From Candidatus Aegiribacteria sp. MLS_C (GTDB lineage Bacteria; Fermentibacterota; Fermentibacteria; Fermentibacterales; JCC-6): a stretch of 64,000 nt of DNA. The notes below the pieces were generated by a model. That model searched no databases. It had not been told where the DNA came from and was given only the letters and a program-made list of their open reading frames with translations. The first letter of the stretch is position 1; each line of letters begins with the position of its first letter. Below are positions 1 through 64,000 of the stretch, one piece after another. The position numbers were made by a program, and so were the translations under genes. The DNA is taken from the NCBI GenBank assembly GCA_002030045.1, contig LQBI01000002.1, positions 1 through 64,000 of the forward strand, read 5' to 3'.

Positions 1-1608
1 CCAGTATGGAGTGCCGTTCTCCTCCGACCACCACAGGTCGTACATCTCAGGACCGATGATCTTCACCTCTGCCAGGATGTCGTAGAGGTTGTTGTAAAGC
101 TCGGCGTACGGCCGGAAATGCCAGGCGTACCAGTTCTCCTCAGCCCTCTCTCCGTCGCCGGAGGTATCGGGTGGGGCGTGCATGGAGAAGAGAGGATCGT
201 AGCCGTCCATCCAGGGAGGTATGGAATCCGGTCTGATGTATGCCATGCTGTCCCGCGCCCATCTGCCGGTGTACCTCCAGTCCTCGCAGCTTGCGTCGAA
301 GGGGATGTTGTGGCTGTCAAGCAGAGAGCTGCTGATCGCATAAGCATTGCCGTACTGGCCGAATTCCCTGTAGCTGCACAGGTTGTAGGGAAAGATGCCC
401 TTCACCTGGTGGAGCAGGGCAAGGTTGCACAGCATCCGGAACTCCTGAGGCGCAGGCTTGCGGTAGCTGTAGGATTCGATGGTAAGCGTTGAGTAGCTGC
501 TGTCCCACATCACGGGCCCTCCGGCGAAGCCGAAGGCCTGCACGAAGAAGTACACGGGGCAGTCGTATTCCGTGGCAGGTACCACGGTCGAATCGAGACC
601 CTCCTCGAAATGGTCTATCAGGAAGAGCCAGTCGGCGTCACACAACTGAGGGGCAGTCGAAGCGGATTCAGGGCAGACGTATCTGAACGGGTAGTAGTCA
701 AAGGAGATGAAGTCGGGGTAGTTCTCCACGGGAAGAGGGATGAACTGCCCGCTTGGAGGGGGCTGGAACTCGGCCTCCATAATTGCCCTGACGCTCCTGG
801 CCTGGTCCTCGAAGGTTCCGTAGTCGATGTTGACGGTCAGACCCGTGTAGTCCCGCTTGTCTATGAAGTGAAGTAGGGCGAAGTTCATGGCAAGGGGAGT
901 AGGATACAGGGAATCGTTCTCTGCGTAGTACTTCTGGAGGGAGAAGATACCGCTGGGTTCCACCTCCTCCAGCGATAGGGCTCCGTTGGCAAGGGTATCC
1001 TGTGTATAGACATTGGGCAGGTAATCGTTCCAGGGAAGTGCATCTTCCACTGAATGGCGTCTCTGCCAGGAGTTGGCCTCGTCGTAGACTTCGTAGTACC
1101 AGAGCAGATCAAAATTCCTTAGAGCGTAATTCAGGCCTTCTGTAACTTCCTTAATAGCTATCGTGCTATTCAGCAGGCACATAGAATCCGCAGTCATAGT
1201 ATCGATAGTAATGTTAAAAGTTGAATCACACTGTAAGAACGGACAGTCCGAGGTCAGTGAACTGTCACTGTATCGGAACCAGTACCTGAACTCCGGTTCT
1301 GCCCATTCCGCAAGGTACTGCATTATATCGGCTGGACTGAATGAGAAGTAGACGCCGGCGCTGTCGCATAACGACATGAGATTCAGAACATAGGGATACT
1401 CTGTTGATCCACTGAAATTGACTGCATCGAAGTTCTTCCAGAAAAGTTCACAGAACAAGTCGAGAGAGAAGTCCGTAATGTAGGACGTTTCCGAACCATA
1501 GGTCCTCATTATCAATGTCGGGATATCATGATCGGCAGGAGATTCAGCCCATGCAAGTGAGTATATCAGAACTGACAGGCATAGTGAATACAGCTTGAGG
1601 TAATTTAC
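1..1608 (-). CDS. Partial secreted protein with a glycoside-hydrolase-like (TIM-barrel) fold
   Basis: This frame is missing from the ORF track because it has no stop inside the window, but it reads open for 536 codons and runs off the left edge. The N-terminus (NYLKLYSLCLSVLIYSLAWA) is a signal peptide. Segments such as FDYYPF (near residue 303), YFFVQAF, and PAPQEFRMLCNLALLHQVKGI (about 386-406) look like the late strands and helix of a (beta/alpha)8 glycosidase-like barrel; that family reading is inference. The start is odd: GGAGGT lies 6 nt before GTA AAT TAC, and no ATG, GTG or TTG occurs in frame between the upstream stop and the end of the signal peptide. The start is therefore GTA, or a mutated or miscalled GTG. 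Confidence 0.6.
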
Positions 1609-1746
1609 AGTACTACCTCCGATCTTCGGTAATCGAGTTGAAGATGCGCAGGTGTTCTTTCGAAGATATCATTAAGAATAGAATAGTATTCCCTGGAAGG
1701 TTAAGTCAATCTAATAGAGACATTCACTTGTTAGAATTGGATCCTT

Positions 1747-2344
1747 TTAGCATTGGTTGTGCTGTCTCAACTGACGCAGCTCCCTCTGTGTCACCACCTG
1801 ATGCTTCCAGTAGTCACCAAGGCTCTCTATCTCCCGCAGCTTCTCCTCAGGCAGCTTCAGCAGGCATAACCACTGAGTTATCCTGTCGGAAGTGATACCA
1901 TGCCTTTCAGCGAGCTGCTTCCGTGTCAGGCTGTCCCTGGTCATCTCCTCCCGACGCTACCTGGCAGAGATTCTCTTCCATCAGTTCTGTTAATTCTATC
2001 GTCAGGCCTGATCTGGAATGCCGTCCTGCAGGGACTTTCACCCTGATTTCCGTGGCACATATATGGCACACTTTCGGTGCAAAATAGTGTTCAGAGGGTG
2101 TCATGGAAGTGTAGCGGATGTGTAATTCAGAGGTGCTTTGATCATAGGTTAAAGATATGATATGCATGGATTTGTAGCGATCGTGCAGCGAAAGTGTACG
2201 GGATCTGTCGACAATGAGAAAAACGACGAAACGGGCTTTCGGGCCCGCCTTCCTCCGTATCCCGGCTTCCTCCTCGCCTCTTGACCGGAACGGCCGGGAA
2301 CGGTTAGACTCCTGTCTGTGTTCCTGATACGGCAGCGAGAACAT
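1747..2344 (-). pseudogene. Frameshifted small protein with a ParB-like helix-turn-helix end
   Basis: Two minus-strand ORFs in different frames abut here. The upstream one carries a plausible core (PKVCHICATEIRVKVPAG...LTIELTELMEENL). It loses sense near 1960, where the other frame begins (LTRKQLAERHGITSDRITQWLCLLKLPEE), a clear helix-turn-helix of the ParB/recombinase-accessory type. A single frameshift around 1950-1970 would join them into one protein; a TAG lies just upstream of the second frame. The true start is unclear: the ATG at about 2165 is likelier than 2344. Base composition is more AT-rich than the neighbours, as expected of acquired or decaying DNA. Two overlapping real genes cannot be excluded. 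Confidence 0.35.
2281..2310 (+). promoter_or_regulatory. Possible sigma-70 promoter of the C25 protease gene
   Basis: TTGACC (2281-2286) is followed after 18 nt by TAGACT (2305-2310). It lies about 60 nt before the protease start. The -10 is weak, so this is tentative. Confidence 0.3.
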
Positions 2345-2370
2345 TCCCTTTAAGCGGCTGGAGTTGCACC

Positions 2371-4647
2371 ATGAGATCTCTGTTCATTCTTCTGTTCACC
2401 GCGGCATTCCTCTACGCCGCACCCGTCGGGATATCCGCATGGCAGTCCTTCGGGGGCACCGAGGGTGAAGCCCCCCGTGTCACCCTGCTTGAATCCGACA
2501 TCTCTCACATGGTGGTAAGGGTGGACCTTCCGGGCTTCTACCTCTACCGGCAGCCCGCCGGCGGGTACACATGGGACCGGGTGGAGCTGCCGCCCTACCA
2601 GCCCCAGGGAGATGTCGGCCTGCCGGAAATGCCCTCCGTGACCAGCCTCTTCGCCCTTCCCGGCGGCACCGAGGCCCTGGTAACGGTCCAGGAGGTCCGC
2701 ACGGCGGAATACAGTGACATGATGGTCATGCCCAGGCAGCAGCCGGAGATCGACATGCCCCACGCACCCTATCCCTTCGAGATGGACCGTGACTTCTATG
2801 CCGATGTTGACGTCTTCCCCTCGGAATGGGTTTACGTGGACCTTCCGGGAAGGTGGTCGGGTCTCGGTGTCTCCAGGCTGGTGGTGAACCCCTTCAGGTT
2901 CGACCCCGCCTCGGGGACCATGACCGTTGCCAGCAGTATCACACTGAGGGTTGATTTCAACGGAGTCCTCTCCTCGGTATCGGACCCGGTCAATCCCGCA
3001 ATGGTGGGTTCCATGGAGGACATGGTCCTCAACTGGGATGATTTCGAATCCGCCGCCCTCGGCGGGACCAGGGACGACGGGGTGGAATACCTCTTCATCT
3101 GCACCGGGAACAACGTCGACTGGGTTTCCGACCTCTTCGAGACGCACCATTACCTCGGCCTCCGCGCCAGGGTAGAGACACTGACGACTCCGGCCACCAC
3201 GGCTCAGATAAGGAACACCATCCTCAACAACTACACCGACGGTGTGACCCGTTTCGCCTGCATAGTAGGCACCCATGACGAGCTGCCTTCACAGTCCTTC
3301 GGGTCCTTTGTCAGCGACTACTACTACGCCTGCATAGACAGCGACGTGTACGGGGACATCTCAGTGGGCAGGATAACAGGCGATTCCTCCCAGGTGGCGA
3401 TACAGGTGAGCAAGATCATGTCGGGCTACATGGCCTACGACTTCCAGGGCGGGAACACCCCGGGGGTGGTGCCCAGCGAGACGGTGCTGGCCGCCCACGA
3501 GGAGGACTACCCCTACAAGTACACCCAGTGCTGCAACCAGATAGCCGCCTACAGCTACGACCTCTGCGACATCACCTTCAGCAAGCTGTACCCTCCCGAG
3601 GGAGCCACCAAGGACGATCTGAAGGAGATCATCAACAACAACGTGGGCACGGTAGGGTACCGGGGCCACGGGCAGTACTACTGCTGGCAGTGGGCGCCGG
3701 GATGGGTGGGCAACGACATCATGGGCCTCACCAACACCTTCATGCCGCCGGTGTTCAACATAGCCTGTCTCAACGGAATGTACCAATACTCCCACAGGTG
3801 TATAAGCGAGGCATGGCAGTGGTCAGAGGGTGGCGCCAGCGGCAACCTGGGCGCCAACACCAGCTCCTATACCTCCCCCAACCACGACTACATGAAGCAG
3901 ATCTACATCCAGCTCTACGATACCGGTCTCTTCCGCGTGATGGAGGCCATAACCGCGGCCACCGTCTACACCATCAACGTTCACGGTAGCCTGGGCATCA
4001 CCAATGCGAGGATGTACATCTGGTTCGGTGACCCCGCACAGGACATCTGGACCTTCGACGAGTCCGGTCTGCCCGGGCAGCTGGAGATCGAGCATCCCGA
4101 CAACATCTACCCGGGTGCGCAGAACGTGACCATCTCCGTCAACGACGGCTCCTCGCCCGTAGAGGGAGTTTACGTCACCCTTACGGACGGTGTCGACAAT
4201 TACGGCGACGGCATGACCTTCTACGAGGAAGGCACCACCGATGCCTCCGGCAGCGTCACGCTGAGCATAAACGCCCCCTCCAGCGGCACGGTGTACATAG
4301 GCGCGTGGAAGCACGACTGGCACTACGACCTGAAGTGGATACTGATCGGCGACGGAATAGAGGAGGACGGCGGTCCTGCGGGAATCCTCAGCATCGCCGG
4401 GCCCAGTCCAAATCCCGTTACGGGCAGCGCGTCAGTGTCGTTCTCGGTACCGGGTGCCGGAAGCGTCCGCCTGGCCGCCTACGACGTCTCGGGCAGGATG
4501 GTGGACGAGATCTTCTCCGGTCAGCTTGAAAGCGGGTCCCACTCCGTGCAATGGGACCCCGGCAGCTCCGCAGCCAGCGGCATGTACCTGCTCCGGCTGG
4601 AAACAGCGGATGGCACCGCCACTACAAGGGCCATGCTGATAAGATAG
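2371..4647 (+). CDS. Secreted gingipain-like C25 cysteine peptidase with C-terminal sorting domain
   Basis: The 758-aa protein starts with a signal peptide (MRSLFILLFTAAFLYAA). A propeptide-like region is followed by a caspase-fold C25 domain: the catalytic His is H433 in the GHG motif and the catalytic Cys is C466 in NIACLNG, both as in gingipains. The segment GDPAQDIW near 550 is typical of the end of the C25 domain. An Ig-like segment follows, then a C-terminal beta domain (PNPVTGSASVSF...GMYLLRLE) of the FlgD-like/type IX sorting type. It should be exported across two membranes and probably degrades extracellular protein, which fits amino-acid fermentation. The start is supported by GGAG 9 nt upstream. 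Confidence 0.9.
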   Translation: MRSLFILLFTAAFLYAAPVGISAWQSFGGTEGEAPRVTLLESDISHMVVRVDLPGFYLYRQPAGGYTWDRVELPPYQPQGDVGLPEMPSVTSLFALPGGTEALVTVQEVRTAEYSDMMVMPRQQPEIDMPHAPYPFEMDRDFYADVDVFPSEWVYVDLPGRWSGLGVSRLVVNPFRFDPASGTMTVASSITLRVDFNGVLSSVSDPVNPAMVGSMEDMVLNWDDFESAALGGTRDDGVEYLFICTGNNVDWVSDLFETHHYLGLRARVETLTTPATTAQIRNTILNNYTDGVTRFACIVGTHDELPSQSFGSFVSDYYYACIDSDVYGDISVGRITGDSSQVAIQVSKIMSGYMAYDFQGGNTPGVVPSETVLAAHEEDYPYKYTQCCNQIAAYSYDLCDITFSKLYPPEGATKDDLKEIINNNVGTVGYRGHGQYYCWQWAPGWVGNDIMGLTNTFMPPVFNIACLNGMYQYSHRCISEAWQWSEGGASGNLGANTSSYTSPNHDYMKQIYIQLYDTGLFRVMEAITAATVYTINVHGSLGITNARMYIWFGDPAQDIWTFDESGLPGQLEIEHPDNIYPGAQNVTISVNDGSSPVEGVYVTLTDGVDNYGDGMTFYEEGTTDASGSVTLSINAPSSGTVYIGAWKHDWHYDLKWILIGDGIEEDGGPAGILSIAGPSPNPVTGSASVSFSVPGAGSVRLAAYDVSGRMVDEIFSGQLESGSHSVQWDPGSSAASGMYLLRLETADGTATTRAMLIR

Positions 4648-4669
4648 CCGGCAGGGTCAGTAAGCAGCG

Positions 4670-4693
4670 CCGGACGGTTACACGACCGTCCGG
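4670..4693 (+). terminator. Strong hairpin after the C25 peptidase
   Basis: CCGGACGGT and ACCGTCCGG form a 9-bp perfect stem with a 6-nt loop, 23 nt after the peptidase stop. There is no long T-run, so it could be a terminator or a 3' stability hairpin. Confidence 0.55.
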
Positions 4694-4710
4694 TGTTCGC
4701 GTTCATGCCT

Positions 4711-4738
4711 TTGCGGCCATTCCTCCTCGCCGTATAGT
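4711..4738 (+). promoter_or_regulatory. Possible promoter of the GAF-SpoIIE phosphatase gene
   Basis: TTGCGG (4711-4716) and TATAGT (4733-4738) are separated by 16 nt, downstream of the terminator-like hairpin and about 45 nt before the TTG start. Confidence 0.35.
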
Positions 4739-4781
4739 ACGCCGGGCAGCACTATACCACCCTGCTTCAGGAGGAGGCGAT

Positions 4782-6053
4782 TTGCAGGAAGTCCGGGACT
4801 TCTCCCCCGAGATACTCTGGCGGATACTCGACGTAACCCGACAGCTGAGCACGCCCATCGAACTCGACGACATGCTGGTGCAGGTGGTGGACGTGGCCAG
4901 GGAGGTCATGGGCGCCGAGCGCGGCACGGTCTTCCTGTACGACGATAGGCGCCACGAGCTGTCCGCCCGGGTGGGTACAGGTCTCGCCATGGAGGAGATC
5001 AGGTTCCCCGCCGACGAGGGGATAGCCGGCATCTGCGCCAGGATGAGGGGCATCGTCAACGTTCCTGACGCGTACGCCCACAGTGGCTTCAACCGCGAGA
5101 TAGACCGAAGGATGGGGTACACCACGAGGTGCATCCTGTCGGTGCCGCTGGTGGGGCTGTATAACGATCTCGTAGGCGTGCTGCAGCTGATCAACAAGAA
5201 GGACGGGGCTTTCGACGGGCGGGACGAGAGGATGGCGGAGGTTCTGGGCTCCCAGTGCGCCGTCGCCCTCCAGAGGGCCAGGCTCCTGGAGGAGTACGTG
5301 GCCAAGCAGAAGATCGAGAACGACCTCAGCATTGCGAGGGAGATACAGCTGGGCCTGCTGCCCGTGAAGATGCCCCATGTCCCGGGCTACGACCTGGCCG
5401 GCTGGAACAGTCCGGCGGACCACACGGGAGGCGATATCTTCGACGCCGTCTCCCTCGGCGGCGGCCGAGTCCTTCTCATGCTCGCCGACGCCTGCGGGCA
5501 CGGCATCGGCCCAGCCCTCTCCGTCACACAGCTGAGGGCGATGGTCCGAATGGCTCTACGCCTGAGGACCGACCTCTCCGACCTCCACAGCCACACCAAC
5601 AACCAGCTGGTGGAGGACCTCTCCTCCGAGAGGTTCATAACGGCCTTCATCGGGATCCTTGACCCGGCGGAGAACTCCATCAGCTACCACGCCTGCGGAC
5701 AGGCGCCGCTCATCCATTACAGGAGCGGTTCGGGAACAACGGAGGTGCTCACCGCCTCGGCGCTGCCCTTCGGTATAGTCCCCGACATGCCGCTCGTGGA
5801 CCCCGGCCCAGTGGGAATGGAGCCCGGGGACATATTCGCTCTGATCTCCGACGGGATCTTCGAGCAGCCGGACCCGGAAGGGGAACAGTTCGGAATAGAG
5901 AGGACGGCGGAGATGGTCTCGGCCCTGAGCCATCTTCCGATGGAGAGCCTCGTCGAGAGGATACAGCAGGAGGTCCGCTCGCATGCCGGCGGATCCTCCC
6001 AGGACGACGACATGACCATAGTGGTGGTGAAGAGGGAGATCGGACTACGATGA
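4782..6053 (+). CDS. GAF-domain PP2C (SpoIIE/RsbU-type) protein phosphatase
   Basis: The ORF track starts at 4551, inside the protease gene. The real start is probably TTG at 4782, preceded by GAGGAGG at the right spacing. Residues ~20-165 form a GAF domain (MGAERGTVFLYDDRRHELSA, GVLQLINKKDG). A linker leads to a SpoIIE/PP2C domain (about 195-423) with LADACGHGIGPAL, LISDGIFE and the final DDDMTIVVV, which supply the metal-binding aspartates. Such proteins dephosphorylate STAS anti-sigma antagonists or other phosphoproteins in response to a GAF ligand. No partner switch lies next to it; the HATPase-STAS protein at 9.5 kb is the nearest candidate. Confidence 0.88.
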   Translation: MQEVRDFSPEILWRILDVTRQLSTPIELDDMLVQVVDVAREVMGAERGTVFLYDDRRHELSARVGTGLAMEEIRFPADEGIAGICARMRGIVNVPDAYAHSGFNREIDRRMGYTTRCILSVPLVGLYNDLVGVLQLINKKDGAFDGRDERMAEVLGSQCAVALQRARLLEEYVAKQKIENDLSIAREIQLGLLPVKMPHVPGYDLAGWNSPADHTGGDIFDAVSLGGGRVLLMLADACGHGIGPALSVTQLRAMVRMALRLRTDLSDLHSHTNNQLVEDLSSERFITAFIGILDPAENSISYHACGQAPLIHYRSGSGTTEVLTASALPFGIVPDMPLVDPGPVGMEPGDIFALISDGIFEQPDPEGEQFGIERTAEMVSALSHLPMESLVERIQQEVRSHAGGSSQDDDMTIVVVKREIGLR

Positions 6054-6066
6054 AGGCGGGTGTCAT

Positions 6067-7575
6067 TTGCCGGTGAGGACCGGATTCGACAACGAGGCGT
6101 ACCTGGAGGAGCAGTCCAGGGAGATACTTAAGAGGGTGGAGAGCAGCAGCGGACGGCTCTACCTGGAGTTCGGCGGCAAGCTGATGTACGACCACCATGC
6201 CGAGCGGGTCCTGCCGGGCTACGACCCGAACGTGAAGATCAGGCTGCTGGAGAGGCTCCGCCACAGGGCGGAGGTGATCCTGTGCATATACGCGGGGGAC
6301 ATCGAGAAGCGGAAGGTACGGGGGGATTTCGGAATAACCTATGACGCCGACGCCCTGATGCTCATAGACGGCTTCAGGTCCAGGGGCGTCGATCTCAGGG
6401 GAGTTGTGATCACCAGGTTCGAGGAGCAGCCCTCTGCCGTCAGCTTCGAAAACAAGCTGAAGAGAAGGGGTGTGGACGTATTCAGGCATTACTACACCAG
6501 GGGTTATCCAACAGACGTGGACCTCATAGTGAGCGAGGAGGGCTATGGCAGGAACGACTACATTCCTCCGACAAAGCCGCTGGTAGTGGTGACCGGCCCC
6601 GGCCCCGGAAGCGGCAAGCTGGCCACATGCCTGTCACAGCTCTACCATGACTTCCGCCGCGGGGAGCGAGCCGGTTACGCCAAGTTCGAGACCTTCCCCA
6701 TCTGGAACCTTCCGCTGTCGCACCCGTTGAACGCCGCATACGAGGCAGCCACCGCCGATCTTTGCGACTTCAACCTGGTCGACCCCTTCCACCTGGAGGC
6801 CTACGGCGCTGCCGCCATCAACTACAACCGCGACGTCGACGCCTTCCCGCTCATCAGGAGGATTCTGACCAGGATCACCGGGGACAGGTGTCCTTACGCC
6901 TCTCCCACCGATATGGGTGTCAACAGGGCGGGTTTCGCCATAACCGACGACGGCGTTGTCAGGAAAGCGGCGGAGCAGGAGATGATCAGGAGGTACTTCA
7001 GGTACGTATGCGAGTACGCCATGGGCATCGCAGAGAGGGAAACGGTCCAGAGAGTGGAACTGCTGATGGACGACTACGGACTGAGACCCGAGGACAGGCC
7101 CGTGGTCGCTCCCGCCAGGAACAGGCTTGAGAGACTCTCAAGGGAAGACGACAGCGAAAACTCCTCCGCAGCCGCCCTGATGCTCCATGCGGGGGAGATC
7201 GTGACAGGTGCGGGGTCGCAGCTCATGACCGCCCCCGCCGCAGCGGTCCTGAACGGCATTAAGAGCCTGGCCGGCATCAGCGACGGGACCCACCTGCTCT
7301 CTCCGGCTACCATAGACTCCATAAGGAAGCTCAAGACCGCCGTAGGCAGCAACCCTCTTCAGCTGGACCTGGAGGAGGTTCTGGTGGCCCTCAGCGTGAA
7401 CGCGGCATCGTTCCCGCCGGCCCTGGAGGGGATGAACATGCTCCCGAAGCTCAGGAACTGCGACGCACATCTCACCCATCTGCCGAACTCGGGGGACGAG
7501 AGCGGGCTTCGCACCCTGGGTATCAATGCCACGTCCGACCCCCTTTTCCGAAGCAGACGGCTCTTCGACGACTGA
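6067..7575 (+). CDS. DUF1846 (UPF0371) family protein
   Basis: The 502-aa protein matches DUF1846 over its whole length: the N-terminus RTGFDNEAYLEEQS, the YLEFGGKLMYDHHA stretch, the glycine-rich VVTGPGPGSGKLATCLSQ loop and the PTDMGVNRAGF segment are all characteristic. The family folds with nucleotide-binding-like domains, but I know of no firmly established function. It starts with TTG 13 nt after the phosphatase stop, with only a weak GGCGGG upstream, and is probably co-transcribed with it. Length is normal for the family. Confidence 0.88.
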   Translation: MPVRTGFDNEAYLEEQSREILKRVESSSGRLYLEFGGKLMYDHHAERVLPGYDPNVKIRLLERLRHRAEVILCIYAGDIEKRKVRGDFGITYDADALMLIDGFRSRGVDLRGVVITRFEEQPSAVSFENKLKRRGVDVFRHYYTRGYPTDVDLIVSEEGYGRNDYIPPTKPLVVVTGPGPGSGKLATCLSQLYHDFRRGERAGYAKFETFPIWNLPLSHPLNAAYEAATADLCDFNLVDPFHLEAYGAAAINYNRDVDAFPLIRRILTRITGDRCPYASPTDMGVNRAGFAITDDGVVRKAAEQEMIRRYFRYVCEYAMGIAERETVQRVELLMDDYGLRPEDRPVVAPARNRLERLSREDDSENSSAAALMLHAGEIVTGAGSQLMTAPAAAVLNGIKSLAGISDGTHLLSPATIDSIRKLKTAVGSNPLQLDLEEVLVALSVNAASFPPALEGMNMLPKLRNCDAHLTHLPNSGDESGLRTLGINATSDPLFRSRRLFDD

Positions 7576-7614
7576 CTTCCGTGTTGCCGACCGGTAAGGC
7601 CGCCCTCGAGGATC

Positions 7615-8640
7615 TCACCAGCCAGTGTAAGAATGTACTCCGAATCCGGTTGACATGAGCCCGAAATGACCACCGGAGTGAAGGAACAGGACCTTCTCCC
7701 CGGTTTTTACCCTGCCACTAAGTATGTCGTCCCTCATTCCCAGGAAAGCCTTCAGGGTGTAAACCGGGTCCAGCACCAGCCCCTCCGACCGGGCTACACG
7801 GACCAGTTCCTCGAACTCCTCTCCGGTGTTCATGGCGTAGCCGATACCAACGTGCCCGTCATCGATCCTCACCGACGGTCCCGGAAGGTCCGCCTCGATC
7901 CCGAACCACGAGGAGAACTCATCACCTATTCGGCGGAGTTCGGCCTCGAAGGTTGCCCTGTCGTCGCAGACGGCTACTCCATGGATCCGTGTGTCCAGCC
8001 CGAAATGCCTGCAGCCCAGAATGGTGCCGGCAAGGGTGCCGCCGGATCCAACGGCGCAGTACAGATGGTCGAACCTGTCTCCTGCTGCGGCCAGCTCCCC
8101 GACCATGTTGACGTAACCAAGTGCGCCGGTGGCGGTGGACGCTCCCATAGGGATGAAGAAGGGTTTTCTTCCCTTATTCTGAAGCGCTGAACAGCACTCC
8201 GAAGCAAGGCCTGTTAGATCCTCGAACTGTTCCACCGTCCGGAATTCCATCTCCGCTCCAAGCAGGCTGTCCAGCAGCAGATTGCCGTCCGGTACCGACG
8301 GCTTTCCCCCTCTCAGTATCAGGAAGCAGCGGAGCCCCTTCCTGGCGGCTATCCAGGCCACCGCACGGCAATGGTTGGACTGGAGACCGCCGCAGGTGAC
8401 CAGGGTGTCGGCGCCTTTTTCCAGAGCCTGGTAAAGCACGTACTCCATCTTCCTTATCTTGTTGCCGGAAGCCACGCTCTCCGTGAGATCGTCCCTCTTG
8501 ACGAAAAGCCCCACCCCCAGCTCCTTCGACATCCTCTCAAGGTAATGGACGGGTGTCGGCAGACTGGCCAGCGGCACACGCCGCTTCAGCAGTTCGTCCA
8601 TACAGGTCTTGATTCCCCGCATTTCACCATACCTTCCCAT
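7615..8640 (-). CDS. PLP-dependent D-cysteine desulfhydrase / ACC-deaminase family enzyme
   Basis: The 341-aa protein has the family's hallmarks: LPTPVHYLERMSKEL, KRDDLTESVASGNKIRKMEY with the PLP-binding lysine in SGNKIRK, CGGLQSNHCRA, and the glycine-rich GSGGTLAGTILG phosphate loop. Members cleave D-cysteine to pyruvate, H2S and ammonia, or open 1-aminocyclopropane carboxylate; sequence alone does not tell which, though D-cysteine desulfhydrase is commoner. It is convergent with the DUF1846 gene. An alternative ATG lies six codons downstream at 8622, with GGAAGG upstream of it, and may be the true start. Confidence 0.82.
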   Translation of the reverse strand: MGRYGEMRGIKTCMDELLKRRVPLASLPTPVHYLERMSKELGVGLFVKRDDLTESVASGNKIRKMEYVLYQALEKGADTLVTCGGLQSNHCRAVAWIAARKGLRCFLILRGGKPSVPDGNLLLDSLLGAEMEFRTVEQFEDLTGLASECCSALQNKGRKPFFIPMGASTATGALGYVNMVGELAAAGDRFDHLYCAVGSGGTLAGTILGCRHFGLDTRIHGVAVCDDRATFEAELRRIGDEFSSWFGIEADLPGPSVRIDDGHVGIGYAMNTGEEFEELVRVARSEGLVLDPVYTLKAFLGMRDDILSGRVKTGEKVLFLHSGGHFGLMSTGFGVHSYTGW

Positions 8641-8710
8641 CTTTCACGCCGCCTCGCTCCCGTGAGCCGGGTCCTCTTCCCATCGGGACCTTATCATAAT
8701 AGCCTGAGTT

Positions 8711-9280
8711 ATGATGAAGGTCGTTACCTGTGATGACGTCTTCCCGGTCATGGGGGATTATGGAGTGAGTGGTTCGGACTTTCCTAAGTTCATCAGGTTC
8801 TCCCTGGCGGCGCTGATGTTCTATGCGCCACTGGCTGCCTGGTTCCTCCTTGGCATCGCGGGAGTACTCGGAGACATCTCACAGGAGAGGTTCGACCACT
8901 ATAGCGTAATGATAGCGATGGGGTGCACCGCGCTTTTCCTCATCGTAGGAATACCGGTGGTGCTCCCGAGGGCATGGAACGGGTCCGTTCCCGAAAGGAA
9001 ACTCCTAAGCAGGGGAACGAGGGCCAGGGGCTTCATCCGTTCCATGGCCGAGGCGGCATCGGGAACAGTCGGAGAAGTGGATGCTGTCCGCATGTTGCTG
9101 CAGATAGAAATACAGGAGGACGACGGAAGGTACCTGACCCTGCCCGGGGAGTTCGATGTCCCGGCGGAAACGGCTCCGCTGCTTCACGAGGGCATGGAAT
9201 TGCCCCTCAGGGTCGATCCCGGCGACCGCTACCGCTTCGCGGTGGACTGGAAGAGGCTTGCCGAGAACCCGCTGGAATGA
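8711..9280 (+). CDS. Two-TM membrane protein with DUF3592-like soluble domain
   Basis: Hypothetical protein of 189 aa. Two hydrophobic helices (about residues 32-54 and 70-90) precede a small soluble beta domain. The pattern RGTRARGFI...MLLQIEIQ...LRVDPGDRYRFAVDW resembles DUF3592-type domains, in which a converted or ratio-like beta module follows two membrane helices; function unknown. It is divergent from the PLP enzyme. No good ribosome site precedes the paired ATGs at 8711/8714, and a CATAAT element sits 12 nt upstream, so a nearly leaderless mRNA is possible. Confidence 0.6.
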   Translation: MMKVVTCDDVFPVMGDYGVSGSDFPKFIRFSLAALMFYAPLAAWFLLGIAGVLGDISQERFDHYSVMIAMGCTALFLIVGIPVVLPRAWNGSVPERKLLSRGTRARGFIRSMAEAASGTVGEVDAVRMLLQIEIQEDDGRYLTLPGEFDVPAETAPLLHEGMELPLRVDPGDRYRFAVDWKRLAENPLE

Positions 9281-9443
9281 ACCGCCTGTCGCCAGCTATC
9301 AGGTTCACCTGTGAGCTGCTCCCACATTTTAGGACAACTGCGGTTGTTCGGAACGGTGACGGCAGAATCGCAGAGATGGCATGAGCGCTCTTTCCAATTC
9401 CGTTGTAATGAATGAGGCTTTTGACAATAGACATTTTTGCATT

Positions 9444-9472
9444 TTGACAAACATATGACATATAGTTATCTT
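9444..9472 (+). promoter_or_regulatory. Sigma-70 promoter placing the start site at the ATG (leaderless)
   Basis: A consensus TTGACA (9444-9449), a 17-nt spacer and TATCTT (9467-9472) stand only 6 nt before the ATG at 9479. Transcription would begin at or next to the start codon. A second TTGACA lies 23 nt upstream (9421-9426). No Shine-Dalgarno sequence is present. Confidence 0.7.
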
Positions 9473-9478
9473 CACTCC

Positions 9479-10507
9479 ATGAACAACGACATGAAGTCAA
9501 GGATTCTTATCCTCCTCGAGGATGTGGGGCCTGCGACAGGTGCGGAGCTGGCGCGGAGGCTGGGTACCAGCAGACAATTGGTCAATTACTATCTGAAATC
9601 GCTTGTCAGTTCCGGAAAGGTCAGGAAGACAGGCCGGACACGGGGTACCCGTTACAGCATTCCGAAGAAGGCCGGTGTACCTGAAGAACGGACATGCAGT
9701 CACACCTTCCATGTTGGAAGGGAAGACGATGAAGATGTATACATCTATGTATCCGCATGTCTGGACCTGAGAAGGAGCGTGAACAAGAATGTGTCTGACA
9801 TATTCCACTACGCTCTCACCGAGATGGTCAACAACGCCATCGATCATTCAACGGCAGACAAAGGGCGGGTTGCCGCTTCGATCGGACCTTACAGCTGCGG
9901 TTTCTCTGTAAGGGACAGAGGAATAGGGGCCTTCGAATCCATCAGGCGTTCCCATGGTCTGCACGACCTTGAAACGGCGGCGCTGGAGATCCTGAAGGGA
10001 AAGAAGACATCCGCTCCGGGCGAACACACCGGAGAAGGGATCTTCTTCACCAGGCAATGCTCGGATGTCTTCGTCCTTGCAGCCAACGGGATACAGGTCC
10101 GGTTCGACGATTCCGGATCCTCCATCGAGAGGGTCCGCCGCAAAGAGGGGACTCTCGTGGAGTTCGGAATATCAAGGGCCAGCAGCAGGACACTGCCCCA
10201 GGTTTTTTCGGAGTACGCTCCGGAATCATTCGATTATGCTTTCGGCAGGACCGTTGTTCATCTGCGGCTCTACTCGGAAAGCCTGCAGAGCCGTTCACTG
10301 GCTCGCAGGGTTATGGCGGGGACGAGTGACTTCAGAGAAGTTGTTTTGGACTTCGAGGGGGTAAGGAGCGTGGGTCAGGGATTCGCTGACGAGATATTCA
10401 GGGTCTATTCAGCCTCGCGCCCTGATGTGAAGCTGGTGACGAAGAACATCGACCCGGTGCTCAGATCCATGATACGGCATGTCACGAGAAACGGCCGATT
10501 CGACTGA
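9479..10507 (+). CDS. Winged-helix / HATPase / STAS-like (DUF4325) regulator
   Basis: A single 342-aa protein combines three parts. Residues ~5-65 are a winged helix (GAELARRLGTSRQLVNYYLKSL). Residues ~90-200 form a GHKL ATPase of the anti-sigma/RsbW type, with an N-box (ALTEMVNNAIDHS), a G1 box (VRDRGIGAF) and a G2 box (GEGIFF). Residues ~265-335 are a STAS-like DUF4325 domain (VVLDFEGVRSVGQGFADEIF). This looks like a self-contained partner-switch module tied to DNA binding. I start it at MNNDMK (9479), not 9437, because the 9437 start lies upstream of the predicted transcription start. Ligand and target genes are unknown. Confidence 0.82.
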   Translation: MNNDMKSRILILLEDVGPATGAELARRLGTSRQLVNYYLKSLVSSGKVRKTGRTRGTRYSIPKKAGVPEERTCSHTFHVGREDDEDVYIYVSACLDLRRSVNKNVSDIFHYALTEMVNNAIDHSTADKGRVAASIGPYSCGFSVRDRGIGAFESIRRSHGLHDLETAALEILKGKKTSAPGEHTGEGIFFTRQCSDVFVLAANGIQVRFDDSGSSIERVRRKEGTLVEFGISRASSRTLPQVFSEYAPESFDYAFGRTVVHLRLYSESLQSRSLARRVMAGTSDFREVVLDFEGVRSVGQGFADEIFRVYSASRPDVKLVTKNIDPVLRSMIRHVTRNGRFD

Positions 10508-10620
10508 TATCCCTTACAAAAGTGAGTCCTCTCGTTTGACAATGGTTTTACATAGGATTTGGCGTCCAGCGTAAAATGCCTGGAAGGATCATCTTCCCCG
10601 GTGGATCGCATGACCGTCCG
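10508..10620. other. Intergenic stretch before the tandem repeat
   Basis: No ORF or RNA gene is seen here. A small hairpin (GGAAG-GATCAT-CTTCC, near 10581-10596) and a TTGACA without a matching -10 are the only marks. Confidence 0.4.
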
Positions 10621-10820
10621 CAGTTACGTGATCCTGGATCGAGCAACTCCCGAGCGTTCGTGAGGAATCCGGAGGATTGTGTATCTGCCTGGAGTTACCG
10701 GATCGAGAATCGAGTAACTCCCGAGCGTTCGTGAGGAATCCGGAGGATTGCGTATCTGCCTGGAGTTACCGGATCGAGAATCGAGTAACTCCCGAGCGTT
10801 CGTGAGGAATCCGGAGGATT
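10621..10820. repeat. 71-bp tandem repeat, about 2.8 copies
   Basis: Units begin at 10621, 10692 and 10763; the last is cut at 58 nt. Copies 2 and 3 are identical over their shared length, and copy 1 has a few changes at its start. Each unit holds two inverted repeats: GAGTTAC...GTAACTC (loop about 15 nt) and AATCC-GGA-GGATT. It lies between the HTH-HATPase gene and the rpsF promoter. Confidence 0.92.
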
Positions 10821-10835
10821 CCCCACGATAAGCCC

Positions 10836-10864
10836 TTGACCAAAAACAAATTCCTTAGAATAAT
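10836..10864 (+). promoter_or_regulatory. Promoter of the rpsF ribosomal operon
   Basis: TTGACC (10836-10841), 17-nt spacer, AATAAT (10859-10864). The predicted start near 10871 coincides with the 5' edge of a structured leader, which strengthens both calls. Confidence 0.7.
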
Positions 10865-10870
10865 CACTCT

Positions 10871-10932
10871 GTCGTTTGCTGCACGAAGGTCGTGCAGCCC
10901 GAAGTGACACAGCTCACCGGACCGGAAACGAC
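10871..10932 (+). promoter_or_regulatory. Structured rpsF leader, candidate S6:S18 autoregulatory element
   Basis: An outer stem GTCGTTT (10871-10877) pairs with AAACGAC (10926-10932). Inside are a 9-bp hairpin GCTGCACGA-AGG-TCGTGCAGC (10878-10898), then CCCGAAG, a GTGA...TCAC pair and CCGGACCGG. The multibranch shape and the CCG next to the hairpin resemble the known S6:S18-binding leader of rpsF operons. That identification is inference; the pairing is visible directly. Confidence 0.55.
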
Positions 10933-11008
10933 GCCACATAGAAGTTCTGATGGCTCCTTCCGGTCGGGTGTGTGGTGTCTTAACCCGTCACTGGAAGGAG
11001 TTCCTGGT

Positions 11009-11380
11009 TTGCGAGACTACGAGACCGTCATAATCTGGAGCGCCAGCATCCCCGAGAACGAGATCGACCACGAACACGAACGCGTGGTCGAGATCATCAA
11101 GGGTGAGGGCGGCGCCTACGGCAGCTCGGACAAATGGAGCCGCCGAATGCTCGCGTATCCCATCAAGAAGCAGACCGAGGGCATCTACCATTTCATCAGG
11201 TGGAATGGTGAGAACAGCGTCATAGAAGCCATCGACAAATACCTCCGCATAAACGACAACTGTCTCCGCTACCTTACTCTCAAGGACGAGGCTGGAGAGG
11301 GAGTTTCCTCAATGGAGGAGGATTTCGAGGATGAAGAGGACGAGGAGTACGAGGACGAGATGGAGAGCGAGGACCAGTAA
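11009..11380 (+). CDS. rpsF: Ribosomal protein S6
   Basis: S6 of the small subunit platform, which binds 16S rRNA together with S18. The 123-aa product begins LRDYETVIIWSA and contains WGSSDKWSRRMLAYPIKKQTEG-like core residues and the RWNGEN strand typical of S6. It ends in a very acidic tail (EEDFEDEEDEEYEDEMESEDQ). The ORF track starts at 10892 inside the leader; the true start is TTG at 11009, 8 nt after GGAAGGAG. It heads the operon with ssb, a second OB protein, rpsR and rplI, and its stop overlaps the ssb ATG by one base. Confidence 0.92.
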   Translation: MRDYETVIIWSASIPENEIDHEHERVVEIIKGEGGAYGSSDKWSRRMLAYPIKKQTEGIYHFIRWNGENSVIEAIDKYLRINDNCLRYLTLKDEAGEGVSSMEEDFEDEEDEEYEDEMESEDQ

Positions 11381-11817
11381 TGGATCTCAGGATGCCAAGC
11401 ATCAACAAGGTCATCATCTCCGGTAACCTCGTCAGGGATCCCGACACAAGGATACTGGAGAACGGAACCCATCTGGCGAAGATGTCCATCGCCAACAACC
11501 AGCGGTTCCGGGACCGGAGTGGCGAGTGGCAGGAGAAGACCTGCTACGTCAACGTGGTGGCATGGCGTAAGACTGCGGAACTGGTCAGCGAGTACTGCCG
11601 CAAGGGCTCGCCCGTACTGGTGGAGGGTGAGCTGGTCTACAACTCCTGGGAGGACCGCGACGGCACAAAAAGGAGCCGTCTCGAGGTGAACGCCAGGAGA
11701 ATACAGTTCCTCGAGAAGAGGGGACAGGAAGGCGATTTCTCGGACGATGGTCCCGGAGGGGATGCCGATGCCGATGATTCGGACTCTTCAATCCCCGACG
11801 ACGACATTCCCTTCTGA
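11380..11817 (+). CDS. ssb: Single-stranded DNA-binding protein
   Basis: A typical SSB of 145 aa. The OB fold runs from SINKVIISGNLVRDPDTR through WQEKTCYVNVVAWRKTAELV and GSPVLVEGELVYNSWEDRDGTKRSRLEV. A disordered acidic linker leads to the C-terminal tip DDDIPF, which recruits repair and replication partners. The start codon overlaps the rpsF stop (TAATG). An internal ATG at 11392 (MPSINK) would fit the family N-terminus equally well. The position between rpsF and rpsR is the common bacterial arrangement. Confidence 0.95.
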   Translation: MDLRMPSINKVIISGNLVRDPDTRILENGTHLAKMSIANNQRFRDRSGEWQEKTCYVNVVAWRKTAELVSEYCRKGSPVLVEGELVYNSWEDRDGTKRSRLEVNARRIQFLEKRGQEGDFSDDGPGGDADADDSDSSIPDDDIPF

Positions 11818-11822
11818 CCGGC

Positions 11823-12170
11823 ATGACCCTTCCCCACGAACCTCCAGAACTCAACTACATTGTGCTAACAGGAAGAGTGATGGAAAAGGGCGAACTGATG
11901 AGCACCAGTCTGAACATCTTCCACATAGGGTTCAGGCTCGAGAACTTGGTCACCCACTCCGCCGACGGATCGGACGACGAGAGGAAAACCTACGTGCTGG
12001 ACATAGAGGCGTGGGGCAACCTGGCCGAGGACGTGGACAGGAACGTGAGGAACGGGATGTTAGTGCTGGTGGAGGGAAGCCTCGTCAGCAGGTCCTACAT
12101 AGACAGGATGAAACGGATGCAGTACAGGATGGTGGTCAAGGCGGCGGAAATAATCGCCCTTGGCACCTGA
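11823..12170 (+). CDS. Second, short SSB-like OB-fold protein
   Basis: The 115-aa product keeps the SSB outline: NYIVLTGRVMEKGEL at the start, YVLDIEAWGNLAEDV in the middle (compare VNVVAWRKTAELV in the preceding SSB), and GMLVLVEGSLVSRSYIDR near the end. It lacks the disordered linker and the acidic tip of true SSB, ending at AEIIALGT. It starts 5 nt after ssb and precedes rpsR by 29 nt, so it is co-transcribed with both. It may be a PriB-like accessory or a subunit that mixes with SSB; this is inference from fold and position. Confidence 0.75.
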   Translation: MTLPHEPPELNYIVLTGRVMEKGELMSTSLNIFHIGFRLENLVTHSADGSDDERKTYVLDIEAWGNLAEDVDRNVRNGMLVLVEGSLVSRSYIDRMKRMQYRMVVKAAEIIALGT

Positions 12171-12199
12171 GCAACCCTTGAATACCGGGAGGAACGGTC

Positions 12200-12457
12200 T
12201 TGGCAGCTAAGAAGCGCATTAAGAAGAAGAGCAGCAAGTTCGGCAGGAAGAAGAAGTGCCGTTTCTGCGCCAACCCTCAGATGGAGATATCCTACAAGAA
12301 CGAGAGACTGCTTCAGCGGTACGTTTCCGACAGGGGCAAGATAGTGGCGAGACGAGTGACGGGCAACTGCGCAAAGCACCAGCGGCAGGTGGCTAACGCC
12401 GTCAAGGTCGCCCGTTTCCTTGCCCTCATCCCCTACGTTAGAGAGCACTACAGGTAG
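12200..12457 (+). CDS. rpsR: Ribosomal protein S18
   Basis: S18 partners S6 on the 30S platform. The 85-aa protein has a basic N-terminus ([22 protein letters not shown]) and the conserved [17 protein letters not shown]...[14 protein letters not shown] core. The Cys and His residues CRFC...C..H could bind zinc, as in C+ forms of S18. The start is TTG at 12200, preceded by GGGAGG. Confidence 0.95.
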
Positions 12458-12475
12458 TCCGGCCCGGCTGGTGAC

Positions 12476-13342
12476 ATGACGGAAAGGATGACGGGGGCCG
12501 GCAACGGTCTTTTCGGACTTTTGGCGCTGGGTCTCATTCTGGTCCTCATGGGCGTACCCTTCGTGGGCATGGCCGTGATGGCTGCAATGCTGGTATGCCG
12601 TGAACTGTCACGGGGCCTTCCCCTGGCACTGGGGACCCTTGCGGTGGTATACCTGATCTCCGATTTCTCAGGAGCCTTCATCGCCGCCGCCGGAGCAGGT
12701 GTACTGGCTCTGACCCTGAGAGCGGGAAGGAGCTTCACTGCCTCCGTCTCATCGGCAGCCGCTGCCGCAGCTCTTGCCTCCATAGCGGGCACGGCCCTGT
12801 TTCCTGAGTATTCGCTCCTGTCTTCGGAAAATGTGGAAACCCTGGTCCGGCTCTACGGCTCGGCGGGAATGAGCCCTTCGGAGATAGCCCTGGTGATGGA
12901 AGTGCTGTCCTACCTGCTTCCGGCACTTCTTGCGGTATGGGCTGTCACCGGTACCGTCACGGCCTCCGCAGCGGCAAGGCTGATCTGCAGGAGGAACGCC
13001 TACCGGACGGATTTCCTGGAGGGAGAACCGCTCAGGTTGGGCCTTCTGCCTGCATGGATACTCATAGCGGCTCTGGCACTGAACCTGTCCGGAGCTCTTC
13101 CAGCTGCGGTGAGACAGGCCTCCGTCAACGTCTCCCTGTTCATGGTGGTGCCCTACACAGCCATCGGGCTGTCGGTATGCAGGGAGCTGCTTCGACGCTA
13201 CCCCGGAGTATTCCTCGTCCTCGCGATGGGGATCATCTTTCCGCCGGTAGCCATCGGAGTTCTCTCCGTCACTGGAATGCTGGACACCTGGCTTGACTTC
13301 AGAACCCGCATCGAAAGATCAAACGAAAGGAAAGAGGAATAA
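12476..13342 (+). CDS. DUF2232 (YybS-like) membrane protein
   Basis: The 288-aa product is almost wholly hydrophobic, with about eight membrane helices and short loops. Its position between rpsR and rplI, and the overall pattern of an N-terminal Ala/Gly/Leu-rich block followed by a C-terminal LLRRYPGVFLVLAMGII...LDTWLDFR, match DUF2232/YybS proteins, which sit there in many phyla. These are often likened to transporter membrane domains, but no substrate is established. Its stop overlaps the rplI ATG (TAATG), so translation is likely coupled. Confidence 0.75.
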   Translation: MTERMTGAGNGLFGLLALGLILVLMGVPFVGMAVMAAMLVCRELSRGLPLALGTLAVVYLISDFSGAFIAAAGAGVLALTLRAGRSFTASVSSAAAAAALASIAGTALFPEYSLLSSENVETLVRLYGSAGMSPSEIALVMEVLSYLLPALLAVWAVTGTVTASAAARLICRRNAYRTDFLEGEPLRLGLLPAWILIAALALNLSGALPAAVRQASVNVSLFMVVPYTAIGLSVCRELLRRYPGVFLVLAMGIIFPPVAIGVLSVTGMLDTWLDFRTRIERSNERKEE

Positions 13343-13794
13343 TGAAAGTACTGCTGATAAAGAGCGTGGAGGACCTGGGTCTCGGTGGCGACGTCGTGGA
13401 TGTGGCCGACGGGTACGCCAGGAACTTCCTCTTCCCCAGGAACCTGGCCGTGCGAGCCACCCCGGCCGCGGTGAAATCTTCGGAGGTCTACCGCACCAGG
13501 GCCCTTAAGGAGCAGGCCAGGATATCCTCCGAATCCCAGGCCCTTGCCGAAAAGCTGAACGGGCTCGTGGTGGAGATAAGGGCTTCGGCCGACGAAGCCG
13601 GCCATCTCTACGGAAGTGTCACCGAAAGGAGCATATCCCAGTCCATTAAGGACTCCGGGTACGAGGTGGAAGTGGAACAGGTCCTCCTGGCCGAACACCT
13701 CAAGGCCACCGGCGAGTATTCCGTGCCGATCAAGGTATACGGGGACATAAGGGCCGAGGTCAGCGTAAGGATACTGCCCGAAGAGAAGGAGTAG
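13342..13794 (+). CDS. rplI: Ribosomal protein L9
   Basis: L9 binds the L1 stalk base region of 23S rRNA. The 150-aa product has the signature MKVLLIKSVEDLGLGGDVVDVADGYARNFLFPRNLAV, where the glycine-rich GGDVV and YARNFLFP segments define the family. The connecting helix and the C-terminal domain (HLYGSVTERSI...LKATGEYSVPIKVYGDI) are complete. Length is normal. It overlaps the upstream membrane protein gene by one base and is followed 5 nt later by tsaD. Confidence 0.95.
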   Translation: MKVLLIKSVEDLGLGGDVVDVADGYARNFLFPRNLAVRATPAAVKSSEVYRTRALKEQARISSESQALAEKLNGLVVEIRASADEAGHLYGSVTERSISQSIKDSGYEVEVEQVLLAEHLKATGEYSVPIKVYGDIRAEVSVRILPEEKE

Positions 13795-13799
13795 GACCG

Positions 13800-14873
13800 A
13801 TGAGGAAGGGACCGGGGTCATGCAGCAGCTCCGGCTCCGGACCCGGATACTCAGAACCCCTAAGGATACTGGCCGTTGAGACCTCCTGCGACGACACTGC
13901 CGTGGCTCTGCTGGAGGATGGCAGGGCCGCTGCGGAACGGATCCACAGTCAGCTGGTCCATGTCGATCACGGGGGCGTCGTACCGGAACTGGCTTCCAGG
14001 GGACACATGAAAGTCCTTCCCTCGCTGGTCGACCAGGTACTGATGGAGGCCGGGAGCATTCATCCTTCGATGATAGACTGCTTCGCGGCCACTGCCGGTC
14101 CCGGCCTGGTCGGCTCGCTGCTTGTGGGCCTGTCATGGGCCAAGGCCGCAGCGTGGGCTTCAGGGAAGTCTTTTCTGGGGATCAACCATCTGGCGGCGCA
14201 CCTCTATGTTCACTACGGAACTGGCAGCGAGGTGGAATTCCCGGCTGTCGCCCTGCTCGCATCCGGGGGGCATACCTGTCTGTTCGGCATGGCTTCGTGG
14301 GAAGAGATCGTGCTTCTTGGTTCAACCAGGGACGACGCCGCCGGGGAAGCCTTCGACAAGACAGCCAAGGTCATGGGACTCGGATACCCGGGCGGCGCCA
14401 GACTGGACTCGGCTGCCGAAAGGGGGGACCCGGGTTCCATCCGGCTGCCTTCCCCGCTGTCCGATCCGTCTGATCCCGAGTTCAGTTTCAGCGGTCTGAA
14501 GACTGCTGCGAAGCTTGCCTGGGAAGGTGGCGCCGACCTCCACGACCTGGCCGCTTCATTCAGGGAAACGATAGTCGGGATCCTTGTTTCAAAACTAATG
14601 TACCAGTGCTCACATTCCGGGGCCAGGAGTGTTCTGGCCGCCGGAGGCGTCACCGCCAACAGTCTTCTCAGGTCACGGCTTGAAGGGGAGGCTTCACGGG
14701 CGGGAGTGCGTCTGTTCCTGCCGGACCTGAAACACACCATGGACAACGCCCTCATGGTCGGAAGAGCTGCCCTCGCCGTTCTTCGAAGGGATCCTTCGGC
14801 AGCTTCGCCGCTTACATGCAACGCTTTCGCGAGGTGGTCGGGCACCTCCCTCTCTCCTCTCGGTTGTCAATGA
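13800..14873 (+). CDS. tsaD: tRNA N6-threonylcarbamoyladenosine synthase TsaD
   Basis: TsaD, with TsaB and TsaE, transfers threonylcarbamoyl to A37 of ANN-decoding tRNAs. Family motifs are all present: ILAVETSCDDTAVAL, VVPELASRGHMK, ATAGPGLVGSLLVG, the metal-binding histidines in NHLAAH, FSGLKTA, AAGGVTANSLL and the C-terminal DNALMVG aspartate. A Ser/Gly-rich stretch of about 20 residues precedes the ASKHA fold and could mean that the true start lies later, but no better start is obvious. It follows rplI by 5 nt in the operon. Confidence 0.93.
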   Translation: MRKGPGSCSSSGSGPGYSEPLRILAVETSCDDTAVALLEDGRAAAERIHSQLVHVDHGGVVPELASRGHMKVLPSLVDQVLMEAGSIHPSMIDCFAATAGPGLVGSLLVGLSWAKAAAWASGKSFLGINHLAAHLYVHYGTGSEVEFPAVALLASGGHTCLFGMASWEEIVLLGSTRDDAAGEAFDKTAKVMGLGYPGGARLDSAAERGDPGSIRLPSPLSDPSDPEFSFSGLKTAAKLAWEGGADLHDLAASFRETIVGILVSKLMYQCSHSGARSVLAAGGVTANSLLRSRLEGEASRAGVRLFLPDLKHTMDNALMVGRAALAVLRRDPSAASPLTCNAFARWSGTSLSPLGCQ

Positions 14874-14892
14874 ACCGGCTCGTTTGTACTAT
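14864..14892 (+). promoter_or_regulatory. Promoter of the acpS gene cluster
   Basis: TTGTCA (14864-14869), 17-nt spacer, TACTAT (14887-14892), overlapping the tsaD stop. The predicted start is ~35 nt before the acpS ATG, so the acpS-nnr-HD-methyltransferase genes have their own promoter. Confidence 0.65.
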
Positions 14893-14934
14893 ATATCTCC
14901 TGCTTCGGGATTCTCTTCTTTAAGGAAAGGTGGC

Positions 14935-15312
14935 ATGGTGCCCGCAGTCCGGTGCGGTGTGGACATGATAACGGTGGGCCGAATGGCACTTGCGGCGGAC
15001 AGGAGCGGTCAGAGGTTCCTGCGGCGCATCTTCACGGATGCCGAGCTTGCCTGTGCCGGTGTTCCATCCCTGCTTGCCGTTCGGTTCGCAGCGAAGGAAG
15101 CCTTCTTCAAGGCGCTCGGGACTGGCCTGGCCGGCGGGGTCAGATGGCATGATTTCTCGTTGCCTTCATGCGATGATAGCTCCTGTGAGCCCCTGATCAC
15201 CGGCAGGTCGCTGGAGCTTCTGAACGGCAGGAGGGTACTGGCAAGTGTTTCTTCCACCTCGGAAGTCGCGATCGCGGTTGTTTTCCTGGAAGGATCGGGG
15301 GTAAACCAATGA
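14935..15312 (+). CDS. acpS: Holo-[acyl-carrier-protein] synthase
   Basis: AcpS moves 4'-phosphopantetheine from CoA to acyl carrier protein. The 125-aa protein has the two metal/CoA motifs: GVDMITVGRMA at the start (magnesium aspartate) and FAAKEAFFKALGTG (glutamate and lysine of the second motif). The ORF track starts at 14884, inside the promoter. I prefer ATG at 14935, preceded by AAGGAAAGG. The end overlaps the next gene by ATGA. Confidence 0.9.
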   Translation: MVPAVRCGVDMITVGRMALAADRSGQRFLRRIFTDAELACAGVPSLLAVRFAAKEAFFKALGTGLAGGVRWHDFSLPSCDDSSCEPLITGRSLELLNGRRVLASVSSTSEVAIAVVFLEGSGVNQ

Positions 15313-16862
15313 AGTTCTGGGTCATACCTGAGGAGATGTCCGAGTACGACAGGAGGGCCATCGACGGTGGTATTCCCGGCGACGAGCTCATGGAGAGGGC
15401 CGGCAGTGCAGCAGCCGCCAGGGCAATGCGGATGGTCTCCCCTGACGGGGGACCGGTCATTGTCTTCGCCGGTCCAGGAAACAACGGCGGTGACGGGCTC
15501 GTGGTCGCACGAAAACTGAGGGAGAGGTCCTACTACGCTCACGTCGTTCTCGCAGCAGCTCCCGGAAAGAGCCTGTCCCGCAACTGCCAGCACAACCTGG
15601 GTCGATTCGTACAGGACGGGGGCATCGTCGTTCCGCCAGGCAAGCTGGACGATCTTCCCGATTCCCCGTCCCTCGTGGTGGACGCTCTTCTCGGCACCGG
15701 CTTCAAGGGAAGGATAGAGGGAATATTCGCACAGTGTCTGGACAGGATGAAGCTTTACGGCTGCAGGGTGCTGGCCGTGGACACTCCATCCGGGATCAAC
15801 GGCAGGACCGGGGAGGTCGACCCGCACACACTGCCGGCAGACGTGACGGTCACTTTTGCGGCTCCCAAGGCAGGTCTGCTGTTCCCGCCCGGATGCGGCC
15901 ATGCAGGCAGCATATACGTGGCGGACATCGGTATAGAGGTTGACGAGGCCCGGGACAGGATGGTCCCTTCCATGGCCGACATTCGCGACCTGCTTCCGCC
16001 AAGGCCCTCGGACGGGCACAAGGGCACCTTCGGAAGAGTGCTGCTCATTGGCGGCTCGGAGATCATGCCCGGTGCACCTCAACTGATGGCGATGGGGGCG
16101 ATACGGTCGGGGGTGGGACTTGCGACGCTTGCGGTGCCGCTGTCCACTCATCAGCTCGTAGCCGGCAGGGTACCGGAGGCGCTTTCGGCCTATTTCCTGC
16201 CTGGCGATCCCAGCAGTCTCCCCGACGTCTCGCAGTTCGATGCGGTGGCCGTGGGTCCCGGTCTGGGCAACAACTCCTCGACCCGCAAGGTCGTCAACTA
16301 CGTGCTGAGCAACTGGAGCGTGCCCCTGGTGCTGGATGCCGATGCACTCAACGTCATCGAACGCCCGGTGGAGCAGCTGAAATCCTACCGCGGACCTCTC
16401 CTGATCACGCCACATCCCGGTGAGATGGCGAGGCTGGCAAAATGCGATCCGAACAGTATAGCCAGCAGATCCAGCGCGGCGGCCCGTTTGTCGGAAGCCA
16501 CCGGAGCCTGCATCCTTCTCAAGGGAAGACCGTCGATGGTCTTCTGGAAGGAAAGAGGTTCGGCTCTGGTCCCCGCCGGGAACAGCGGACTGGCCAAGGG
16601 AGGTAGCGGCGACGTGCTCACGGGCGTTGTCGCCTCGCTGATGGCACAGGGAATGGACCCCTTCGAAGCCGGAATGACAGGAGCATTCGCGCACGGACTC
16701 GCTGCCGACATGGCCACCGAGTTCTCGTCGAGGCGTTCCCTGTTACCTTCCGATGTCGCGCTGTGGCTCGGGAGAGCGTTCAGCGTGACGGAGGAATGCA
16801 TGGACTATGAACTCCTTACCAGCGGAGGTAGATGGAAAAGTGACTGGAACGATCGGACGTGA
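15309..16862 (+). CDS. nnr: Bifunctional NAD(P)HX epimerase / ADP- or ATP-dependent dehydratase
   Basis: This protein repairs hydrated NADH and NADPH. The N-terminal YjeF_N epimerase (about 1-215) shows PGNNGGDGLVVARKL and DALLGTGFKG. The C-terminal ribokinase-like dehydratase (about 225-500) shows GTFGRVLLIGGSEIMPGAP, AVGPGLGNN, LDADALN, TPHPGEMARL and the catalytic-loop GGSGDVLTG. 517 aa is normal for the fused form. The start overlaps the acpS stop by 4 nt, and a tail extends past the HD gene's ATG. Confidence 0.95.
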   Translation: MKFWVIPEEMSEYDRRAIDGGIPGDELMERAGSAAAARAMRMVSPDGGPVIVFAGPGNNGGDGLVVARKLRERSYYAHVVLAAAPGKSLSRNCQHNLGRFVQDGGIVVPPGKLDDLPDSPSLVVDALLGTGFKGRIEGIFAQCLDRMKLYGCRVLAVDTPSGINGRTGEVDPHTLPADVTVTFAAPKAGLLFPPGCGHAGSIYVADIGIEVDEARDRMVPSMADIRDLLPPRPSDGHKGTFGRVLLIGGSEIMPGAPQLMAMGAIRSGVGLATLAVPLSTHQLVAGRVPEALSAYFLPGDPSSLPDVSQFDAVAVGPGLGNNSSTRKVVNYVLSNWSVPLVLDADALNVIERPVEQLKSYRGPLLITPHPGEMARLAKCDPNSIASRSSAAARLSEATGACILLKGRPSMVFWKERGSALVPAGNSGLAKGGSGDVLTGVVASLMAQGMDPFEAGMTGAFAHGLAADMATEFSSRRSLLPSDVALWLGRAFSVTEECMDYELLTSGGRWKSDWNDRT

Positions 16863-17403
16863 CGACGCGCTGATGATGCTTAGGGAGAACCTGGACAACG
16901 AGAACCTGGTGCGGCATTGCCTTGCCACGGAGGCGGTCATGAGAAGGCTGGCTGAGGACCGGGGCGAGGACCCGGAACTGTGGGGTCTTACGGGGCTCCT
17001 GCATGACCTTGACTACGAGATGACCGGCGATGACTACAGCAGGCACGGCCTGGTGGCAGCCGAAATGCTGGAGGGACTGCTGCCGGAGGAAAACCTCCGC
17101 GCCATAAAGGCCCACAACGCCGAGAACAACGGCGTCCGGCGGGAGAGCGTCCTCGATCACCTGCTGGCGGCCGGTGAATCCATTACCGGCCTCATAGTCG
17201 CCGTCGCCCTTGTATACCCGGAAAGGACGCTCGAACCCGTCAGACCGAAATCGGTTGCCAAGAGGATGAGGATGACCGCCTTCGCCCGGTCGGTGCCCAG
17301 GGAGACCATCATGGAGTGCGAGGAGGCGGGATACGATTTGCAGACCTTCGTGGGACTCGCTCTGGAGGCCATGAAGGGAATAGCCGGGGAAATAGGTCTT
17401 TGA
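16807..17403 (+). CDS. HD-domain hydrolase-like protein
   Basis: The 198-aa product carries a compact HD domain: LVRHCLATEAVMRRLAE followed by GLLHDLDYEMTGDDYSRHG, with His and HD residues for metal binding, and AHNAENNGVRRES. Proteins of this small class are usually annotated as HD phosphohydrolases acting on nucleotides or phosphoesters; the substrate is unknown. The listed ATG overlaps the end of nnr by 56 nt. GTG at 16840, 11 nt after GGAGG, or ATG at 16873 could be the true start. The stop overlaps the methyltransferase start (TTGA). Confidence 0.8.
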   Translation: MNSLPAEVDGKVTGTIGRDDALMMLRENLDNENLVRHCLATEAVMRRLAEDRGEDPELWGLTGLLHDLDYEMTGDDYSRHGLVAAEMLEGLLPEENLRAIKAHNAENNGVRRESVLDHLLAAGESITGLIVAVALVYPERTLEPVRPKSVAKRMRMTAFARSVPRETIMECEEAGYDLQTFVGLALEAMKGIAGEIGL

Positions 17404-18251
17404 CTCTCATCTCCGAAGAGGATGGTAAATCGGTCCCTGGAGTCCGGCAGCTGCATCGCTGGGAGGAGTACGATGAAGCGGCCTTGCCCCTTATCCTGGG
17501 TATGCAGAGACGCCATTTCTGGTACCGGGGAAGGCACCGCTTCATCCTGCAACGGCTTCGACGATCCCTGCACACGGACGCAGGGGGCGAGAATGGACTC
17601 AGGTGCATCGATATCGGCGGCGGTTGCGGCGGATGGATCGAATACCTCCATGACAGGGAACCGGACCTGTTCGCCGAGATGGGCCTGGGCGACAGTTCGG
17701 AGAAGGCCCTGGAGATGGCGGGTCCGGTGGTCGGGGGGTTCGCATCAAGGTACCGGGTCGATCTTCTTGACCTGCCGTGGAACGATTTCTGGGACGTTAT
17801 CTTCATTCTGGACGTCCTGGAACACATGGATGAGGACCTTGAGGCACTGAAGAGCGCAAGGGACTCACTGCGGCCGGGAGGACTGCTGATGATGACCGTC
17901 CCCGCCCTTGAGTTCTTCCGTTCGGACAACGACAGGATAGTCAGGCACCGGAGGAGATACAGCCGCAGCGACATCCGCAATCTTGCCGAATGCGCCGGAA
18001 TGACCCTTCTGTCGGCGGACTACTTCATGTTCCTCCTGAGTCCCCTGTTCATTGTGAGCAGGATGTTCGGCAGGGTGCCCGAGGGGGCCTCCCGGGAAGC
18101 GGAGATGGCGCACCTGAAGAGGACGCACAGGGTTCCAGCCGCCCCGGTCAACGGTCTTCTTTCCATGGTATTCGCCCTGGAGACACCCCTCTCGGGTATC
18201 GTGAGATTCCCGTGGGGGACATCGATACTCGGGGTCCTCAGAAAATCCTGA
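17400..18251 (+). CDS. SAM-dependent methyltransferase, class I
   Basis: A class I Rossmann methyltransferase. CIDIGGGCGGWIEYL is the glycine-rich SAM loop, DLLDLPWNDFWDVIFILDVLEHMDED contains the acidic loop and post-motif, and RDSLRPGGLLMMTVPAL is the last strand. Near the end, hydrophobic segments (MFLLSPLFIVSRMF) suggest membrane contact. Such enzymes often act on quinones, lipids or glycans; the target is unknown. The ORF track begins at 17316 within the HD gene. I take TTG at 17400, which overlaps the HD stop, although its ribosome site is weak. Confidence 0.8.
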   Translation: MTLISEEDGKSVPGVRQLHRWEEYDEAALPLILGMQRRHFWYRGRHRFILQRLRRSLHTDAGGENGLRCIDIGGGCGGWIEYLHDREPDLFAEMGLGDSSEKALEMAGPVVGGFASRYRVDLLDLPWNDFWDVIFILDVLEHMDEDLEALKSARDSLRPGGLLMMTVPALEFFRSDNDRIVRHRRRYSRSDIRNLAECAGMTLLSADYFMFLLSPLFIVSRMFGRVPEGASREAEMAHLKRTHRVPAAPVNGLLSMVFALETPLSGIVRFPWGTSILGVLRKS

Positions 18252-18269
18252 ACCGGTCCGGACAGAGTA

Positions 18270-18848
18270 TCAGCCGAAGAGTTCCCTGCCTCTCCTGAAG
18301 GCTTCCAGGTTCACCTCATGGTGTTTTGCCGGGACCCTCTCCCTGATGGCCCGATGCCAGTGCTCGACCTCCATCGGGAGATGCGGCGAGACGGCTCCTA
18401 TCAGCACCACGTTCACCACTCTCATGTTGCCCAGCTCCTCGGCTATCTCTACCGCCGGAACAAGCTGAACCGGAAGCCCGTGCTCTATCATAAGGGCGTC
18501 AACGTCAGGATACTCGGCGAGTCCCGTGTTCACTGTCATGGGGAATATCCTCAGGTCGCAGGCGACGAGTTTTCCCACCGGCGATAGATAGGGAGCCCAC
18601 CTGAGTCCCTCCATCTTTTCCATGGCCAGAATCAGGTCGGCGCACCCCTCCTCCACCAGGGGGCTGTAGATCTTCTCACCGAACCTGACATGGCTTGATA
18701 CGCTCCCTCCCCTCTGCGCCATTCCGTGGACCTCGCTCTTCTTCACATCGTTGCCCGCAGAGAGCGCTGCCGCGCACATGACCTCGCTGGCCAGGAGGAT
18801 GCCCTGTCCGCCGGTACCGCATATGATGACGTTGGTAACAGGTCTCAT
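18270..18848 (-). CDS. iorB: Indolepyruvate ferredoxin oxidoreductase, beta subunit
   Basis: IorB is the gamma-type domain of 2-oxoacid:ferredoxin oxidoreductases. The 192-aa protein begins VTNVIICGTGGQGILLASEVM, the classic glycine-rich motif, and continues SEVHGMAQRGGSVSSHVRFG, which is diagnostic. The ORF track extends it upstream to 19580 as a shadow of iorA. The ATG at 18848 overlaps the iorA stop (ATGA). With IorA it oxidises aryl or other 2-oxo acids to acyl-CoA and reduces ferredoxin. Confidence 0.95.
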   Translation of the reverse strand: MRPVTNVIICGTGGQGILLASEVMCAAALSAGNDVKKSEVHGMAQRGGSVSSHVRFGEKIYSPLVEEGCADLILAMEKMEGLRWAPYLSPVGKLVACDLRIFPMTVNTGLAEYPDVDALMIEHGLPVQLVPAVEIAEELGNMRVVNVVLIGAVSPHLPMEVEHWHRAIRERVPAKHHEVNLEAFRRGRELFG

Positions 18849-20629
18849 TCCCGACCTCCCATATCCTTTGAGATGGCGTCCACGGGACAGACCTGTACGC
18901 ACAGGTCGCAGTCGGGCCAGCAGAGGAGCTTGCTGATGACCGGGCGGTCGTCCTCCCAGCTGATGGCGGGACAACCCAGTTTCATGCACTGCCTGCAGCT
19001 TATGCACTTCTCCGTGTCCACCACCGCAACCGCCGGCTTCCCGGGACGGTAGCTCATGATGCAGGGTCTCCTGGTGATTATGACCGAGAGTTCGTCCCTC
19101 CCGATCTCCTCCTTCAGTGTCTTCTCCATCTCCTTCAGGTCGTGGGGGTCCACCACCTTCACATGTTCCACGCCGCAGGCTCGTACCAGCCCCTCGAGGT
19201 CGAGGACTGGAGTCTCCTCCCCTCTCAGGTTCCGTCCGGTGGTCGGGTTGTGCTGGCCCCCGGTCATGGCCGTCAGGCTGTTGTCCATTATCATCACGGT
19301 GCCGGTGTTGCCATTGTAGACCATGTCTATCAGACCTGTTATTCCAGAATGGACGAAGGTGGACTCGCCTATAGCGGCGACGAGCCTGCCCATGCCTTCG
19401 CGGCCCACCGCCTTCTCGATGCCGCTCAGGACTCCGATGGAGGCGCCCATGCATACGGTGGTCTCGAGGGCGTTGTACGGAGGCATGAGTCCCAGCGTGT
19501 AGCATCCGATGTCGCCGGTGGAACTCCCCCTGATGCGGCTCAGGCAGTAGAAGGCACCCCGGTGGGGGCATCCCGGGCACAGCGACGGGGGTCTTCCCGG
19601 GAGAGGGATCTCGCTCCAGGTGAGCTTCTTCTCAGTACCGGGCCTGAGCGCCTTCCTGACGGTCTCCGGATCCAGTTCCCCCTCTATGGGGATGATATCC
19701 TTTCCGTCGGACTCTATCAGGAATCGTGACCTCACTGCCTCTTCGAGGAATGGCTCGTTCTCCTCAACGAAGACAACCCTGTCCACCATTCCCAGGAACT
19801 TCTCCACCAGCTTCCAGGGAAGCGGGTTCGAGATGCCTATCTTCAGGACGCTGGCCTCCGGGTACACCTCCTTCACGTACTGGTAGGATATGCCGCTCGT
19901 TATGACGCCTATGGAGGGGTCTCCCTCCTCTATGCGGTTCAGGTCGCTTCCGGCCCCCCATTCGGACACTGCCAGGAGCCGTTTCTCCACCTTGCTGTGC
20001 ATCACCCTCGCATGTGCCGGGATGGGAACCCTCTTCTGTATGTCGGCCACGTATCCCTTCACGGGGACCTCGTTCCTGGGGCCCACCCTCACCAGGCTCT
20101 TTGAATGACATACCCTGGTGGTCATCCTCAGGAGGACCGGGGTATCGAACTCCTCGGATATCCTGAGGCCCTCCCCTACCATGTCCTTTGCCTCCTGGCT
20201 GTCCGAGGGCTCCAGCACCACAACCTTGGCGGCCCTGCCCATCAGCCTGTTGTCCTGCTCGTTCTGGCTTGAGTGCATTCCCGGATCGTCAGCGGAGACT
20301 ATGACTATGCCTCCGGTGGAGCCTATGTAGCTCAGGGTGAAGAGCGGGTCGGCCGCTACGTTCAAACCAACGTGCTTCATGGCCGAGAGCACTCTGGCTC
20401 CCGCGAAGGACGCTCCCGCTATCACCTCCAGGCCCACCTTCTCGTTGGGTGCCCACTGGGCGTCTATCTCCTCGTACTCCTCGCCGATGGTCTCCAGTAT
20501 CTCCGTGGAAGGGGTCCCCGGATAGGCTGCCGCGAAATGCACTCCATACTCCCATGCGCCACGGGCCACGGCCTCGTTCCCGGACAGCAGAAGTACCCCT
20601 TCCTCGACGGTGTTCAGCTTCTTCCTCAT
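18845..20629 (-). CDS. iorA: Indolepyruvate ferredoxin oxidoreductase, alpha subunit
   Basis: IorA holds the pyrimidine-binding and thiamine-diphosphate domains plus a ferredoxin tail. N-terminal markers are LLSGNEAVARGAWE and AAYPGTPSTEILETI. The TPP domain includes LCPGCPHRGAFY, GDIGCYTLG and MDNSLTAMTGGQHNP. The last ~60 residues carry two cluster motifs, CISCRQCMKLGCP and CWPDCDLCVQVCP. The complex decarboxylates 2-oxo acids formed by transamination of aromatic or similar amino acids. It lies downstream of ptb-buk on the same strand, 95 nt away, which suggests that its acyl-CoA product feeds those enzymes. Confidence 0.96.
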   Translation of the reverse strand: MRKKLNTVEEGVLLLSGNEAVARGAWEYGVHFAAAYPGTPSTEILETIGEEYEEIDAQWAPNEKVGLEVIAGASFAGARVLSAMKHVGLNVAADPLFTLSYIGSTGGIVIVSADDPGMHSSQNEQDNRLMGRAAKVVVLEPSDSQEAKDMVGEGLRISEEFDTPVLLRMTTRVCHSKSLVRVGPRNEVPVKGYVADIQKRVPIPAHARVMHSKVEKRLLAVSEWGAGSDLNRIEEGDPSIGVITSGISYQYVKEVYPEASVLKIGISNPLPWKLVEKFLGMVDRVVFVEENEPFLEEAVRSRFLIESDGKDIIPIEGELDPETVRKALRPGTEKKLTWSEIPLPGRPPSLCPGCPHRGAFYCLSRIRGSSTGDIGCYTLGLMPPYNALETTVCMGASIGVLSGIEKAVGREGMGRLVAAIGESTFVHSGITGLIDMVYNGNTGTVMIMDNSLTAMTGGQHNPTTGRNLRGEETPVLDLEGLVRACGVEHVKVVDPHDLKEMEKTLKEEIGRDELSVIITRRPCIMSYRPGKPAVAVVDTEKCISCRQCMKLGCPAISWEDDRPVISKLLCWPDCDLCVQVCPVDAISKDMGGRE

Positions 20630-20724
20630 TCGCCGCCTTTCATGTGTCTTCGCGGGCCCGTGATCATGACGGGATCCGCTGTGCCGCGCAACCGGACACG
20701 GAGGGATCCTTCAGGCCCCGTGAC

Positions 20725-21807
20725 CTACCTGTAGACCTTAACTTCCTCAACAGAATCCATGACCCTGAGAACTCCCCGCATGAGAGCTTCCAGCTCCTCT
20801 TCTCCGGGGAATACGATGATCTCGCCAAGGAAGGCGAGGTTCGATGCGAGTCTTTCGACGACCCAGCTGTTGTGCGCTATTCCGCCCGTTATGACCACGG
20901 CGTCAACGTCCCCGTAAAGGGCAGCGGCCATGGCCCCCGCTTCCTTGGTTATCTGGTAGACCATGGCCCTCAGGGCGAGATCGCAGGTCTCGTCACCCTC
21001 TTCCGCCCTTTTCCTGGCCTCCCCCACATGGTCGGTCCCGGTATAGGCCATGAGGCCTCCCCGCTTGAGTAGCATGGTCTTCATCTCGGACCATTTGTAC
21101 TCACCGGACAGGCACAACCTTGCCAGGCCGGTGGTGGGTAATGCGCCGACCCTCTGAGGACTGAACGGTCCTCCATCGTTTGCATGGCTGGTGTCAATCA
21201 TCCTGCCCCTGCGGATGGGATTTACGGAAATGCCGCTTCCGAGATGGAGTACCACCAGGTTGATCCCGTTCAGCGGCCTCCCCAGCTTCCCGGCGGCCTT
21301 GTAGGCCACCATTCGTATGTTGAGCGCATGGCTCAGGCTGACCCTTTCCAGCATGGGGAGTCCCGAGAGCCTGGCTTCAGGTATCATCTCGTCCACGCAT
21401 ACCGGATCCACGATGTAGGGCCTGCAGCCGGCCTTCGCCGCTATGTCCCATGCCAGAAGCGCACCCAGGTTGGAGGGATGGTCGGCCTGCAGGCTCGATC
21501 CTTCCCTGATGTCCTCGACCAATTTGCTGTTAACCTGGTAGGTGCCGCTCTCCAGCGGCTTGAATGCTCCACCCCTGCCTACCACGGCCGAGAGGTCCGA
21601 TATGTCATGACCTTCCTCCTCGAGGGCCCGAAGGATCATGTCCCTCCTGTACTCCAGCTGACCAAGAGTGGAACCCAGCTTCTCCAGTTCTTCAGGGAGG
21701 TGCCTCACGCTCATTTCGAACACCGGTTCCGTCTCCCTGTAAAGACCCAGCTTGGTTGATGTGCCGCCGGGATTCACAGCAAGTATCAGTCGTCCGTCGT
21801 CAGCCAT
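20725..21807 (-). CDS. buk: Butyrate (acyl) kinase
   Basis: The 360-aa protein is an acetokinase-family ASKHA kinase: LAVNPGGTSTKLGLY at the phosphate-1 loop, VGRGGAFKPLESGTY, VVLHLGSGISVN, IDTSHANDGGPFSPQRVG and VVITGGIAHN. These match butyrate kinase better than acetate kinase. It converts butyryl- or branched acyl-phosphate plus ADP to acid plus ATP. Its start overlaps the ptb stop by 8 nt, so expression is coupled. Confidence 0.94.
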   Translation of the reverse strand: MADDGRLILAVNPGGTSTKLGLYRETEPVFEMSVRHLPEELEKLGSTLGQLEYRRDMILRALEEEGHDISDLSAVVGRGGAFKPLESGTYQVNSKLVEDIREGSSLQADHPSNLGALLAWDIAAKAGCRPYIVDPVCVDEMIPEARLSGLPMLERVSLSHALNIRMVAYKAAGKLGRPLNGINLVVLHLGSGISVNPIRRGRMIDTSHANDGGPFSPQRVGALPTTGLARLCLSGEYKWSEMKTMLLKRGGLMAYTGTDHVGEARKRAEEGDETCDLALRAMVYQITKEAGAMAAALYGDVDAVVITGGIAHNSWVVERLASNLAFLGEIIVFPGEEELEALMRGVLRVMDSVEEVKVYR

Positions 21808-22702
21808 TCCCTCCTCCCGTCACCACTACTCCCAGTGCAAGGGAATTAAGCTTTGTCAGGGGAGTGTCGGACCTCGAGAGCATCACAACGGGTGCCGCGG
21901 CTCCGGCTATGAGCCCTCCGACCTCGGCATCCGTCATGTACATGAATCCCTTGGCGAATATGTTGCCGCTGGCTATGTCAGGGGTTATCAGGACGTTGGC
22001 CCGTCCGGGCACTTCTCCCTCCATTCCCTTGATGGCCGCAGCCTCCGGATCCATCGCCCCGTCCACGGCGATCGGTCCCGCAACCGCCATTCCCGGGAGC
22101 CCTTCGGAAGCTATTCTGTGGAACATCAGGGTTTCCGGCATCTTGTCGCTGGGGACCTCGATGGCGGCAAGGAGTGCCACCAGAGGCTTCTCTGCGCCCA
22201 GGGCCAGAATGACTCCCGCCGCATTCACTGCAATCTGTCTGATACCGTCCTCATCCGGCCTGATGTTCATTCCGCCGTCGGATATGGCCACGAGCCTGTC
22301 CTGCCTGGGTACGTGCACTACAGCCACGTGGCTGAGTATCCTGCCTGTCCTGAGCCCCTTCTCCCTGTCCAGTACGGCCTTCTGGAATATGGAGGTCTTG
22401 ATGAGCCCCTTCATGAGCAGGCTGGCCTCCCCCGAACTCACCATGCTCACAGACTCCAGGGCCGCTGCCTCCGGGTCCTCTATGTCAACTACCTCTATCT
22501 CTTCCGGCAGTTTCCTGCCCAGCTCCCTGAGAGTATCCCTGAGGCCTGCTACCGGCCCTACTATCACGGCCGAGGCGAGGCCCTCCTCCGCCGCCCGGAG
22601 CAGGGCTTCCACCGAGGACGCATCATGCCCCATAGGGATGGCGACCCTGGCATTCGAAACAGCTCGTGCCGCATCTCTGATCTCGCCGAAATTCCTGTAC
22701 AA
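21800..22702 (-). CDS. ptb: Phosphate butyryltransferase
   Basis: Ptb swaps CoA for phosphate on butyryl-CoA or related acyl-CoAs. The 300-aa product has RVAIPMGHDASSVEALLRA, EASLLMKGLIKTS, VVHVPRQDRLVAISDGGMNIRPD and GPIAVDGAMDPEAAA, all typical of the family. The ORF track begins at 22789. I take TTG at 22702, 5 nt after GGGGAGG, which gives the family's usual length. The upstream gap to the HAD gene holds an inverted repeat. Confidence 0.92.
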   Translation of the reverse strand: MYRNFGEIRDAARAVSNARVAIPMGHDASSVEALLRAAEEGLASAVIVGPVAGLRDTLRELGRKLPEEIEVVDIEDPEAAALESVSMVSSGEASLLMKGLIKTSIFQKAVLDREKGLRTGRILSHVAVVHVPRQDRLVAISDGGMNIRPDEDGIRQIAVNAAGVILALGAEKPLVALLAAIEVPSDKMPETLMFHRIASEGLPGMAVAGPIAVDGAMDPEAAAIKGMEGEVPGRANVLITPDIASGNIFAKGFMYMTDAEVGGLIAGAAAPVVMLSRSDTPLTKLNSLALGVVVTGGGNG

Positions 22703-22719
22703 GAGAACCTCCCCTGTCG

Positions 22720-22752
22720 ATTGTTGACACCGGCCGGGAGCAGCGGTCAACC
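22720..22752. promoter_or_regulatory. Inverted repeat between ptb and the HAD gene
   Basis: GTTGAC and GTCAAC flank a GC-rich 17-nt centre in the divergent gap. On the minus strand TTGACC could serve as a -35 for ptb, though no good -10 follows. It could be an operator; weak evidence. Confidence 0.25.
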
Positions 22753-22803
22753 GTGTTTTGAAGTGACCGACGGTGGACTCCCACTGCAAGGATTTAGTAT
22801 TAT

Positions 22804-23562
22804 GTGGCCGGAACGGCTTTCGGCCAAGGACGTGGCATCACGGAAGGGGGAACTCTGGACAGGGTCGGCGGTGAGGAGGCGCTCGCTTCGGCTATCGAGG
22901 CTTCCGATGCCCTGCTGCTTGATTTCGACGGGGTCCTCGCGGACAGCGAGCCGGTGTTCCGGCGTGCATGGAACCATGCCCTCAGCCCATGGGGGCATAC
23001 CATCGGGAAAAACGACTACTGGAACTACTGGTCCTCGCGGGGAGAGGGGCTCGAGGGTGAGATAAGGAGGCGCGGTATAAGCGGGATCGACGTCCGGGAG
23101 GCTGCCTGCCGGCAGCGCGAGGCCTACCTGAAAGCCGTCGGAAATGGAGAGGTGTCTCTCTTCCCGGGAGCGGTAGAACTCCTTCGACGGCTTGATGCGC
23201 TTGCCGGGAACACCGGCATGGGATACTGCATCGCGTCCAATACCTCCGAGAGCATCATAAGGGACATACTCCTCGGGAACGATGCTCCGGTACCGATGGT
23301 GGTGGGAGGCGACGGGCTTCCCAAGAAACCCTCACCCGACATTTTCCTGAAGGCGGCCTCGCTACTCGGGGCAGCACCTTCGAGGAGCCTTGTGGCGGAG
23401 GATTCCTGGAAGGGGGTCAAAGCCGCCTTTACGGGGGGTTTCCGCAGCATTCTCGTGCTAAATCCCCTCAACAGGGACCTGTGTATTGAGAGTGATTTCA
23501 CTGTATCCGGCCTGGAGGGACTGATCCGGTCACTCCCTGAACTACCCAGTGTCCGGATTTGA
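22804..23562 (+). CDS. HAD-superfamily phosphatase
   Basis: A HAD hydrolase with a helical cap (subfamily I). Motif I is LLLDFDGVLADSEP, with both catalytic aspartates; motif II is CIASNTSES; the lysine and motif IV are KKPSPDIF and VAEDSWKGVKAA. It resembles phosphoglycolate-phosphatase and beta-phosphoglucomutase relatives; the substrate is unknown. GTG at 22804 lies directly after TATTAT, so this mRNA may have no leader. A later start near residue 20 is possible, since the first ~25 residues precede the fold. Confidence 0.85.
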   Translation: MAGTAFGQGRGITEGGTLDRVGGEEALASAIEASDALLLDFDGVLADSEPVFRRAWNHALSPWGHTIGKNDYWNYWSSRGEGLEGEIRRRGISGIDVREAACRQREAYLKAVGNGEVSLFPGAVELLRRLDALAGNTGMGYCIASNTSESIIRDILLGNDAPVPMVVGGDGLPKKPSPDIFLKAASLLGAAPSRSLVAEDSWKGVKAAFTGGFRSILVLNPLNRDLCIESDFTVSGLEGLIRSLPELPSVRI

Positions 23563-23574
23563 AGGGGGTATGAC

Positions 23575-24153
23575 ATGGACCTGATACTCGACGCGAGAAT
23601 ATTCAGCATACCTATGGTCAGCTTCATAATAGGCCTGCTATTCTGTTTCCTCGGCAGGAAGCTGCTGGGTTTCATAGTAATCGTCTTCGGATTCATGATC
23701 GGCTTCTCATGGCTGTCTCTGCTTCTCGCGGACATCACCGGGACAACCGTCGCAGCATCTCCCTGGGTCGCATGGGTATCGGGGCTGATCGGCGCAGCAC
23801 TGGGCCTGGTGGCCTGGAAGGTGTCCATGTTACTCGCCGGCGCCGTGATAGGTCTATTCGTCGCCAGGGGCCTGCTTCCCTCCATGAGCAGTATTGTGCA
23901 CGCGGCCATCGCTCTGGCGTCAGGGATACTCATGCATGTCTACAAGGAACCCATAACTGCTCTCCTGACGGCAATCGCCGGAGCATACATCGCCGCCGGG
24001 TCGGCGATGATCATGCTCGAGGATATCGGGTTCGTCAGCTCTGTTGCCGGGTTCATAGATGCGGCCGATCCGGGTCCGGTCATCGCCCTTGTGCTCATGT
24101 TCATCTTCTGTCTGACCGGCTACAAGTTCCAGGCAAGGTCCCTCGGTTCCTGA
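23575..24153 (+). CDS. Polytopic membrane protein, DUF4203/TMEM198-like
   Basis: The 192-aa protein is nearly all membrane-spanning (about seven helices) with a pattern typical of DUF4203/TMEM198: GLLFCFLGRKLLGFIVIVFGFMIGF early and ISGLIGAALGLVAWKV-like Gly-rich helices in the middle. Function is unknown. It starts 12 nt after the HAD gene and is preceded by GGGGG. Its last codons and TGA lie inside the first, partial unit of the 44-bp tandem repeat. Confidence 0.65.
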   Translation: MDLILDARIFSIPMVSFIIGLLFCFLGRKLLGFIVIVFGFMIGFSWLSLLLADITGTTVAASPWVAWVSGLIGAALGLVAWKVSMLLAGAVIGLFVARGLLPSMSSIVHAAIALASGILMHVYKEPITALLTAIAGAYIAAGSAMIMLEDIGFVSSVAGFIDAADPGPVIALVLMFIFCLTGYKFQARSLGS

Positions 24154-24313
24154 CAAATGGGCTTATGAATCCCGGCTCAGGAGCCGCCGGTTCCTGACAA
24201 AGGGACTTATGAATCCCGGCTCAGGAGCCGCCGGTTCCTGACAAAGGGACTTATGAATCCCGGCTCAGGAGCCGCCGGTTCCTTATGAATCCCGGCTCAG
24301 GAGCCGCCGGTTC
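24145..24313. repeat. 44-bp tandem repeat, four units plus a partial one
   Basis: Units beginning TTATGAATCC start at 24163, 24207, 24251 and 24283. The last step is 32 nt because 12 nt are missing. A partial unit at 24145-24162 contains the preceding gene's stop codon. Each unit has the perfect hairpin CGGCTC-AG-GAGCCG. Confidence 0.92.
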
Positions 24314-24342
24314 TTGAGCTGAGGGAACCGGGAGTGTATATT
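24314..24342 (+). promoter_or_regulatory. Promoter after the 44-bp repeat
   Basis: TTGAGC (24314-24319), 17-nt spacer, TATATT (24337-24342). The -35 begins at the exact end of the repeat array. It would drive the small membrane protein and the glycosyltransferase fusion. Confidence 0.6.
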
Positions 24343-24402
24343 GCCTTTCCCGATTCAATTCATGGTGTCCGCCGCCTGCGGCGATGAAGAAGGAGGACTG
24401 AC

Positions 24403-24951
24403 CTGGGCCAGAGACTGACGGATTACGCCATGGTGGCGTTCGTGGTGCTGATCGTGTTCGGTTTGTTCCGGCTTTCCAGGATCATCATGAGATCCGTCGT
24501 GAGGCGGCTCGAGGCCCGTCACGGGAGTTTCGGTTCGGACCGCATGCTTATCACAGGCTTTCTCTTCCTCCTATGTGGTCTTCTGTTCCTGCCCGCCTTC
24601 ACCGCAGTACTTGCCCTTGTCGACCAGCATCATCTGTCCGGCGGAATGGTACTCCACCTGGTCCTGGTTGCCCTTTCCATAATCCTGTTCAGCATAGCCG
24701 AGGACATGTTCAGGGATTTCCCCGCCATTCACGGAGGGAAGGACCTCTGGAGCGTCTCAGCTCACTTCCGTCGGATCGCCATGCCCCTGATGGTTTTCTG
24801 GCTCATCGGAGTCCTTTTCCTGAGTCCCATCTTCTATTCCGGCCTTTCCCTGATACTTGCGATCTTCTACCTTTTCGCTCTCTCCTGCAGGAAAACACGG
24901 GAAGTGGAGCGTTCCGACAGCGGGGGCCCACCTTCGAATAAGAAGGACTGA
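24403..24951 (+). CDS. Small four-TM membrane protein of unknown function
   Basis: About four hydrophobic helices are separated by short basic loops (MRSVVRRLEARHGSF), with a polar end (REVERSDSGGPPSNKKD). I do not recognise the family. The ORF track starts at ATG 24430, which has no ribosome site. AGGAGG at 24391-24396 lies 6 nt before an in-frame CTG at 24403, so CTG may be the start, adding nine residues. The stop codon shares one base with the ATG of the next gene, so it probably serves the same membrane or envelope pathway. Confidence 0.6.
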   Translation: MGQRLTDYAMVAFVVLIVFGLFRLSRIIMRSVVRRLEARHGSFGSDRMLITGFLFLLCGLLFLPAFTAVLALVDQHHLSGGMVLHLVLVALSIILFSIAEDMFRDFPAIHGGKDLWSVSAHFRRIAMPLMVFWLIGVLFLSPIFYSGLSLILAIFYLFALSCRKTREVERSDSGGPPSNKKD

Positions 24952-27764
24952 TGCCCGGTCGAGACATTCGAATACTGCACATCATCACGAAGCTGGCCGT
25001 GGGAGGCGCCCAGATGAACACCCTCATCTCCGCCAGGGACATAGGCGCCATGGGATACCGGTCCGAGATACTGACCGGTCCGGAAAGACCCGAGGAGGGA
25101 GACCTCTTCCATCTGGCCGATGAATGGGGGCTTAAGGTCATAACGGCTCCCCATCTCAAGCGCAGCATATCACCTCTGAGCGACCTGATGGCCCTGCTGG
25201 AGATCCGGAATGTGATACTGGAGGGTGCGTACGACATTGTCCACACCCACGGGTCGAAGGCCCGGTTCCTGGGAAGGATTGCGGCGGCCTCGATCCCCCG
25301 CGTGAAGACCGTTCAGACCGCTCACGGATGGCCCTTCTACGAATCCATGAACCCGGTGAAGAAGTGGTTGTATATAAGTCTGGAGAAGATAGGTTTCAAC
25401 CTCGCCCACATCAACATATGCGTGAGTCCCAGGGATCGGGACAAGGCCGTAAGGTACGGGATCGGCCATTACGACGATTACAGGATAATCCGCAGCGGTG
25501 TGGAGTTCGATGACTTCCGGAGGACCAGGAATAGTGCTGACGAGGCCAGGGCGAGACTGGGACTCGACAGAGTGGACGGCGTTGTCGGTTCGGTGATGAG
25601 GTTCTGTACCGAGAAGGCCCCTGACATATTCGTCTCCACGGCGGAAAAGGTCCTTGAACGAAGGCCAGGGACGAAGTTCGTCATGATCGGCGACGGTCCG
25701 CTCTTTTCACAGACCAGGAAGACGATAGAACTCAGGGGCATCGAGGGCAGCTTCATCCTTACCGGAAGCAGGGATGACGTGGAGGACCTGATCCCCGCTT
25801 TCGATGTCTTCCTCATAACTTCCCGCACCGAGGGCCTCCCGAGGGTGCTGCTGGAGTCACTTGCGGCCGGAATACCCGTTGTATCCACAGACGCGGGGGG
25901 TATACACGAACTCCTTCGCGATGGCAGGAACGGAATTCTCTGCGGCGAGGGGGACGAGGAATCCCTCGCTCGAGGGGTCCTTGAACTTCTTGATGACCCT
26001 GAGCTGCGAAGCTCTCTGCTGGCCCGGGTCGACAGTGACCTGGAGCCCTTCTCCGCCGAAAGGATGGTCCTCGATCTCCACCAGCTCTATACGAGGCTGG
26101 CTCACCCGGAGATGAACGTCGTTTTCCTCTGCGACGATGAACCATTCAACATTCCCAGGACCGTGGCCAGAATAATCAGGAAACAGCCCTTCAACAGGTA
26201 CACGCTCATCTCGCTCAAGGGTCACGGATCTCTTCGAACGCCAGTTCGCAACATCAGGCGCTATATGGCACTCTACGGTTTCCGAGGCTTCTTCGGACAG
26301 CTGTTCCGGTTCCTGGCCATGAAGCTCTCCGGAGCCCTGTGTCTGCCCACGCGGGATTCACACTCCCTGAAACAAACCGCCCTAAGAGAGTATTCCCATC
26401 ATCTCGTCCTGGACGATGTGAATTCCCCCCGGTCCAGAAGCATTCTCAGTAGCCTTGATCCTGATGTCTTCGTTTCCATTTCCTGTCCCCGGATTCTGGG
26501 TAAGGAGACACTTGCGATCCCCCGCCTTGGGGCATGGAACGTACATTCCGCACTCCTGCCCAGGAACAGGGGAATGCTGCCCACCTTCTGGTCCCTCTAT
26601 CACGGGGACACTCCGGGAGTCACCATGCACCGCATGGTGCCGCGGCTGGACGCGGGCGGGATCCTTCTGCAGCGAAGTATCGATGTGACGGTGGACGACG
26701 TCTCCCTGCACACACTTCTCGACATGACCAAGATGACCGCGTCCGAGATCGTCTCCGAAGGCCTGGACATGATCCGAAAGGGTGGGATCCAGCTGCTGCC
26801 CAACCCATCAGAGGAGTCAACGTCCAACGGATTCCCTGACAGGACCGATGTAATGAGATTCCTGGACCTTGGAGGAACGATAACCGGAACTCCTGCCCGA
26901 AGAAAGCCTGTCGCAATATCCTTCGACGTCGAGGAATGGTTCCAGACGTACGCTGCCAGAAAATGGTACCCTAGCGAGACCTGGGAGGGAATGACGCAGA
27001 GGGTGAGGCCCGTCATCGATATCATTCTGGACATACTGGACCAGCACCGCTCCAAAGCCACCTTCTTCTTCCTCGGATGGATCGCGGAGCATTACCCGGA
27101 CCTTATGGTAACGGTCTCGGAGCGCGGTCACGAGATAGGCTACCACGGCTTCAAGCACACGGAACTCCATGGAGTAAGGAGAGAGGATTTCGGCTACAAC
27201 CTCGACAGGTTTCTTTCCATCGTGGACCGGGTCTCCATTCCGGGTCCTGTCGGGTTCAGGGCTCCCAGCTTCTCCATGAGGAGGGACACACTCTGGGCAG
27301 TGGACGAGATAGTCTCGAGGGGCTTCACCTATGACAGCAGCATCTATCCCATGTTCAAGATGAGATACGGCATCCCAGATGCCCCAAGGAGACCTTTTTT
27401 CCTGAACAGCCCCGAGGGCGGCATACTCGAACTGCCACTGGCGGCGCTCCAGATCTCCGGAGTGAAGATCCCGGTGGCAGGTGGAGCATACATGAGGTTC
27501 TACCCCGGCTGCGTCCACAGGATCATGCTTGGATCCGTCTCCAGGTCCGGAATAACACCGGTCCTCTACTTCCATCCATGGGAGATAGATTCCCAGAACA
27601 TCTCCAGCAGTATGAACACCCTCCAGCGATTCAGGCAGCACCACAACTCCGGCACGAATACTGTTTCAAAGCTCCGAAGTATCCTAAGGAAATACAGGGG
27701 CATCACTCTCAGGGAACTTGCGGATAGCACCGACAGGGAAGGCATTTCGGACTATTCACTGTAA
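24951..27764 (+). CDS. Three-domain fusion: GT4 glycosyltransferase, formyltransferase, polysaccharide deacetylase
   Basis: Residues 1-~385 are a GT4 glycosyltransferase (ILHIITKLAVGGAQMNT, HTHGSKARFLGR, SRTEGLPRVLLESLAAGIPVVST). Residues ~390-620 are a formyltransferase domain like methionyl-tRNA or sugar N-formyltransferases: N530 and H532 in NVHSALLPRNRG, plus LDAGGILL. Residues ~650-937 are a NodB deacetylase of the exosortase/DUF3473 type: FDVEEWF (D659), H732 and H736 in HGFKH, R770 in FRAPSF, and FHPWE (H875). All the key residues seem present. The enzyme may add a sugar, then deacetylate and N-formylate it in one envelope polysaccharide pathway; the order and substrate are inference. 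Confidence 0.88.
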   Translation: MPGRDIRILHIITKLAVGGAQMNTLISARDIGAMGYRSEILTGPERPEEGDLFHLADEWGLKVITAPHLKRSISPLSDLMALLEIRNVILEGAYDIVHTHGSKARFLGRIAAASIPRVKTVQTAHGWPFYESMNPVKKWLYISLEKIGFNLAHINICVSPRDRDKAVRYGIGHYDDYRIIRSGVEFDDFRRTRNSADEARARLGLDRVDGVVGSVMRFCTEKAPDIFVSTAEKVLERRPGTKFVMIGDGPLFSQTRKTIELRGIEGSFILTGSRDDVEDLIPAFDVFLITSRTEGLPRVLLESLAAGIPVVSTDAGGIHELLRDGRNGILCGEGDEESLARGVLELLDDPELRSSLLARVDSDLEPFSAERMVLDLHQLYTRLAHPEMNVVFLCDDEPFNIPRTVARIIRKQPFNRYTLISLKGHGSLRTPVRNIRRYMALYGFRGFFGQLFRFLAMKLSGALCLPTRDSHSLKQTALREYSHHLVLDDVNSPRSRSILSSLDPDVFVSISCPRILGKETLAIPRLGAWNVHSALLPRNRGMLPTFWSLYHGDTPGVTMHRMVPRLDAGGILLQRSIDVTVDDVSLHTLLDMTKMTASEIVSEGLDMIRKGGIQLLPNPSEESTSNGFPDRTDVMRFLDLGGTITGTPARRKPVAISFDVEEWFQTYAARKWYPSETWEGMTQRVRPVIDIILDILDQHRSKATFFFLGWIAEHYPDLMVTVSERGHEIGYHGFKHTELHGVRREDFGYNLDRFLSIVDRVSIPGPVGFRAPSFSMRRDTLWAVDEIVSRGFTYDSSIYPMFKMRYGIPDAPRRPFFLNSPEGGILELPLAALQISGVKIPVAGGAYMRFYPGCVHRIMLGSVSRSGITPVLYFHPWEIDSQNISSSMNTLQRFRQHHNSGTNTVSKLRSILRKYRGITLRELADSTDREGISDYSL

Positions 27765-27769
27765 ACGAT

Positions 27770-27798
27770 GGGGCCGCGGTCTTTACACCGCGACCCCC
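27770..27798. terminator. Bidirectional hairpin between convergent genes
   Basis: GGGG-CC-GCGGT and ACCGC-GA-CCCC form an almost perfect stem with a 6-nt loop between the fusion gene and the ferredoxin gene. No T-run. Confidence 0.5.
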
Positions 27799-27818
27799 GC
27801 TGCCTGCGCTGATTCTTC

Positions 27819-28072
<254 letters not shown>

Positions 28073-28090
28073 CTTTGAGGGCCCCTATCT

Positions 28091-28948
28091 TCATGAGGAC
28101 CTAATAATCTCCAGAAGACGGTCAAGTTCATCGAGACTGGAATAGGTGATCTCTATCCTTCCCGAGCTTCCAGTTCCCCTAATCCTCACCCTGGTTTTCA
28201 GAATACGCTGAAGGGACTCCTGGAGCTGCCTGGTCTCGGGACTCTCACCAGGTTTAACTTTTCTTCGGGTCCCCCTTGGCGGCGAGTTCAGTTCCCTTAC
28301 TCGCTCCTCGAGCTGCCTCACCGAAAGACCCTTCCTGACCGCATTCACGGCAACACCCGCGATCCTCGTTCCATCGGCGAGGCCGAGAAGGGTCCTTCCG
28401 TGACCCATGCTGAGTTCACCGCTGCGCATCAGGTCAAGGACCTTCTCCGGAAGATCGAGCAGTCGAAGGAAGTTGGCAACCGTCGACCTGCTCATTCCGA
28501 CCCTCTCCCCGAGCTCCTCCTGAGTGAGACCGAATTGCGATGAGAGCATCATGAAAGCTTCCGCCTTCTCCACGGGTCCGAGATCCTTCCTCTGTATGTT
28601 CTCCACCAGGGCCAGGGCCAGCATCTGCTGATCGTCGGCCTCCCTCACCATGACCGGTACCGTCCTGAGACCGGCCTCCCGCGCCGCCCGAAGACGGCGT
28701 TCTCCCGCGATGAGCTGGTAGCCGGCCCCGCTGGTCCTAACGATCAGGGGCTGCAGTATCCCCTGAGACCTTATTGACACAGCAAGAGACGAGATCTCAT
28801 CTCGGTCCCATTCCTTTCTCGGCTGGAACGGGTTGGGTTCTATCTCGTCTATATGGACCTCGGTCACCACAAGAGATCCCTCTTCCGATATTCCGGGAAA
28901 TATCGCGTCTATCCCCCTGCCCAGGGCCTTCCTGTTTCTTTTAGTCAT
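28091..28948 (-). CDS. parB: Chromosome-partitioning protein ParB
   Basis: ParB is a CTPase clamp that loads at parS. The 285-aa product has the N-terminal GRGIDAIFP segment, the CTP-binding domain ([52 protein letters not shown]-like), and the central HTH ([39 protein letters not shown]). A C-terminal dimer domain ends in [15 protein letters not shown]. The ORF track runs to 29362 through a parA shadow; the start at 28948 overlaps the parA stop by ATGA. Two parS-like palindromes lie within 3 kb. Confidence 0.96.
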
Positions 28949-29706
28949 TTCTTCATAACCTCCCTGGCAAGGCTCAGATAACTCGTCGCTCCCTTGGACC
29001 TGGCATCGTAAAGAATCACCGGCATACCATAACTCGGTGCCTCGCTTAGTTTTACATTCCTTGGTATGTATGTCCTGTAAAGCTTCTGGCCCAGGAAACC
29101 CCTGACCTCCTCCTCCACGTCCCTGCTGAGTATAAGCCTCTGGTCGTACATGGTCAGTACAACACCGCTTATTACAAGGTCCCCATTCCAGAGCCTCTTG
29201 ACGTTCCTGACGGTGTCCATGAGATGTGAAAGACCCTCCAGTGCGTAGTACTCGCTCTGCAGTGTAACCATTACTTCCGTCGAAGCCACCAGCGCGTTTA
29301 TGGTGAGAAGACCCAGGGACGGGGGACAGTCTATGAGGACGAAATCGAACAGCCCGTGACACTGCTCAAGGGCTTCCTTCAGCACGTACTCACGGTACTC
29401 CGCCGTTGCCAGTTCTATCTCGAGACCCGAGAGTTCCCTCGACCCCGGAACTGTTTTCAGCCCCTCCACGGAGGTCTCTCTGGTCACCTGACCCACCGCC
29501 TGCCTGCCCAGGATGAGATCGCTCACCGTCGGGCCGGTCCTCCAGTCTATCCCCAGTCCCGATGTGGCGTTGACCTGGGGATCGAAGTCGACGAGCAGCA
29601 CCTCCCGGTCGTTCATGGCAAGACTGGCGCCGAGGTTGATGGCGGTTGTGGTCTTCCCCACACCGCCCTTCTGATTGGCGATAGCTATTACCCTGGTTCT
29701 CCTCAT
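28945..29706 (-). CDS. parA: Chromosome-partitioning ATPase ParA (Soj)
   Basis: ParA is the DNA-bound, ATP-dependent partner of ParB. Deviant Walker A is [17 protein letters not shown], with the signature lysine; the [33 protein letters not shown] and [15 protein letters not shown] motifs follow, and the tail has [17 protein letters not shown] start it at ATG 29706, preceded by AGGAAG, in place of 29748. The 253-aa length is usual for Soj. It is coupled to parB. Confidence 0.96.
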
Positions 29707-29813
29707 CGTCTTCCTAACCGGTTCAGCTTGCTTCAGAAGGCCGTGCACCCTGGTACGGCATCAGGCCGACGACCGGCCCTGTAAGGCATTTTACCACATT
29801 CCCCGGGCCGATG

Positions 29814-30455
29814 TCAGACCCGATACTGCACCAGAAACCCGCTGCGGTCAAGCGGCGGGACCTTCAATTCTACGATGCCGGAGACCCCCCGGCCTCTTCG
29901 TATCACCGGCTCCCTCACCACCAGTGTGGAACCTGGACCGGAAAGAGCTGCGATACTTCCGAGCATCTCCATTGCAGGGGCTACCGAACGGGCGGTGTAC
30001 TGGCACGGTGCCGGAGTCCCCTCAAGGTCTTCGAGTCTCCTTTTATCCACTGTGCTTCCTTCAAGGGAAAGCCGGTCCAGAACGAACCTGAGGAAAAGGT
30101 ATCGCTTTCTGCGTGGTTCCAGCATGATGACCTCGAAACCCATCGAGGCGAGCACGATCCCCGGAAACCCGTTTCCGGTGCCGATGTCCACGACCGGACC
30201 GGACCGATCCAGCAGCCGTGAATAGCAGAAGGACTCCAGTACGTGCCTGCTCCAGAGCCTGTCCCTCTCCCCGGGACCCATAAGGTTCACGACCGGTGAC
30301 CTTTCTACCAGCAGCCTGGTGAACTCGACGACCTTAAAGAGTTCGTCTTCGCGGACATTGACGGAGATCTCTTCAAGTTCTTTCAGCATCGATCCCAGCG
30401 GGGGAAGGTAGGGTGGCAGCTTCGGTTCGGAACGGTTCAGGTCCGGTTGTTCCAC
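29814..30455 (-). CDS. rsmG: 16S rRNA (guanine-527-N7) methyltransferase RsmG
   Basis: RsmG methylates G527 of 16S rRNA. The product contains VVNLMGPGERDRLWSRHVLES (compare the NLTS...RHILDS motif) and the SAM-binding VVDIGTGNGFPGIVLA, then MLEPRRKRYLFL. The start is uncertain. GTG at 30455 lies inside the parS palindrome and overlaps mnmG by 19 nt. ATG at 30390 (MLKELEE) fits the E. coli N-terminus as well but has only GGGA upstream. The 30584 start of the ORF track overlaps mnmG too far. Confidence 0.88.
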   Translation of the reverse strand: MEQPDLNRSEPKLPPYLPPLGSMLKELEEISVNVREDELFKVVEFTRLLVERSPVVNLMGPGERDRLWSRHVLESFCYSRLLDRSGPVVDIGTGNGFPGIVLASMGFEVIMLEPRRKRYLFLRFVLDRLSLEGSTVDKRRLEDLEGTPAPCQYTARSVAPAMEMLGSIAALSGPGSTLVVREPVIRRGRGVSGIVELKVPPLDRSGFLVQYRV

Positions 30456-32257
30456 GTGGAACACTTCCTGCCGAGGTGTATTATCAGGCCGTTTATGTCC
30501 GTGGGCCTCACGCCCGGCAGGTTCCTGGCCTGCTGAAGGGTTTCGGGCCTCCTCCTCTCCAGGACCTCCCTGGCTTCCCAGCATATTTCCTCGATGTCCA
30601 TGAACGAATCTATCGAACTCAGGGTGACCGATGACTCAGAACTTCTTTCCCTGTGCTTTCTCAGATTCCTCTGAATGTAGCCCTGGTATTTCTCGTCAAG
30701 TATCACGGATTCCGCAAGTGACAATTCGACCGAACCCTGGAGGCCAGAAGTCGAGAGGAGTTCCAAGGGGTTCAACTCTCCTCTTCTGCAGAGTATGCCG
30801 GCGGGAACCCCATCCATTGACGTTTCGTCAATTGCTGTTCTGATCCTGCCTGCTGCCTCGGTCCTTCCTTCAAGTACCTTTTTCTTCCCTTCCGATAGCA
30901 CTCCGGATCCCAGGGCCGCGGGAAGCATTCTCCTGTCAGCGTTGTCCTGTCTAAGGTAGAGCCTGTTCTCCGCCCTCGATGAGAACATCCTGTAGGGTTC
31001 GTCCACCCCTCTACCGATTATGTCGTCCACCATAACACCGATGTAGGAATCCATTCTCGACAGAACCAGTCCCTCCCGGTCAAGGCACTGCCTGGCGGCG
31101 TTGATTCCTGCCAGGACCCCCAGTCCTGCTGCCTCCTCGTATCCGGATGTACCGCAGACCTGTCCCGCCGCAAACAGGTTCTCGGTCCTCCTCAGCCTTA
31201 GTGTAGGAGCTATCTCCTCATGGCTTATGTAGGAATACTCGACAGCGTATCCGAACCTGTGTATCACAGCGTCGTGAAATCCCGGAAGTGTTCTGACCAT
31301 CCTGTACTGTGCTTCCCTCGGCAGGCTGCTCGAAAGGCCGTTAAGGTACAGCAACCTTGACCTGTAACCCATCGGCTCAACGTATATCCTGTGCTCTGCC
31401 CTTTCCGGGAACTTCACCACCTTGTCCTCGAAGCTCGGGCAGTACCTGGGTCCCTTGCCCTCTATTCTTCCCGCAAGCAGGGGTGACCTGTGCAGGAAGT
31501 CCTTCGCAGCCTCCGCTGTATCCCTGTTCGTATGAACTGTATAGAAGAACTCCCTTAGTTCAGATAGTCTGGACCCGCTGTAGCTGAACGAGAAGCCTAT
31601 CTCCTCTGAGGTCTCCTCCTCCATCGACCCTGTGTCAATGCTGTCCCTCAGTATTCTCGGTGGAGTCCCTGTCTTGAAACGTTCCACGTGGAACATCCTT
31701 CGTCTAAGGTCCTCGTCCAGCCGGTCCGCGGATATATCCCCTGTCCTCCCTCCCCTCCAGGTCTCTTCTCCCCTGAACAGCATGCCTCCCAGGAACGTCC
31801 CCGTTGCAAGCACAACAGCCCTGCCCTTCAGCGGTCCGTTCCTCCGGCATTGCACCCCTTCTATCCTCTCGGTCCTTCCTATGAGGCCGGTCACCTCGTC
31901 TTCTATTACCTCTACCGCTCCCGCCTCAAGTGTCCTCTGCTGGGCCCTTGCGTACATCATTGCATCCGACTGGACCCTTGGACCCCAGACCGCCGGTCCC
32001 TTCCTTCTGTTAAGCATCCTGAACTGAAGGCTTGTCTCATCAGCTGCCACTGCCATGGATCCGTCGAGAGCGTCAACTTCCCTGACAATAGTTCCTTTTG
32101 CTATTCCCCCGATCGCCGGGTTGCATGACATCTCTCCTATGCGTTCCTTCCGTGCAGTCACCATAACTGTCTTCATGCCCATTCGCGACGCTGCAAGCGC
32201 AGCCTCTATTCCCGCGTGACCTCCTCCTACCACTATCACGTCCACGCAGCGGCTCAT
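30437..32257 (-). CDS. mnmG: tRNA uridine-34 carboxymethylaminomethyl enzyme MnmG (GidA)
   Basis: MnmG, with MnmE, installs cmnm5U34 in tRNA and uses FAD. The protein starts SRCVDVIVVGGGHAGIEAALAA (FAD loop) and shows MSCNPAIGGIAKGTIVREVDALDG, ATGTFLGG, RFKTGTPPRI, YCPSFEDKVVKF and the AEYSYISHEEIAPTLR-type stretch. Length 606 aa is normal. The start at 32257 overlaps the mnmE stop (ATGA); the ORF track's 32269 start is four codons too long. Two parS-type palindromes lie in its coding sequence. Confidence 0.95.
   Translation of the reverse strand: MSRCVDVIVVGGGHAGIEAALAASRMGMKTVMVTARKERIGEMSCNPAIGGIAKGTIVREVDALDGSMAVAADETSLQFRMLNRRKGPAVWGPRVQSDAMMYARAQQRTLEAGAVEVIEDEVTGLIGRTERIEGVQCRRNGPLKGRAVVLATGTFLGGMLFRGEETWRGGRTGDISADRLDEDLRRRMFHVERFKTGTPPRILRDSIDTGSMEEETSEEIGFSFSYSGSRLSELREFFYTVHTNRDTAEAAKDFLHRSPLLAGRIEGKGPRYCPSFEDKVVKFPERAEHRIYVEPMGYRSRLLYLNGLSSSLPREAQYRMVRTLPGFHDAVIHRFGYAVEYSYISHEEIAPTLRLRRTENLFAAGQVCGTSGYEEAAGLGVLAGINAARQCLDREGLVLSRMDSYIGVMVDDIIGRGVDEPYRMFSSRAENRLYLRQDNADRRMLPAALGSGVLSEGKKKVLEGRTEAAGRIRTAIDETSMDGVPAGILCRRGELNPLELLSTSGLQGSVELSLAESVILDEKYQGYIQRNLRKHRERSSESSVTLSSIDSFMDIEEICWEAREVLERRRPETLQQARNLPGVRPTDINGLIIHLGRKCSTWNNRT
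30448..30463. promoter_or_regulatory. parS centromere-like site 1
   Basis: TGTTCCACGTGGAACA is a perfect 16-bp palindrome at the mnmG 3' end/rsmG start. It matches the general parS form (TGTTTCACGTGAAACA) with the TCC/GGA variant seen in other phyla. It lies about 1.5 kb from parB. Confidence 0.88.
31680..31695. promoter_or_regulatory. parS centromere-like site 2
   Basis: CGTTCCACGTGGAACA lies within mnmG and differs from site 1 only at the outermost base. Confidence 0.82.
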
Positions 32258-33519
32258 TTCCCCACACACATTCCCGACAGCGCCCTCTCAACACTTATCA
32301 GCGCACATGAACCCCTGTCCAGAAGGTCGCTCAGTTCATTCTCTGCATCCGCTAGATTTTCCGATGCAACGGCGAAATCACCTTCAATCACGCTGTCCCT
32401 TGCAGCTCCAACCCTATTCTCGATCCTGTCCGCCAGTGCAGTGACCGACATGCTTCCCGGAAACTGCGATACGAGTTCCTGCAGTTCATCAATACCTTCC
32501 CCGGTAACGCAGGAAACCCCCAGCCATTCCTTATCGGTGCATTTCTCCACCAGGTCGCTCTTGCTGCTGACCCTTATTATCCATCCCGCTGTCTTCTCTA
32601 TCTCCCCCGGCGTCTTCTCTGTTCCCCCAACGGACATCCATATTACACCGTCCGTCCCCTTCATGGTCCCGAGAGCCCTCCTGTACGCCTCGCGGTCAAT
32701 TCCCGTCCCGTCACTTCCGGCGGTATCGCAGACCAGTATCCTCCTTCCCCTTATTTCAACGTGCACTGAGGCCCCGTCCCTTGTCGTTCCGGGCTCGTCC
32801 GAAACCAGTGCCGCCTCTCCTCCCGCAATCCTGTTGAAGAGAGTTGATTTACCGGAATTCACAGGTCCCATAAGCATGACGCGGCATTCACCCTCCATTA
32901 CCGAGGTCTTCCTCCTGAACTCACCCGTCAACTCCATCAGGCTTCCGAATTCCGCAAGCAAGTCCTCAGATCCTCCCGTTCCATGTTCCTCCTGGAACTC
33001 TATGTCCGCTTCCAGCAGCTCTCTTACCCTCCGGGTCTCTCTCAGCAGCCTGCTGCATTCAGATCCACCTTCTCCCGACAACCGGTTTCCATGGTCCATA
33101 CCTCTCCACATGGACGCCAGTGACATCACCTGCCACGCGCTCATCCTTCCGGACATGAATGCCCGCCTCGTGAACTCGCCGGGCACTGCCTTCCTTGCTC
33201 CCGCATCCATCAGGCATTCCAATATGTCGGCAGTTACTTCGGGAATTCCATGGCACATTATCTCCACCATCTCCTCGCCAGTGTAGCTCGATCCCTCCGG
33301 CCATCCCAGCGCCACTACGCTGTCAAGCTCAACACCAGCCCTCCGTATTACGCCCGTCTTCCTTCTCATTCCCCTGAGACGGCCTTTCTCAAGCCCCATC
33401 AGATGCTCCACGACTGAAGCTGAACCACTTCCGCTCACCCTTATCACAGCAATCGCCGATCTTCCTTCGGGAGTCGATACGGCACAGATGATTCCTTTTG
33501 CATCGTCGTGATAATCCAT
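32254..33519 (-). CDS. mnmE: tRNA modification GTPase MnmE (TrmE), divergent
   Basis: MnmE partners MnmG. The N-terminal folate-binding domain (ICAVSTPEGRSAIAVIRVSG), the helical domain with PGEFTRRAFMSGRM and the terminal CVGK cysteine motif identify it. The G domain is divergent: the P-loop is GPVNSGKST, not G-x-PN-x-GKS; switch II is DTAGSDGTG; and the G4 motif reads SKSD, not NKxD. The 421-aa length is slightly short. It lies between yidC and mnmG, as in many genomes, and overlaps mnmG by 4 nt. Confidence 0.9.
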   Translation of the reverse strand: MDYHDDAKGIICAVSTPEGRSAIAVIRVSGSGSASVVEHLMGLEKGRLRGMRRKTGVIRRAGVELDSVVALGWPEGSSYTGEEMVEIMCHGIPEVTADILECLMDAGARKAVPGEFTRRAFMSGRMSAWQVMSLASMWRGMDHGNRLSGEGGSECSRLLRETRRVRELLEADIEFQEEHGTGGSEDLLAEFGSLMELTGEFRRKTSVMEGECRVMLMGPVNSGKSTLFNRIAGGEAALVSDEPGTTRDGASVHVEIRGRRILVCDTAGSDGTGIDREAYRRALGTMKGTDGVIWMSVGGTEKTPGEIEKTAGWIIRVSSKSDLVEKCTDKEWLGVSCVTGEGIDELQELVSQFPGSMSVTALADRIENRVGAARDSVIEGDFAVASENLADAENELSDLLDRGSCALISVERALSGMCVGK

Positions 33520-33550
33520 CGGTTACGTGTTCTCCGTGAAATCAGATCCC

Positions 33551-35188
33551 TCAGGACCTATTCTCCTCCTGAAGCTTTCTGTTGATCATCTGCTGGTGTC
33601 CTATCGTCAGCAGATTGTTCACGAACCAGTACAGAGTGAGTCCCGCAGGGAAGCGCATGAAAAGGTATGTCATGAATATCGGCATTATGTAGGTCATTCC
33701 CTTCTGGCTCTGGTCTGCCGTAGTCATTTTCTGCTGAACGAACATTGTAACTCCCATCAGCACCGCAAGGAGTCCGATTCCTTCCAGACCCAGTACAGGA
33801 CTTCCGAATGGTATGAGTATCTCCGGTGTCGACAGGTCCCGCATCCATAGAACGAACTCCGCTCCCCTGAGCTGTACTGAATTCGCCAGCACCCTGTACA
33901 GGGCAAAGAACACCGGCATCTGCAGCAGAAGCGGGAGGCAGCCGCCAAGCGGATTGACGCCTTCTTCCCGGTACAGCTTCTGCATCGCAGCCTGAAGTGC
34001 CTTTGGATCCTTCCTGTGCTTCTCCTGCAGCTCCTTCATTCTTGGCTGCACCTGCTTGAGCTTTGCCATCGACCTGAAGCTCCTGGTGGTCAGCGGAAGC
34101 ATTGCCAGCTTCAGCGCTACAGATAGGATGATTATCTTCACTCCCCAGTTTCCAGCAAATGACAGTACCGAAGTGCAGAACCAGAAAAGTAGCCTTCCTA
34201 TGTCCCTTATTACCGGCCATCCGAAGTCCACCATCAGGTGCGTGTCACTCCCAAGCTCCCTGAGCTCTCCGTAGTCCAGTGGCCCGGCGTACACCAGTAT
34301 GTTCCTGTCCTGCAGTCCAACTGATGGCGAGTCCGTCCCTCCTGTAGCGTATATGAAGCCGTAGGCCCTCTCGTACGACCTCGGCATCATTATCACAGCG
34401 AAGTACTTGCTTCTTGCTGCTATCCACTCTACGTTCCCCGCCTGGTCGCTTATCTCTATGTCCTCTGAATCCCTGCTGCGCAGCTTCTCAGCATTCCACT
34501 GCGCCTCGAAATAGCTTCCCTCTGATACCCCGGTCTCGCTCACAGGAAGAACTCCACCGTTCAGAACGGTTACCCCGTCGAAACCCAGCATCTCCATACC
34601 GAATCCATAGAAACCCGGGTAGAAAGTGTAGCTTACTGTCCTTCCGCCTGATTCCGATTGCAGCACTACGTTCTCCGGACCCTCCTCCACAATTACCGTA
34701 TCCTGTGAGCCTGTTTCGTATCCCCAGCCCAGCTCCATGAATCTCTGCTCTCCCAGGTTCACTCTTCCACCATGGTCCGTGCCCGGCATTGCCTGGTATT
34801 CCTCCAGGTACCATTCCTCAATCGACCCGCTCGATGTCGAAATGCTCGCCGTGACCACAGGTTTTCCTTCATCCATTATGATCACAGTTATCGTTCTGCC
34901 TGAAAAACCTGTGCTTTCAGTGGATGCATGCATTGTGCCGGAATGTGAGTCAGTTGTGTCGATCTGTGATGATGTGGTGGCATTCGTATCCACCCCTGTC
35001 ATCCCGTTCGTTTCCACATTTGTGCCTGTATCGGGAACTTGCTGCTCTGCATTAAGTTCCGATCCCACGTATACCTGTTCTCCGGCTTCCTGAGTACCTG
35101 TTCCCTGCTTCCCCATGAACTGCCAGCTGACGAAAAGCACCACTGCCATCAGGGCAGCGGCAAGGAGCAGACGGTTCTGATCACTCAT
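33551..35188 (-). CDS. yidC: Membrane protein insertase YidC
   Basis: YidC inserts proteins into the inner membrane, alone or with Sec. The 545-aa protein has an N-terminal anchor (LLLAALMAVVLFVSWQFM), a Thr/Ser-rich linker and a large periplasmic domain (about 95-335), which is a Gram-negative feature. The conserved insertase core follows: NWGVKIIILSVALKLAMLPLT, RSMAKLKQVQPRMKELQEKH, YREEGVNPLGGCLPLLLQMPVFFALYRVL and the final helices with RFPAGLTLYWFVNNLLTI. It follows yidD in the rpmH-rnpA-yidD-yidC order. Confidence 0.95.
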   Translation of the reverse strand: MSDQNRLLLAAALMAVVLFVSWQFMGKQGTGTQEAGEQVYVGSELNAEQQVPDTGTNVETNGMTGVDTNATTSSQIDTTDSHSGTMHASTESTGFSGRTITVIIMDEGKPVVTASISTSSGSIEEWYLEEYQAMPGTDHGGRVNLGEQRFMELGWGYETGSQDTVIVEEGPENVVLQSESGGRTVSYTFYPGFYGFGMEMLGFDGVTVLNGGVLPVSETGVSEGSYFEAQWNAEKLRSRDSEDIEISDQAGNVEWIAARSKYFAVIMMPRSYERAYGFIYATGGTDSPSVGLQDRNILVYAGPLDYGELRELGSDTHLMVDFGWPVIRDIGRLLFWFCTSVLSFAGNWGVKIIILSVALKLAMLPLTTRSFRSMAKLKQVQPRMKELQEKHRKDPKALQAAMQKLYREEGVNPLGGCLPLLLQMPVFFALYRVLANSVQLRGAEFVLWMRDLSTPEILIPFGSPVLGLEGIGLLAVLMGVTMFVQQKMTTADQSQKGMTYIMPIFMTYLFMRFPAGLTLYWFVNNLLTIGHQQMINRKLQEENRS

Positions 35189-35215
35189 CGGTCATCTCCT
35201 TCGATACCTGTGGCC

Positions 35216-35578
35216 CTACTCGCCCAGGTCATCATCATTTACGTTACTTCCTCTTTCCGTCGGGCTCCTGTCATCACCGGCAGCCTCACTTCTTTCTCCG
35301 CTATCCCCCGACACAAGGCTGGAGTCCTCTGTTTCCGGTCCCGGTCTTTTCGGAACAGGGTCGTAGCCCCCCTGCATGAAAGGATTGCATCTGAGAATCC
35401 TCCTGATAGCAAGCCATGTACCTCTAGCGGCTCCGAACCTCCTTACGGCCTCTTCGGCGTATTCACTGCAGCTTGGAGTGTAAATGCAGCTTGGAGGAAG
35501 AAGTGGAGAGATGTGTCTCCGGTACCACCTGATGGAAACTATAAGTATTCTGCCTGCGACGCCATACACTCTACCCAT
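35216..35578 (-). CDS. yidD: Membrane-protein insertion efficiency factor YidD
   Basis: YidD is a small amphipathic helper of YidC. The product has [52 protein letters not shown], the full signature with its cysteines, and then GGYDPVP. A low-complexity tail (about residues 78-120) is longer than in most members. It begins 4 nt after rnpA and ends 27 nt before yidC. Confidence 0.95.
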
Positions 35579-35582
35579 TCTT

Positions 35583-35915
35583 TCAGGTTCGGTCTTCCTC
35601 TACGGAATTACCGATCTTCTCCATCAGTTCCAGGAAATCGTCCCTGACGCCCTCCCATCTCAGGCCATCGAGTCTTCCCACAGGCATTATCACAACATCA
35701 GCGCCTAGATCCTGCTTAGAGGCCAGTGCCCTTATCCTTCTCTTCATGAGGTTCCTTGATACCGCGTTCCCTCTCTTAGCGGATAGAGAAAACCCCAGGC
35801 GGATGAAGCCCAGGGTATTTACTCTGAAGACAGCTCTGAAGGTGTTTCCCCTGAATCTGCTACCCGTCCTGAAAACCCTTCTGAACTGGTACTCCCTATT
35901 CAGGGTTCTCTTCAT
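35583..35915 (-). CDS. rnpA: Ribonuclease P protein component
   Basis: RnpA assists the P RNA in 5' tRNA processing. The 110-aa protein has [18 protein letters not shown] at the start and [27 protein letters not shown] at the RNR region. In the usual RNRxKRxxR motif the second arginine is replaced by Leu (RNLMKRRIR), a mild divergence. It follows rpmH by 7 nt and precedes yidD by 4 nt. Confidence 0.93.
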
Positions 35916-35922
35916 TTCTCTG

Positions 35923-36057
35923 TCAGGGGATCAGGTTCTTCCTTCCCTTTCTCCTTCTGGCATTGAGTACCTTCCTCCCGCCCTTCGAGGCCATCCTGGC
36001 TCTGAATCCGTGTCTTCTTATCTTCGATAATCTGCTTGGCTGATATGTTCTTTTCAT
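35923..36057 (-). CDS. rpmH: Ribosomal protein L34
   Basis: This gene is too short for the ORF track, but the translation is unmistakable: it starts [20 protein letters not shown] and continues through [19 protein letters not shown] to its end, 44 aa. L34 is the small basic 50S protein whose gene heads the rpmH-rnpA-yidD-yidC cluster. It starts at ATG 36057 with only a weak ribosome site and is divergent from dnaA across the 325-bp putative origin region. Confidence 0.96.
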
Positions 36058-36382
36058 TCCGGATCACTCATTTCATTTTTGTGGTCACCTTGACGAAGGC
36101 GGGATTACTGCATCAGTATCAACAGTCGAGCAAACAGTTCTCTCACGAGCCGGCGATTGTGGAAATTAGCCAATATGCCCAATTATGTCAAGTATTTGCG
36201 TTCAGGTCACGGTGGGCATCCAGTGTTTTCAACACTGTTGACAACGGACTGTGTGAATCTATATGCAAGTCTTTATCGTTCAATTATTAATAGTGTGAAT
36301 ACTGTGTGGATACAGCTGTGGAGAAGGTATTCTTTTCAATGAGGATTACATATTTAGGAACACAGATCCGATTGGAAGCCTG
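36058..36382. other. rpmH-dnaA intergenic region, candidate oriC with DnaA boxes
   Basis: Boxes one or two bases from TGTGGATAA occur at 36294-36302 (TGTGAATAC), 36305-36313 (TGTGGATAC) and 36317-36325 (TGTGGAGAA), next to CAATTATTAATAG. A perfect hairpin CAGTGTT-TTC-AACACTG (36221-36237) stands just upstream of the dnaA promoter. Gene orientation flips here. Confidence 0.65.
36238..36265 (+). promoter_or_regulatory. dnaA promoter
   Basis: TTGACA (36238-36243), 16-nt spacer, TATATG (36260-36265). The spacer holds TGTGTGAAT and the leader holds further DnaA-box-like sites, so autoregulation by DnaA is likely. Confidence 0.65.
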
Positions 36383-37726
36383 ATGGACAACTACGATCCC
36401 GTCGAACTCTGGGATCTCTGCCTCAAGGAGGCCGAGAAGAACCTGGAGAGGACCGAATTCGATACCTGGCTCAGGAACTCCACCTACGAGGATGTCAACG
36501 GAAGCAGGATGGTCATAAGGTTCCGTAACTCGTTCGTCGCCGGTCATGTAAAATCAAGGTTCGGACCCATTCTCGAGGAGATCGCAAGGGAAATCTCCGG
36601 AAGGAACGACATAGCACTCCAGTTCGTTGGAGACCCGGCCAAGCCCGGTCCTTCCTCCAGGGAAGCCGTCGGCCGTGACAACGGACATTCATCCTCCGAT
36701 TCAATGTACCTGAGGTCGAACTATACGTTCGACCATTTCGTCGTCGGTCCCAACAACCAGCTTGCCCATGCGGGAGCACTTGCTGTCAGCAGCGATTCCG
36801 GTTCCACCACATACAACCCCCTTTTCATCTACGGAGGTGTCGGTCTCGGCAAGACTCATCTTATTCAGGCTATCGCCCACAGGCTCAGACTGGAGGGTTC
36901 CGGCAGGACCTTCCGTTACCTCTCCACAGAATACGTTGTCGGGACTTTCATAAAATGCGTGCTGCAGAAGGACTATTCCAAGTTCAGGAAACTGTTTCAG
37001 GGAATAGACTACCTCCTTATGGACGACATTCAGTTCCTTGAGGGCAAGGTCGAGACACAGGAGGCTTTTTTTCACAGGTTCAACGAGCTTCATCAGCAGG
37101 GAAAGCAGATAGTACTCACCTCCGACAGGCCGCCGCACGAACTGAAGGATCTTCCGGAGCGTCTCATAAGCAGGTTCCAGTGGGGTCTCGTCGCTGATAT
37201 AAAGCCTCCCGAGTACGAGACCAGGCTTGCCATACTCATGCTTCTTGTGAAGGACGAGGAACTGGAGGTGGGACACGATGTCCTTGACTATATAGCCTCT
37301 TCCATCAGGAAGAACGTCAGACAGCTCTCCGGCGTCATACACAGGCTTGCTGCAATTTCGAGACTGACCGGTTGCAGGATCGACATGAACATGGCTCAGA
37401 AGGAGATCAAGTCCACCCTCGGCACCATTTCTCAGAGGCTCACCCCGGGTACCATCACATCAGCCGTAGCGGAGGTCTTCGACATATCCCCCGCCCAGCT
37501 CAAGGGGAAACAGAGAAAAAGGAACATCCTTGTCCCGAGACAGGTCGCCATATCTCTCATACGTGAACTCACTTCAATGTCCCTCAAGGATATAGGGTCC
37601 TTTTTCTCCGGCAGGGACCATTCCACTGTACTCAACTCGATCGAAAGGATACAGGAACTGAGGGAGAGCGATGCGGAACTCGACCGCAAGATCGAGGAGA
37701 TCAAACGCAGACTGGTCTCGATCTGA
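36383..37726 (+). CDS. dnaA: Chromosomal replication initiator DnaA
   Basis: DnaA opens the origin. The 447-aa protein has an N-terminal domain (LWDLCLKEAEKNLERTEFDTWLRNS), then the AAA+ core after YTFDHFVVGPNNQLAHAGALAV: Walker A GGVGLGKTHLIQA and Walker B YLLMDDIQFLEGK. The C-terminal domain IV contains the DNA-binding signature PRQVAISLIRELTSMSLKDIGSFFSGRDHSTVLN. Length is normal. The start is preceded by GGAAG at 5 nt. Confidence 0.97.
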   Translation: MDNYDPVELWDLCLKEAEKNLERTEFDTWLRNSTYEDVNGSRMVIRFRNSFVAGHVKSRFGPILEEIAREISGRNDIALQFVGDPAKPGPSSREAVGRDNGHSSSDSMYLRSNYTFDHFVVGPNNQLAHAGALAVSSDSGSTTYNPLFIYGGVGLGKTHLIQAIAHRLRLEGSGRTFRYLSTEYVVGTFIKCVLQKDYSKFRKLFQGIDYLLMDDIQFLEGKVETQEAFFHRFNELHQQGKQIVLTSDRPPHELKDLPERLISRFQWGLVADIKPPEYETRLAILMLLVKDEELEVGHDVLDYIASSIRKNVRQLSGVIHRLAAISRLTGCRIDMNMAQKEIKSTLGTISQRLTPGTITSAVAEVFDISPAQLKGKQRKRNILVPRQVAISLIRELTSMSLKDIGSFFSGRDHSTVLNSIERIQELRESDAELDRKIEEIKRRLVSI

Positions 37727-37949
37727 ACCTTCCGACCAGCTTTTCCTCCTGTGCAAAACTCCCCTGGAACTGTGTCGTAAACTCGTCTCTGTCGATAAGT
37801 GCCGTTTCACTAACGGGTGTCCAGAAATTTTCCCACAGCCTATGTCGTGACGCCCCATTACTGCATGTGACATGTCCACATATTCACATGTATAATAACT
37901 ATCATAATTGTTCTCATAATACTGTATTCATGGAGCTGGAGGAAATCCC
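37727..37949. other. dnaA-dnaN intergenic region, possible unwinding element
   Basis: After a GC-balanced half that contains TTTTCCCACA, an AT-rich run (37885-37930) includes TATAATAAC and CATAATTGTTC. CATGTG and CACATG form an inverted repeat around TGTCCACAT, which resembles a DnaA box. This may be the second half of the origin. Confidence 0.45.
37867..37896 (+). promoter_or_regulatory. dnaN promoter
   Basis: GTGACA (37867-37872), 18-nt spacer, consensus TATAAT (37891-37896), 53 nt upstream of the dnaN ATG. Confidence 0.55.
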
Positions 37950-39071
37950 ATGATCAAACTCCTTGTCAACCATTCAGACCTTCTGAGAGGCCTTAACTGT
38001 GTGGCATCGGCACTGCCGACCAGGAGCAGTCTTCCCTATCTGACCAATGTCCTGCTTGAGACCGAGGGTGATGCATTGCGGATGTCGGCTACCGACCTGG
38101 ACACAACGGTCGTGACATCGATACCTGCATCGGTCACCACTTCCGGTTCCATAACCCTGCCTGGCAAGAAGCTGCATGAGATCGTCAGGGAGCTTCCCGA
38201 GGAGGACGTGAGGTTCAGCGGTACAGGTAACAGGATAACGATAAGCTGCGGCAATGCCTCTTTCTCCGTCAGCGGGAACTCCAGTGAGCAGTTCCCGACA
38301 CTTCCGTCGAGGAGCGGAACCGATCCCGCTTCAGTTCCTGTGGAAGTACTCTCTGACGCGATAAGGAAGACTTCGTATGCCGTGGCCAGGGATGACTACA
38401 GGGCGACTCTTAACGGTGCTCTTATGAAAATGGGGCCGGAAGGCTTCGAAATGGTTGCCACTGACGGGCACAGGTTGAGCTGTATATCCATAGCGAGCCT
38501 GGCTTCGGATATCGAGATAAACGCGCTTGTGACCCAGAAGGCCCTGAACCTTTTCGCGAGGCTGTCCAGCGAGGGTGATGTACTTGTAAGGTTCAAGGGA
38601 TCTCAGATTTCCTTCGAGTTCAACGATACAATAATATACAGCAGGACCATAGACGGCGAGTACCCGCCTTACAGGAAGGTGATCCCCACCGACAATGACT
38701 GTGAACTGGTCGCTGAAAGGGAAGACCTTATATCGGTGCTCAGAAGGGTCAAAACGATGTCCAACCCTTCTACACATCAGGTAAAATTCTCGCTGGAAAC
38801 TGGTAAAGTGCTCATCCAGGCGGAGAGCGCCGACGCCGGTGAAGCCCATGAGGAACTGAATTCCGAATACTCAGGAAGACCATTCCAGATAGGTTTCAAT
38901 GGTAATTTCCTCATGGAGATACTTCGCAACATGAGCTGCGAGAAAGTCGTCATGTGTATGAAGGACGGCAACACAGCGGTCGTCATCAGGGACAGTGAGG
39001 AACCGGAGGGCGGTGACAGCTACCTTGCACTGATAATGCCGGTCAAGCTGTCAAGGGCATCTGATGAATGA
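37950..39071 (+). CDS. dnaN: DNA polymerase III beta sliding clamp
   Basis: The beta clamp tethers polymerase III to DNA. The 373-aa product has three repeated clamp domains; markers are LLRGLNCVASALPTRSSLPYLTNVLLE, MSATDLDTTVVTSI, RDDYRATLNGALMKMG, TDGHRLSCISI, SRTIDGEYPPYRKVIP and the end YLALIMPVKL, which matches the usual Y-x-x-x-x-MPM/VRL tail. A strong GGAGGAAA precedes the ATG. It overlaps the DUF721 gene by 4 nt. Confidence 0.96.
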   Translation: MIKLLVNHSDLLRGLNCVASALPTRSSLPYLTNVLLETEGDALRMSATDLDTTVVTSIPASVTTSGSITLPGKKLHEIVRELPEEDVRFSGTGNRITISCGNASFSVSGNSSEQFPTLPSRSGTDPASVPVEVLSDAIRKTSYAVARDDYRATLNGALMKMGPEGFEMVATDGHRLSCISIASLASDIEINALVTQKALNLFARLSSEGDVLVRFKGSQISFEFNDTIIYSRTIDGEYPPYRKVIPTDNDCELVAEREDLISVLRRVKTMSNPSTHQVKFSLETGKVLIQAESADAGEAHEELNSEYSGRPFQIGFNGNFLMEILRNMSCEKVVMCMKDGNTAVVIRDSEEPEGGDSYLALIMPVKLSRASDE

Positions 39072-39388
39072 TCGGCAGACGGCAGACATCTGAAGTGAAG
39101 AGCATCGGCAGTCTGGTCAGCCAGGTTCTTGAGGATTTCGAGCCGGACATAAGGATGAAGAGGAACGGAGCATTACTGCTTTGGAGCAGCATTGCGGGCG
39201 ATGATCTCTCCACATATCTGAGACCAGTTGGTGTCCGGGGTTCAGTCCTCGTGCTTATGTGCTACCATCCCGCCGCCGCCATGGAGGTCAGGATCAGGAA
39301 GAAGGAGATACTGGAGAAATTCAACTCCCTGTGGGACCGGGAAATATTCACGGACCTCAGGACGGTAACGCGAAGCAACGGAAGGTAA
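39068..39388 (+). CDS. DUF721 (DciA-like) replication helicase loader candidate
   Basis: The 106-aa product has the DUF721 pattern: IGSLVSQVLEDFEPDIRMKR, LLWSSIAGDDLSTYLRPVGVRGSVLVLMC and AMEVRIRKKEILEKFN. DciA of this family helps load DnaB in bacteria that lack DnaC. Its position between dnaN and gyrB fits that role. Only the KH-like core is present, without the longer C-terminal region of some members. ATGA overlap with dnaN. Confidence 0.8.
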   Translation: MIGRRQTSEVKSIGSLVSQVLEDFEPDIRMKRNGALLLWSSIAGDDLSTYLRPVGVRGSVLVLMCYHPAAAMEVRIRKKEILEKFNSLWDREIFTDLRTVTRSNGR

Positions 39389-39393
39389 CCGAC

Positions 39394-41319
39394 TTGACGG
39401 AAGAAACCAGAAGCTACGATGCTGACTCCATAAAGGTACTCAAGGGCCTTGAGCATGTCCGGAAGCGTCCCGGAATGTACATAGGATCCACCTCGCAGAC
39501 AGGTCTTCATCATCTCGTCTGGGAAGTTGTCGACAACAGCGTCGACGAGGCGCAGTCCGGATACTGCACTACCATAGAGGTATACCTTCACGACGACGGG
39601 TCCGTGTCCGTGGACGACGATGGCAGGGGTATTCCCGTGGAGATGCATCAGAGCGGCAAATCCGCACTTGAAGTCGTAATGACGACTCTTCATGCCGGGG
39701 GCAAGTTCGACAATGCCGCCTACAAGACTTCAGGAGGTCTTCACGGAGTAGGTGTCAGCGTGGTCAATGCCCTGTCGGAGTGGCTTGAGGTCGAAGTCCA
39801 CAAGAACGGCAGCATATACATGCAGAGGTTTGAAAGGGGAGTCCCCACCTGCGACCAGGTAGTCAAGGGATCCACCGATACCACGGGTACCAGGGTAAGG
39901 TTCAAGCCTGACTACGAGCAGATATTCGAGGAATCCACTTTCAATTTCGAGACTCTCTCAGGCAGGCTCAGGGAACTTGCCTACCTGAACAACGATCTGA
40001 GACTTTCGATAACCGATCTGAGGAAGGGTTACGAGGAAAGAAGGGAGGAATACCACTTCCATGGCGGTCTAAGCTCCTTCGTATCGTACATAAACGAAGC
40101 ACATTCGGTACTGCACGACCCCATAAGGATAGAGGGTGAGTTCGAAATCGAGGACAACGTAGTAATGATGGTCGATGTTGCTCTTCAGTACAACAAGGCC
40201 TTCCAGGAGGACATCTTCAGTTTCGTCAACAACATCAACACAATAGACGGAGGGACTCACCTGTCCGGCATGAAGTCAGCTCTTACCAGGACGCTGAACG
40301 AGTACGCGCTTGCGAACAACCTCTTCAGCAGGAAGGAGGATTCCTTCTCCGGGAGCGACGTGCGGGAGGGTCTCGCCGCTGTGATCAGCGTAAAGATTCC
40401 CGACCCCCAGTTCGAGGGTCAGACCAAGACCAGGCTTGGAAACAGGACAGTCCAGGGAGCTGTGTTCTCCTTCGTAAGCCGTGAACTGGCCACATTCCTT
40501 GAGGAGAACCCTTCCCTGGCCAGGAGGATAGTGCAGAAATGCCTTCTGAACAACAGCTCCAGACAGGCGGCGAAGAAGGCCAGGGAGCTTACCAGGAGGA
40601 AATCGGCGCTGGAGACGGCGGCCCTTCCGGGAAAGCTGGCGGACTGTGCAGTGAACGATCCCAGTGAGGCAGAACTCTTCATTGTTGAGGGTAATTCGGC
40701 CGGCGGCTCAGCAAAGCAGGGACGCAACAGGCATTTCCAGGCGGTGCTGCCGCTTCGGGGAAAGATTATCAACGTCGAGAAGGCACAGCTGAGCAAAGTT
40801 CTGAAGAACAACGAGATAAGGACAATTATCACCGCTGCCGGAACCGGAATTGAGGAGGATTTCGACATAGAGTCCCTCAGGTACCACAAGATCATCATCA
40901 TGACCGACGCCGACGTCGACGGCTCTCACATCAGGACTTTGCTGCTCACATTCTTCTACCGCCACATGCCGGAACTCATAGAGAACGGATACGTATTCAT
41001 AGCGCAGCCTCCTCTATACATGCTGAGAAAGGGCGGCACGAGGCGGTACGCGTACAACGACCGCGAGCGAAGGGCCATAGCCGAGGAACTGGGCGGTGAC
41101 GGAATCACGGTACAGAGGTACAAGGGACTCGGAGAGATGAATCCGGAACAGCTCTGGTCCACGACGATGGACCCCGAGAACAGGATGCTCCTCAGGGTAC
41201 GGCTCGAGAACGTGATGGAAGCCAGCCATGTCTTCTCCGTGCTGATGGGGGATGATGTGGAACCTCGCAGGGAGTTCATTCAGCAGCACGCGTCCGAGGT
41301 CGTTAACCTTGATGTCTAG
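39394..41319 (+). CDS. gyrB: DNA gyrase subunit B
   Basis: GyrB powers negative supercoiling. The GHKL domain has [41 protein letters not shown] and [18 protein letters not shown]. The TOPRIM domain has [19 protein letters not shown] and [19 protein letters not shown], and the end has [14 protein letters not shown]. The ORF track begins at 39259 inside the upstream gene. TTG at 39394, shortly after GGAAGG, fits the family N-terminus. 641 aa is the usual length for the short (non-insert) GyrB. Confidence 0.96.
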
Positions 41320-41351
41320 CCGAACAACAGTCTAAGGAGATCCATTCCAGT

Positions 41352-43853
41352 ATGACCGACAGGTTTGAAGAGGAACAGCAGAGCGATCCGCGGAGGACAA
41401 GGGCGGAAGCGATCGACATCGAGGAGGAGATGAAACGTTCCTACCTCGACTACTCCATGAGCGTGATAGTCTCCAGGGCCCTGCCTGACGTAAGGGACGG
41501 ACTCAAGCCCGTGCACAGGCGGATACTCTACTCTATGTACGAGCAGAACCTGACACACAGGAGACCCTACAGGAAATCGGCAACTGTGGTAGGTGATGTC
41601 CTCGGCAAGTACCATCCCCACGGAGACGCGGCCGTATACGATTCCATGGTCAGGATGGCGCAGGATTTCTCACTGCTGCATCCACTTGTGGACGGACAGG
41701 GAAACTTCGGTTCCATCGACGGTGACCCGGCAGCCGCATACAGGTACACAGAGGCAAGGATGTCCACAATAGGCGAGGAGATGCTGAGGGACATCGACAA
41801 GGAAACCGTGGAAATGGTACCGAACTTCGACGACAGGCTGAAGGAACCCTCCATCCTTCCTGCGGGTTTTCCGAACCTCCTGGTGAACGGTTCTTCCGGA
41901 ATAGCGGTAGGCATGGCAACGAACATCCCGCCCCATAACCTCAGGGAGGTCGTGGATGCCTGCTGCAGAATGATAAAGGACCCGGGGATACCGGATACCG
42001 ATCTTTTCAGGATAGTAAAAGGACCCGATTTTCCCACCGGTGGAATAATCACCGGGGTGAGGGGCATAAGGGAATTCTACAGGACAGGTCACGGCTCAAT
42101 AAGGGTAAGGGGCAGGTTCGGAATCGAACAGACACCCAGGGGAAGGGAAGCGATAATCATCACGGAGATCCCCTACCAGGTAAACAAGACGAAGTTCATA
42201 GAGAGCATCGCTGATCTGGTGAAGCGCAAGAAGATAGTATCGATAGCCGACCTCAGGGACGAATCCGACCGGGAAGGCATGAGAATTGTCGTTGAGCTGA
42301 AGAAGGACGTGATGCACGAGGTTGTCCTGAACCAGCTTTACAAGCACACGGCCCTTGCCAGGACCTTCGGGGCGAACTGCCTTGCTCTCTGCGACGGGAC
42401 TCCGCGCAGGCTGAGCCTGAGGGAGTGCATCCTTGATTATCTGGAGCACAGGCACAACGTCATTCAGCGGAGGGTTGCGTTCGACCTCGAGAAGGCGGAG
42501 GCAAGGGCACACATAGTAGAGGGACTGCTCAAGGCACAGGATTCCATCGACGAGGTTATAAGCGTCATCAGATCGTCGAAGAGCACCGAGGAGGCGAAGC
42601 CGGCACTGATGGAGAGGTTCGGTTTCACGGATGTCCAGGCCCAGGCGATACTGGACATGAGGCTGAGAAGGCTTACAGGCCTGGAGAGGGAGGAGCTGGA
42701 GAACGAGTACCGGGAACTCCGGGAACTCCTTGCCCGGCTCCGTGAGCTGGCCGCCAGCAGGGACCTCAGGATGAGGGTCGTATCGGACGAACTCAGGGAG
42801 GTGGCTGAGAAGTACGGCTGTGACAGGAAGACCAGGATTGAGAAGCACGCACCCGGGGAACTCAGCATGGAAGATCTGATACCCGATGACGAGATGGTCA
42901 TAACGGTATCGAGGGAAGGGTACATAAAGCGGCTCTCTTCCGATACCTACAAGATCCAGCACCGGGGCGGGAAAGGTATCACCGGAGCAACGACCAAGGA
43001 AGAGGACTCTCTGGACCAGATCTTCGTGGCCTCCAACCACAGCTACATACTCTTCTTCACGAACCGGGGAAGGTGCTACTGGCTCAAGGTATACCAGGTA
43101 CCCGAAATCGGAAGGACAAGCAAGGGGAAGGCTATCGTCAACCTGATAGACCTTGCACCCGAAGAAAGGCCCGTGGCGAGTGTCTGCGTAAAGGAGTTCG
43201 ACGATCACAGCTACATCGTCATGGCCACGAGCAATGGTCTTGTGAAGAAGACACCCCTGGCAAGCTACAGTCATCCGAGAAAGAACGGTATCTGGGCGAT
43301 CAGGCTGGACGAGGATACGGAACTGGTGTCCGCGGAACTGACCGGCGGGAGCAGCTGGATATTCCTCGCCCTTGCCGGCGGTAAGGCCAACAGGTTCTCC
43401 GAGGAGGAGATAAGGCCTATGGGCAGGCATACCAGGGGAGTCCGCGGAATAAGGATCGAGAAGGGGGACAGCCTGGTCGGCATGGTGGTCATGGAGAGCC
43501 CGGGAAGCCTCATGACGGTTACCGAGGGCGGCTTCGGCAAACGGACCTCGTCCGAGGAGTACAGGCTCACGCATCGCGGCAGCGCCGGTGTCGTGAACAT
43601 AAGGAACATAGAACGCAACGGGCCGGTAATCTCGATAATGGCGGTATCGGAAGAGGACGAACTCATACTCATATCAGCGCAGGGCATGATAATCAGACTT
43701 CCCGTACGCCAGGTAAGGGAGATGGGAAGGAACACAATGGGGGTCCGCCTCATGAACCTTCCTCCGGCGGACCGCGTGGTGGACGCCGCAAGGGTCCTGC
43801 CCGCGGATCAGGCGGTACCGGTCGAGGTTACGGAAGAGGGAGAGCAGCAATAG
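41352..43853 (+). CDS. gyrA: DNA gyrase subunit A
   Basis: GyrA cuts and rejoins DNA. The N-terminal domain has [49 protein letters not shown], and RYTEARM with the catalytic Tyr near residue 132. The C-terminal beta-pinwheel repeats contain several [14 protein letters not shown]-like segments; the GyrA box sits in QHRGGKG. Length 833 aa is normal. Starts 32 nt after gyrB. The end may overlap the following gene. Confidence 0.97.
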
Positions 43854-43912
43854 ACCTTCAGCGGATAGTAAGTGAGATAGAGGCCTGGAGCGAGGAGAAC
43901 AGGCCGAGGCCA

Positions 43913-46900
43913 GTGCGCCCGCCCGAGGTAGGCAAGGGTTTCAGCCTTCCGGGGAAGAGGTCGGAGGACATCATCGTCTCGCCTGAGATCAGGGGAATAG
44001 TGATGTCGATAACCCTTTTCTACGATGTATGGAACGATGCGGGGGATTCCCTTGCCACGCTGCTCTCCACGATAAGGTACATTGACGCCGAGAAGCTTCT
44101 TGACAACCTGTCCAACATGATAACGCCGCCTCCTGTTATGGAGGATTCGGCGGTCAAGTGGTTCAATGCGCTCACGGACCTCCCTTCCGAAGCAGTGGTT
44201 CTAGCAGTGCAGGAGTTCTTCCATCTGTCCTGGGTCTGGAACCAGATAGGTCCATCCACCGGTCTCGTTTTCGACGACCTTATCGCGCTGCTGTACAAAG
44301 TGTTCCAGGTGATATCCGAGAACCCGGCCGACCTCCAGATGATCGAAAGCCTGATACAGAAGGGGATCAAGTGGCCCGAGCGCTTCCCGTTCATGCTGGA
44401 ACGTTGCCGCATCGGCGGAGCGAACGTGATCAGGGCTCTTGAAAGGGCGGCCGAGATAATGATGTACTCGGAGCCCGGAGTTCATGAAGTCCTGATAGAT
44501 TTCGCCCTCGAGACAGGATGGTACCTCCTGTCCAGGGATGATCTGCCGGTATGGAGGTCCATAGGCAGGAGCGGAGAGTCCCTGTACAGGAAGATGAGGG
44601 GATTCACCATACCCATGGAGTCCATAAGGGCGCTGGCGGGTTTCCTCGGCCGCATGGAGGAGTCGGAGGAGCTGCAGCACCTCCTCGACGACGCCATGAG
44701 GATGGTGGTGAACGATGTGACCGGCACGGTACCGGAGAGCGAGATGGCTCCAGTGCTGGAAAGTCTCTCCCCCCAGGCGACCAAGGCCCTCAGGAGAAGG
44801 GCCGAGAGGAACATATGCCTGGACATGATCAGCCTCAAGGTATCGGAGAGCGGCTCTCCGTTCGAGTACGGGAAGGCCGTCGCCGACATGATACTTTTCA
44901 CCGGCGCCGGGACTGCTTTCTACAACTGCTTCCGGGAAGCATACGGCATTCTCAGGAACGAGGATGACAACGAGAAGGTCCTCCTTGTGGCCAGGCTGGC
45001 CCAGGAGAGGAGCGGAGTAGATTACCTAAGCAGCAGGAAGACCGAGTTCTTTATGGACTTCGTACCGGTTGCGCTGCTGTTCCTGGAGAACAAGACAAAC
45101 CCTGCCGAGATGCGCAGGGTGGTGAACTCAATCGGGCGGCTCATGGATTCCGTACTGAACCAGGACGAACCCGAGTCCCTCATAGCCGAGCTGCGAAGGT
45201 ATCTGACGGAATTCGACATAGACCGGGACAAGCTCCTGACTTCCCTCATACTCCTCATCAGGGCATCCAGGGGGATACCCTTCCAGGAGATACTGGACAA
45301 GAGCGATGTCTTCGCAGGAATACTCGAACTTCTTGATTTCGACTACCGAAGAAGACTTCTGGAGGGTGAGCAGACGGACTGGCTGACACCCCTGGTGGAG
45401 GATTCCATAGGATCCGCCAGGGTTGTGCTCGGAACCCTTCAGAAGATAGGCAGGGAAGATCTGAGGGGAAGGTTCATGGACAAGGTGATGGCCCCCCTCC
45501 TTCAGGAGACCGACACCGACGATCCCGTGTTCACGGAACTCATATCCAGCGGCGTGGCGACCTACAACAGGGACATGAGCATAGAGCAGCTGAGGAAGGA
45601 GGAGACGGCCCTTCTCGGGAAGCTCTTCAGGGCCGAGGACAGGAGCAAGGCCCTCAAGCAGACCATGGAGAACCTCCTCAGGATTCCCGGTATAGAGGAG
45701 AGGAACGCCACCGACCTTATCCATGCCGCGAGGATGCTGTGCGAGACACTGTCACAGCAGGCGGTCTGGATAGAGAAGACCGGGCACAGGATATTCAGCA
45801 AGTTCCTGTCCTACGGATTGACGGCCTTCGTGAAGACACTTGTGGAATACCCCGACATAGCCGAGAGGATCACAGGCGGTTTCATGAGGGGCGTCATCGA
45901 CACCATTATCCCCTCAAAGGAGACGGAGGAGAGCGATGTCGCCCTCTGGCAGCTGAAGACCGCCTCGATGTTCTTCGGCAAGATAATCCCCCTGACGGTA
46001 GAATTGAACGCCGACGATCCCGGCATCATAACCGGATACCTCTCGGAGCTGTCTGAACTCACCGTTTCTTCCAAGCAGGGGGAACCTGCGGGCGCCGCCT
46101 TCCTCTCCTGGATGTCCCACAGGCTGGAATCCGAGCTGCTTGACGAGTTCGCGCGAAAGCTCGGCGAAGAGAGCCCATACCGGGGCTTCGACGAACATTT
46201 CAACGCCCAGAGGCTCATGGAGATATGGAGAAAGCTCAGGGACGGCTCATCGGACATCATGAACGAAATGATGGAATCCGTTCAGCTCATCACAACCTCC
46301 CCGCTATACAGGCAGATACTTCTTCGAGAGGGGAGAAAGCTCATAGAGGGCTTCATCGAGAACGGATGCCGAGAAGTCATCACCAGCGGGGCCGACAGGG
46401 GATCGAAGGAGGACATTGAGGAATTCAGCAGGGTAACCGAGGGCCAGGACCCGGTCGATATCATCAGGATGATGGAGAACCCGGCCGAGGGCAAAGAAAA
46501 GGAAGTCCTTCCCCCGTCGGTCAGGGGATTCTTCGAACAGCAGCCATGCCCGCCCGGGCAGAACGTGTGCAGGTGCTGGAGGAACAGGGTCTTCAGCACG
46601 TTCGAGAACATCCTGATAGACATACTGCTCCTCAGCTCGGACAAGAGGAACCTGGAACAGATCGAACTGATGATAGACGATTTCGTCCAGATCATAGGAT
46701 ACCTGGGGACGGATGCCGACTTCAAGCCGGAGATAGTGCTCACCGCGCTGGAGAAATCCCTATCGCGGACCGAGGCCGGGAGACCTATTACCGTGGATGC
46801 GGCGATGAAGAACCTGGACAGGAACGTATACAAGCTCATGTGGCTTCGAAAAGCCACCCGGAAAGCCGCGGAAGCAGTATCCGGATACATTCCGGGAAGG

Positions 46901-47503
46901 AAGATCTCCATTCGGTTGTTCGACAGGATATCAAGGGAGGAATCGGCAAAGGAGCAGATACTGTTCATGATGAACTTCGGCCGTATCTTCGCAGCTCTGG
47001 AAGCCGAGATAATGAAGAGGAAGCCTACAGAGATAAAGTCCGTCCGTACAGCCCTGGACCATATCTGGGTCTTCAATCCCGAGGTGGTCAGACCCATCTC
47101 TTCAGTTGACACCGCAAGGGATGCGGTTGAGACCGTGACACAGTTCTTCCTCGAGATGGGCACCAGGACCGGAGCCGTCACCGCCGCCGAGGCCGGCGCG
47201 ATAAGCCTGGGCATGCGCCGTAAGTACAGGGACAACGCCAACACCGTCGCAATCCTGCTGAAGTGGACACAGGACAGCACCAGATCGGACCTTCTCTCTC
47301 TCGTCGAAGCCCACCAGCTCTTGCTTGAGGCCGTCAGCAGGGACAGCGAACTCATACAGATGATCGATACCCTCTGGAGCAACGGCAAGGCCAGGCTCTA
47401 CATCAGGTCACTGGCCGACAGGCCCGACAAGCTCAAGAAGAGTCTCGAGAAGTTCATCGGAACCTCGGGACTCGGCGGCAATGACGGACTGCAGTTCGTC
47501 TGA
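43913..47503 (+). CDS. Large helical protein of unknown function next to gyrA
   Basis: The 1,196-aa ORF has no family I can name. The sequence is soluble, with regular amphipathic helices throughout, like HEAT or ARM-type repeats, and no signal peptide or membrane segment. The only compact motif is a cysteine group near residue 878 (CPPGQNVCRCW), which might bind a metal. The start is uncertain: GTG 43913 is possible, but the in-frame sequence [19 protein letters not shown] upstream looks coding and begins with an ATA that overlaps the gyrA stop. The 3' end overlaps the asparaginase gene by 23 nt, so the three genes are probably co-transcribed. Confidence 0.8.
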   Translation: MRPPEVGKGFSLPGKRSEDIIVSPEIRGIVMSITLFYDVWNDAGDSLATLLSTIRYIDAEKLLDNLSNMITPPPVMEDSAVKWFNALTDLPSEAVVLAVQEFFHLSWVWNQIGPSTGLVFDDLIALLYKVFQVISENPADLQMIESLIQKGIKWPERFPFMLERCRIGGANVIRALERAAEIMMYSEPGVHEVLIDFALETGWYLLSRDDLPVWRSIGRSGESLYRKMRGFTIPMESIRALAGFLGRMEESEELQHLLDDAMRMVVNDVTGTVPESEMAPVLESLSPQATKALRRRAERNICLDMISLKVSESGSPFEYGKAVADMILFTGAGTAFYNCFREAYGILRNEDDNEKVLLVARLAQERSGVDYLSSRKTEFFMDFVPVALLFLENKTNPAEMRRVVNSIGRLMDSVLNQDEPESLIAELRRYLTEFDIDRDKLLTSLILLIRASRGIPFQEILDKSDVFAGILELLDFDYRRRLLEGEQTDWLTPLVEDSIGSARVVLGTLQKIGREDLRGRFMDKVMAPLLQETDTDDPVFTELISSGVATYNRDMSIEQLRKEETALLGKLFRAEDRSKALKQTMENLLRIPGIEERNATDLIHAARMLCETLSQQAVWIEKTGHRIFSKFLSYGLTAFVKTLVEYPDIAERITGGFMRGVIDTIIPSKETEESDVALWQLKTASMFFGKIIPLTVELNADDPGIITGYLSELSELTVSSKQGEPAGAAFLSWMSHRLESELLDEFARKLGEESPYRGFDEHFNAQRLMEIWRKLRDGSSDIMNEMMESVQLITTSPLYRQILLREGRKLIEGFIENGCREVITSGADRGSKEDIEEFSRVTEGQDPVDIIRMMENPAEGKEKEVLPPSVRGFFEQQPCPPGQNVCRCWRNRVFSTFENILIDILLLSSDKRNLEQIELMIDDFVQIIGYLGTDADFKPEIVLTALEKSLSRTEAGRPITVDAAMKNLDRNVYKLMWLRKATRKAAEAVSGYIPGRKISIRLFDRISREESAKEQILFMMNFGRIFAALEAEIMKRKPTEIKSVRTALDHIWVFNPEVVRPISSVDTARDAVETVTQFFLEMGTRTGAVTAAEAGAISLGMRRKYRDNANTVAILLKWTQDSTRSDLLSLVEAHQLLLEAVSRDSELIQMIDTLWSNGKARLYIRSLADRPDKLKKSLEKFIGTSGLGGNDGLQFV

Positions 47504-48503
47504 GCACCCTCTGCGTTCCTCCGGAGAGAAGAGGATAGCGATCCTCTCCACCGGCGGAACGATAGAGATGCAGCCGGGACCGGGAGGACTTGACATAATC
47601 GACGGGCAGGATCCCCTTTCCCTGGAGGGTGATGCAGTTCCCGAGGGGACCCGAATCGAGCACGTGAAGTTCTGCAGCCTTCCCAGTCCTGCCATCACCC
47701 CAGACCTGATGGCTTCACTGTGCCTCCGACTCAGGGACATGGCCGAAGAGGGCCGTTACGACGGAATAGTCGTGACACATGGCACGGATACCCTGGAGGA
47801 GAGCGCCTTCCTCGCGGACGCCTACCTCAGGACCGAGATCCCGGTCGTCTTCACCGCGGCAATGAGGAGTCCATCAGAACTGGGTGTGGACGGACCACGG
47901 AACGTCAGGGGGGCCATTCTTGCCGCTTCGAATAATGAAATTCATAAATTGGGAGTTACAGTAGTTCTTAACGACGAGATTCATGCGGCTGGAAGGGTGA
48001 CCAAGACCTACACCAGCAACGTGAGCAGCTTTGCTTCACCGGGGTACGGACCTCTCGGCTTCGTAGACCAGGACCGGGTTCTCCTCCAGAGGATCCCTCT
48101 GTGGAGGGTGCAGCTCCCTCCGGGGGAACTCGCAATGGATCCAGGGGTGGGTCTTGTAAGGATAGCGGCGGGTCTTGGTGCGAGGGAGATAAGTCATTGC
48201 GTCCGGTGCGGAGACAGGGCCGTTGTGGTGGAGGCGCTGGGGCGCGGCAACGTTCCGCCGGAGGTATCGGAAGCGGTCGAGGAGGCGGTATTCCGGAGGG
48301 TCATGGTCTTCGTGACCAGCAGATGCTATGTGGGCAGGGTGCTGGGAGTTTACGACTATAAGGGCGGCGGCGCGGACCTCGAGCGCAGGGGGGCCTTCAT
48401 GGCCGGCGACATGCAGGGTCACAAGCTCAGGCTGCTGCTGATGGCCGCAATAGGTATGGGCATGGAGGAGAGGCACATTCACTCCATGCTGAGCAGGCTG
48501 TAG
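47481..48503 (+). CDS. L-asparaginase, type I/II family
   Basis: Asparaginase hydrolyses asparagine to aspartate and ammonia. The 340-aa product shows the first catalytic threonine in ILSTGGTIEM and the second in VVTHGTDTLEESAFLAD, then VVFTAAMRSPSELGVDGPRN. There is no signal peptide, so it is cytoplasmic. The first ~17 residues overlap the preceding gene and precede the fold. It fits an amino-acid-using lifestyle. The next gene has its own promoter. Confidence 0.93.
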   Translation: MTDCSSSEHPLRSSGEKRIAILSTGGTIEMQPGPGGLDIIDGQDPLSLEGDAVPEGTRIEHVKFCSLPSPAITPDLMASLCLRLRDMAEEGRYDGIVVTHGTDTLEESAFLADAYLRTEIPVVFTAAMRSPSELGVDGPRNVRGAILAASNNEIHKLGVTVVLNDEIHAAGRVTKTYTSNVSSFASPGYGPLGFVDQDRVLLQRIPLWRVQLPPGELAMDPGVGLVRIAAGLGAREISHCVRCGDRAVVVEALGRGNVPPEVSEAVEEAVFRRVMVFVTSRCYVGRVLGVYDYKGGGADLERRGAFMAGDMQGHKLRLLLMAAIGMGMEERHIHSMLSRL

Positions 48504-48518
48504 ACCTGCCGGAGTTCG

Positions 48519-48548
48519 TTGACAAGCCTGAATGCTTGGGCTTAGTAT
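48519..48548 (+). promoter_or_regulatory. Promoter of the coiled-coil/bactofilin genes
   Basis: TTGACA (48519-48524), 18-nt spacer, TAGTAT (48543-48548), 33 nt before the next start. Confidence 0.65.
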
Positions 48549-48580
48549 ACCCCATGCGTCAGATGAACGGGCTGGTGTGA

Positions 48581-48946
48581 ATGCCTGAGAAGGGTTTAAC
48601 GGCGACCAAGGGTGTTAAGGCGATCTTCATCTCCAATACGGGGAAAACGCTTCGCCAGTATAACATAAGCGGTTGGAAGCTGTACCTTGCCAGGGGCGTG
48701 ATGGCATTCGTGGTGCTTCTCGTCTCGTCGGCGATCTTTGTAGTGGCATACGGGCTGATGAACGCCGGGGAGACGGGAAGGCTGAGGGCGGAGATGACAC
48801 ATCTTCAGGATTCACTGGCGCAGAGGCAGTCGCTGGAGCTCAGGATCGACGCAATGGAGGCAAGGCTACAGTACCTCGAGGGTTACAGGAGGAAGCTGGA
48901 GAACATCGCCTCACTCGTGAGCCCCACCGCGGAGGATTCCCTCTAG
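48581..48946 (+). CDS. Single-TM coiled-coil protein, envelope-associated
   Basis: A short basic N-terminus (KAIFISNTGKTLRQYNISGWKLYLARGV) leads into one membrane helix (VMAFVVLLVSSAIFVVAYGLM) and a coiled coil (LRAEMTHLQDSLAQRQSLELRIDAMEARLQYLEGYRRKLENI). This layout equals the front half of M23 endopeptidase proteins usually found beside bactofilins, but the peptidase domain is absent. Either a truncated relative or a scaffold. It precedes bactofilin by 33 nt. Confidence 0.7.
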   Translation: MPEKGLTATKGVKAIFISNTGKTLRQYNISGWKLYLARGVMAFVVLLVSSAIFVVAYGLMNAGETGRLRAEMTHLQDSLAQRQSLELRIDAMEARLQYLEGYRRKLENIASLVSPTAEDSL

Positions 48947-48978
48947 AAGAAAACAGTCAAGGAGATGAGGAGCCAGAG

Positions 48979-49335
48979 ATGACCAAGAACGAATCGACGG
49001 CGAAGATGGATTCCATCCTGGGTTCCGGGAGCTTCTGCAAGGGGTCCATCAAGGTGGATGGAGGGTTGAGGATCGACGGGACCGTTGACGGCGAGGTCGT
49101 TGTCTCTGGAACCCTCACCGTAGGCCGTGAGGGCGTCATCACCGGTGACGTCACCGTCAACCAGGCCGTTATCGGAGGAAGAATACAGGGCACTGTCAGG
49201 GCCGAGCAGCAGATGGAGCTTCACAGCGGGTCCCGTGTCGAGGGTGATATATTCACCCGCTCACTGATCATAGAGGACGGAGTCTTCTTCGAGGGGAACT
49301 GCAAGATGAGCCGTGGCAACGAGTCAGAAGGCTGA
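48979..49335 (+). CDS. Bactofilin cytoskeletal protein
   Basis: Bactofilins form filaments that place cell-wall enzymes. The 118-aa protein has the beta-helix repeat pattern: SFCKGSIKVDGGLRIDGTVDGEVVVSGTLTVGREGVITGDVTVNQAVIGGRIQGTVRAEQQMELHSGSRVEGDI, typical DUF583. The ORF track starts at 48673 in a shadow frame; ATG 48979 follows GAGGAG at 7 nt. The upstream coiled-coil protein is a probable partner. Confidence 0.93.
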   Translation: MTKNESTAKMDSILGSGSFCKGSIKVDGGLRIDGTVDGEVVVSGTLTVGREGVITGDVTVNQAVIGGRIQGTVRAEQQMELHSGSRVEGDIFTRSLIIEDGVFFEGNCKMSRGNESEG

Positions 49336-49535
49336 AGTCGAATGTGGATAATTCGCCGAAACTGTGGACAACTAGCTAACTTATTATTAGACAGTAATAT
49401 ACGGAATCACTTAAAGTAGCTTCATAAGTAATATCCACAACAGACTCTTTTATGGAGGCATAGCCTGAGTCAGGCATTTCACCTGTCTTTTCGGGCATTG
49501 CCGCTCCCTTAGAATCTTCGAAAGGCTGGTGCCGA
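49336..49535. other. AT-rich gap with DnaA-box-like sites before the V-ATPase operon
   Basis: TGTGGATAA (49343-49351) is a perfect reverse DnaA box. TGTGGACAA (49363-49371) and ATATCCACA (49431-49439) each differ by one base. The stretch between them is unusually AT-rich for this genome. A palindrome GCCTGAGTCAGGC lies at 49463-49475, closer to the V-ATPase genes. Confidence 0.6.
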
Positions 49536-49853
49536 ATGACCAAACTGGGGCAGCTCCGGGAGGCGGAGGAAAAGGCTCAGCAGGAAATCGACCGTGCCGA
49601 GAAGGAGGCTCACAGGATAAGGATGTCGATCCCGGACCTTATGGAAGAGCAGACCCGGAGGTACAGGGACAGGCTTGAGGAGCTGGAACGGAGCGGGGAG
49701 CAGGAGGTCGCCGGTAGAATAGAGGAGCTTTCCCGCAACCTCGAGAAGGAAACGGAGTCGAGGCTGAAGGAACTGTCGTCACACGGGATGGATCTGGAGT
49801 CGGCGGCCGAGGAGCGTCTTCGCGGCATCATACTGGACAGCGGGAAAAAATGA
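49536..49853 (+). CDS. V-type ATPase subunit H/G-like peripheral-stalk protein
   Basis: The 105-aa product is an almost continuous coiled coil (LREAEEKAQQEIDRAEKEAHRI..., RLEELERSGEQEVAGRIEELSRNLEKETE), as in archaeal AhaH/NtpF stalk subunits. It pairs with subunit E to form the peripheral stalk. It is the first gene of the H-I-K-E-C-F-A-B-D operon and overlaps the subunit I start by 4 nt. Identity rests mainly on position and coiled-coil pattern. Confidence 0.8.
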   Translation: MTKLGQLREAEEKAQQEIDRAEKEAHRIRMSIPDLMEEQTRRYRDRLEELERSGEQEVAGRIEELSRNLEKETESRLKELSSHGMDLESAAEERLRGIILDSGKK

Positions 49854-51907
49854 GCCTCGACCCGGTTTCAAAGATCGAGGTCGTCTGTCATTCCAGCGCG
49901 AGGGACAGCCTGGTAGCTGCGCTGGAAGCTTTCGGAAGGGTACATCTTCTCGACCTGTCGGAGGAACAGGTCTATACGGACGAAGAAGGCGAGGACCTGT
50001 CGAAGCACCTCAAACCCTCCCGTATCAGCACTGAATCACTTGCGGAGGACATCTCAAGCCTGAACAGAGCCGTAAAGTTTCTTATAGAGGAAGCCTCGGA
50101 AGAGATGGAGATACCTTCGGAGACTTCGGCCGTCACCGAGGCGGAACTGATGGAACTCCTCGCGGACAGGACGCTCATCGAGAACGCCAGGAGGGCATGG
50201 ATCGTTGCCGTACAGAAGGCGAAGCTGGAGGGCGCGGAGAATGAGCTGCTCCAGGAGGAGCAGTTCCTTTTCGAGTGGAGGAATATCCCGTTGCCCCTGC
50301 AGGAACTCCGCAGGGAAGGCTCCTTCACCATCAGCGCCGGCACCCTCCCATCGGAGTCGATGGACTGGATCGGGAAATTCCAGGAGGAAAACCCCCTGGT
50401 CCACGTTGAGGGGATCGACAGCGACAGGAGCACGGCGAGGGTCATCGTGGTCATCCACAGGGATGCCGATGAGAGCGCGTTCCAGTCATTGACGGAGGCG
50501 GGTTACACGGCCCAGGACTTCGGTTCGAGGACGGGAACAGTAACCGAGTGCATGGGCGAGGTGCGCAGGGAACTCGAGATGATCCGCTCGAGAACAAGGG
50601 CCATTCACGCAAGGGCACTGAAGTACGCCGGAATCCTTGAAAGCTTCAGGAAGCTGCTTGACGCCGCATCACTGGTCCTCGAGCGTATGAGGGCAGCCAA
50701 TTCATCCGTATCCACTTCAAGCATCCACATCTTCAGGGCGTGGATAAGGACCGGGGACCTGGAAGAGATCCGCCGCAGACTTGGCGGCATAGGCGAGGTC
50801 GACGTTGAGACGATAGAGCCCGAGGAAGGGGAGGTGCCTCCTTCTCCACTGACGGAGAAGCCGGTGGCGGAACCCTACAGGATGCTCACCGACATGTACG
50901 GCCAGCCCACCCGGAAGGATCCGGACCCGACCCCGCTCATGGCTCCCTTCTACGCACTCTTCTTCGGGATCTGCATCGGCGACGCCGGCTACGGCGCCGC
51001 CCTGGCCGCAGGGGCCGCCGCCGGATGGTACATGGTCAAAAAACGTCACGGCAACACCAGGCTGTTCAAGCTCCTTTTCCAGGGAGGCCTTGCGAGCATA
51101 CTTGTGGGAGTCTTCCTGGGGGGCTGGTTCGGAATGCCCCTGGAGGACCTGCCGGGATTCCTCAGAGCGCCGGCGGACATGCTCAATGCGCTTGTACCGG
51201 GGTATAGCCGCGGACAGTCCGGCCAGGGCGGCTTCGCTGTATCCAAACAGTTCCTGTACGTGACACTTGCCCTGGGTCTCCTGCAGCTGACCGCGGGAAT
51301 AGTGGTCAATCTCGTGAAACGCCTGAGGTCGGGAGAGGGTATCTCTGCGGTGATAGACCAGTCGGGATGGCTGCTTGCAACTGCCGGGCTCTTTCCATGG
51401 CTGTTCAACCGGTATCTGCTGGAGGGGGGCCTTTACGAAGCCGAGGGACCGCTCGATACCGTATTCATGATAATGCTCGCCCTGGGAGCGGTACTTATAT
51501 TCGTGATGGGCGGCAGGGAAGCCAGGGGATTCGGAAAGGTGGGACTCGGCGCGTATGCCACCTACGGAATAGTGAACCTCCTGGGTGACGTTCTCTCGTA
51601 CTCGAGGCTTTTCGCGCTTGCCCTTTCCAGCGCAATCATCGCCCAGGTCATCAACCAGATGGCCGGAATGCTGATGGAACAGCTGGGCATACCGGTTGTA
51701 GGACTGCTGCTGGCCACTGTGGTAGTCGTGGCTGGACATGCCTTCAACCTGGCGATGGCGGCTCTCAGCGGCTTCATTCATACTGCCAGACTCCAGTTCG
51801 TGGAGTTCTTCGGCAAGTTCTACGACGGGACCGGAGTCCCATTCAGGCCACTGAGGTACCAGCCGAAGTACGTGCACATCGAACGGAATAATCAACAGGC
51901 TCCGTAG
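49850..51907 (+). CDS. atpI: V-type ATPase subunit I (membrane a-like subunit)
   Basis: Subunit I holds the ion half-channels. The 685-aa protein has a cytosolic N-terminal half (to ~350) rich in coiled coil, then PFYALFFGICIGDAGYGAALAAGAAAGWY, the recognisable first membrane helix, followed by about seven more helices. LGDVLSYSRLFALALSSAIIAQVINQMAG contains the conserved SYSRL arginine that faces the rotor. The end, LQFVEFFGKFYDGTGVPFRPLRY, is diagnostic. Confidence 0.95.
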   Translation: MSLDPVSKIEVVCHSSARDSLVAALEAFGRVHLLDLSEEQVYTDEEGEDLSKHLKPSRISTESLAEDISSLNRAVKFLIEEASEEMEIPSETSAVTEAELMELLADRTLIENARRAWIVAVQKAKLEGAENELLQEEQFLFEWRNIPLPLQELRREGSFTISAGTLPSESMDWIGKFQEENPLVHVEGIDSDRSTARVIVVIHRDADESAFQSLTEAGYTAQDFGSRTGTVTECMGEVRRELEMIRSRTRAIHARALKYAGILESFRKLLDAASLVLERMRAANSSVSTSSIHIFRAWIRTGDLEEIRRRLGGIGEVDVETIEPEEGEVPPSPLTEKPVAEPYRMLTDMYGQPTRKDPDPTPLMAPFYALFFGICIGDAGYGAALAAGAAAGWYMVKKRHGNTRLFKLLFQGGLASILVGVFLGGWFGMPLEDLPGFLRAPADMLNALVPGYSRGQSGQGGFAVSKQFLYVTLALGLLQLTAGIVVNLVKRLRSGEGISAVIDQSGWLLATAGLFPWLFNRYLLEGGLYEAEGPLDTVFMIMLALGAVLIFVMGGREARGFGKVGLGAYATYGIVNLLGDVLSYSRLFALALSSAIIAQVINQMAGMLMEQLGIPVVGLLLATVVVVAGHAFNLAMAALSGFIHTARLQFVEFFGKFYDGTGVPFRPLRYQPKYVHIERNNQQAP

Positions 51908-51927
51908 GGGAGTGAAGGGAGTACCAA

Positions 51928-52377
51928 TTGGAACAGCTCGTTGCATACATGGGAATAGCCCTTGCCTGTGCCCTTGCAGGCATAGGTTCCGCAGTGGGGG
52001 TCGGAATAGCGGCCCAGGCAAGCACGGGGGTCATGAGCGTGGATCCCGGGAAGTTCGGGAAACTCCTGCTCCTGTCGGCCCTGCCGGGGACCCAGGGTAT
52101 CTACGGGTTCGTCATAGCCTTCCTCCTTCTCGGGAAGGTGACGCCGGGAATGGACATGAACGCTGCATGGCAGATATTCACCGCCGGCATTCCCATAGCT
52201 CTTGCAGGACTGCTTTCGGGAATACACCAGGGGAAGGTCTGTGCCGGAGGCGCAATGATGACGGCCAAGCAGCCCGCCGACTCGGCAAAATCCCTCATAC
52301 TGGCCGTATTTGTCGAGTTCTATGCTATCCTGGGCTTCCTCGTATCATTCCTGATGCTCCAGGGAATAGGCGGGTAA
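51928..52377 (+). CDS. atpK: V-type ATPase subunit K (rotor ring), Na+-type pattern
   Basis: Subunit K is a duplicated c-type proteolipid with four membrane helices. The residues that bind sodium in Enterococcus hirae NtpK appear to be present: L52, T55 and Q56 in LPGTQG, Q101 in IHQGK, and the carboxylate E130 in VEFYAIL. Only one glutamate occurs per duplicated unit. This points to a sodium-translocating ATPase. TTG start at 51928 with AGGGAG 7 nt upstream. Confidence 0.93.
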   Translation: MEQLVAYMGIALACALAGIGSAVGVGIAAQASTGVMSVDPGKFGKLLLLSALPGTQGIYGFVIAFLLLGKVTPGMDMNAAWQIFTAGIPIALAGLLSGIHQGKVCAGGAMMTAKQPADSAKSLILAVFVEFYAILGFLVSFLMLQGIGG

Positions 52378-52384
52378 AGGCGAG

Positions 52385-52972
52385 ATGTCACTTGAAGCCA
52401 TCCTCTCCAGGATCGGAAAGGACGCGGAGGAGAAGTCCGGGTCCATAGTGACCGCCGCGGAGGAGGAGAAGGAGAATGTCCTCCGTGAGCACCGGGAGAA
52501 ACTGGAGGAGGAGTTCGCAAGGCACGCGGAGAGACTCCGCTCCAGAATGGACGAATCCGGGCGGCGCAGGGAGTTCCATGTGAGGCGCGAGGCCTACAGG
52601 AAGCTGCTGAACGAGAGAAGAGCCATGATAGACCGTGCCGTGGAACGGGCGGTGGAGGTCCTTGCCGCTTCCGACGATTCCGTATACCTGGCCATGATAT
52701 CGTCCCTCCTCGAGGGATGCGACCTGAAGGGCGAGGTAGAGGTGCTGATCTCAGAAGCAGACAAGTCCAGAATAACACCTTCGTTCCTTGAGAAGCATTC
52801 CGGTCCCGACAGGAGATTCGTGCTCTCCCCGCTCCATCACGACGCCAGGGGAGGCGTCATCTTCAGGTCGGGGGACATAAGCCAGAACGGAACTTTCCCG
52901 ATGATAGCGGAACTTTCCCACGAGAAGCTGGTGATGGAACTCTCGGGACTGGTCCCAATGGAGAAGAACTGA
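52385..52972 (+). CDS. atpE: V-type ATPase subunit E (peripheral stalk)
   Basis: The 195-aa protein has an N-terminal long helix (LEAILSRIGKDAEEKSGSIVTAAEEEKENVLREHREKLEEEF) that packs against the H/G stalk protein, and a C-terminal globular domain ending in SGDISQNGTFPMIAELSHEKLVMELSG. Position and shape fit subunit E of V/A-type ATPases. The start is 8 nt after subunit K. Confidence 0.88.
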   Translation: MSLEAILSRIGKDAEEKSGSIVTAAEEEKENVLREHREKLEEEFARHAERLRSRMDESGRRREFHVRREAYRKLLNERRAMIDRAVERAVEVLAASDDSVYLAMISSLLEGCDLKGEVEVLISEADKSRITPSFLEKHSGPDRRFVLSPLHHDARGGVIFRSGDISQNGTFPMIAELSHEKLVMELSGLVPMEKN

Positions 52973-52975
52973 CCC

Positions 52976-53953
52976 ATGAAGAATGGATTCATCTACGCCA
53001 ACGGCAGGATAAGCGGGGAGGAGAAGACCCTTCTGGACCAGAGGATGTGGCAGATGCTGCTGGCGGCCGGTGACTCTGAAGAGGCGCTGAGGCTCCTTGG
53101 TGACACCTGGTACGGCACATTCATGCAGTACCATTCCATGGACGAGAGCTTCTTACGGGCCATGGAGGTGACGGAGGAAGAACTCATCGAACTCTCGGAG
53201 GACGAGAGGCTGGTCCGGGGGATCCTTCACAGGAGGGATGTCAGGAACGCCAGATACCTGTGGAAGTCCGCACTCTTCCTCGACAAAGGGTCCGCCGGGG
53301 GGGTCGAGGTCGAGAGGCCGGGACTGCTGGGAATAGACATCCTGAACAGGTCCGTGGCAAGCGATGAGGCCAGGGACGAGCTGCCGCCACTCTTCCTTTC
53401 GGCTCTGGAGGACGTTACGGCACTGGACCCGGGGGACACTGCCGGGTTCGACATGAGAATGGACAGGCTGGCGGCAGAGGTGGAGACGAAGGAACTCACG
53501 GACATCAATCCCGGGTTCAGGAACTTCGTCACGACCCACCTGGAGCAGCGCAACTTCCTCACCGCCGGAAGGTGTCACGTGGACGGCGTACCCCGCCAGG
53601 AGATGTCGGAGATGCTGCTGCCCGGAGGGTTCCACGATCCGGAGGAGATCGCCGGCGCATACCAGAGGGGGTCGCTTCGCGACCTGATGGCCGAGACTCC
53701 CGGTTTCGAGGATATGGCGGCCGCCCTTGGCGAAGCCCTGGAGGAAGGTTCCTTCCTCAGGTACGAGAAGGAGTGCGACGCCAGGCTCCTGGAGCTCCTT
53801 CAGAAGGGGGCCTTTCCCGTGTTCGGTCCATCACCGCTCGCCGCATTCGTGATACGGAGGGAGATGGAGATGAACCACCTGAGGATCCTGCTGGCGGCCA
53901 AGGCGGCCGGCGTCCCGCAGTCCAGGCTCAGGAAGAGATTGCCCAGGGGATAG
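52976..53953 (+). CDS. atpC: V-type ATPase subunit C (rotor socket, NtpC/d type)
   Basis: The 325-aa subunit forms the funnel joining the central stalk to the K ring. It is all-helical with pairs of motifs such as WKSALFLDKGSAGG and the C-terminal GPSPLAAFVIRREMEMNHLRILLAAKAAGV, which is a hallmark of this family. It follows subunit E by 4 nt and precedes F by 11 nt. Confidence 0.93.
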   Translation: MKNGFIYANGRISGEEKTLLDQRMWQMLLAAGDSEEALRLLGDTWYGTFMQYHSMDESFLRAMEVTEEELIELSEDERLVRGILHRRDVRNARYLWKSALFLDKGSAGGVEVERPGLLGIDILNRSVASDEARDELPPLFLSALEDVTALDPGDTAGFDMRMDRLAAEVETKELTDINPGFRNFVTTHLEQRNFLTAGRCHVDGVPRQEMSEMLLPGGFHDPEEIAGAYQRGSLRDLMAETPGFEDMAAALGEALEEGSFLRYEKECDARLLELLQKGAFPVFGPSPLAAFVIRREMEMNHLRILLAAKAAGVPQSRLRKRLPRG

Positions 53954-53963
53954 GAGGACCGAC

Positions 53964-54293
53964 GTGGCTCAGGGCAGGGTAGCATTCATAGGAGACGCCG
54001 ATTCCGTTCTGGGTTTCAGGGCCCTGGGCGTTGAGACCATTGTCCCGTCCGAGAGCGAAGGGGCCGAAGAAGCCTTCGACAGGCTGGTGCGGGAGGGGGT
54101 ATCGGTCATAATGATAACCGAGGACCTCATGGACGAGCTTCAGGAGAAGATAGACGGAACCGTTCACATGGCGGTCCCGTCGGTGGTGGTCCTTCCCGGC
54201 ATAAGGGGTACCGGCAGACGCGGGGAGCAGACCATAAGGGAACTCATCATAAGGGCCGTGGGAGTGGACCTCATGTCAGAGGAGCCGCGGTAG
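53964..54293 (+). CDS. atpF: V-type ATPase subunit F (central stalk)
   Basis: The 109-aa protein has the Rossmann-like F-subunit pattern: VAFIGDADSVLGFRALGVETI, a middle SVIMITEDLMDELQEKID and VPSVVVLPGI. It binds subunit D and can regulate ATP hydrolysis. Start GTG at 53964 with AGGAGG 6 nt upstream. Confidence 0.93.
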   Translation: MAQGRVAFIGDADSVLGFRALGVETIVPSESEGAEEAFDRLVREGVSVIMITEDLMDELQEKIDGTVHMAVPSVVVLPGIRGTGRRGEQTIRELIIRAVGVDLMSEEPR

Positions 54294-54337
54294 AAAAGAA
54301 GACCGGTTTTGGTCCGCAGAACACCGGAGGCGACTGA

Positions 54338-56107
54338 ATGATCAAGGGAACGATAGACAAGATAGCGGGTCCGCTGGTTGTCGCGGACGGAATGAAGGAG
54401 GCCAGGATGTACGACCTGGTCTACGTATCCGACTATGGCCTGATCGGCGAGATAATCGAACTCAAGGGGGAAAAGGCCTCGATACAGGTATACGAGGAGA
54501 CCGGTGGCCTGAAACCCGGCGACCCGGTGACAGCCACGGGAAAGCCGCTTTCGGTCGAACTGGGACCCGGACTGGTGACAGCCATCTACGACGGCATCCA
54601 GCGGCCGCTGGACGAGATACGCGAGCAGGCCGGGGACTGGATAACCAGGGGTATAAGCATACGCGGCCTGGATCATGAGAAACTGTGGGACTGGAACCCC
54701 GTCGCCGAACCCGGTCTCGAGGTCGGCGGAGGAGAGGTTCTCGGAGAGGTCCCGGAGACGAAGCTGATAACCCACAGGGTGATGGTCCCGCCGGACGTGA
54801 AGGGAACCCTTACCTGGGTGAAGGAGGCCGGGAGCTGCAACATAGATACCGTTGTGGCGAAGGTGAATGACGGCGAAGGCGTCGAGGTCCAGCTGAAGAT
54901 GTACCACAACTGGCCGGTGAGGAAGCCGAGGCCGGTGGCGGAGAAGAGGGCTCCGGAGGAACCCCTGATAACCGGACAGAGGGTGGTGGACGCCTTCTTC
55001 CCGCTGGGCAAGGGCGGGACGGCCTGCGTCCCCGGGCCCTTCGGCAGCGGCAAGACGGTGATACAGCACCAGCTGGCCAAGTGGGCCGACGCGGAGATAG
55101 TGGTATACGTGGGATGCGGAGAACGCGGCAACGAGATGACCGACGTGCTGCAGGAGTTCCCCGAGCTGGAGGACCCAAAGAGCGGAGAGCCTCTCATCCT
55201 CAGGACCGTCCTGGTGGCCAACACAAGCAACATGCCTGTGGCCGCCCGGGAAGCCAGCGTCTACACGGGCATCACCATCGGAGAGTACTTCCGCGACATG
55301 GGCTACTCGGTGGCGCTCATGGCCGATTCGACCAGCAGGTGGGCCGAGGCCATGAGGGAGATGTCCGGAAGGCTCGAGGAGATGCCCGGCGAGGAGGGCT
55401 ACCCGGCGTATCTCGGAACCAGGATAGCCGAATTCTACGAGAGGGCCGGCAACGTGCTCTGCAGGGGCGGTGACCGCAGCGGAGCCCTGACCGTGGTGGG
55501 TGCCGTTAGTCCCGCCGGAGGCGACCTTTCCGATCCGGTAGTCCAGGCGACCCTGAGGGTGGTCAAGGTCTTCTGGAGCCTCCAGGCCAAGCTGGCCTAT
55601 GCAAGGCATTTTCCCGCCATAGGCTGGCTGGAGAGCTACTCTCTCTACACGGACAACCTCAGGGAGTACTACGACGAGAACCTCGGGGAGGGATGGGTCT
55701 CGATGATGAAGGAGGCCATATCCCTGCTTCAGCAGGAAGCCAACCTCCAGGAGATCGCCAGGCTGGTGGGCGCCGAGTCGCTCTCCCCCGAGGACCAGCT
55801 GATCCTTTACACATCCAGGTCCCTGAGGGAGGATTTCCTCCATCAGAACGCCTTCCACGAGGTGGACACATACGCCTCCATAGGCAAGCAGAAGGTCATG
55901 ATGGAGGTCATCATGAACACCCACGAGGAGATGAGGAAAGCCATAAGGAGCGGAGTCCCGCCAAGGGAGCTGTTCGACCTGCCGCTCAAGGAGGAGATAA
56001 CCAGGATGAGGTACATTCCCGAGGACGAGATAGGATCCATCGAGGCCATAAAGGGATCGGTCACCTCCCAGGTCAGCAGAGTCATAGAGAGCGAACAGAC
56101 CGCTTAG
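54338..56107 (+). CDS. atpA: V-type ATPase catalytic subunit A
   Basis: The catalytic subunit hydrolyses or makes ATP. The 589-aa product has the N-terminal barrel ([28 protein letters not shown]), the bulge domain ([14 protein letters not shown]), the P-loop [36 protein letters not shown], the Walker B region [35 protein letters not shown] and the helical C-terminus. All functional residues look intact. It follows a 44-nt gap after subunit F. Confidence 0.97.
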
Positions 56108-56118
56108 GAGGCGGGGAG

Positions 56119-57522
56119 ATGATCAGAGAATACACTACGACGGTTGAGATTTCCGGTCCCCTGATGCTGGTTGACAGGGTCGAGGGTGTGGCCTACGAGG
56201 AGCTGGTGGAGATAGAGCTGCCCGGAGGAGAGATCCGGCATGGCAAGGTGCTGGAGGTGGACAGCAGGATGGCCCTGGTCCAGCTCTTCGAGGGCAGCAG
56301 CGGCACGGACATCACCGAGAGCAGGGTTCGCTTCCTCGGCAAACAGGTCGAGCTCGGAGTCTCCGAGGAGATGCTGGGAAGGGTCTTCGACGGCCAGGGA
56401 AGGCCCAGGGCTCCCTTCGACACCGCCCCTCCCGTTGTGCCGGAGAGAATGGAGAACATAAACGGCGCCCCCATCAACCCCTACGCTCGGGATTACCCCG
56501 CCGAGTTCATACAGACGGGCTTCAGTTCCATAGACGGCATCAATACACTGGTCAGGGGGCAGAAACTGCCGGTGTTCAGCGGCAACGGACTGCCCCACGC
56601 GGCCGTGGCCGCCCAGATAGCCAGGCAGGCCCGGGTCCTGGGCGAGGGAGAGAGCTTTGCAGTGGTGTTCGCGGCCATGGGAATAACCTTCGAGGAGGCG
56701 GACTACTTCATCCGCGACTTCAGGAAGACCGGAGCAATGGACAGGGCTGTGGTCTTCATGAACCTGGCGGACGACCCGGCCATCGAGAGGATATCCACTC
56801 CCAGGATGGCGCTTACCGCCGCCGAGTACCTCGCATACGAGAAGGACATGCACATACTGGTCATCCTCACCGACATGACCAACTACTGCGACGCCCTGAG
56901 AGAGATCTCCGCGGCCCGCAAGGAGGTCCCGGGCAGACGGGGATATCCCGGTTATCTCTATACAGACCTGTCCACCATCTACGAGAGGGCCGGCAGAATA
57001 AAGGGCAGGAAGGGGTCCATCACGCAGATCCCGATACTCACCATGCCCGAGGACGACAAGACGCATCCTATCCCGGACCTCACCGGCTACATCACCGAGG
57101 GACAGCTGATACTGAACAGGGAACTCCACAAAAAGGGCGTCTACCCGCCCATGGACGTGATGGAGTCCCTCTCCAGGCTCAAGGACAAGGGCATCGGAAA
57201 GGGCAAGACCAGGGAGGACCACGCCGACCTTTTCAACCAGCTCATGGCGGCGTACTCCGCCGGCAAGGACGCAAGGGAGCTGGCTGTGATACTTGGGGCG
57301 GCGGCCCTCAGCGAGATCGACCAGAAGTACCTCAGGTTCGCGGACGAGTACGAGAGGAGGTACATCAGCCAGGGAGGACATGAGAACCGCAACATAGACG
57401 AGACCCTGGACCTCGGCTGGGAACTGCTGAAACTCCTTCCCAGGAACGAGATGAAGAGGATAGACCCGAAGAGACTGGACAAGTACTGGCCCGTGAAGGG
57501 CGGCGGGGAAGGGGACGACTGA
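56119..57522 (+). CDS. atpB: V-type ATPase subunit B
   Basis: The non-catalytic partner of A. The 467-aa protein starts [37 protein letters not shown] and has [41 protein letters not shown], where the P-loop is degenerate as expected, and [26 protein letters not shown]. The ORF track starts at 55693 inside atpA. ATG 56119 comes 11 nt after the atpA stop behind GGCGGGGAG. Overlaps subunit D by one base. Confidence 0.97.
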
Positions 57523-58151
57523 TGGCCATAGTCGTCAGCGCCACCCGCATGGAGCTGCTCAACCTTCGAAAGAAGGCCAAACTGGCCAGGAAGGGCCACA
57601 AGCTCCTGAAGGACAAGCTGGACGAGCTGATGAGGCAGTTCAAGATACTCATCTCCGAGTACGAGGGGGCCAGGCAGGAACTGGAGAGAGAACTGCAGGA
57701 AGCCTACGGGGAGTTCCTCTTCGCCAGGGCGGCAATGACGGAACCCGGCCTGCTGGACGCCCTCAGGTACCCGGGGGCCGAGGCGAAGGTGGAGACCGGG
57801 ACCAGGAAGATAATGAATCTGGTGCTCCCGGTCTTCGGGGTGTCCATCGAGGGCAGGGTGAGGAACTACGGTGTCTTCGACACCCCCGCCGAGCTGGACG
57901 AGGCGCTCAGGGTCTACAGTGAACTGCTCCCGAAGATCATCAAGCTGGCCGAGCAGGAGAAGGCCATAAGCCTGCTGGCCAGAGAGATAGATACAACCAG
58001 GCGCAGGGTCAACGCCCTGGAGTACAAGCTGATACCCGAGCTGGAGGAAGCCATCCGCGCCATAAGGCTGAAGCTGGAGGAGATGGAGCGTGGCAATCTC
58101 ACCAGGCTGATGAAGGTCAAGGAGATGGTGGAGGCAAAGCGTGGCATCTGA
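57522..58151 (+). CDS. atpD: V-type ATPase subunit D (central shaft)
   Basis: The 209-aa product is a long antiparallel coiled coil. The start TRMELLNLRKKAKLARKGHKLLKDKLDELMRQF is the classic D-subunit N-terminus, and the C-terminal helix contains TTRRRVNALEYKLIPELEEAIRAI, also diagnostic. With F it forms the rotating shaft inside the A3B3 head. It is the last gene of the operon. Confidence 0.96.
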   Translation: MAIVVSATRMELLNLRKKAKLARKGHKLLKDKLDELMRQFKILISEYEGARQELERELQEAYGEFLFARAAMTEPGLLDALRYPGAEAKVETGTRKIMNLVLPVFGVSIEGRVRNYGVFDTPAELDEALRVYSELLPKIIKLAEQEKAISLLAREIDTTRRRVNALEYKLIPELEEAIRAIRLKLEEMERGNLTRLMKVKEMVEAKRGI

Positions 58152-58491
58152 TCCCGGGCAGGACCGGGCCGGCCCCATCTTCCGGGTGTACAGGCGGCGT
58201 ATCCGTTAATATGTACCCCATACGCACATTATCACTATCCTGCCAATAAAATACGGTTCCCGTATATTACCGTGTTCCTTCACGGGCCCTTAACAGTCGA
58301 TTCGTATGGTTACCCGGAAGGACCCCGGAAGCGCCGGAACCGGAAGGCGATGAACACATCCGCCGCCATGCTGGCTCCTTCCTGAGAAGAACGGGCCGGC
58401 GGTCCCTTGGCTCTGCCGGTCTTGTCCACGGGTGTGATTTGACTTATGAATGATTGGTGGAAGATTGCATCTAAGAAACGAAAGGACGAAT
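58152..58491. other. 340-bp gap after the V-ATPase operon
   Basis: No convincing gene or RNA. AT-rich patches occur near 58205-58275 (TTAATATG, CAATAAAATA, GTATATTACC), and could hold promoters for the secreted-protein gene, but spacing is poor. No clear terminator. Confidence 0.4.
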
Positions 58492-59088
58492 ATGAGATCA
58501 CTGCTTTATACCGCGATTCTCCTGGCGCTCTCACAGGCTGCATTCGCCCAGCAGACCGAGACCTACGGATGGGAGGGCACAGCAACCATACTGAGCATGT
58601 ACCCCGACAGCTGCGTCATGGCTTCAATCGCCACCGACCCGGTCCACGGCGGGTCACAGTCCCTGGAGCTGGAAAGGCTTTCCGACGGCACTCCCCAGGC
58701 CTACGTGGCATGGATAACCGGCCTCAGCGACGGTGAAGAGGTGACCGCCAGCTTCTGGCGCTACGACGTCACACCGGCCGCCGCTCCTTCGTGCAGGATA
58801 TGGGCGCACTGGAACGACGACCCCGGCGACGTGAACGGGTACGCCGGCAGCGCCGGCGGGAACAGCGACTACGGTCCCGGCACCGGCTGGGACGAGACCG
58901 AGTACACCTGGACCGTGGTGGACGGTCATACCGGACTCGTCATCGAGGCCAGGGTCTACTCCAACCCCGGGGACATGGTATGGATCGACGACATGACCGT
59001 CACCGCCCCCACCGGTGCGGAGATCGTGATGCCCGGGGGTCTCGCCCTGGAGAGACAGACCTGGGGTTCCATCAAGACAGTGTTCTAG
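58492..59088 (+). CDS. Small secreted protein with beta-sandwich-like domain
   Basis: The 198-aa product has a signal peptide (MRSLLYTAILLALSQAAFAQQ). The mature part resembles a carbohydrate-binding-like jelly roll: paired aromatic and Gly/Asp-rich strands (GSQSLELERLSDGTPQAYVAWI, GEEVTASFWRYDV, VVDGHTGLVIEARVYSNPGDMVWIDDMTV). The tail ALERQTWGSIKTVF is compact and separate from the domain, which may mark export or attachment; this is inference. ORF-track start 58450 precedes the signal peptide; ATG 58492 follows AAAGGA. Confidence 0.65.
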   Translation: MRSLLYTAILLALSQAAFAQQTETYGWEGTATILSMYPDSCVMASIATDPVHGGSQSLELERLSDGTPQAYVAWITGLSDGEEVTASFWRYDVTPAAAPSCRIWAHWNDDPGDVNGYAGSAGGNSDYGPGTGWDETEYTWTVVDGHTGLVIEARVYSNPGDMVWIDDMTVTAPTGAEIVMPGGLALERQTWGSIKTVF

Positions 59089-59110
59089 CGGGACCTATGT
59101 TCATGTACTG

Positions 59111-59135
59111 AGCGGGGAGGCGTCGCCTCCCCGCT
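59111..59135. terminator. Strong 12-bp hairpin between convergent genes
   Basis: AGCGGGGAGGCG and CGCCTCCCCGCT form a perfect 12-bp inverted repeat around one base, followed by CTCTTCATTCC. Likely a bidirectional terminator between the secreted protein and ElbB genes. Confidence 0.7.
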
Positions 59136-59187
59136 CTCTTCATTCCCCGGGAGGATGCGGTCGGTCCCTCGAGGGCCTGCACCGGTC

Positions 59188-59838
59188 TCAGAGTAGCCTG
59201 TTCAGCTCCTCCACCATCCTGAGTGCTCCCGCGTAGACCTCCGCCGGCCCGTTAGCCAGCATGTACGCGGGGGTTGTGACTATCCTCCTGTCCACATCGA
59301 CTACGGCGTCGTCCACCGGGCATTTCACGTGAACCGCGCCCATAGCCTCGATGGCCTCCGCGGTTTCCCTGTCATTCCCTATGGTGAGCCTTGCGCCGGG
59401 TACGGTGCGGGCAAGTATCACCGGGGCTATGCACATGGCGGCTATCGGCTTGCCGTCACGCAGGGCATCCTCGATAAGTTTCCGAACTTCCGGGTTGACC
59501 GTGCATTCCGCGCCGTCCCTGCCGAAGGAGCACAGTGTCAGGGCGGCACCGAAGCCGCCGGGGAAGACCACGGCATCGTAGTCCCCGCTCTTCAGTCCGG
59601 AAAGCGGAAGGATGTTCCCCCTGGCTATCCTGGCCGCCTCCCTGAGGGCGTTCCTGGGTTCTTCCTCGGGTTCACCCGTCGAATGGTCCACCGTTGTTCC
59701 CTGGTGAACGTCCGGGGCGGTGAAGACCGCCTGGTAGCCCGCCCTGTCCAGTGCGATGAGCGCCGATACCGCCTCGTGTATCTCCGAACCGTCCTTCACT
59801 CCGCAGCCGCTGAGCACGAAAGCCACTTTCCTGGCCAT
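59188..59838 (-). CDS. elbB: ElbB-type DJ-1/PfpI family protein (glyoxalase-like)
   Basis: The 216-aa product belongs to the isoprenoid-biosynthesis ElbB branch: VAFVLSGCGVKDGSEIHEAVSALIALDRAGYQAVFTAPD, YDAVVFPGGFGAALTL and the nucleophile-elbow cysteine in IAAMCIAPVILAR. E. coli ElbB has weak glyoxalase III activity; the physiological role is unclear. The ORF track starts at 59976; ATG 59838 is preceded by GGAGGG and matches the family N-terminus. Confidence 0.92.
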   Translation of the reverse strand: MARKVAFVLSGCGVKDGSEIHEAVSALIALDRAGYQAVFTAPDVHQGTTVDHSTGEPEEEPRNALREAARIARGNILPLSGLKSGDYDAVVFPGGFGAALTLCSFGRDGAECTVNPEVRKLIEDALRDGKPIAAMCIAPVILARTVPGARLTIGNDRETAEAIEAMGAVHVKCPVDDAVVDVDRRIVTTPAYMLANGPAEVYAGALRMVEELNRLL

Positions 59839-59976
59839 GGGATACCCTCCGTTCGATGTACTGTTCACTCTTAAGGAACAGATACTAAAACAGGCAGGCC
59901 GGGTCCAGGATTCCGCCTGGAACCTTGCCCTTTCCGGCAGGTCAAGTATCTTCTTCGCAACTGAAAGGAAGTCCAT

Positions 59977-60648
59977 ATGAGAACAACACTCCTTGCACCG
60001 GTGCTATTTTCGCTGGTCCTGTCATCATGTTACTACGGCCCCTTGCAGGGTGCCCATACTCTGGGCAAGAACCACATCACGGTGACCGGCGGCGCCACGC
60101 TTCCGGCGTACTTCTCGGCGGACTCCAGGCGGGAGGCCGAGGAGACAAGGACCGACTTCCTTGAAGCATACCCGACGGCGGATTTCGCCGTTGGTGCAAC
60201 GGAGAGCATCGATCTCGGGGTATCCTCATTCGGCTACGGGGCAGGACCGATGGTGAAGTACAACTTCATGCCCCCCGAAGACCCCGACGCCGTCTCCGCC
60301 ATGCTCAACATGAACTACGTCATACCCGTTCAGGTCATGATGCCAAGGTTCTCCCTCTGCGCCGGGCACCGTTTCGACAGGGAGCTTGAGGTGTTCGCCG
60401 GGGCCGACATGGGCTACGGGCCGGACCTTGCCAACATTCCGGAATCCGGGGACGGCTCCCATGACTGGGATTCGGTCGACAACACCTTCTTCTCAAGTAT
60501 CCGGATAGGCTGCAGGTACGAACTCAAACCACCTGGAAGCCCGAACGAGGACAGGACATACCTGCCCGAGTCGATACTGTTCCAGTTCACCATTCCCCTG
60601 GATATCTCCAGGAGCATGATACTGGCCGGTCTCGGCATCACCTACTAG
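59977..60648 (+). CDS. Lipoprotein of unknown function, possible outer-membrane beta protein
   Basis: The signal peptide ends in a lipobox (LVLSSC, Cys about residue 18), so the mature protein should be lipid-anchored. The rest is Gly/aromatic-rich alternating sequence (GVSSFGYGAGPMVKYNFM, FSLCAGHRFDRELEVFAGADMGY, ILFQFTIPLDISRSMILAGLGITY) like a small outer-membrane barrel. I do not recognise a family. It starts after GAAAGGAAG and precedes the PHP gene by 9 nt. Confidence 0.65.
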   Translation: MRTTLLAPVLFSLVLSSCYYGPLQGAHTLGKNHITVTGGATLPAYFSADSRREAEETRTDFLEAYPTADFAVGATESIDLGVSSFGYGAGPMVKYNFMPPEDPDAVSAMLNMNYVIPVQVMMPRFSLCAGHRFDRELEVFAGADMGYGPDLANIPESGDGSHDWDSVDNTFFSSIRIGCRYELKPPGSPNEDRTYLPESILFQFTIPLDISRSMILAGLGITY

Positions 60649-60657
60649 GGGGTGAAC

Positions 60658-61479
60658 ATGACTGCAGGAGCCGGCCTGTGCGACATGCACGTCCACACCA
60701 GCGATTCTCCGGATGCGGATATAGCAGCCTGGGAACTGGTCAGGAGGGGCATTCAGAAGAACATGGCAGCCATAGGGTTCGTCGCCCACCTCGACCTGGA
60801 CCCTGCCGATCCATGCTACGATTCCTTCGACCGTGAGGAGTACGATTATTCGATCGGACGCGCCAGGCACGAGTCAGCCGGAAGGCTGGAGGTCATGAAG
60901 GGTCTCGAGGTCGGCGAACCCCACCGTTTTCAGGAGGAGGCGCTGCGAAGGGTCGATTACGGAGAATACGATTTTATCGTGGGAGCGCTGCACAGCGTCG
61001 AGGGCACCGGTATGGTGCTGGGGGAAGAAGCCTTCGGTGAACGCGAACCTCTCGAGGTCATCGAGGGATACTACGCGGAGACCCTGGTCATGCTCCAGAG
61101 AGCTGATATGGACGTACTCGCCCACCTCGGGCTCTTCAGGCGGGGCATGGCCATTGCCGGCCTCGATACCTCCCTGGACGAGACAGAAATCTGGCCTGAA
61201 ACTATGCGGGAAATACTTCAGACGCTCATCGACAGGGGCATCTCACTGGAACTGAACACCTCCGGCCTGAGGAGGAAGGAGAGTATTACCTACCCCACAC
61301 CGGAGATACTGGGGCTCTACCGTGGCATGGGAGGAACCCTCGTGACGCTGGGTTCTGACTCCCACCGTGACCCCCACGTCTTCTTCGGGCTGGCACAGGG
61401 CAGGGAACTCCTGAAGGAGAAGGGCTTCGACAGGGCATTCATATACCGGGGAAGGCAGCCGGTGGAGTTCCCCATCTGA
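60658..61479 (+). CDS. PHP-domain phosphoesterase (histidinol-phosphatase-like)
   Basis: The PHP fold is clear: CDMHVHTSDSPDADIAAWELVRRGIQKNMAAIGFVAHLD holds the first metal ligands, then MKGLEVGEPHRFQEE, YDFIVGALHSVEG, DMDVLAHLGLFRR, and TLGSDSHRDPHVFFGLAQG. This matches histidinol-phosphatase HisJ, but no other his gene is nearby and the family also includes other phosphoesterases. ATG 60658 behind GGGGGTG is preferred over the GTG at 60652. Confidence 0.85.
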   Translation: MTAGAGLCDMHVHTSDSPDADIAAWELVRRGIQKNMAAIGFVAHLDLDPADPCYDSFDREEYDYSIGRARHESAGRLEVMKGLEVGEPHRFQEEALRRVDYGEYDFIVGALHSVEGTGMVLGEEAFGEREPLEVIEGYYAETLVMLQRADMDVLAHLGLFRRGMAIAGLDTSLDETEIWPETMREILQTLIDRGISLELNTSGLRRKESITYPTPEILGLYRGMGGTLVTLGSDSHRDPHVFFGLAQGRELLKEKGFDRAFIYRGRQPVEFPI

Positions 61480-61499
61480 GGACATTGTCCACGGGGACC

Positions 61500-62621
61500 T
61501 CAGGTGGTCAGACCGTGGTCCTCCAGCTCCCTGGTGGCGTCCTCCACCCTGTCCAGGGCGGTGGATTCCTCCACCCACTGACAGAGGTCGCGTATACCTT
61601 CCTTGAGTTCGATCCCCGCCCTGAAGCCCAGCATTTCCTCCGTCTTCGAGGTGTCCGCGAAGCAGTGCCTCACATCCCCCGCCCTGAACTGGTCCCTGAT
61701 GATGAAGTTGTCGTCGGGCCTGCCCAGCTCACGGGCTATTGCAATGCCCATGCCCGTAACCGAGGTGGGGGTGCCTGTGCCGACGTTCAGCACCTCGCTG
61801 TCTATACCGGGCCTCTCCAGGGCCAGCACGCAGGCCTCGCACAGGTCCTTTACGTGGATGAAGTCGCGGCTCTGGAGCCCGTCCTCGAAGACAACCGGCG
61901 GTTTCCCGTTCAGCAGTCTGGAGGCGAAGATGGCACCGACCCCCGTGTAGGGATTTGAAAGGGCCTGCCTGGTTCCGTAGACGTTGAAGAAGCGCAGCGC
62001 AACGGTGGATATGCCGTAGGCGAGTCCGGTAACGAGGAACATCTCCTCGTGGTCCCTCTTGTTCACTGCGTAGATAGAGGACGGATACAGCTGCTTGGTC
62101 TCAGGCACGGGAATCGGCACCGCCGCCTCTCCGCACCGGGGACAGAGCACCTCCCACTCGTGCCTTGCCAGCTGCTCCGGGGGCCTGAGCCTCGGGGCGA
62201 ACTCGCCGCATTCCCCGCAGCGGTATAGCCCCTCGCCGTAGATCGACATAGAGCTGGCGACAAGCATCCTCTGAATTGAATCCCTCCTGGAAACCACCTC
62301 CTCCAGGACGACCGAGGCTCCCAGAGCGTTCACTGAGGTGTAGTGCTCGATGCGGTACATCGACTGGCCGACCCCCACCGCCGCCGCGAAATGCACGAGG
62401 AACTGGCAGCCTTCCATTGCACGGGCCACCGAATCCCTGTCCCTTACGTCCCCTGCGATCAGCTCAACTGAAGGGTGCAGGTAGGAGGGTCTCCCGGACC
62501 CCTCTCCATGGACCTGGGGATCAAGGTTGTCCAGCACTCTTACCGAGTAACCCTTCTCAATAAGCGCATCCGCAAGATGGGAGCCGATGAAGCCGGCCCC
62601 TCCGGTTATGAGTACGTTCAT
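61500..62621 (-). CDS. NAD-dependent sugar-nucleotide epimerase with zinc-ribbon insertion (dTDP-rhamnose 4-epimerase-like)
   Basis: An extended SDR: VLITGGAGFIGSHLADALIEKGYSVRVLDNLDPQ is the NAD-binding start, and the catalytic YxxxK is in SSIYAVNKRDHEE. Between residues ~140 and 180 it carries CGECG and CPRCG pairs, likely a zinc ribbon, an insertion I associate with dTDP-L-rhamnose 4-epimerase-like proteins. Substrate is thus tentative. It would feed envelope glycan synthesis. Its own promoter lies at 62702-62730. Confidence 0.83.
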   Translation of the reverse strand: MNVLITGGAGFIGSHLADALIEKGYSVRVLDNLDPQVHGEGSGRPSYLHPSVELIAGDVRDRDSVARAMEGCQFLVHFAAAVGVGQSMYRIEHYTSVNALGASVVLEEVVSRRDSIQRMLVASSMSIYGEGLYRCGECGEFAPRLRPPEQLARHEWEVLCPRCGEAAVPIPVPETKQLYPSSIYAVNKRDHEEMFLVTGLAYGISTVALRFFNVYGTRQALSNPYTGVGAIFASRLLNGKPPVVFEDGLQSRDFIHVKDLCEACVLALERPGIDSEVLNVGTGTPTSVTGMGIAIARELGRPDDNFIIRDQFRAGDVRHCFADTSKTEEMLGFRAGIELKEGIRDLCQWVEESTALDRVEDATRELEDHGLTT

Positions 62622-62701
62622 TCTCAGGCTTTCCTGTCAGAGGGGAAAACGGTTCAACTGCGCGATCGCCCCCGGGTCGGACGAGACGGGAACTGCACTT
62701 A

Positions 62702-62730
62702 AACATACCAGCACCCGGACCCCGCATCAA
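62702..62730 (-). promoter_or_regulatory. Promoter of the epimerase gene
   Basis: On the minus strand TTGATG (62730-62725), 17-nt spacer, TATGTT (62707-62702), 80 nt before the ATG. Confidence 0.6.
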
Positions 62731-62820
62731 TCCTGAAGCAGTCCGCCGGCCGTGCCAAACAGGCCTCGCTTTCATATAGTAGATATCCCGTTGCGACTTG
62801 TCTCTTCAGAAAGGAACCCC

Positions 62821-64000
62821 TTGCGCATAGCACTTGTAGTGCCCCCATGGGGCCCGGATGACATCCGAGCGAAGGATACACGAGGAATATCCGGCTGCTG
62901 GCCCACGCCGGGACTGCAGTACGTGGCGGCCGTCCTTCGGGACGCCGGCCACGATATACTCTTCCTGGAGGGTTTCTTCTACAGCAACAGCGACATGCTG
63001 GAGAGAATAAGGGATTTCCGGGCGGAAGCACTGGGAGTCTACGTGATAAGCCTTCTCTGGGACAAGGCGAGACCCCTGATCGAGTCGGTCAAGGAGATGG
63101 ACCCGGACATCTTCACCTTCATCGGCGGGCACGGGGCGACCGCAATGCCCGAGACGCTGATGGCAGAGACGGACGCACTGGATGCCATAGTCATCGGAGA
63201 GGGAGAGGTATCCTCCAGGGAACTCATTGATGCGGTCGAGAAGGGCGAGGAACTGAGCCGGATCAGCGGACTGCTGGTGAAGGACGGCGAACGCCTTGTG
63301 CGCACTCCGCCCCGCGAGATGATGGATGACCTCGATCGGCTGCCATTCCCCGCGGTGGACCTGTGCGAGATGGACAGGTACTATCCCAGCTTCGAGCAGG
63401 TCTCCACCGTGCCTGTGGTTCAGATGCTGGCCAGCAGGGGCTGCAACGGGAGCTGCCTGTACTGCTACAAGATGTACGGGAAGCGAATAAGGCTCAGGGA
63501 CCCGGTGCGCGTGGTTGACGAGATGGAATACTACGTGAGGAATTACGGCGCACGGGAGATAAAGTTCTGGGACGAGCATTTCTCCTACGACCACGAACAC
63601 GTCTACGCCATATGCGACGAAATACTGAGGCGCGGCCTGAAGGTGCGCTGGTGGGTCTCCTGCAGGGCGGATTCAGTGGACAGGCCTCTGCTCAGGGCCA
63701 TGAAAAAGGCCGGCTGCTGGTGTATCAACTACGGAGTGGAGAGCGGCGTACAGAAGCATCTGGACACCCTTATGAAGCACGAGACCCTGGATCAGATAAG
63801 GAAAGCGGTCCGCCTCACTCACAGTGCAGGCATCAAGACGCATACCACATACATCTTCGGCATACCGGGAGAGACCTTCGAGGACGGTCTTCGTACCATA
63901 GAGTTCGCGAAGGAGCTGAACTCCTTCACGGTGGAGTTCTTCCCGATAACTCCCTTCCCGGGGACACCCCTCTACAAGGGTGTCATGAAGGGGCTCTTCG
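62821..64000 (+). CDS. Partial B12-binding radical SAM protein
   Basis: The ORF runs off the right edge, so it is missing from the ORF track. It begins with TTG at 62821 behind AAAGGA (LRIALVVPPWGPDD). The N-terminal third is a cobalamin-binding domain (GLQYVAAVLRDAGHDI, IFTFIGGHGATAMPETLM, DAIVIGEGEVSSRELI). The radical SAM CxxxCxxC is at C208, C212 and C215 in SRGCNGSCLYCYK, followed by GAREIKFWDEHFSYD and GVESGVQ. Such enzymes are often methyltransferases or cyclases in envelope or secondary metabolism; the substrate is unknown. Confidence 0.9.
   Translation, partial: MRIALVVPPWGPDDIRAKDTRGISGCWPTPGLQYVAAVLRDAGHDILFLEGFFYSNSDMLERIRDFRAEALGVYVISLLWDKARPLIESVKEMDPDIFTFIGGHGATAMPETLMAETDALDAIVIGEGEVSSRELIDAVEKGEELSRISGLLVKDGERLVRTPPREMMDDLDRLPFPAVDLCEMDRYYPSFEQVSTVPVVQMLASRGCNGSCLYCYKMYGKRIRLRDPVRVVDEMEYYVRNYGAREIKFWDEHFSYDHEHVYAICDEILRRGLKVRWWVSCRADSVDRPLLRAMKKAGCWCINYGVESGVQKHLDTLMKHETLDQIRKAVRLTHSAGIKTHTTYIFGIPGETFEDGLRTIEFAKELNSFTVEFFPITPFPGTPLYKGVMKGLF

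Follow-up and report, generated by a model that had tools for sequence, protein, structure and literature searches.

A conserved DnaA-box element ahead of the V-type ATPase operon in Fermentibacterota, probably distinct from the replication origin

DnaA boxes between a bactofilin gene and the V-type ATPase operon

The DNA analysed here, referred to as the window, comprises bases 1-64000 of a 264,695-bp contig (C2) from a draft genome of 2.98 Mb. The genes of interest run in the order rnpA, a gap, dnaA, a gap, dnaN, dciA, gyrB, gyrA, the gene of a 1196-aa protein, an asparaginase gene, the gene of a small protein, a bactofilin gene, the element described below and the V-ATPase operon (Table 1). 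The 1196-aa protein encoded after gyrA (43913-47503) has no Pfam or NCBIfam match, and the tRNA-Ser placed by ARAGORN on the opposite strand inside its gene (45987-46082) is probably false. Besides, two parS-like palindromes, TGTTCCACGTGGAACA and CGTTCCACGTGGAACA, are located within mnmG at 30448-30463 and 31680-31695, where 0.13 would be expected by chance, and a parA gene (28945-29748) lies near both of them.

The element is situated in the 200-bp gap that separates the bactofilin stop (49335) from the V-ATPase operon, whose first gene starts at 49536; it lies 11.6 kb from the stop and 13.0 kb from the start of dnaA. A sequence-only reading of the window had described one perfect and two one-mismatch DnaA boxes around an AT-rich stretch in this gap, 12 kb from dnaA, and this description is borne out in all its parts, with boxes C and D enclosing 59 bp of 29% G+C. 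That reading had overlooked the 26-bp block adjoining box D, which is the strongest feature of the locus and almost invariant in the genus, and it was not in a position to see the boxes flanking dnaA, namely those at 36305 and 36317 upstream of the gene and a number of degenerate boxes in the dnaA-dnaN gap.

Chance is a poor explanation for such a cluster, as three boxes of at most one mismatch within 100 bp were found in 0 of 400 Markov-simulated 64-kb windows, and shuffling the intergenic DNA 20,000 times gave three such boxes at all just once; the whole genome holds 342 boxes of this quality. The sequences preceding the V-ATPase I gene in relatives were collected, and R1, a model of the element built on sequence alone, gives a single match when this genome is scanned up to E = 10; no other copy of the block or of the element was found in the genome. 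The DnaA protein carries the signature GRDHSTV and would thus be expected to bind ordinary boxes.

An RNA leader or riboswitch was also sought in the element, and this reading was dropped since nothing in Rfam matched at E values up to 1 and there were neither consensus nor conserved base pairs. A sigma-70 promoter within the block was given up as well, because inspection of the element and the block by tool and by eye in several families revealed nothing consistent; the one weak sigma-70 consensus match in the element is built on non-conserved bases.

Table 1. Positions of the element, its parts and the neighbouring features in the window
Feature	Position	Strand	Remarks
DnaA box pair GTATCCACA, TTCTCCACA, upstream of dnaA	36305..36325	-	12 bp apart, starts 36305 and 36317; kept in the genus
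dnaA	36383..37726	+	domain IV bears the DnaA signature GRDHSTV
Probable oriC, dnaA-dnaN gap	37727..37949	+	five boxes (up to 2 mismatches), several degenerate
Bactofilin gene	48979..49335	+	Pfam PF04519; constant upstream neighbour, relatives included
Whole element, ~110 bp	49340..49442	+	match to model R1, 78 bits
DnaA box B, TTATCCACA	49343..49351	-	perfect match; starts 8 bp past the bactofilin stop; aligned in 41 elements
DnaA box C, TTGTCCACA	49363..49371	-	one mismatch; 20 bp from box B
Variable spacer, AT-rich in this genome	49372..49404	.	phylum-wide, length fixed within 1 bp, sequence not
Conserved 26-bp block, AATCACTTAAAGTAGCTTCATAAGTA	49405..49430	+	adjoins box D; candidate partner site or promoter part
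DnaA box D, ATATCCACA	49431..49439	+	one mismatch; opposite orientation to B and C; C-D distance 68 bp
Small coiled-coil gene, first of the V-ATPase operon	49536..49853	+	stator G/H-like by position; no family at cut-off
V-type ATPase operon: subunits I, K, E, C, F, A, B, D	49850..58151	+	

Conservation of the element across Fermentibacterota

R1 matches 40 of the 42 genomes of the phylum, among them all 24 high-quality ones, and the two genomes without a match are 61% and 79% complete. Every genome with a match has one copy, with the sole exception of the bin G001, whose contamination is 7% and whose extra matches comprise one on a near-duplicate contig and one that is partial. All loci whose context was read have the element at the bactofilin/V-ATPase junction, and the same-genus relatives with enough contig all carry the boxes at identical spacing. 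An additional minus-strand box, 9 bp upstream of 49343, is present in most relatives and has been lost in this genome. In the 41 aligned copies, the spacing between boxes B and C is 20 bp without exception (41/41), and that between C and D is 68 or 69 bp. Conservation of the boxes in relatives, which had been set beforehand as a check, therefore holds throughout the phylum and at fixed spacing.

Within the genus, the mean pairwise identity reaches 0.957 for the block, 0.966 for box D, 0.927 for box B and 0.918 for box C, compared with 0.561 for the spacer and 0.469 for the third codon positions of the V-ATPase genes. The G+C content of the spacer ranges from 14% to 54% across the phylum. That the boxes and the block are far more conserved than either the spacer or the third positions argues for selection on a rigid DNA element, and judging from the alignments it is very probably a selected DnaA-binding element. 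We also considered whether another regulator binds here and the resemblance to DnaA boxes is coincidental or secondary, which would suit the fact that, boxes aside, invariance is highest in a block that is not a DnaA site. However, the box letters drift among TTATCCACA, TTTTCCACA, ATATCCACA and TTTTCAACA, the same variants occur at the dnaA-flanking boxes of the same genomes, and three to four such boxes are very hard to obtain by chance, so that we regard this explanation as highly unlikely.

The distance between dnaA and the element is 12-14 kb in every Fermentibacterota contig that contains both. Breaks of synteny within the phylum thus failed as a means of telling whether the element goes with dnaA, as this distance is kept throughout.

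The dnaA region and the site of the origin

The sequence-only reading had named the real origin, a titration site for DnaA and a promoter under DnaA control as candidate roles of the cluster, and the first of these is disfavoured by the origin signature found between dnaA and dnaN. According to the rule for the basal unwinding system, a DnaA box is followed by at least three DnaA-trios within 16 bp (PMC8287927). Runs of 4 to 8 trios after a box were detected in the dnaA-dnaN gap of 13 of 17 genomes, this one included, with a run of 8 trios after ATATTCACA (37880-37888) in the window, whereas by the same rule the element has no trios in 12 of the 17 genomes, again including this one, and at most 3 in the rest. 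The least stable 50-mer of the window likewise starts at 37880, in the dnaA-dnaN gap. From the unwinding signature and this 50-mer together we conclude, with considerable confidence, that the element is not the main origin. It does resemble an oriC with a basal unwinding system in having a DnaA-box cluster beyond chance beside DNA that is AT-rich in this genome, but a trio run of at least four is missing and the AT-richness is not conserved in relatives, where the spacer reaches 54% G+C. On the other hand, its facing boxes surround the second least stable DNA of the window, the spacer, and its conservation equals or exceeds that of the dnaA-dnaN region. Taking these points together with the evidence from strand composition and from a second phylum given below, we consider it improbable that replication truly starts at the element or that the element forms a second or auxiliary component of the origin.

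GC skew, which the sequence-only reading had suggested as a check, is a weak guide here. The plain cumulative skew has its minimum near 37 kb, by dnaA and not at the element, but this minimum coincides with a change of gene strand. The third-position skew pooled over eight genomes apparently switches at dnaA, whereas fourfold sites, which are less affected by amino-acid use than third positions, exhibit in 17 genomes a weak and mostly flat strand bias without a clean switch at dnaA or at the element. Where the bias is clearest (G017, G005, and G004), fourfold sites make the genes from dnaA to the element look leading-strand, which speaks against an origin at the element. Owing to the confounding by gene strand and the lack of a clean switch at fourfold sites, skew was dropped as the deciding test, and it supports an origin at dnaA only mildly.

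Several further features of the dnaA region were recorded. In the genus g5, there are no boxes upstream of dnaA, and the degenerate boxes between dnaA and dnaN are kept. A promoter-like sequence of dnaN (GTGACA, 18 bp, TATAAT) overlaps with the trio run and the final two DnaA boxes within a conserved stretch at 37867-37910, and given this overlap origin opening and dnaN transcription may compete. In 16 of 17 genomes, dnaA itself has more C than G at fourfold sites, with a pooled skew of -0.37, and differs in this from the surrounding genes. In addition, a second DnaA-like protein of the AAA+ type is encoded beside a 230-aa protein (L188, G000:C24:251200-254200); it measures ~509 aa, has a long tail that is not of DnaA type, and matches related to it occur in many relatives. 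Three perfect DnaA boxes at ~20-bp spacing were observed in L185 and L190 (G001:C40), in the bin with 7% contamination, and this triple box is possibly another organism's origin.

Boxes at the same junction in a second phylum, and the probable role of the element

A second phylum, represented by 17 genomes, has the order parA, parB, a peptidase-like gene, bactofilin and V-ATPase in several of them. DnaA boxes at the bactofilin/V-ATPase junction exceed nearly all shuffles in 4/4 genomes read of family f6 and in at least two genomes (G057 and G056) of family f15, and none were found at this junction in families f14 and f16. Three of the f6 genomes have a box whose end lies a few bases upstream of the ribosome-binding site that serves the first V-ATPase gene. 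Wherever both were found in a second-phylum genome, dnaA lies on a contig other than that of the V-ATPase junction, which indicates that the element goes with the V-ATPase genes and not with dnaA. Since several families lack them, the boxes of the two phyla may have arisen twice, although they may also share a common descent.

One member of this phylum, G032, displays on its contig C24 (L207+L093+L208) a sign change of the GC skew at ~23.4 kb, at the junction and with parA-parB adjoining, within a stretch from ~8 to 28 kb whose genes are all on one strand. The change could be chance or an origin signal. Together with parAB it had suggested the junction cluster as the origin of that phylum, and it is also the point from this phylum that would speak for an origin at the element in Fermentibacterota. 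Both ideas are weakened, because several second-phylum genomes have dnaN after dnaA with a trio-bearing gap between them, a textbook unwinding signature shown by TTATCCACAGAATCCACAGAACTACTACTACTACTA after dnaA in G066, and because the skew change is weak and not clearly repeated in relatives.

DnaA would bind the boxes, and as these point inward over a stretch of fixed length and their spacing is so rigid, we infer that one defined DnaA complex forms, with a second protein possibly sitting on the 26-bp block. This complex may control transcription of the V-ATPase operon just downstream, a step less certain than the binding, and pump expression would then track the amount or the nucleotide state of DnaA. 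Local control of the operon is favoured by the fact that the element tracks it, by the f6 boxes just before the ribosome-binding site and by the position of the boxes upstream of this transcription unit in both phyla. Against it stand the lack of a convincing sigma-70 promoter and the fact that datA and DARS share a rigid multi-box geometry. Control of the V-ATPase operon as the output of the element is hence proposed tentatively on the basis of gene order and box arrangement.

The main rival, nearly as likely in our view and itself a less than probable reading, is a sink or switching site for DnaA like datA, DARS or the B. subtilis clusters, which would be copied soon after initiation and then remove DnaA or alter its nucleotide state, so that re-initiation does not occur. 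Several good boxes at fixed spacing around a conserved extra site, a single non-coding copy and a distance of 12-14 kb to dnaA and oriC, seen on every Fermentibacterota contig that has both, would suit such a role, and origin-proximal boxes suit titration (PMC12371093). Moreover, datA depends on two DnaA boxes flanking an IHF site at critical spacing (PMC4585315). The boxes described here also flank a conserved site, the block, at a spacing fixed to 1 bp, but no fit to the IHF consensus WATCAANNNNTTR was recognised in the block by eye. Three or four boxes are also few against the 342 genome-wide boxes of at most one mismatch. Above all, in the second phylum the boxes keep to the V-ATPase genes and dnaA is located on another contig, and a pure sink would need no such partner, which tips the balance to control of the neighbouring genes over titration.

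Comparison with these and other systems reveals partial likeness in each case. Like datA of E. coli, the element is a non-coding group of boxes that lies away from oriC and flanks an additional conserved site; it measures ~110 bp as opposed to ~1 kb for datA and is V-ATPase-linked and phylum-wide. A fixed arrangement of three DnaA boxes forms the core of DARS1 and of DARS2 (PMC4585315), and the element, compared by arrangement, has three to four boxes at fixed positions; in contrast to DARS, it contains no recognisable Fis or IHF sites and lies 12-14 kb from oriC, whereas the DARS loci are far from it. In B. subtilis, six DnaA-box clusters outside oriC jointly hold back initiation (PMC5295017), and the likeness consists in a cluster outside the origin, while here there is one cluster of rigid geometry that is found phylum-wide. 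In DnaA-regulated promoters of the mioC type, a gene or operon near the origin is directly preceded by several boxes (PMC4585315). The element likewise has boxes upstream of an operon near the origin, yet no promoter was recognised in it and the target would be a V-type ATPase operon.

Weighing all of this, we consider a conserved extra-origin DnaA element, possibly exerting local control of the V-ATPase operon, to be the best explanation of the locus as a whole, although our confidence in it falls a little short of even. In a more far-reaching version, put forward as a rather doubtful speculation, a DnaA element older than the phylum would couple the replication initiator to expression of the V-type ATPase and thereby to the ion-motive energy of the cell, and would have remained beside the V-ATPase genes while in the other phylum its distance from dnaA and oriC shifted.

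Control loci with DnaA boxes outside the origin have been described in a handful of model bacteria, examples being datA, DARS and the B. subtilis clusters. In a small literature search, we found no paper linking DnaA boxes, a V-type ATPase and intergenic DNA, and no phylum-wide, single-copy DnaA-box locus attached to V-ATPase genes with spacing fixed to the base pair. The element would belong to this known kind of locus. For origin-finding programs it carries a warning, as it could be mistaken for oriC in these genomes, and its compact size of ~110 bp makes it a target for direct DnaA binding and reporter tests. A single-copy element present across this uncultured phylum, together with clusters found at the corresponding junction of a second one, suggests that such loci can be old, and the two phyla further suggest that DnaA-box loci can be tied to particular neighbouring genes.
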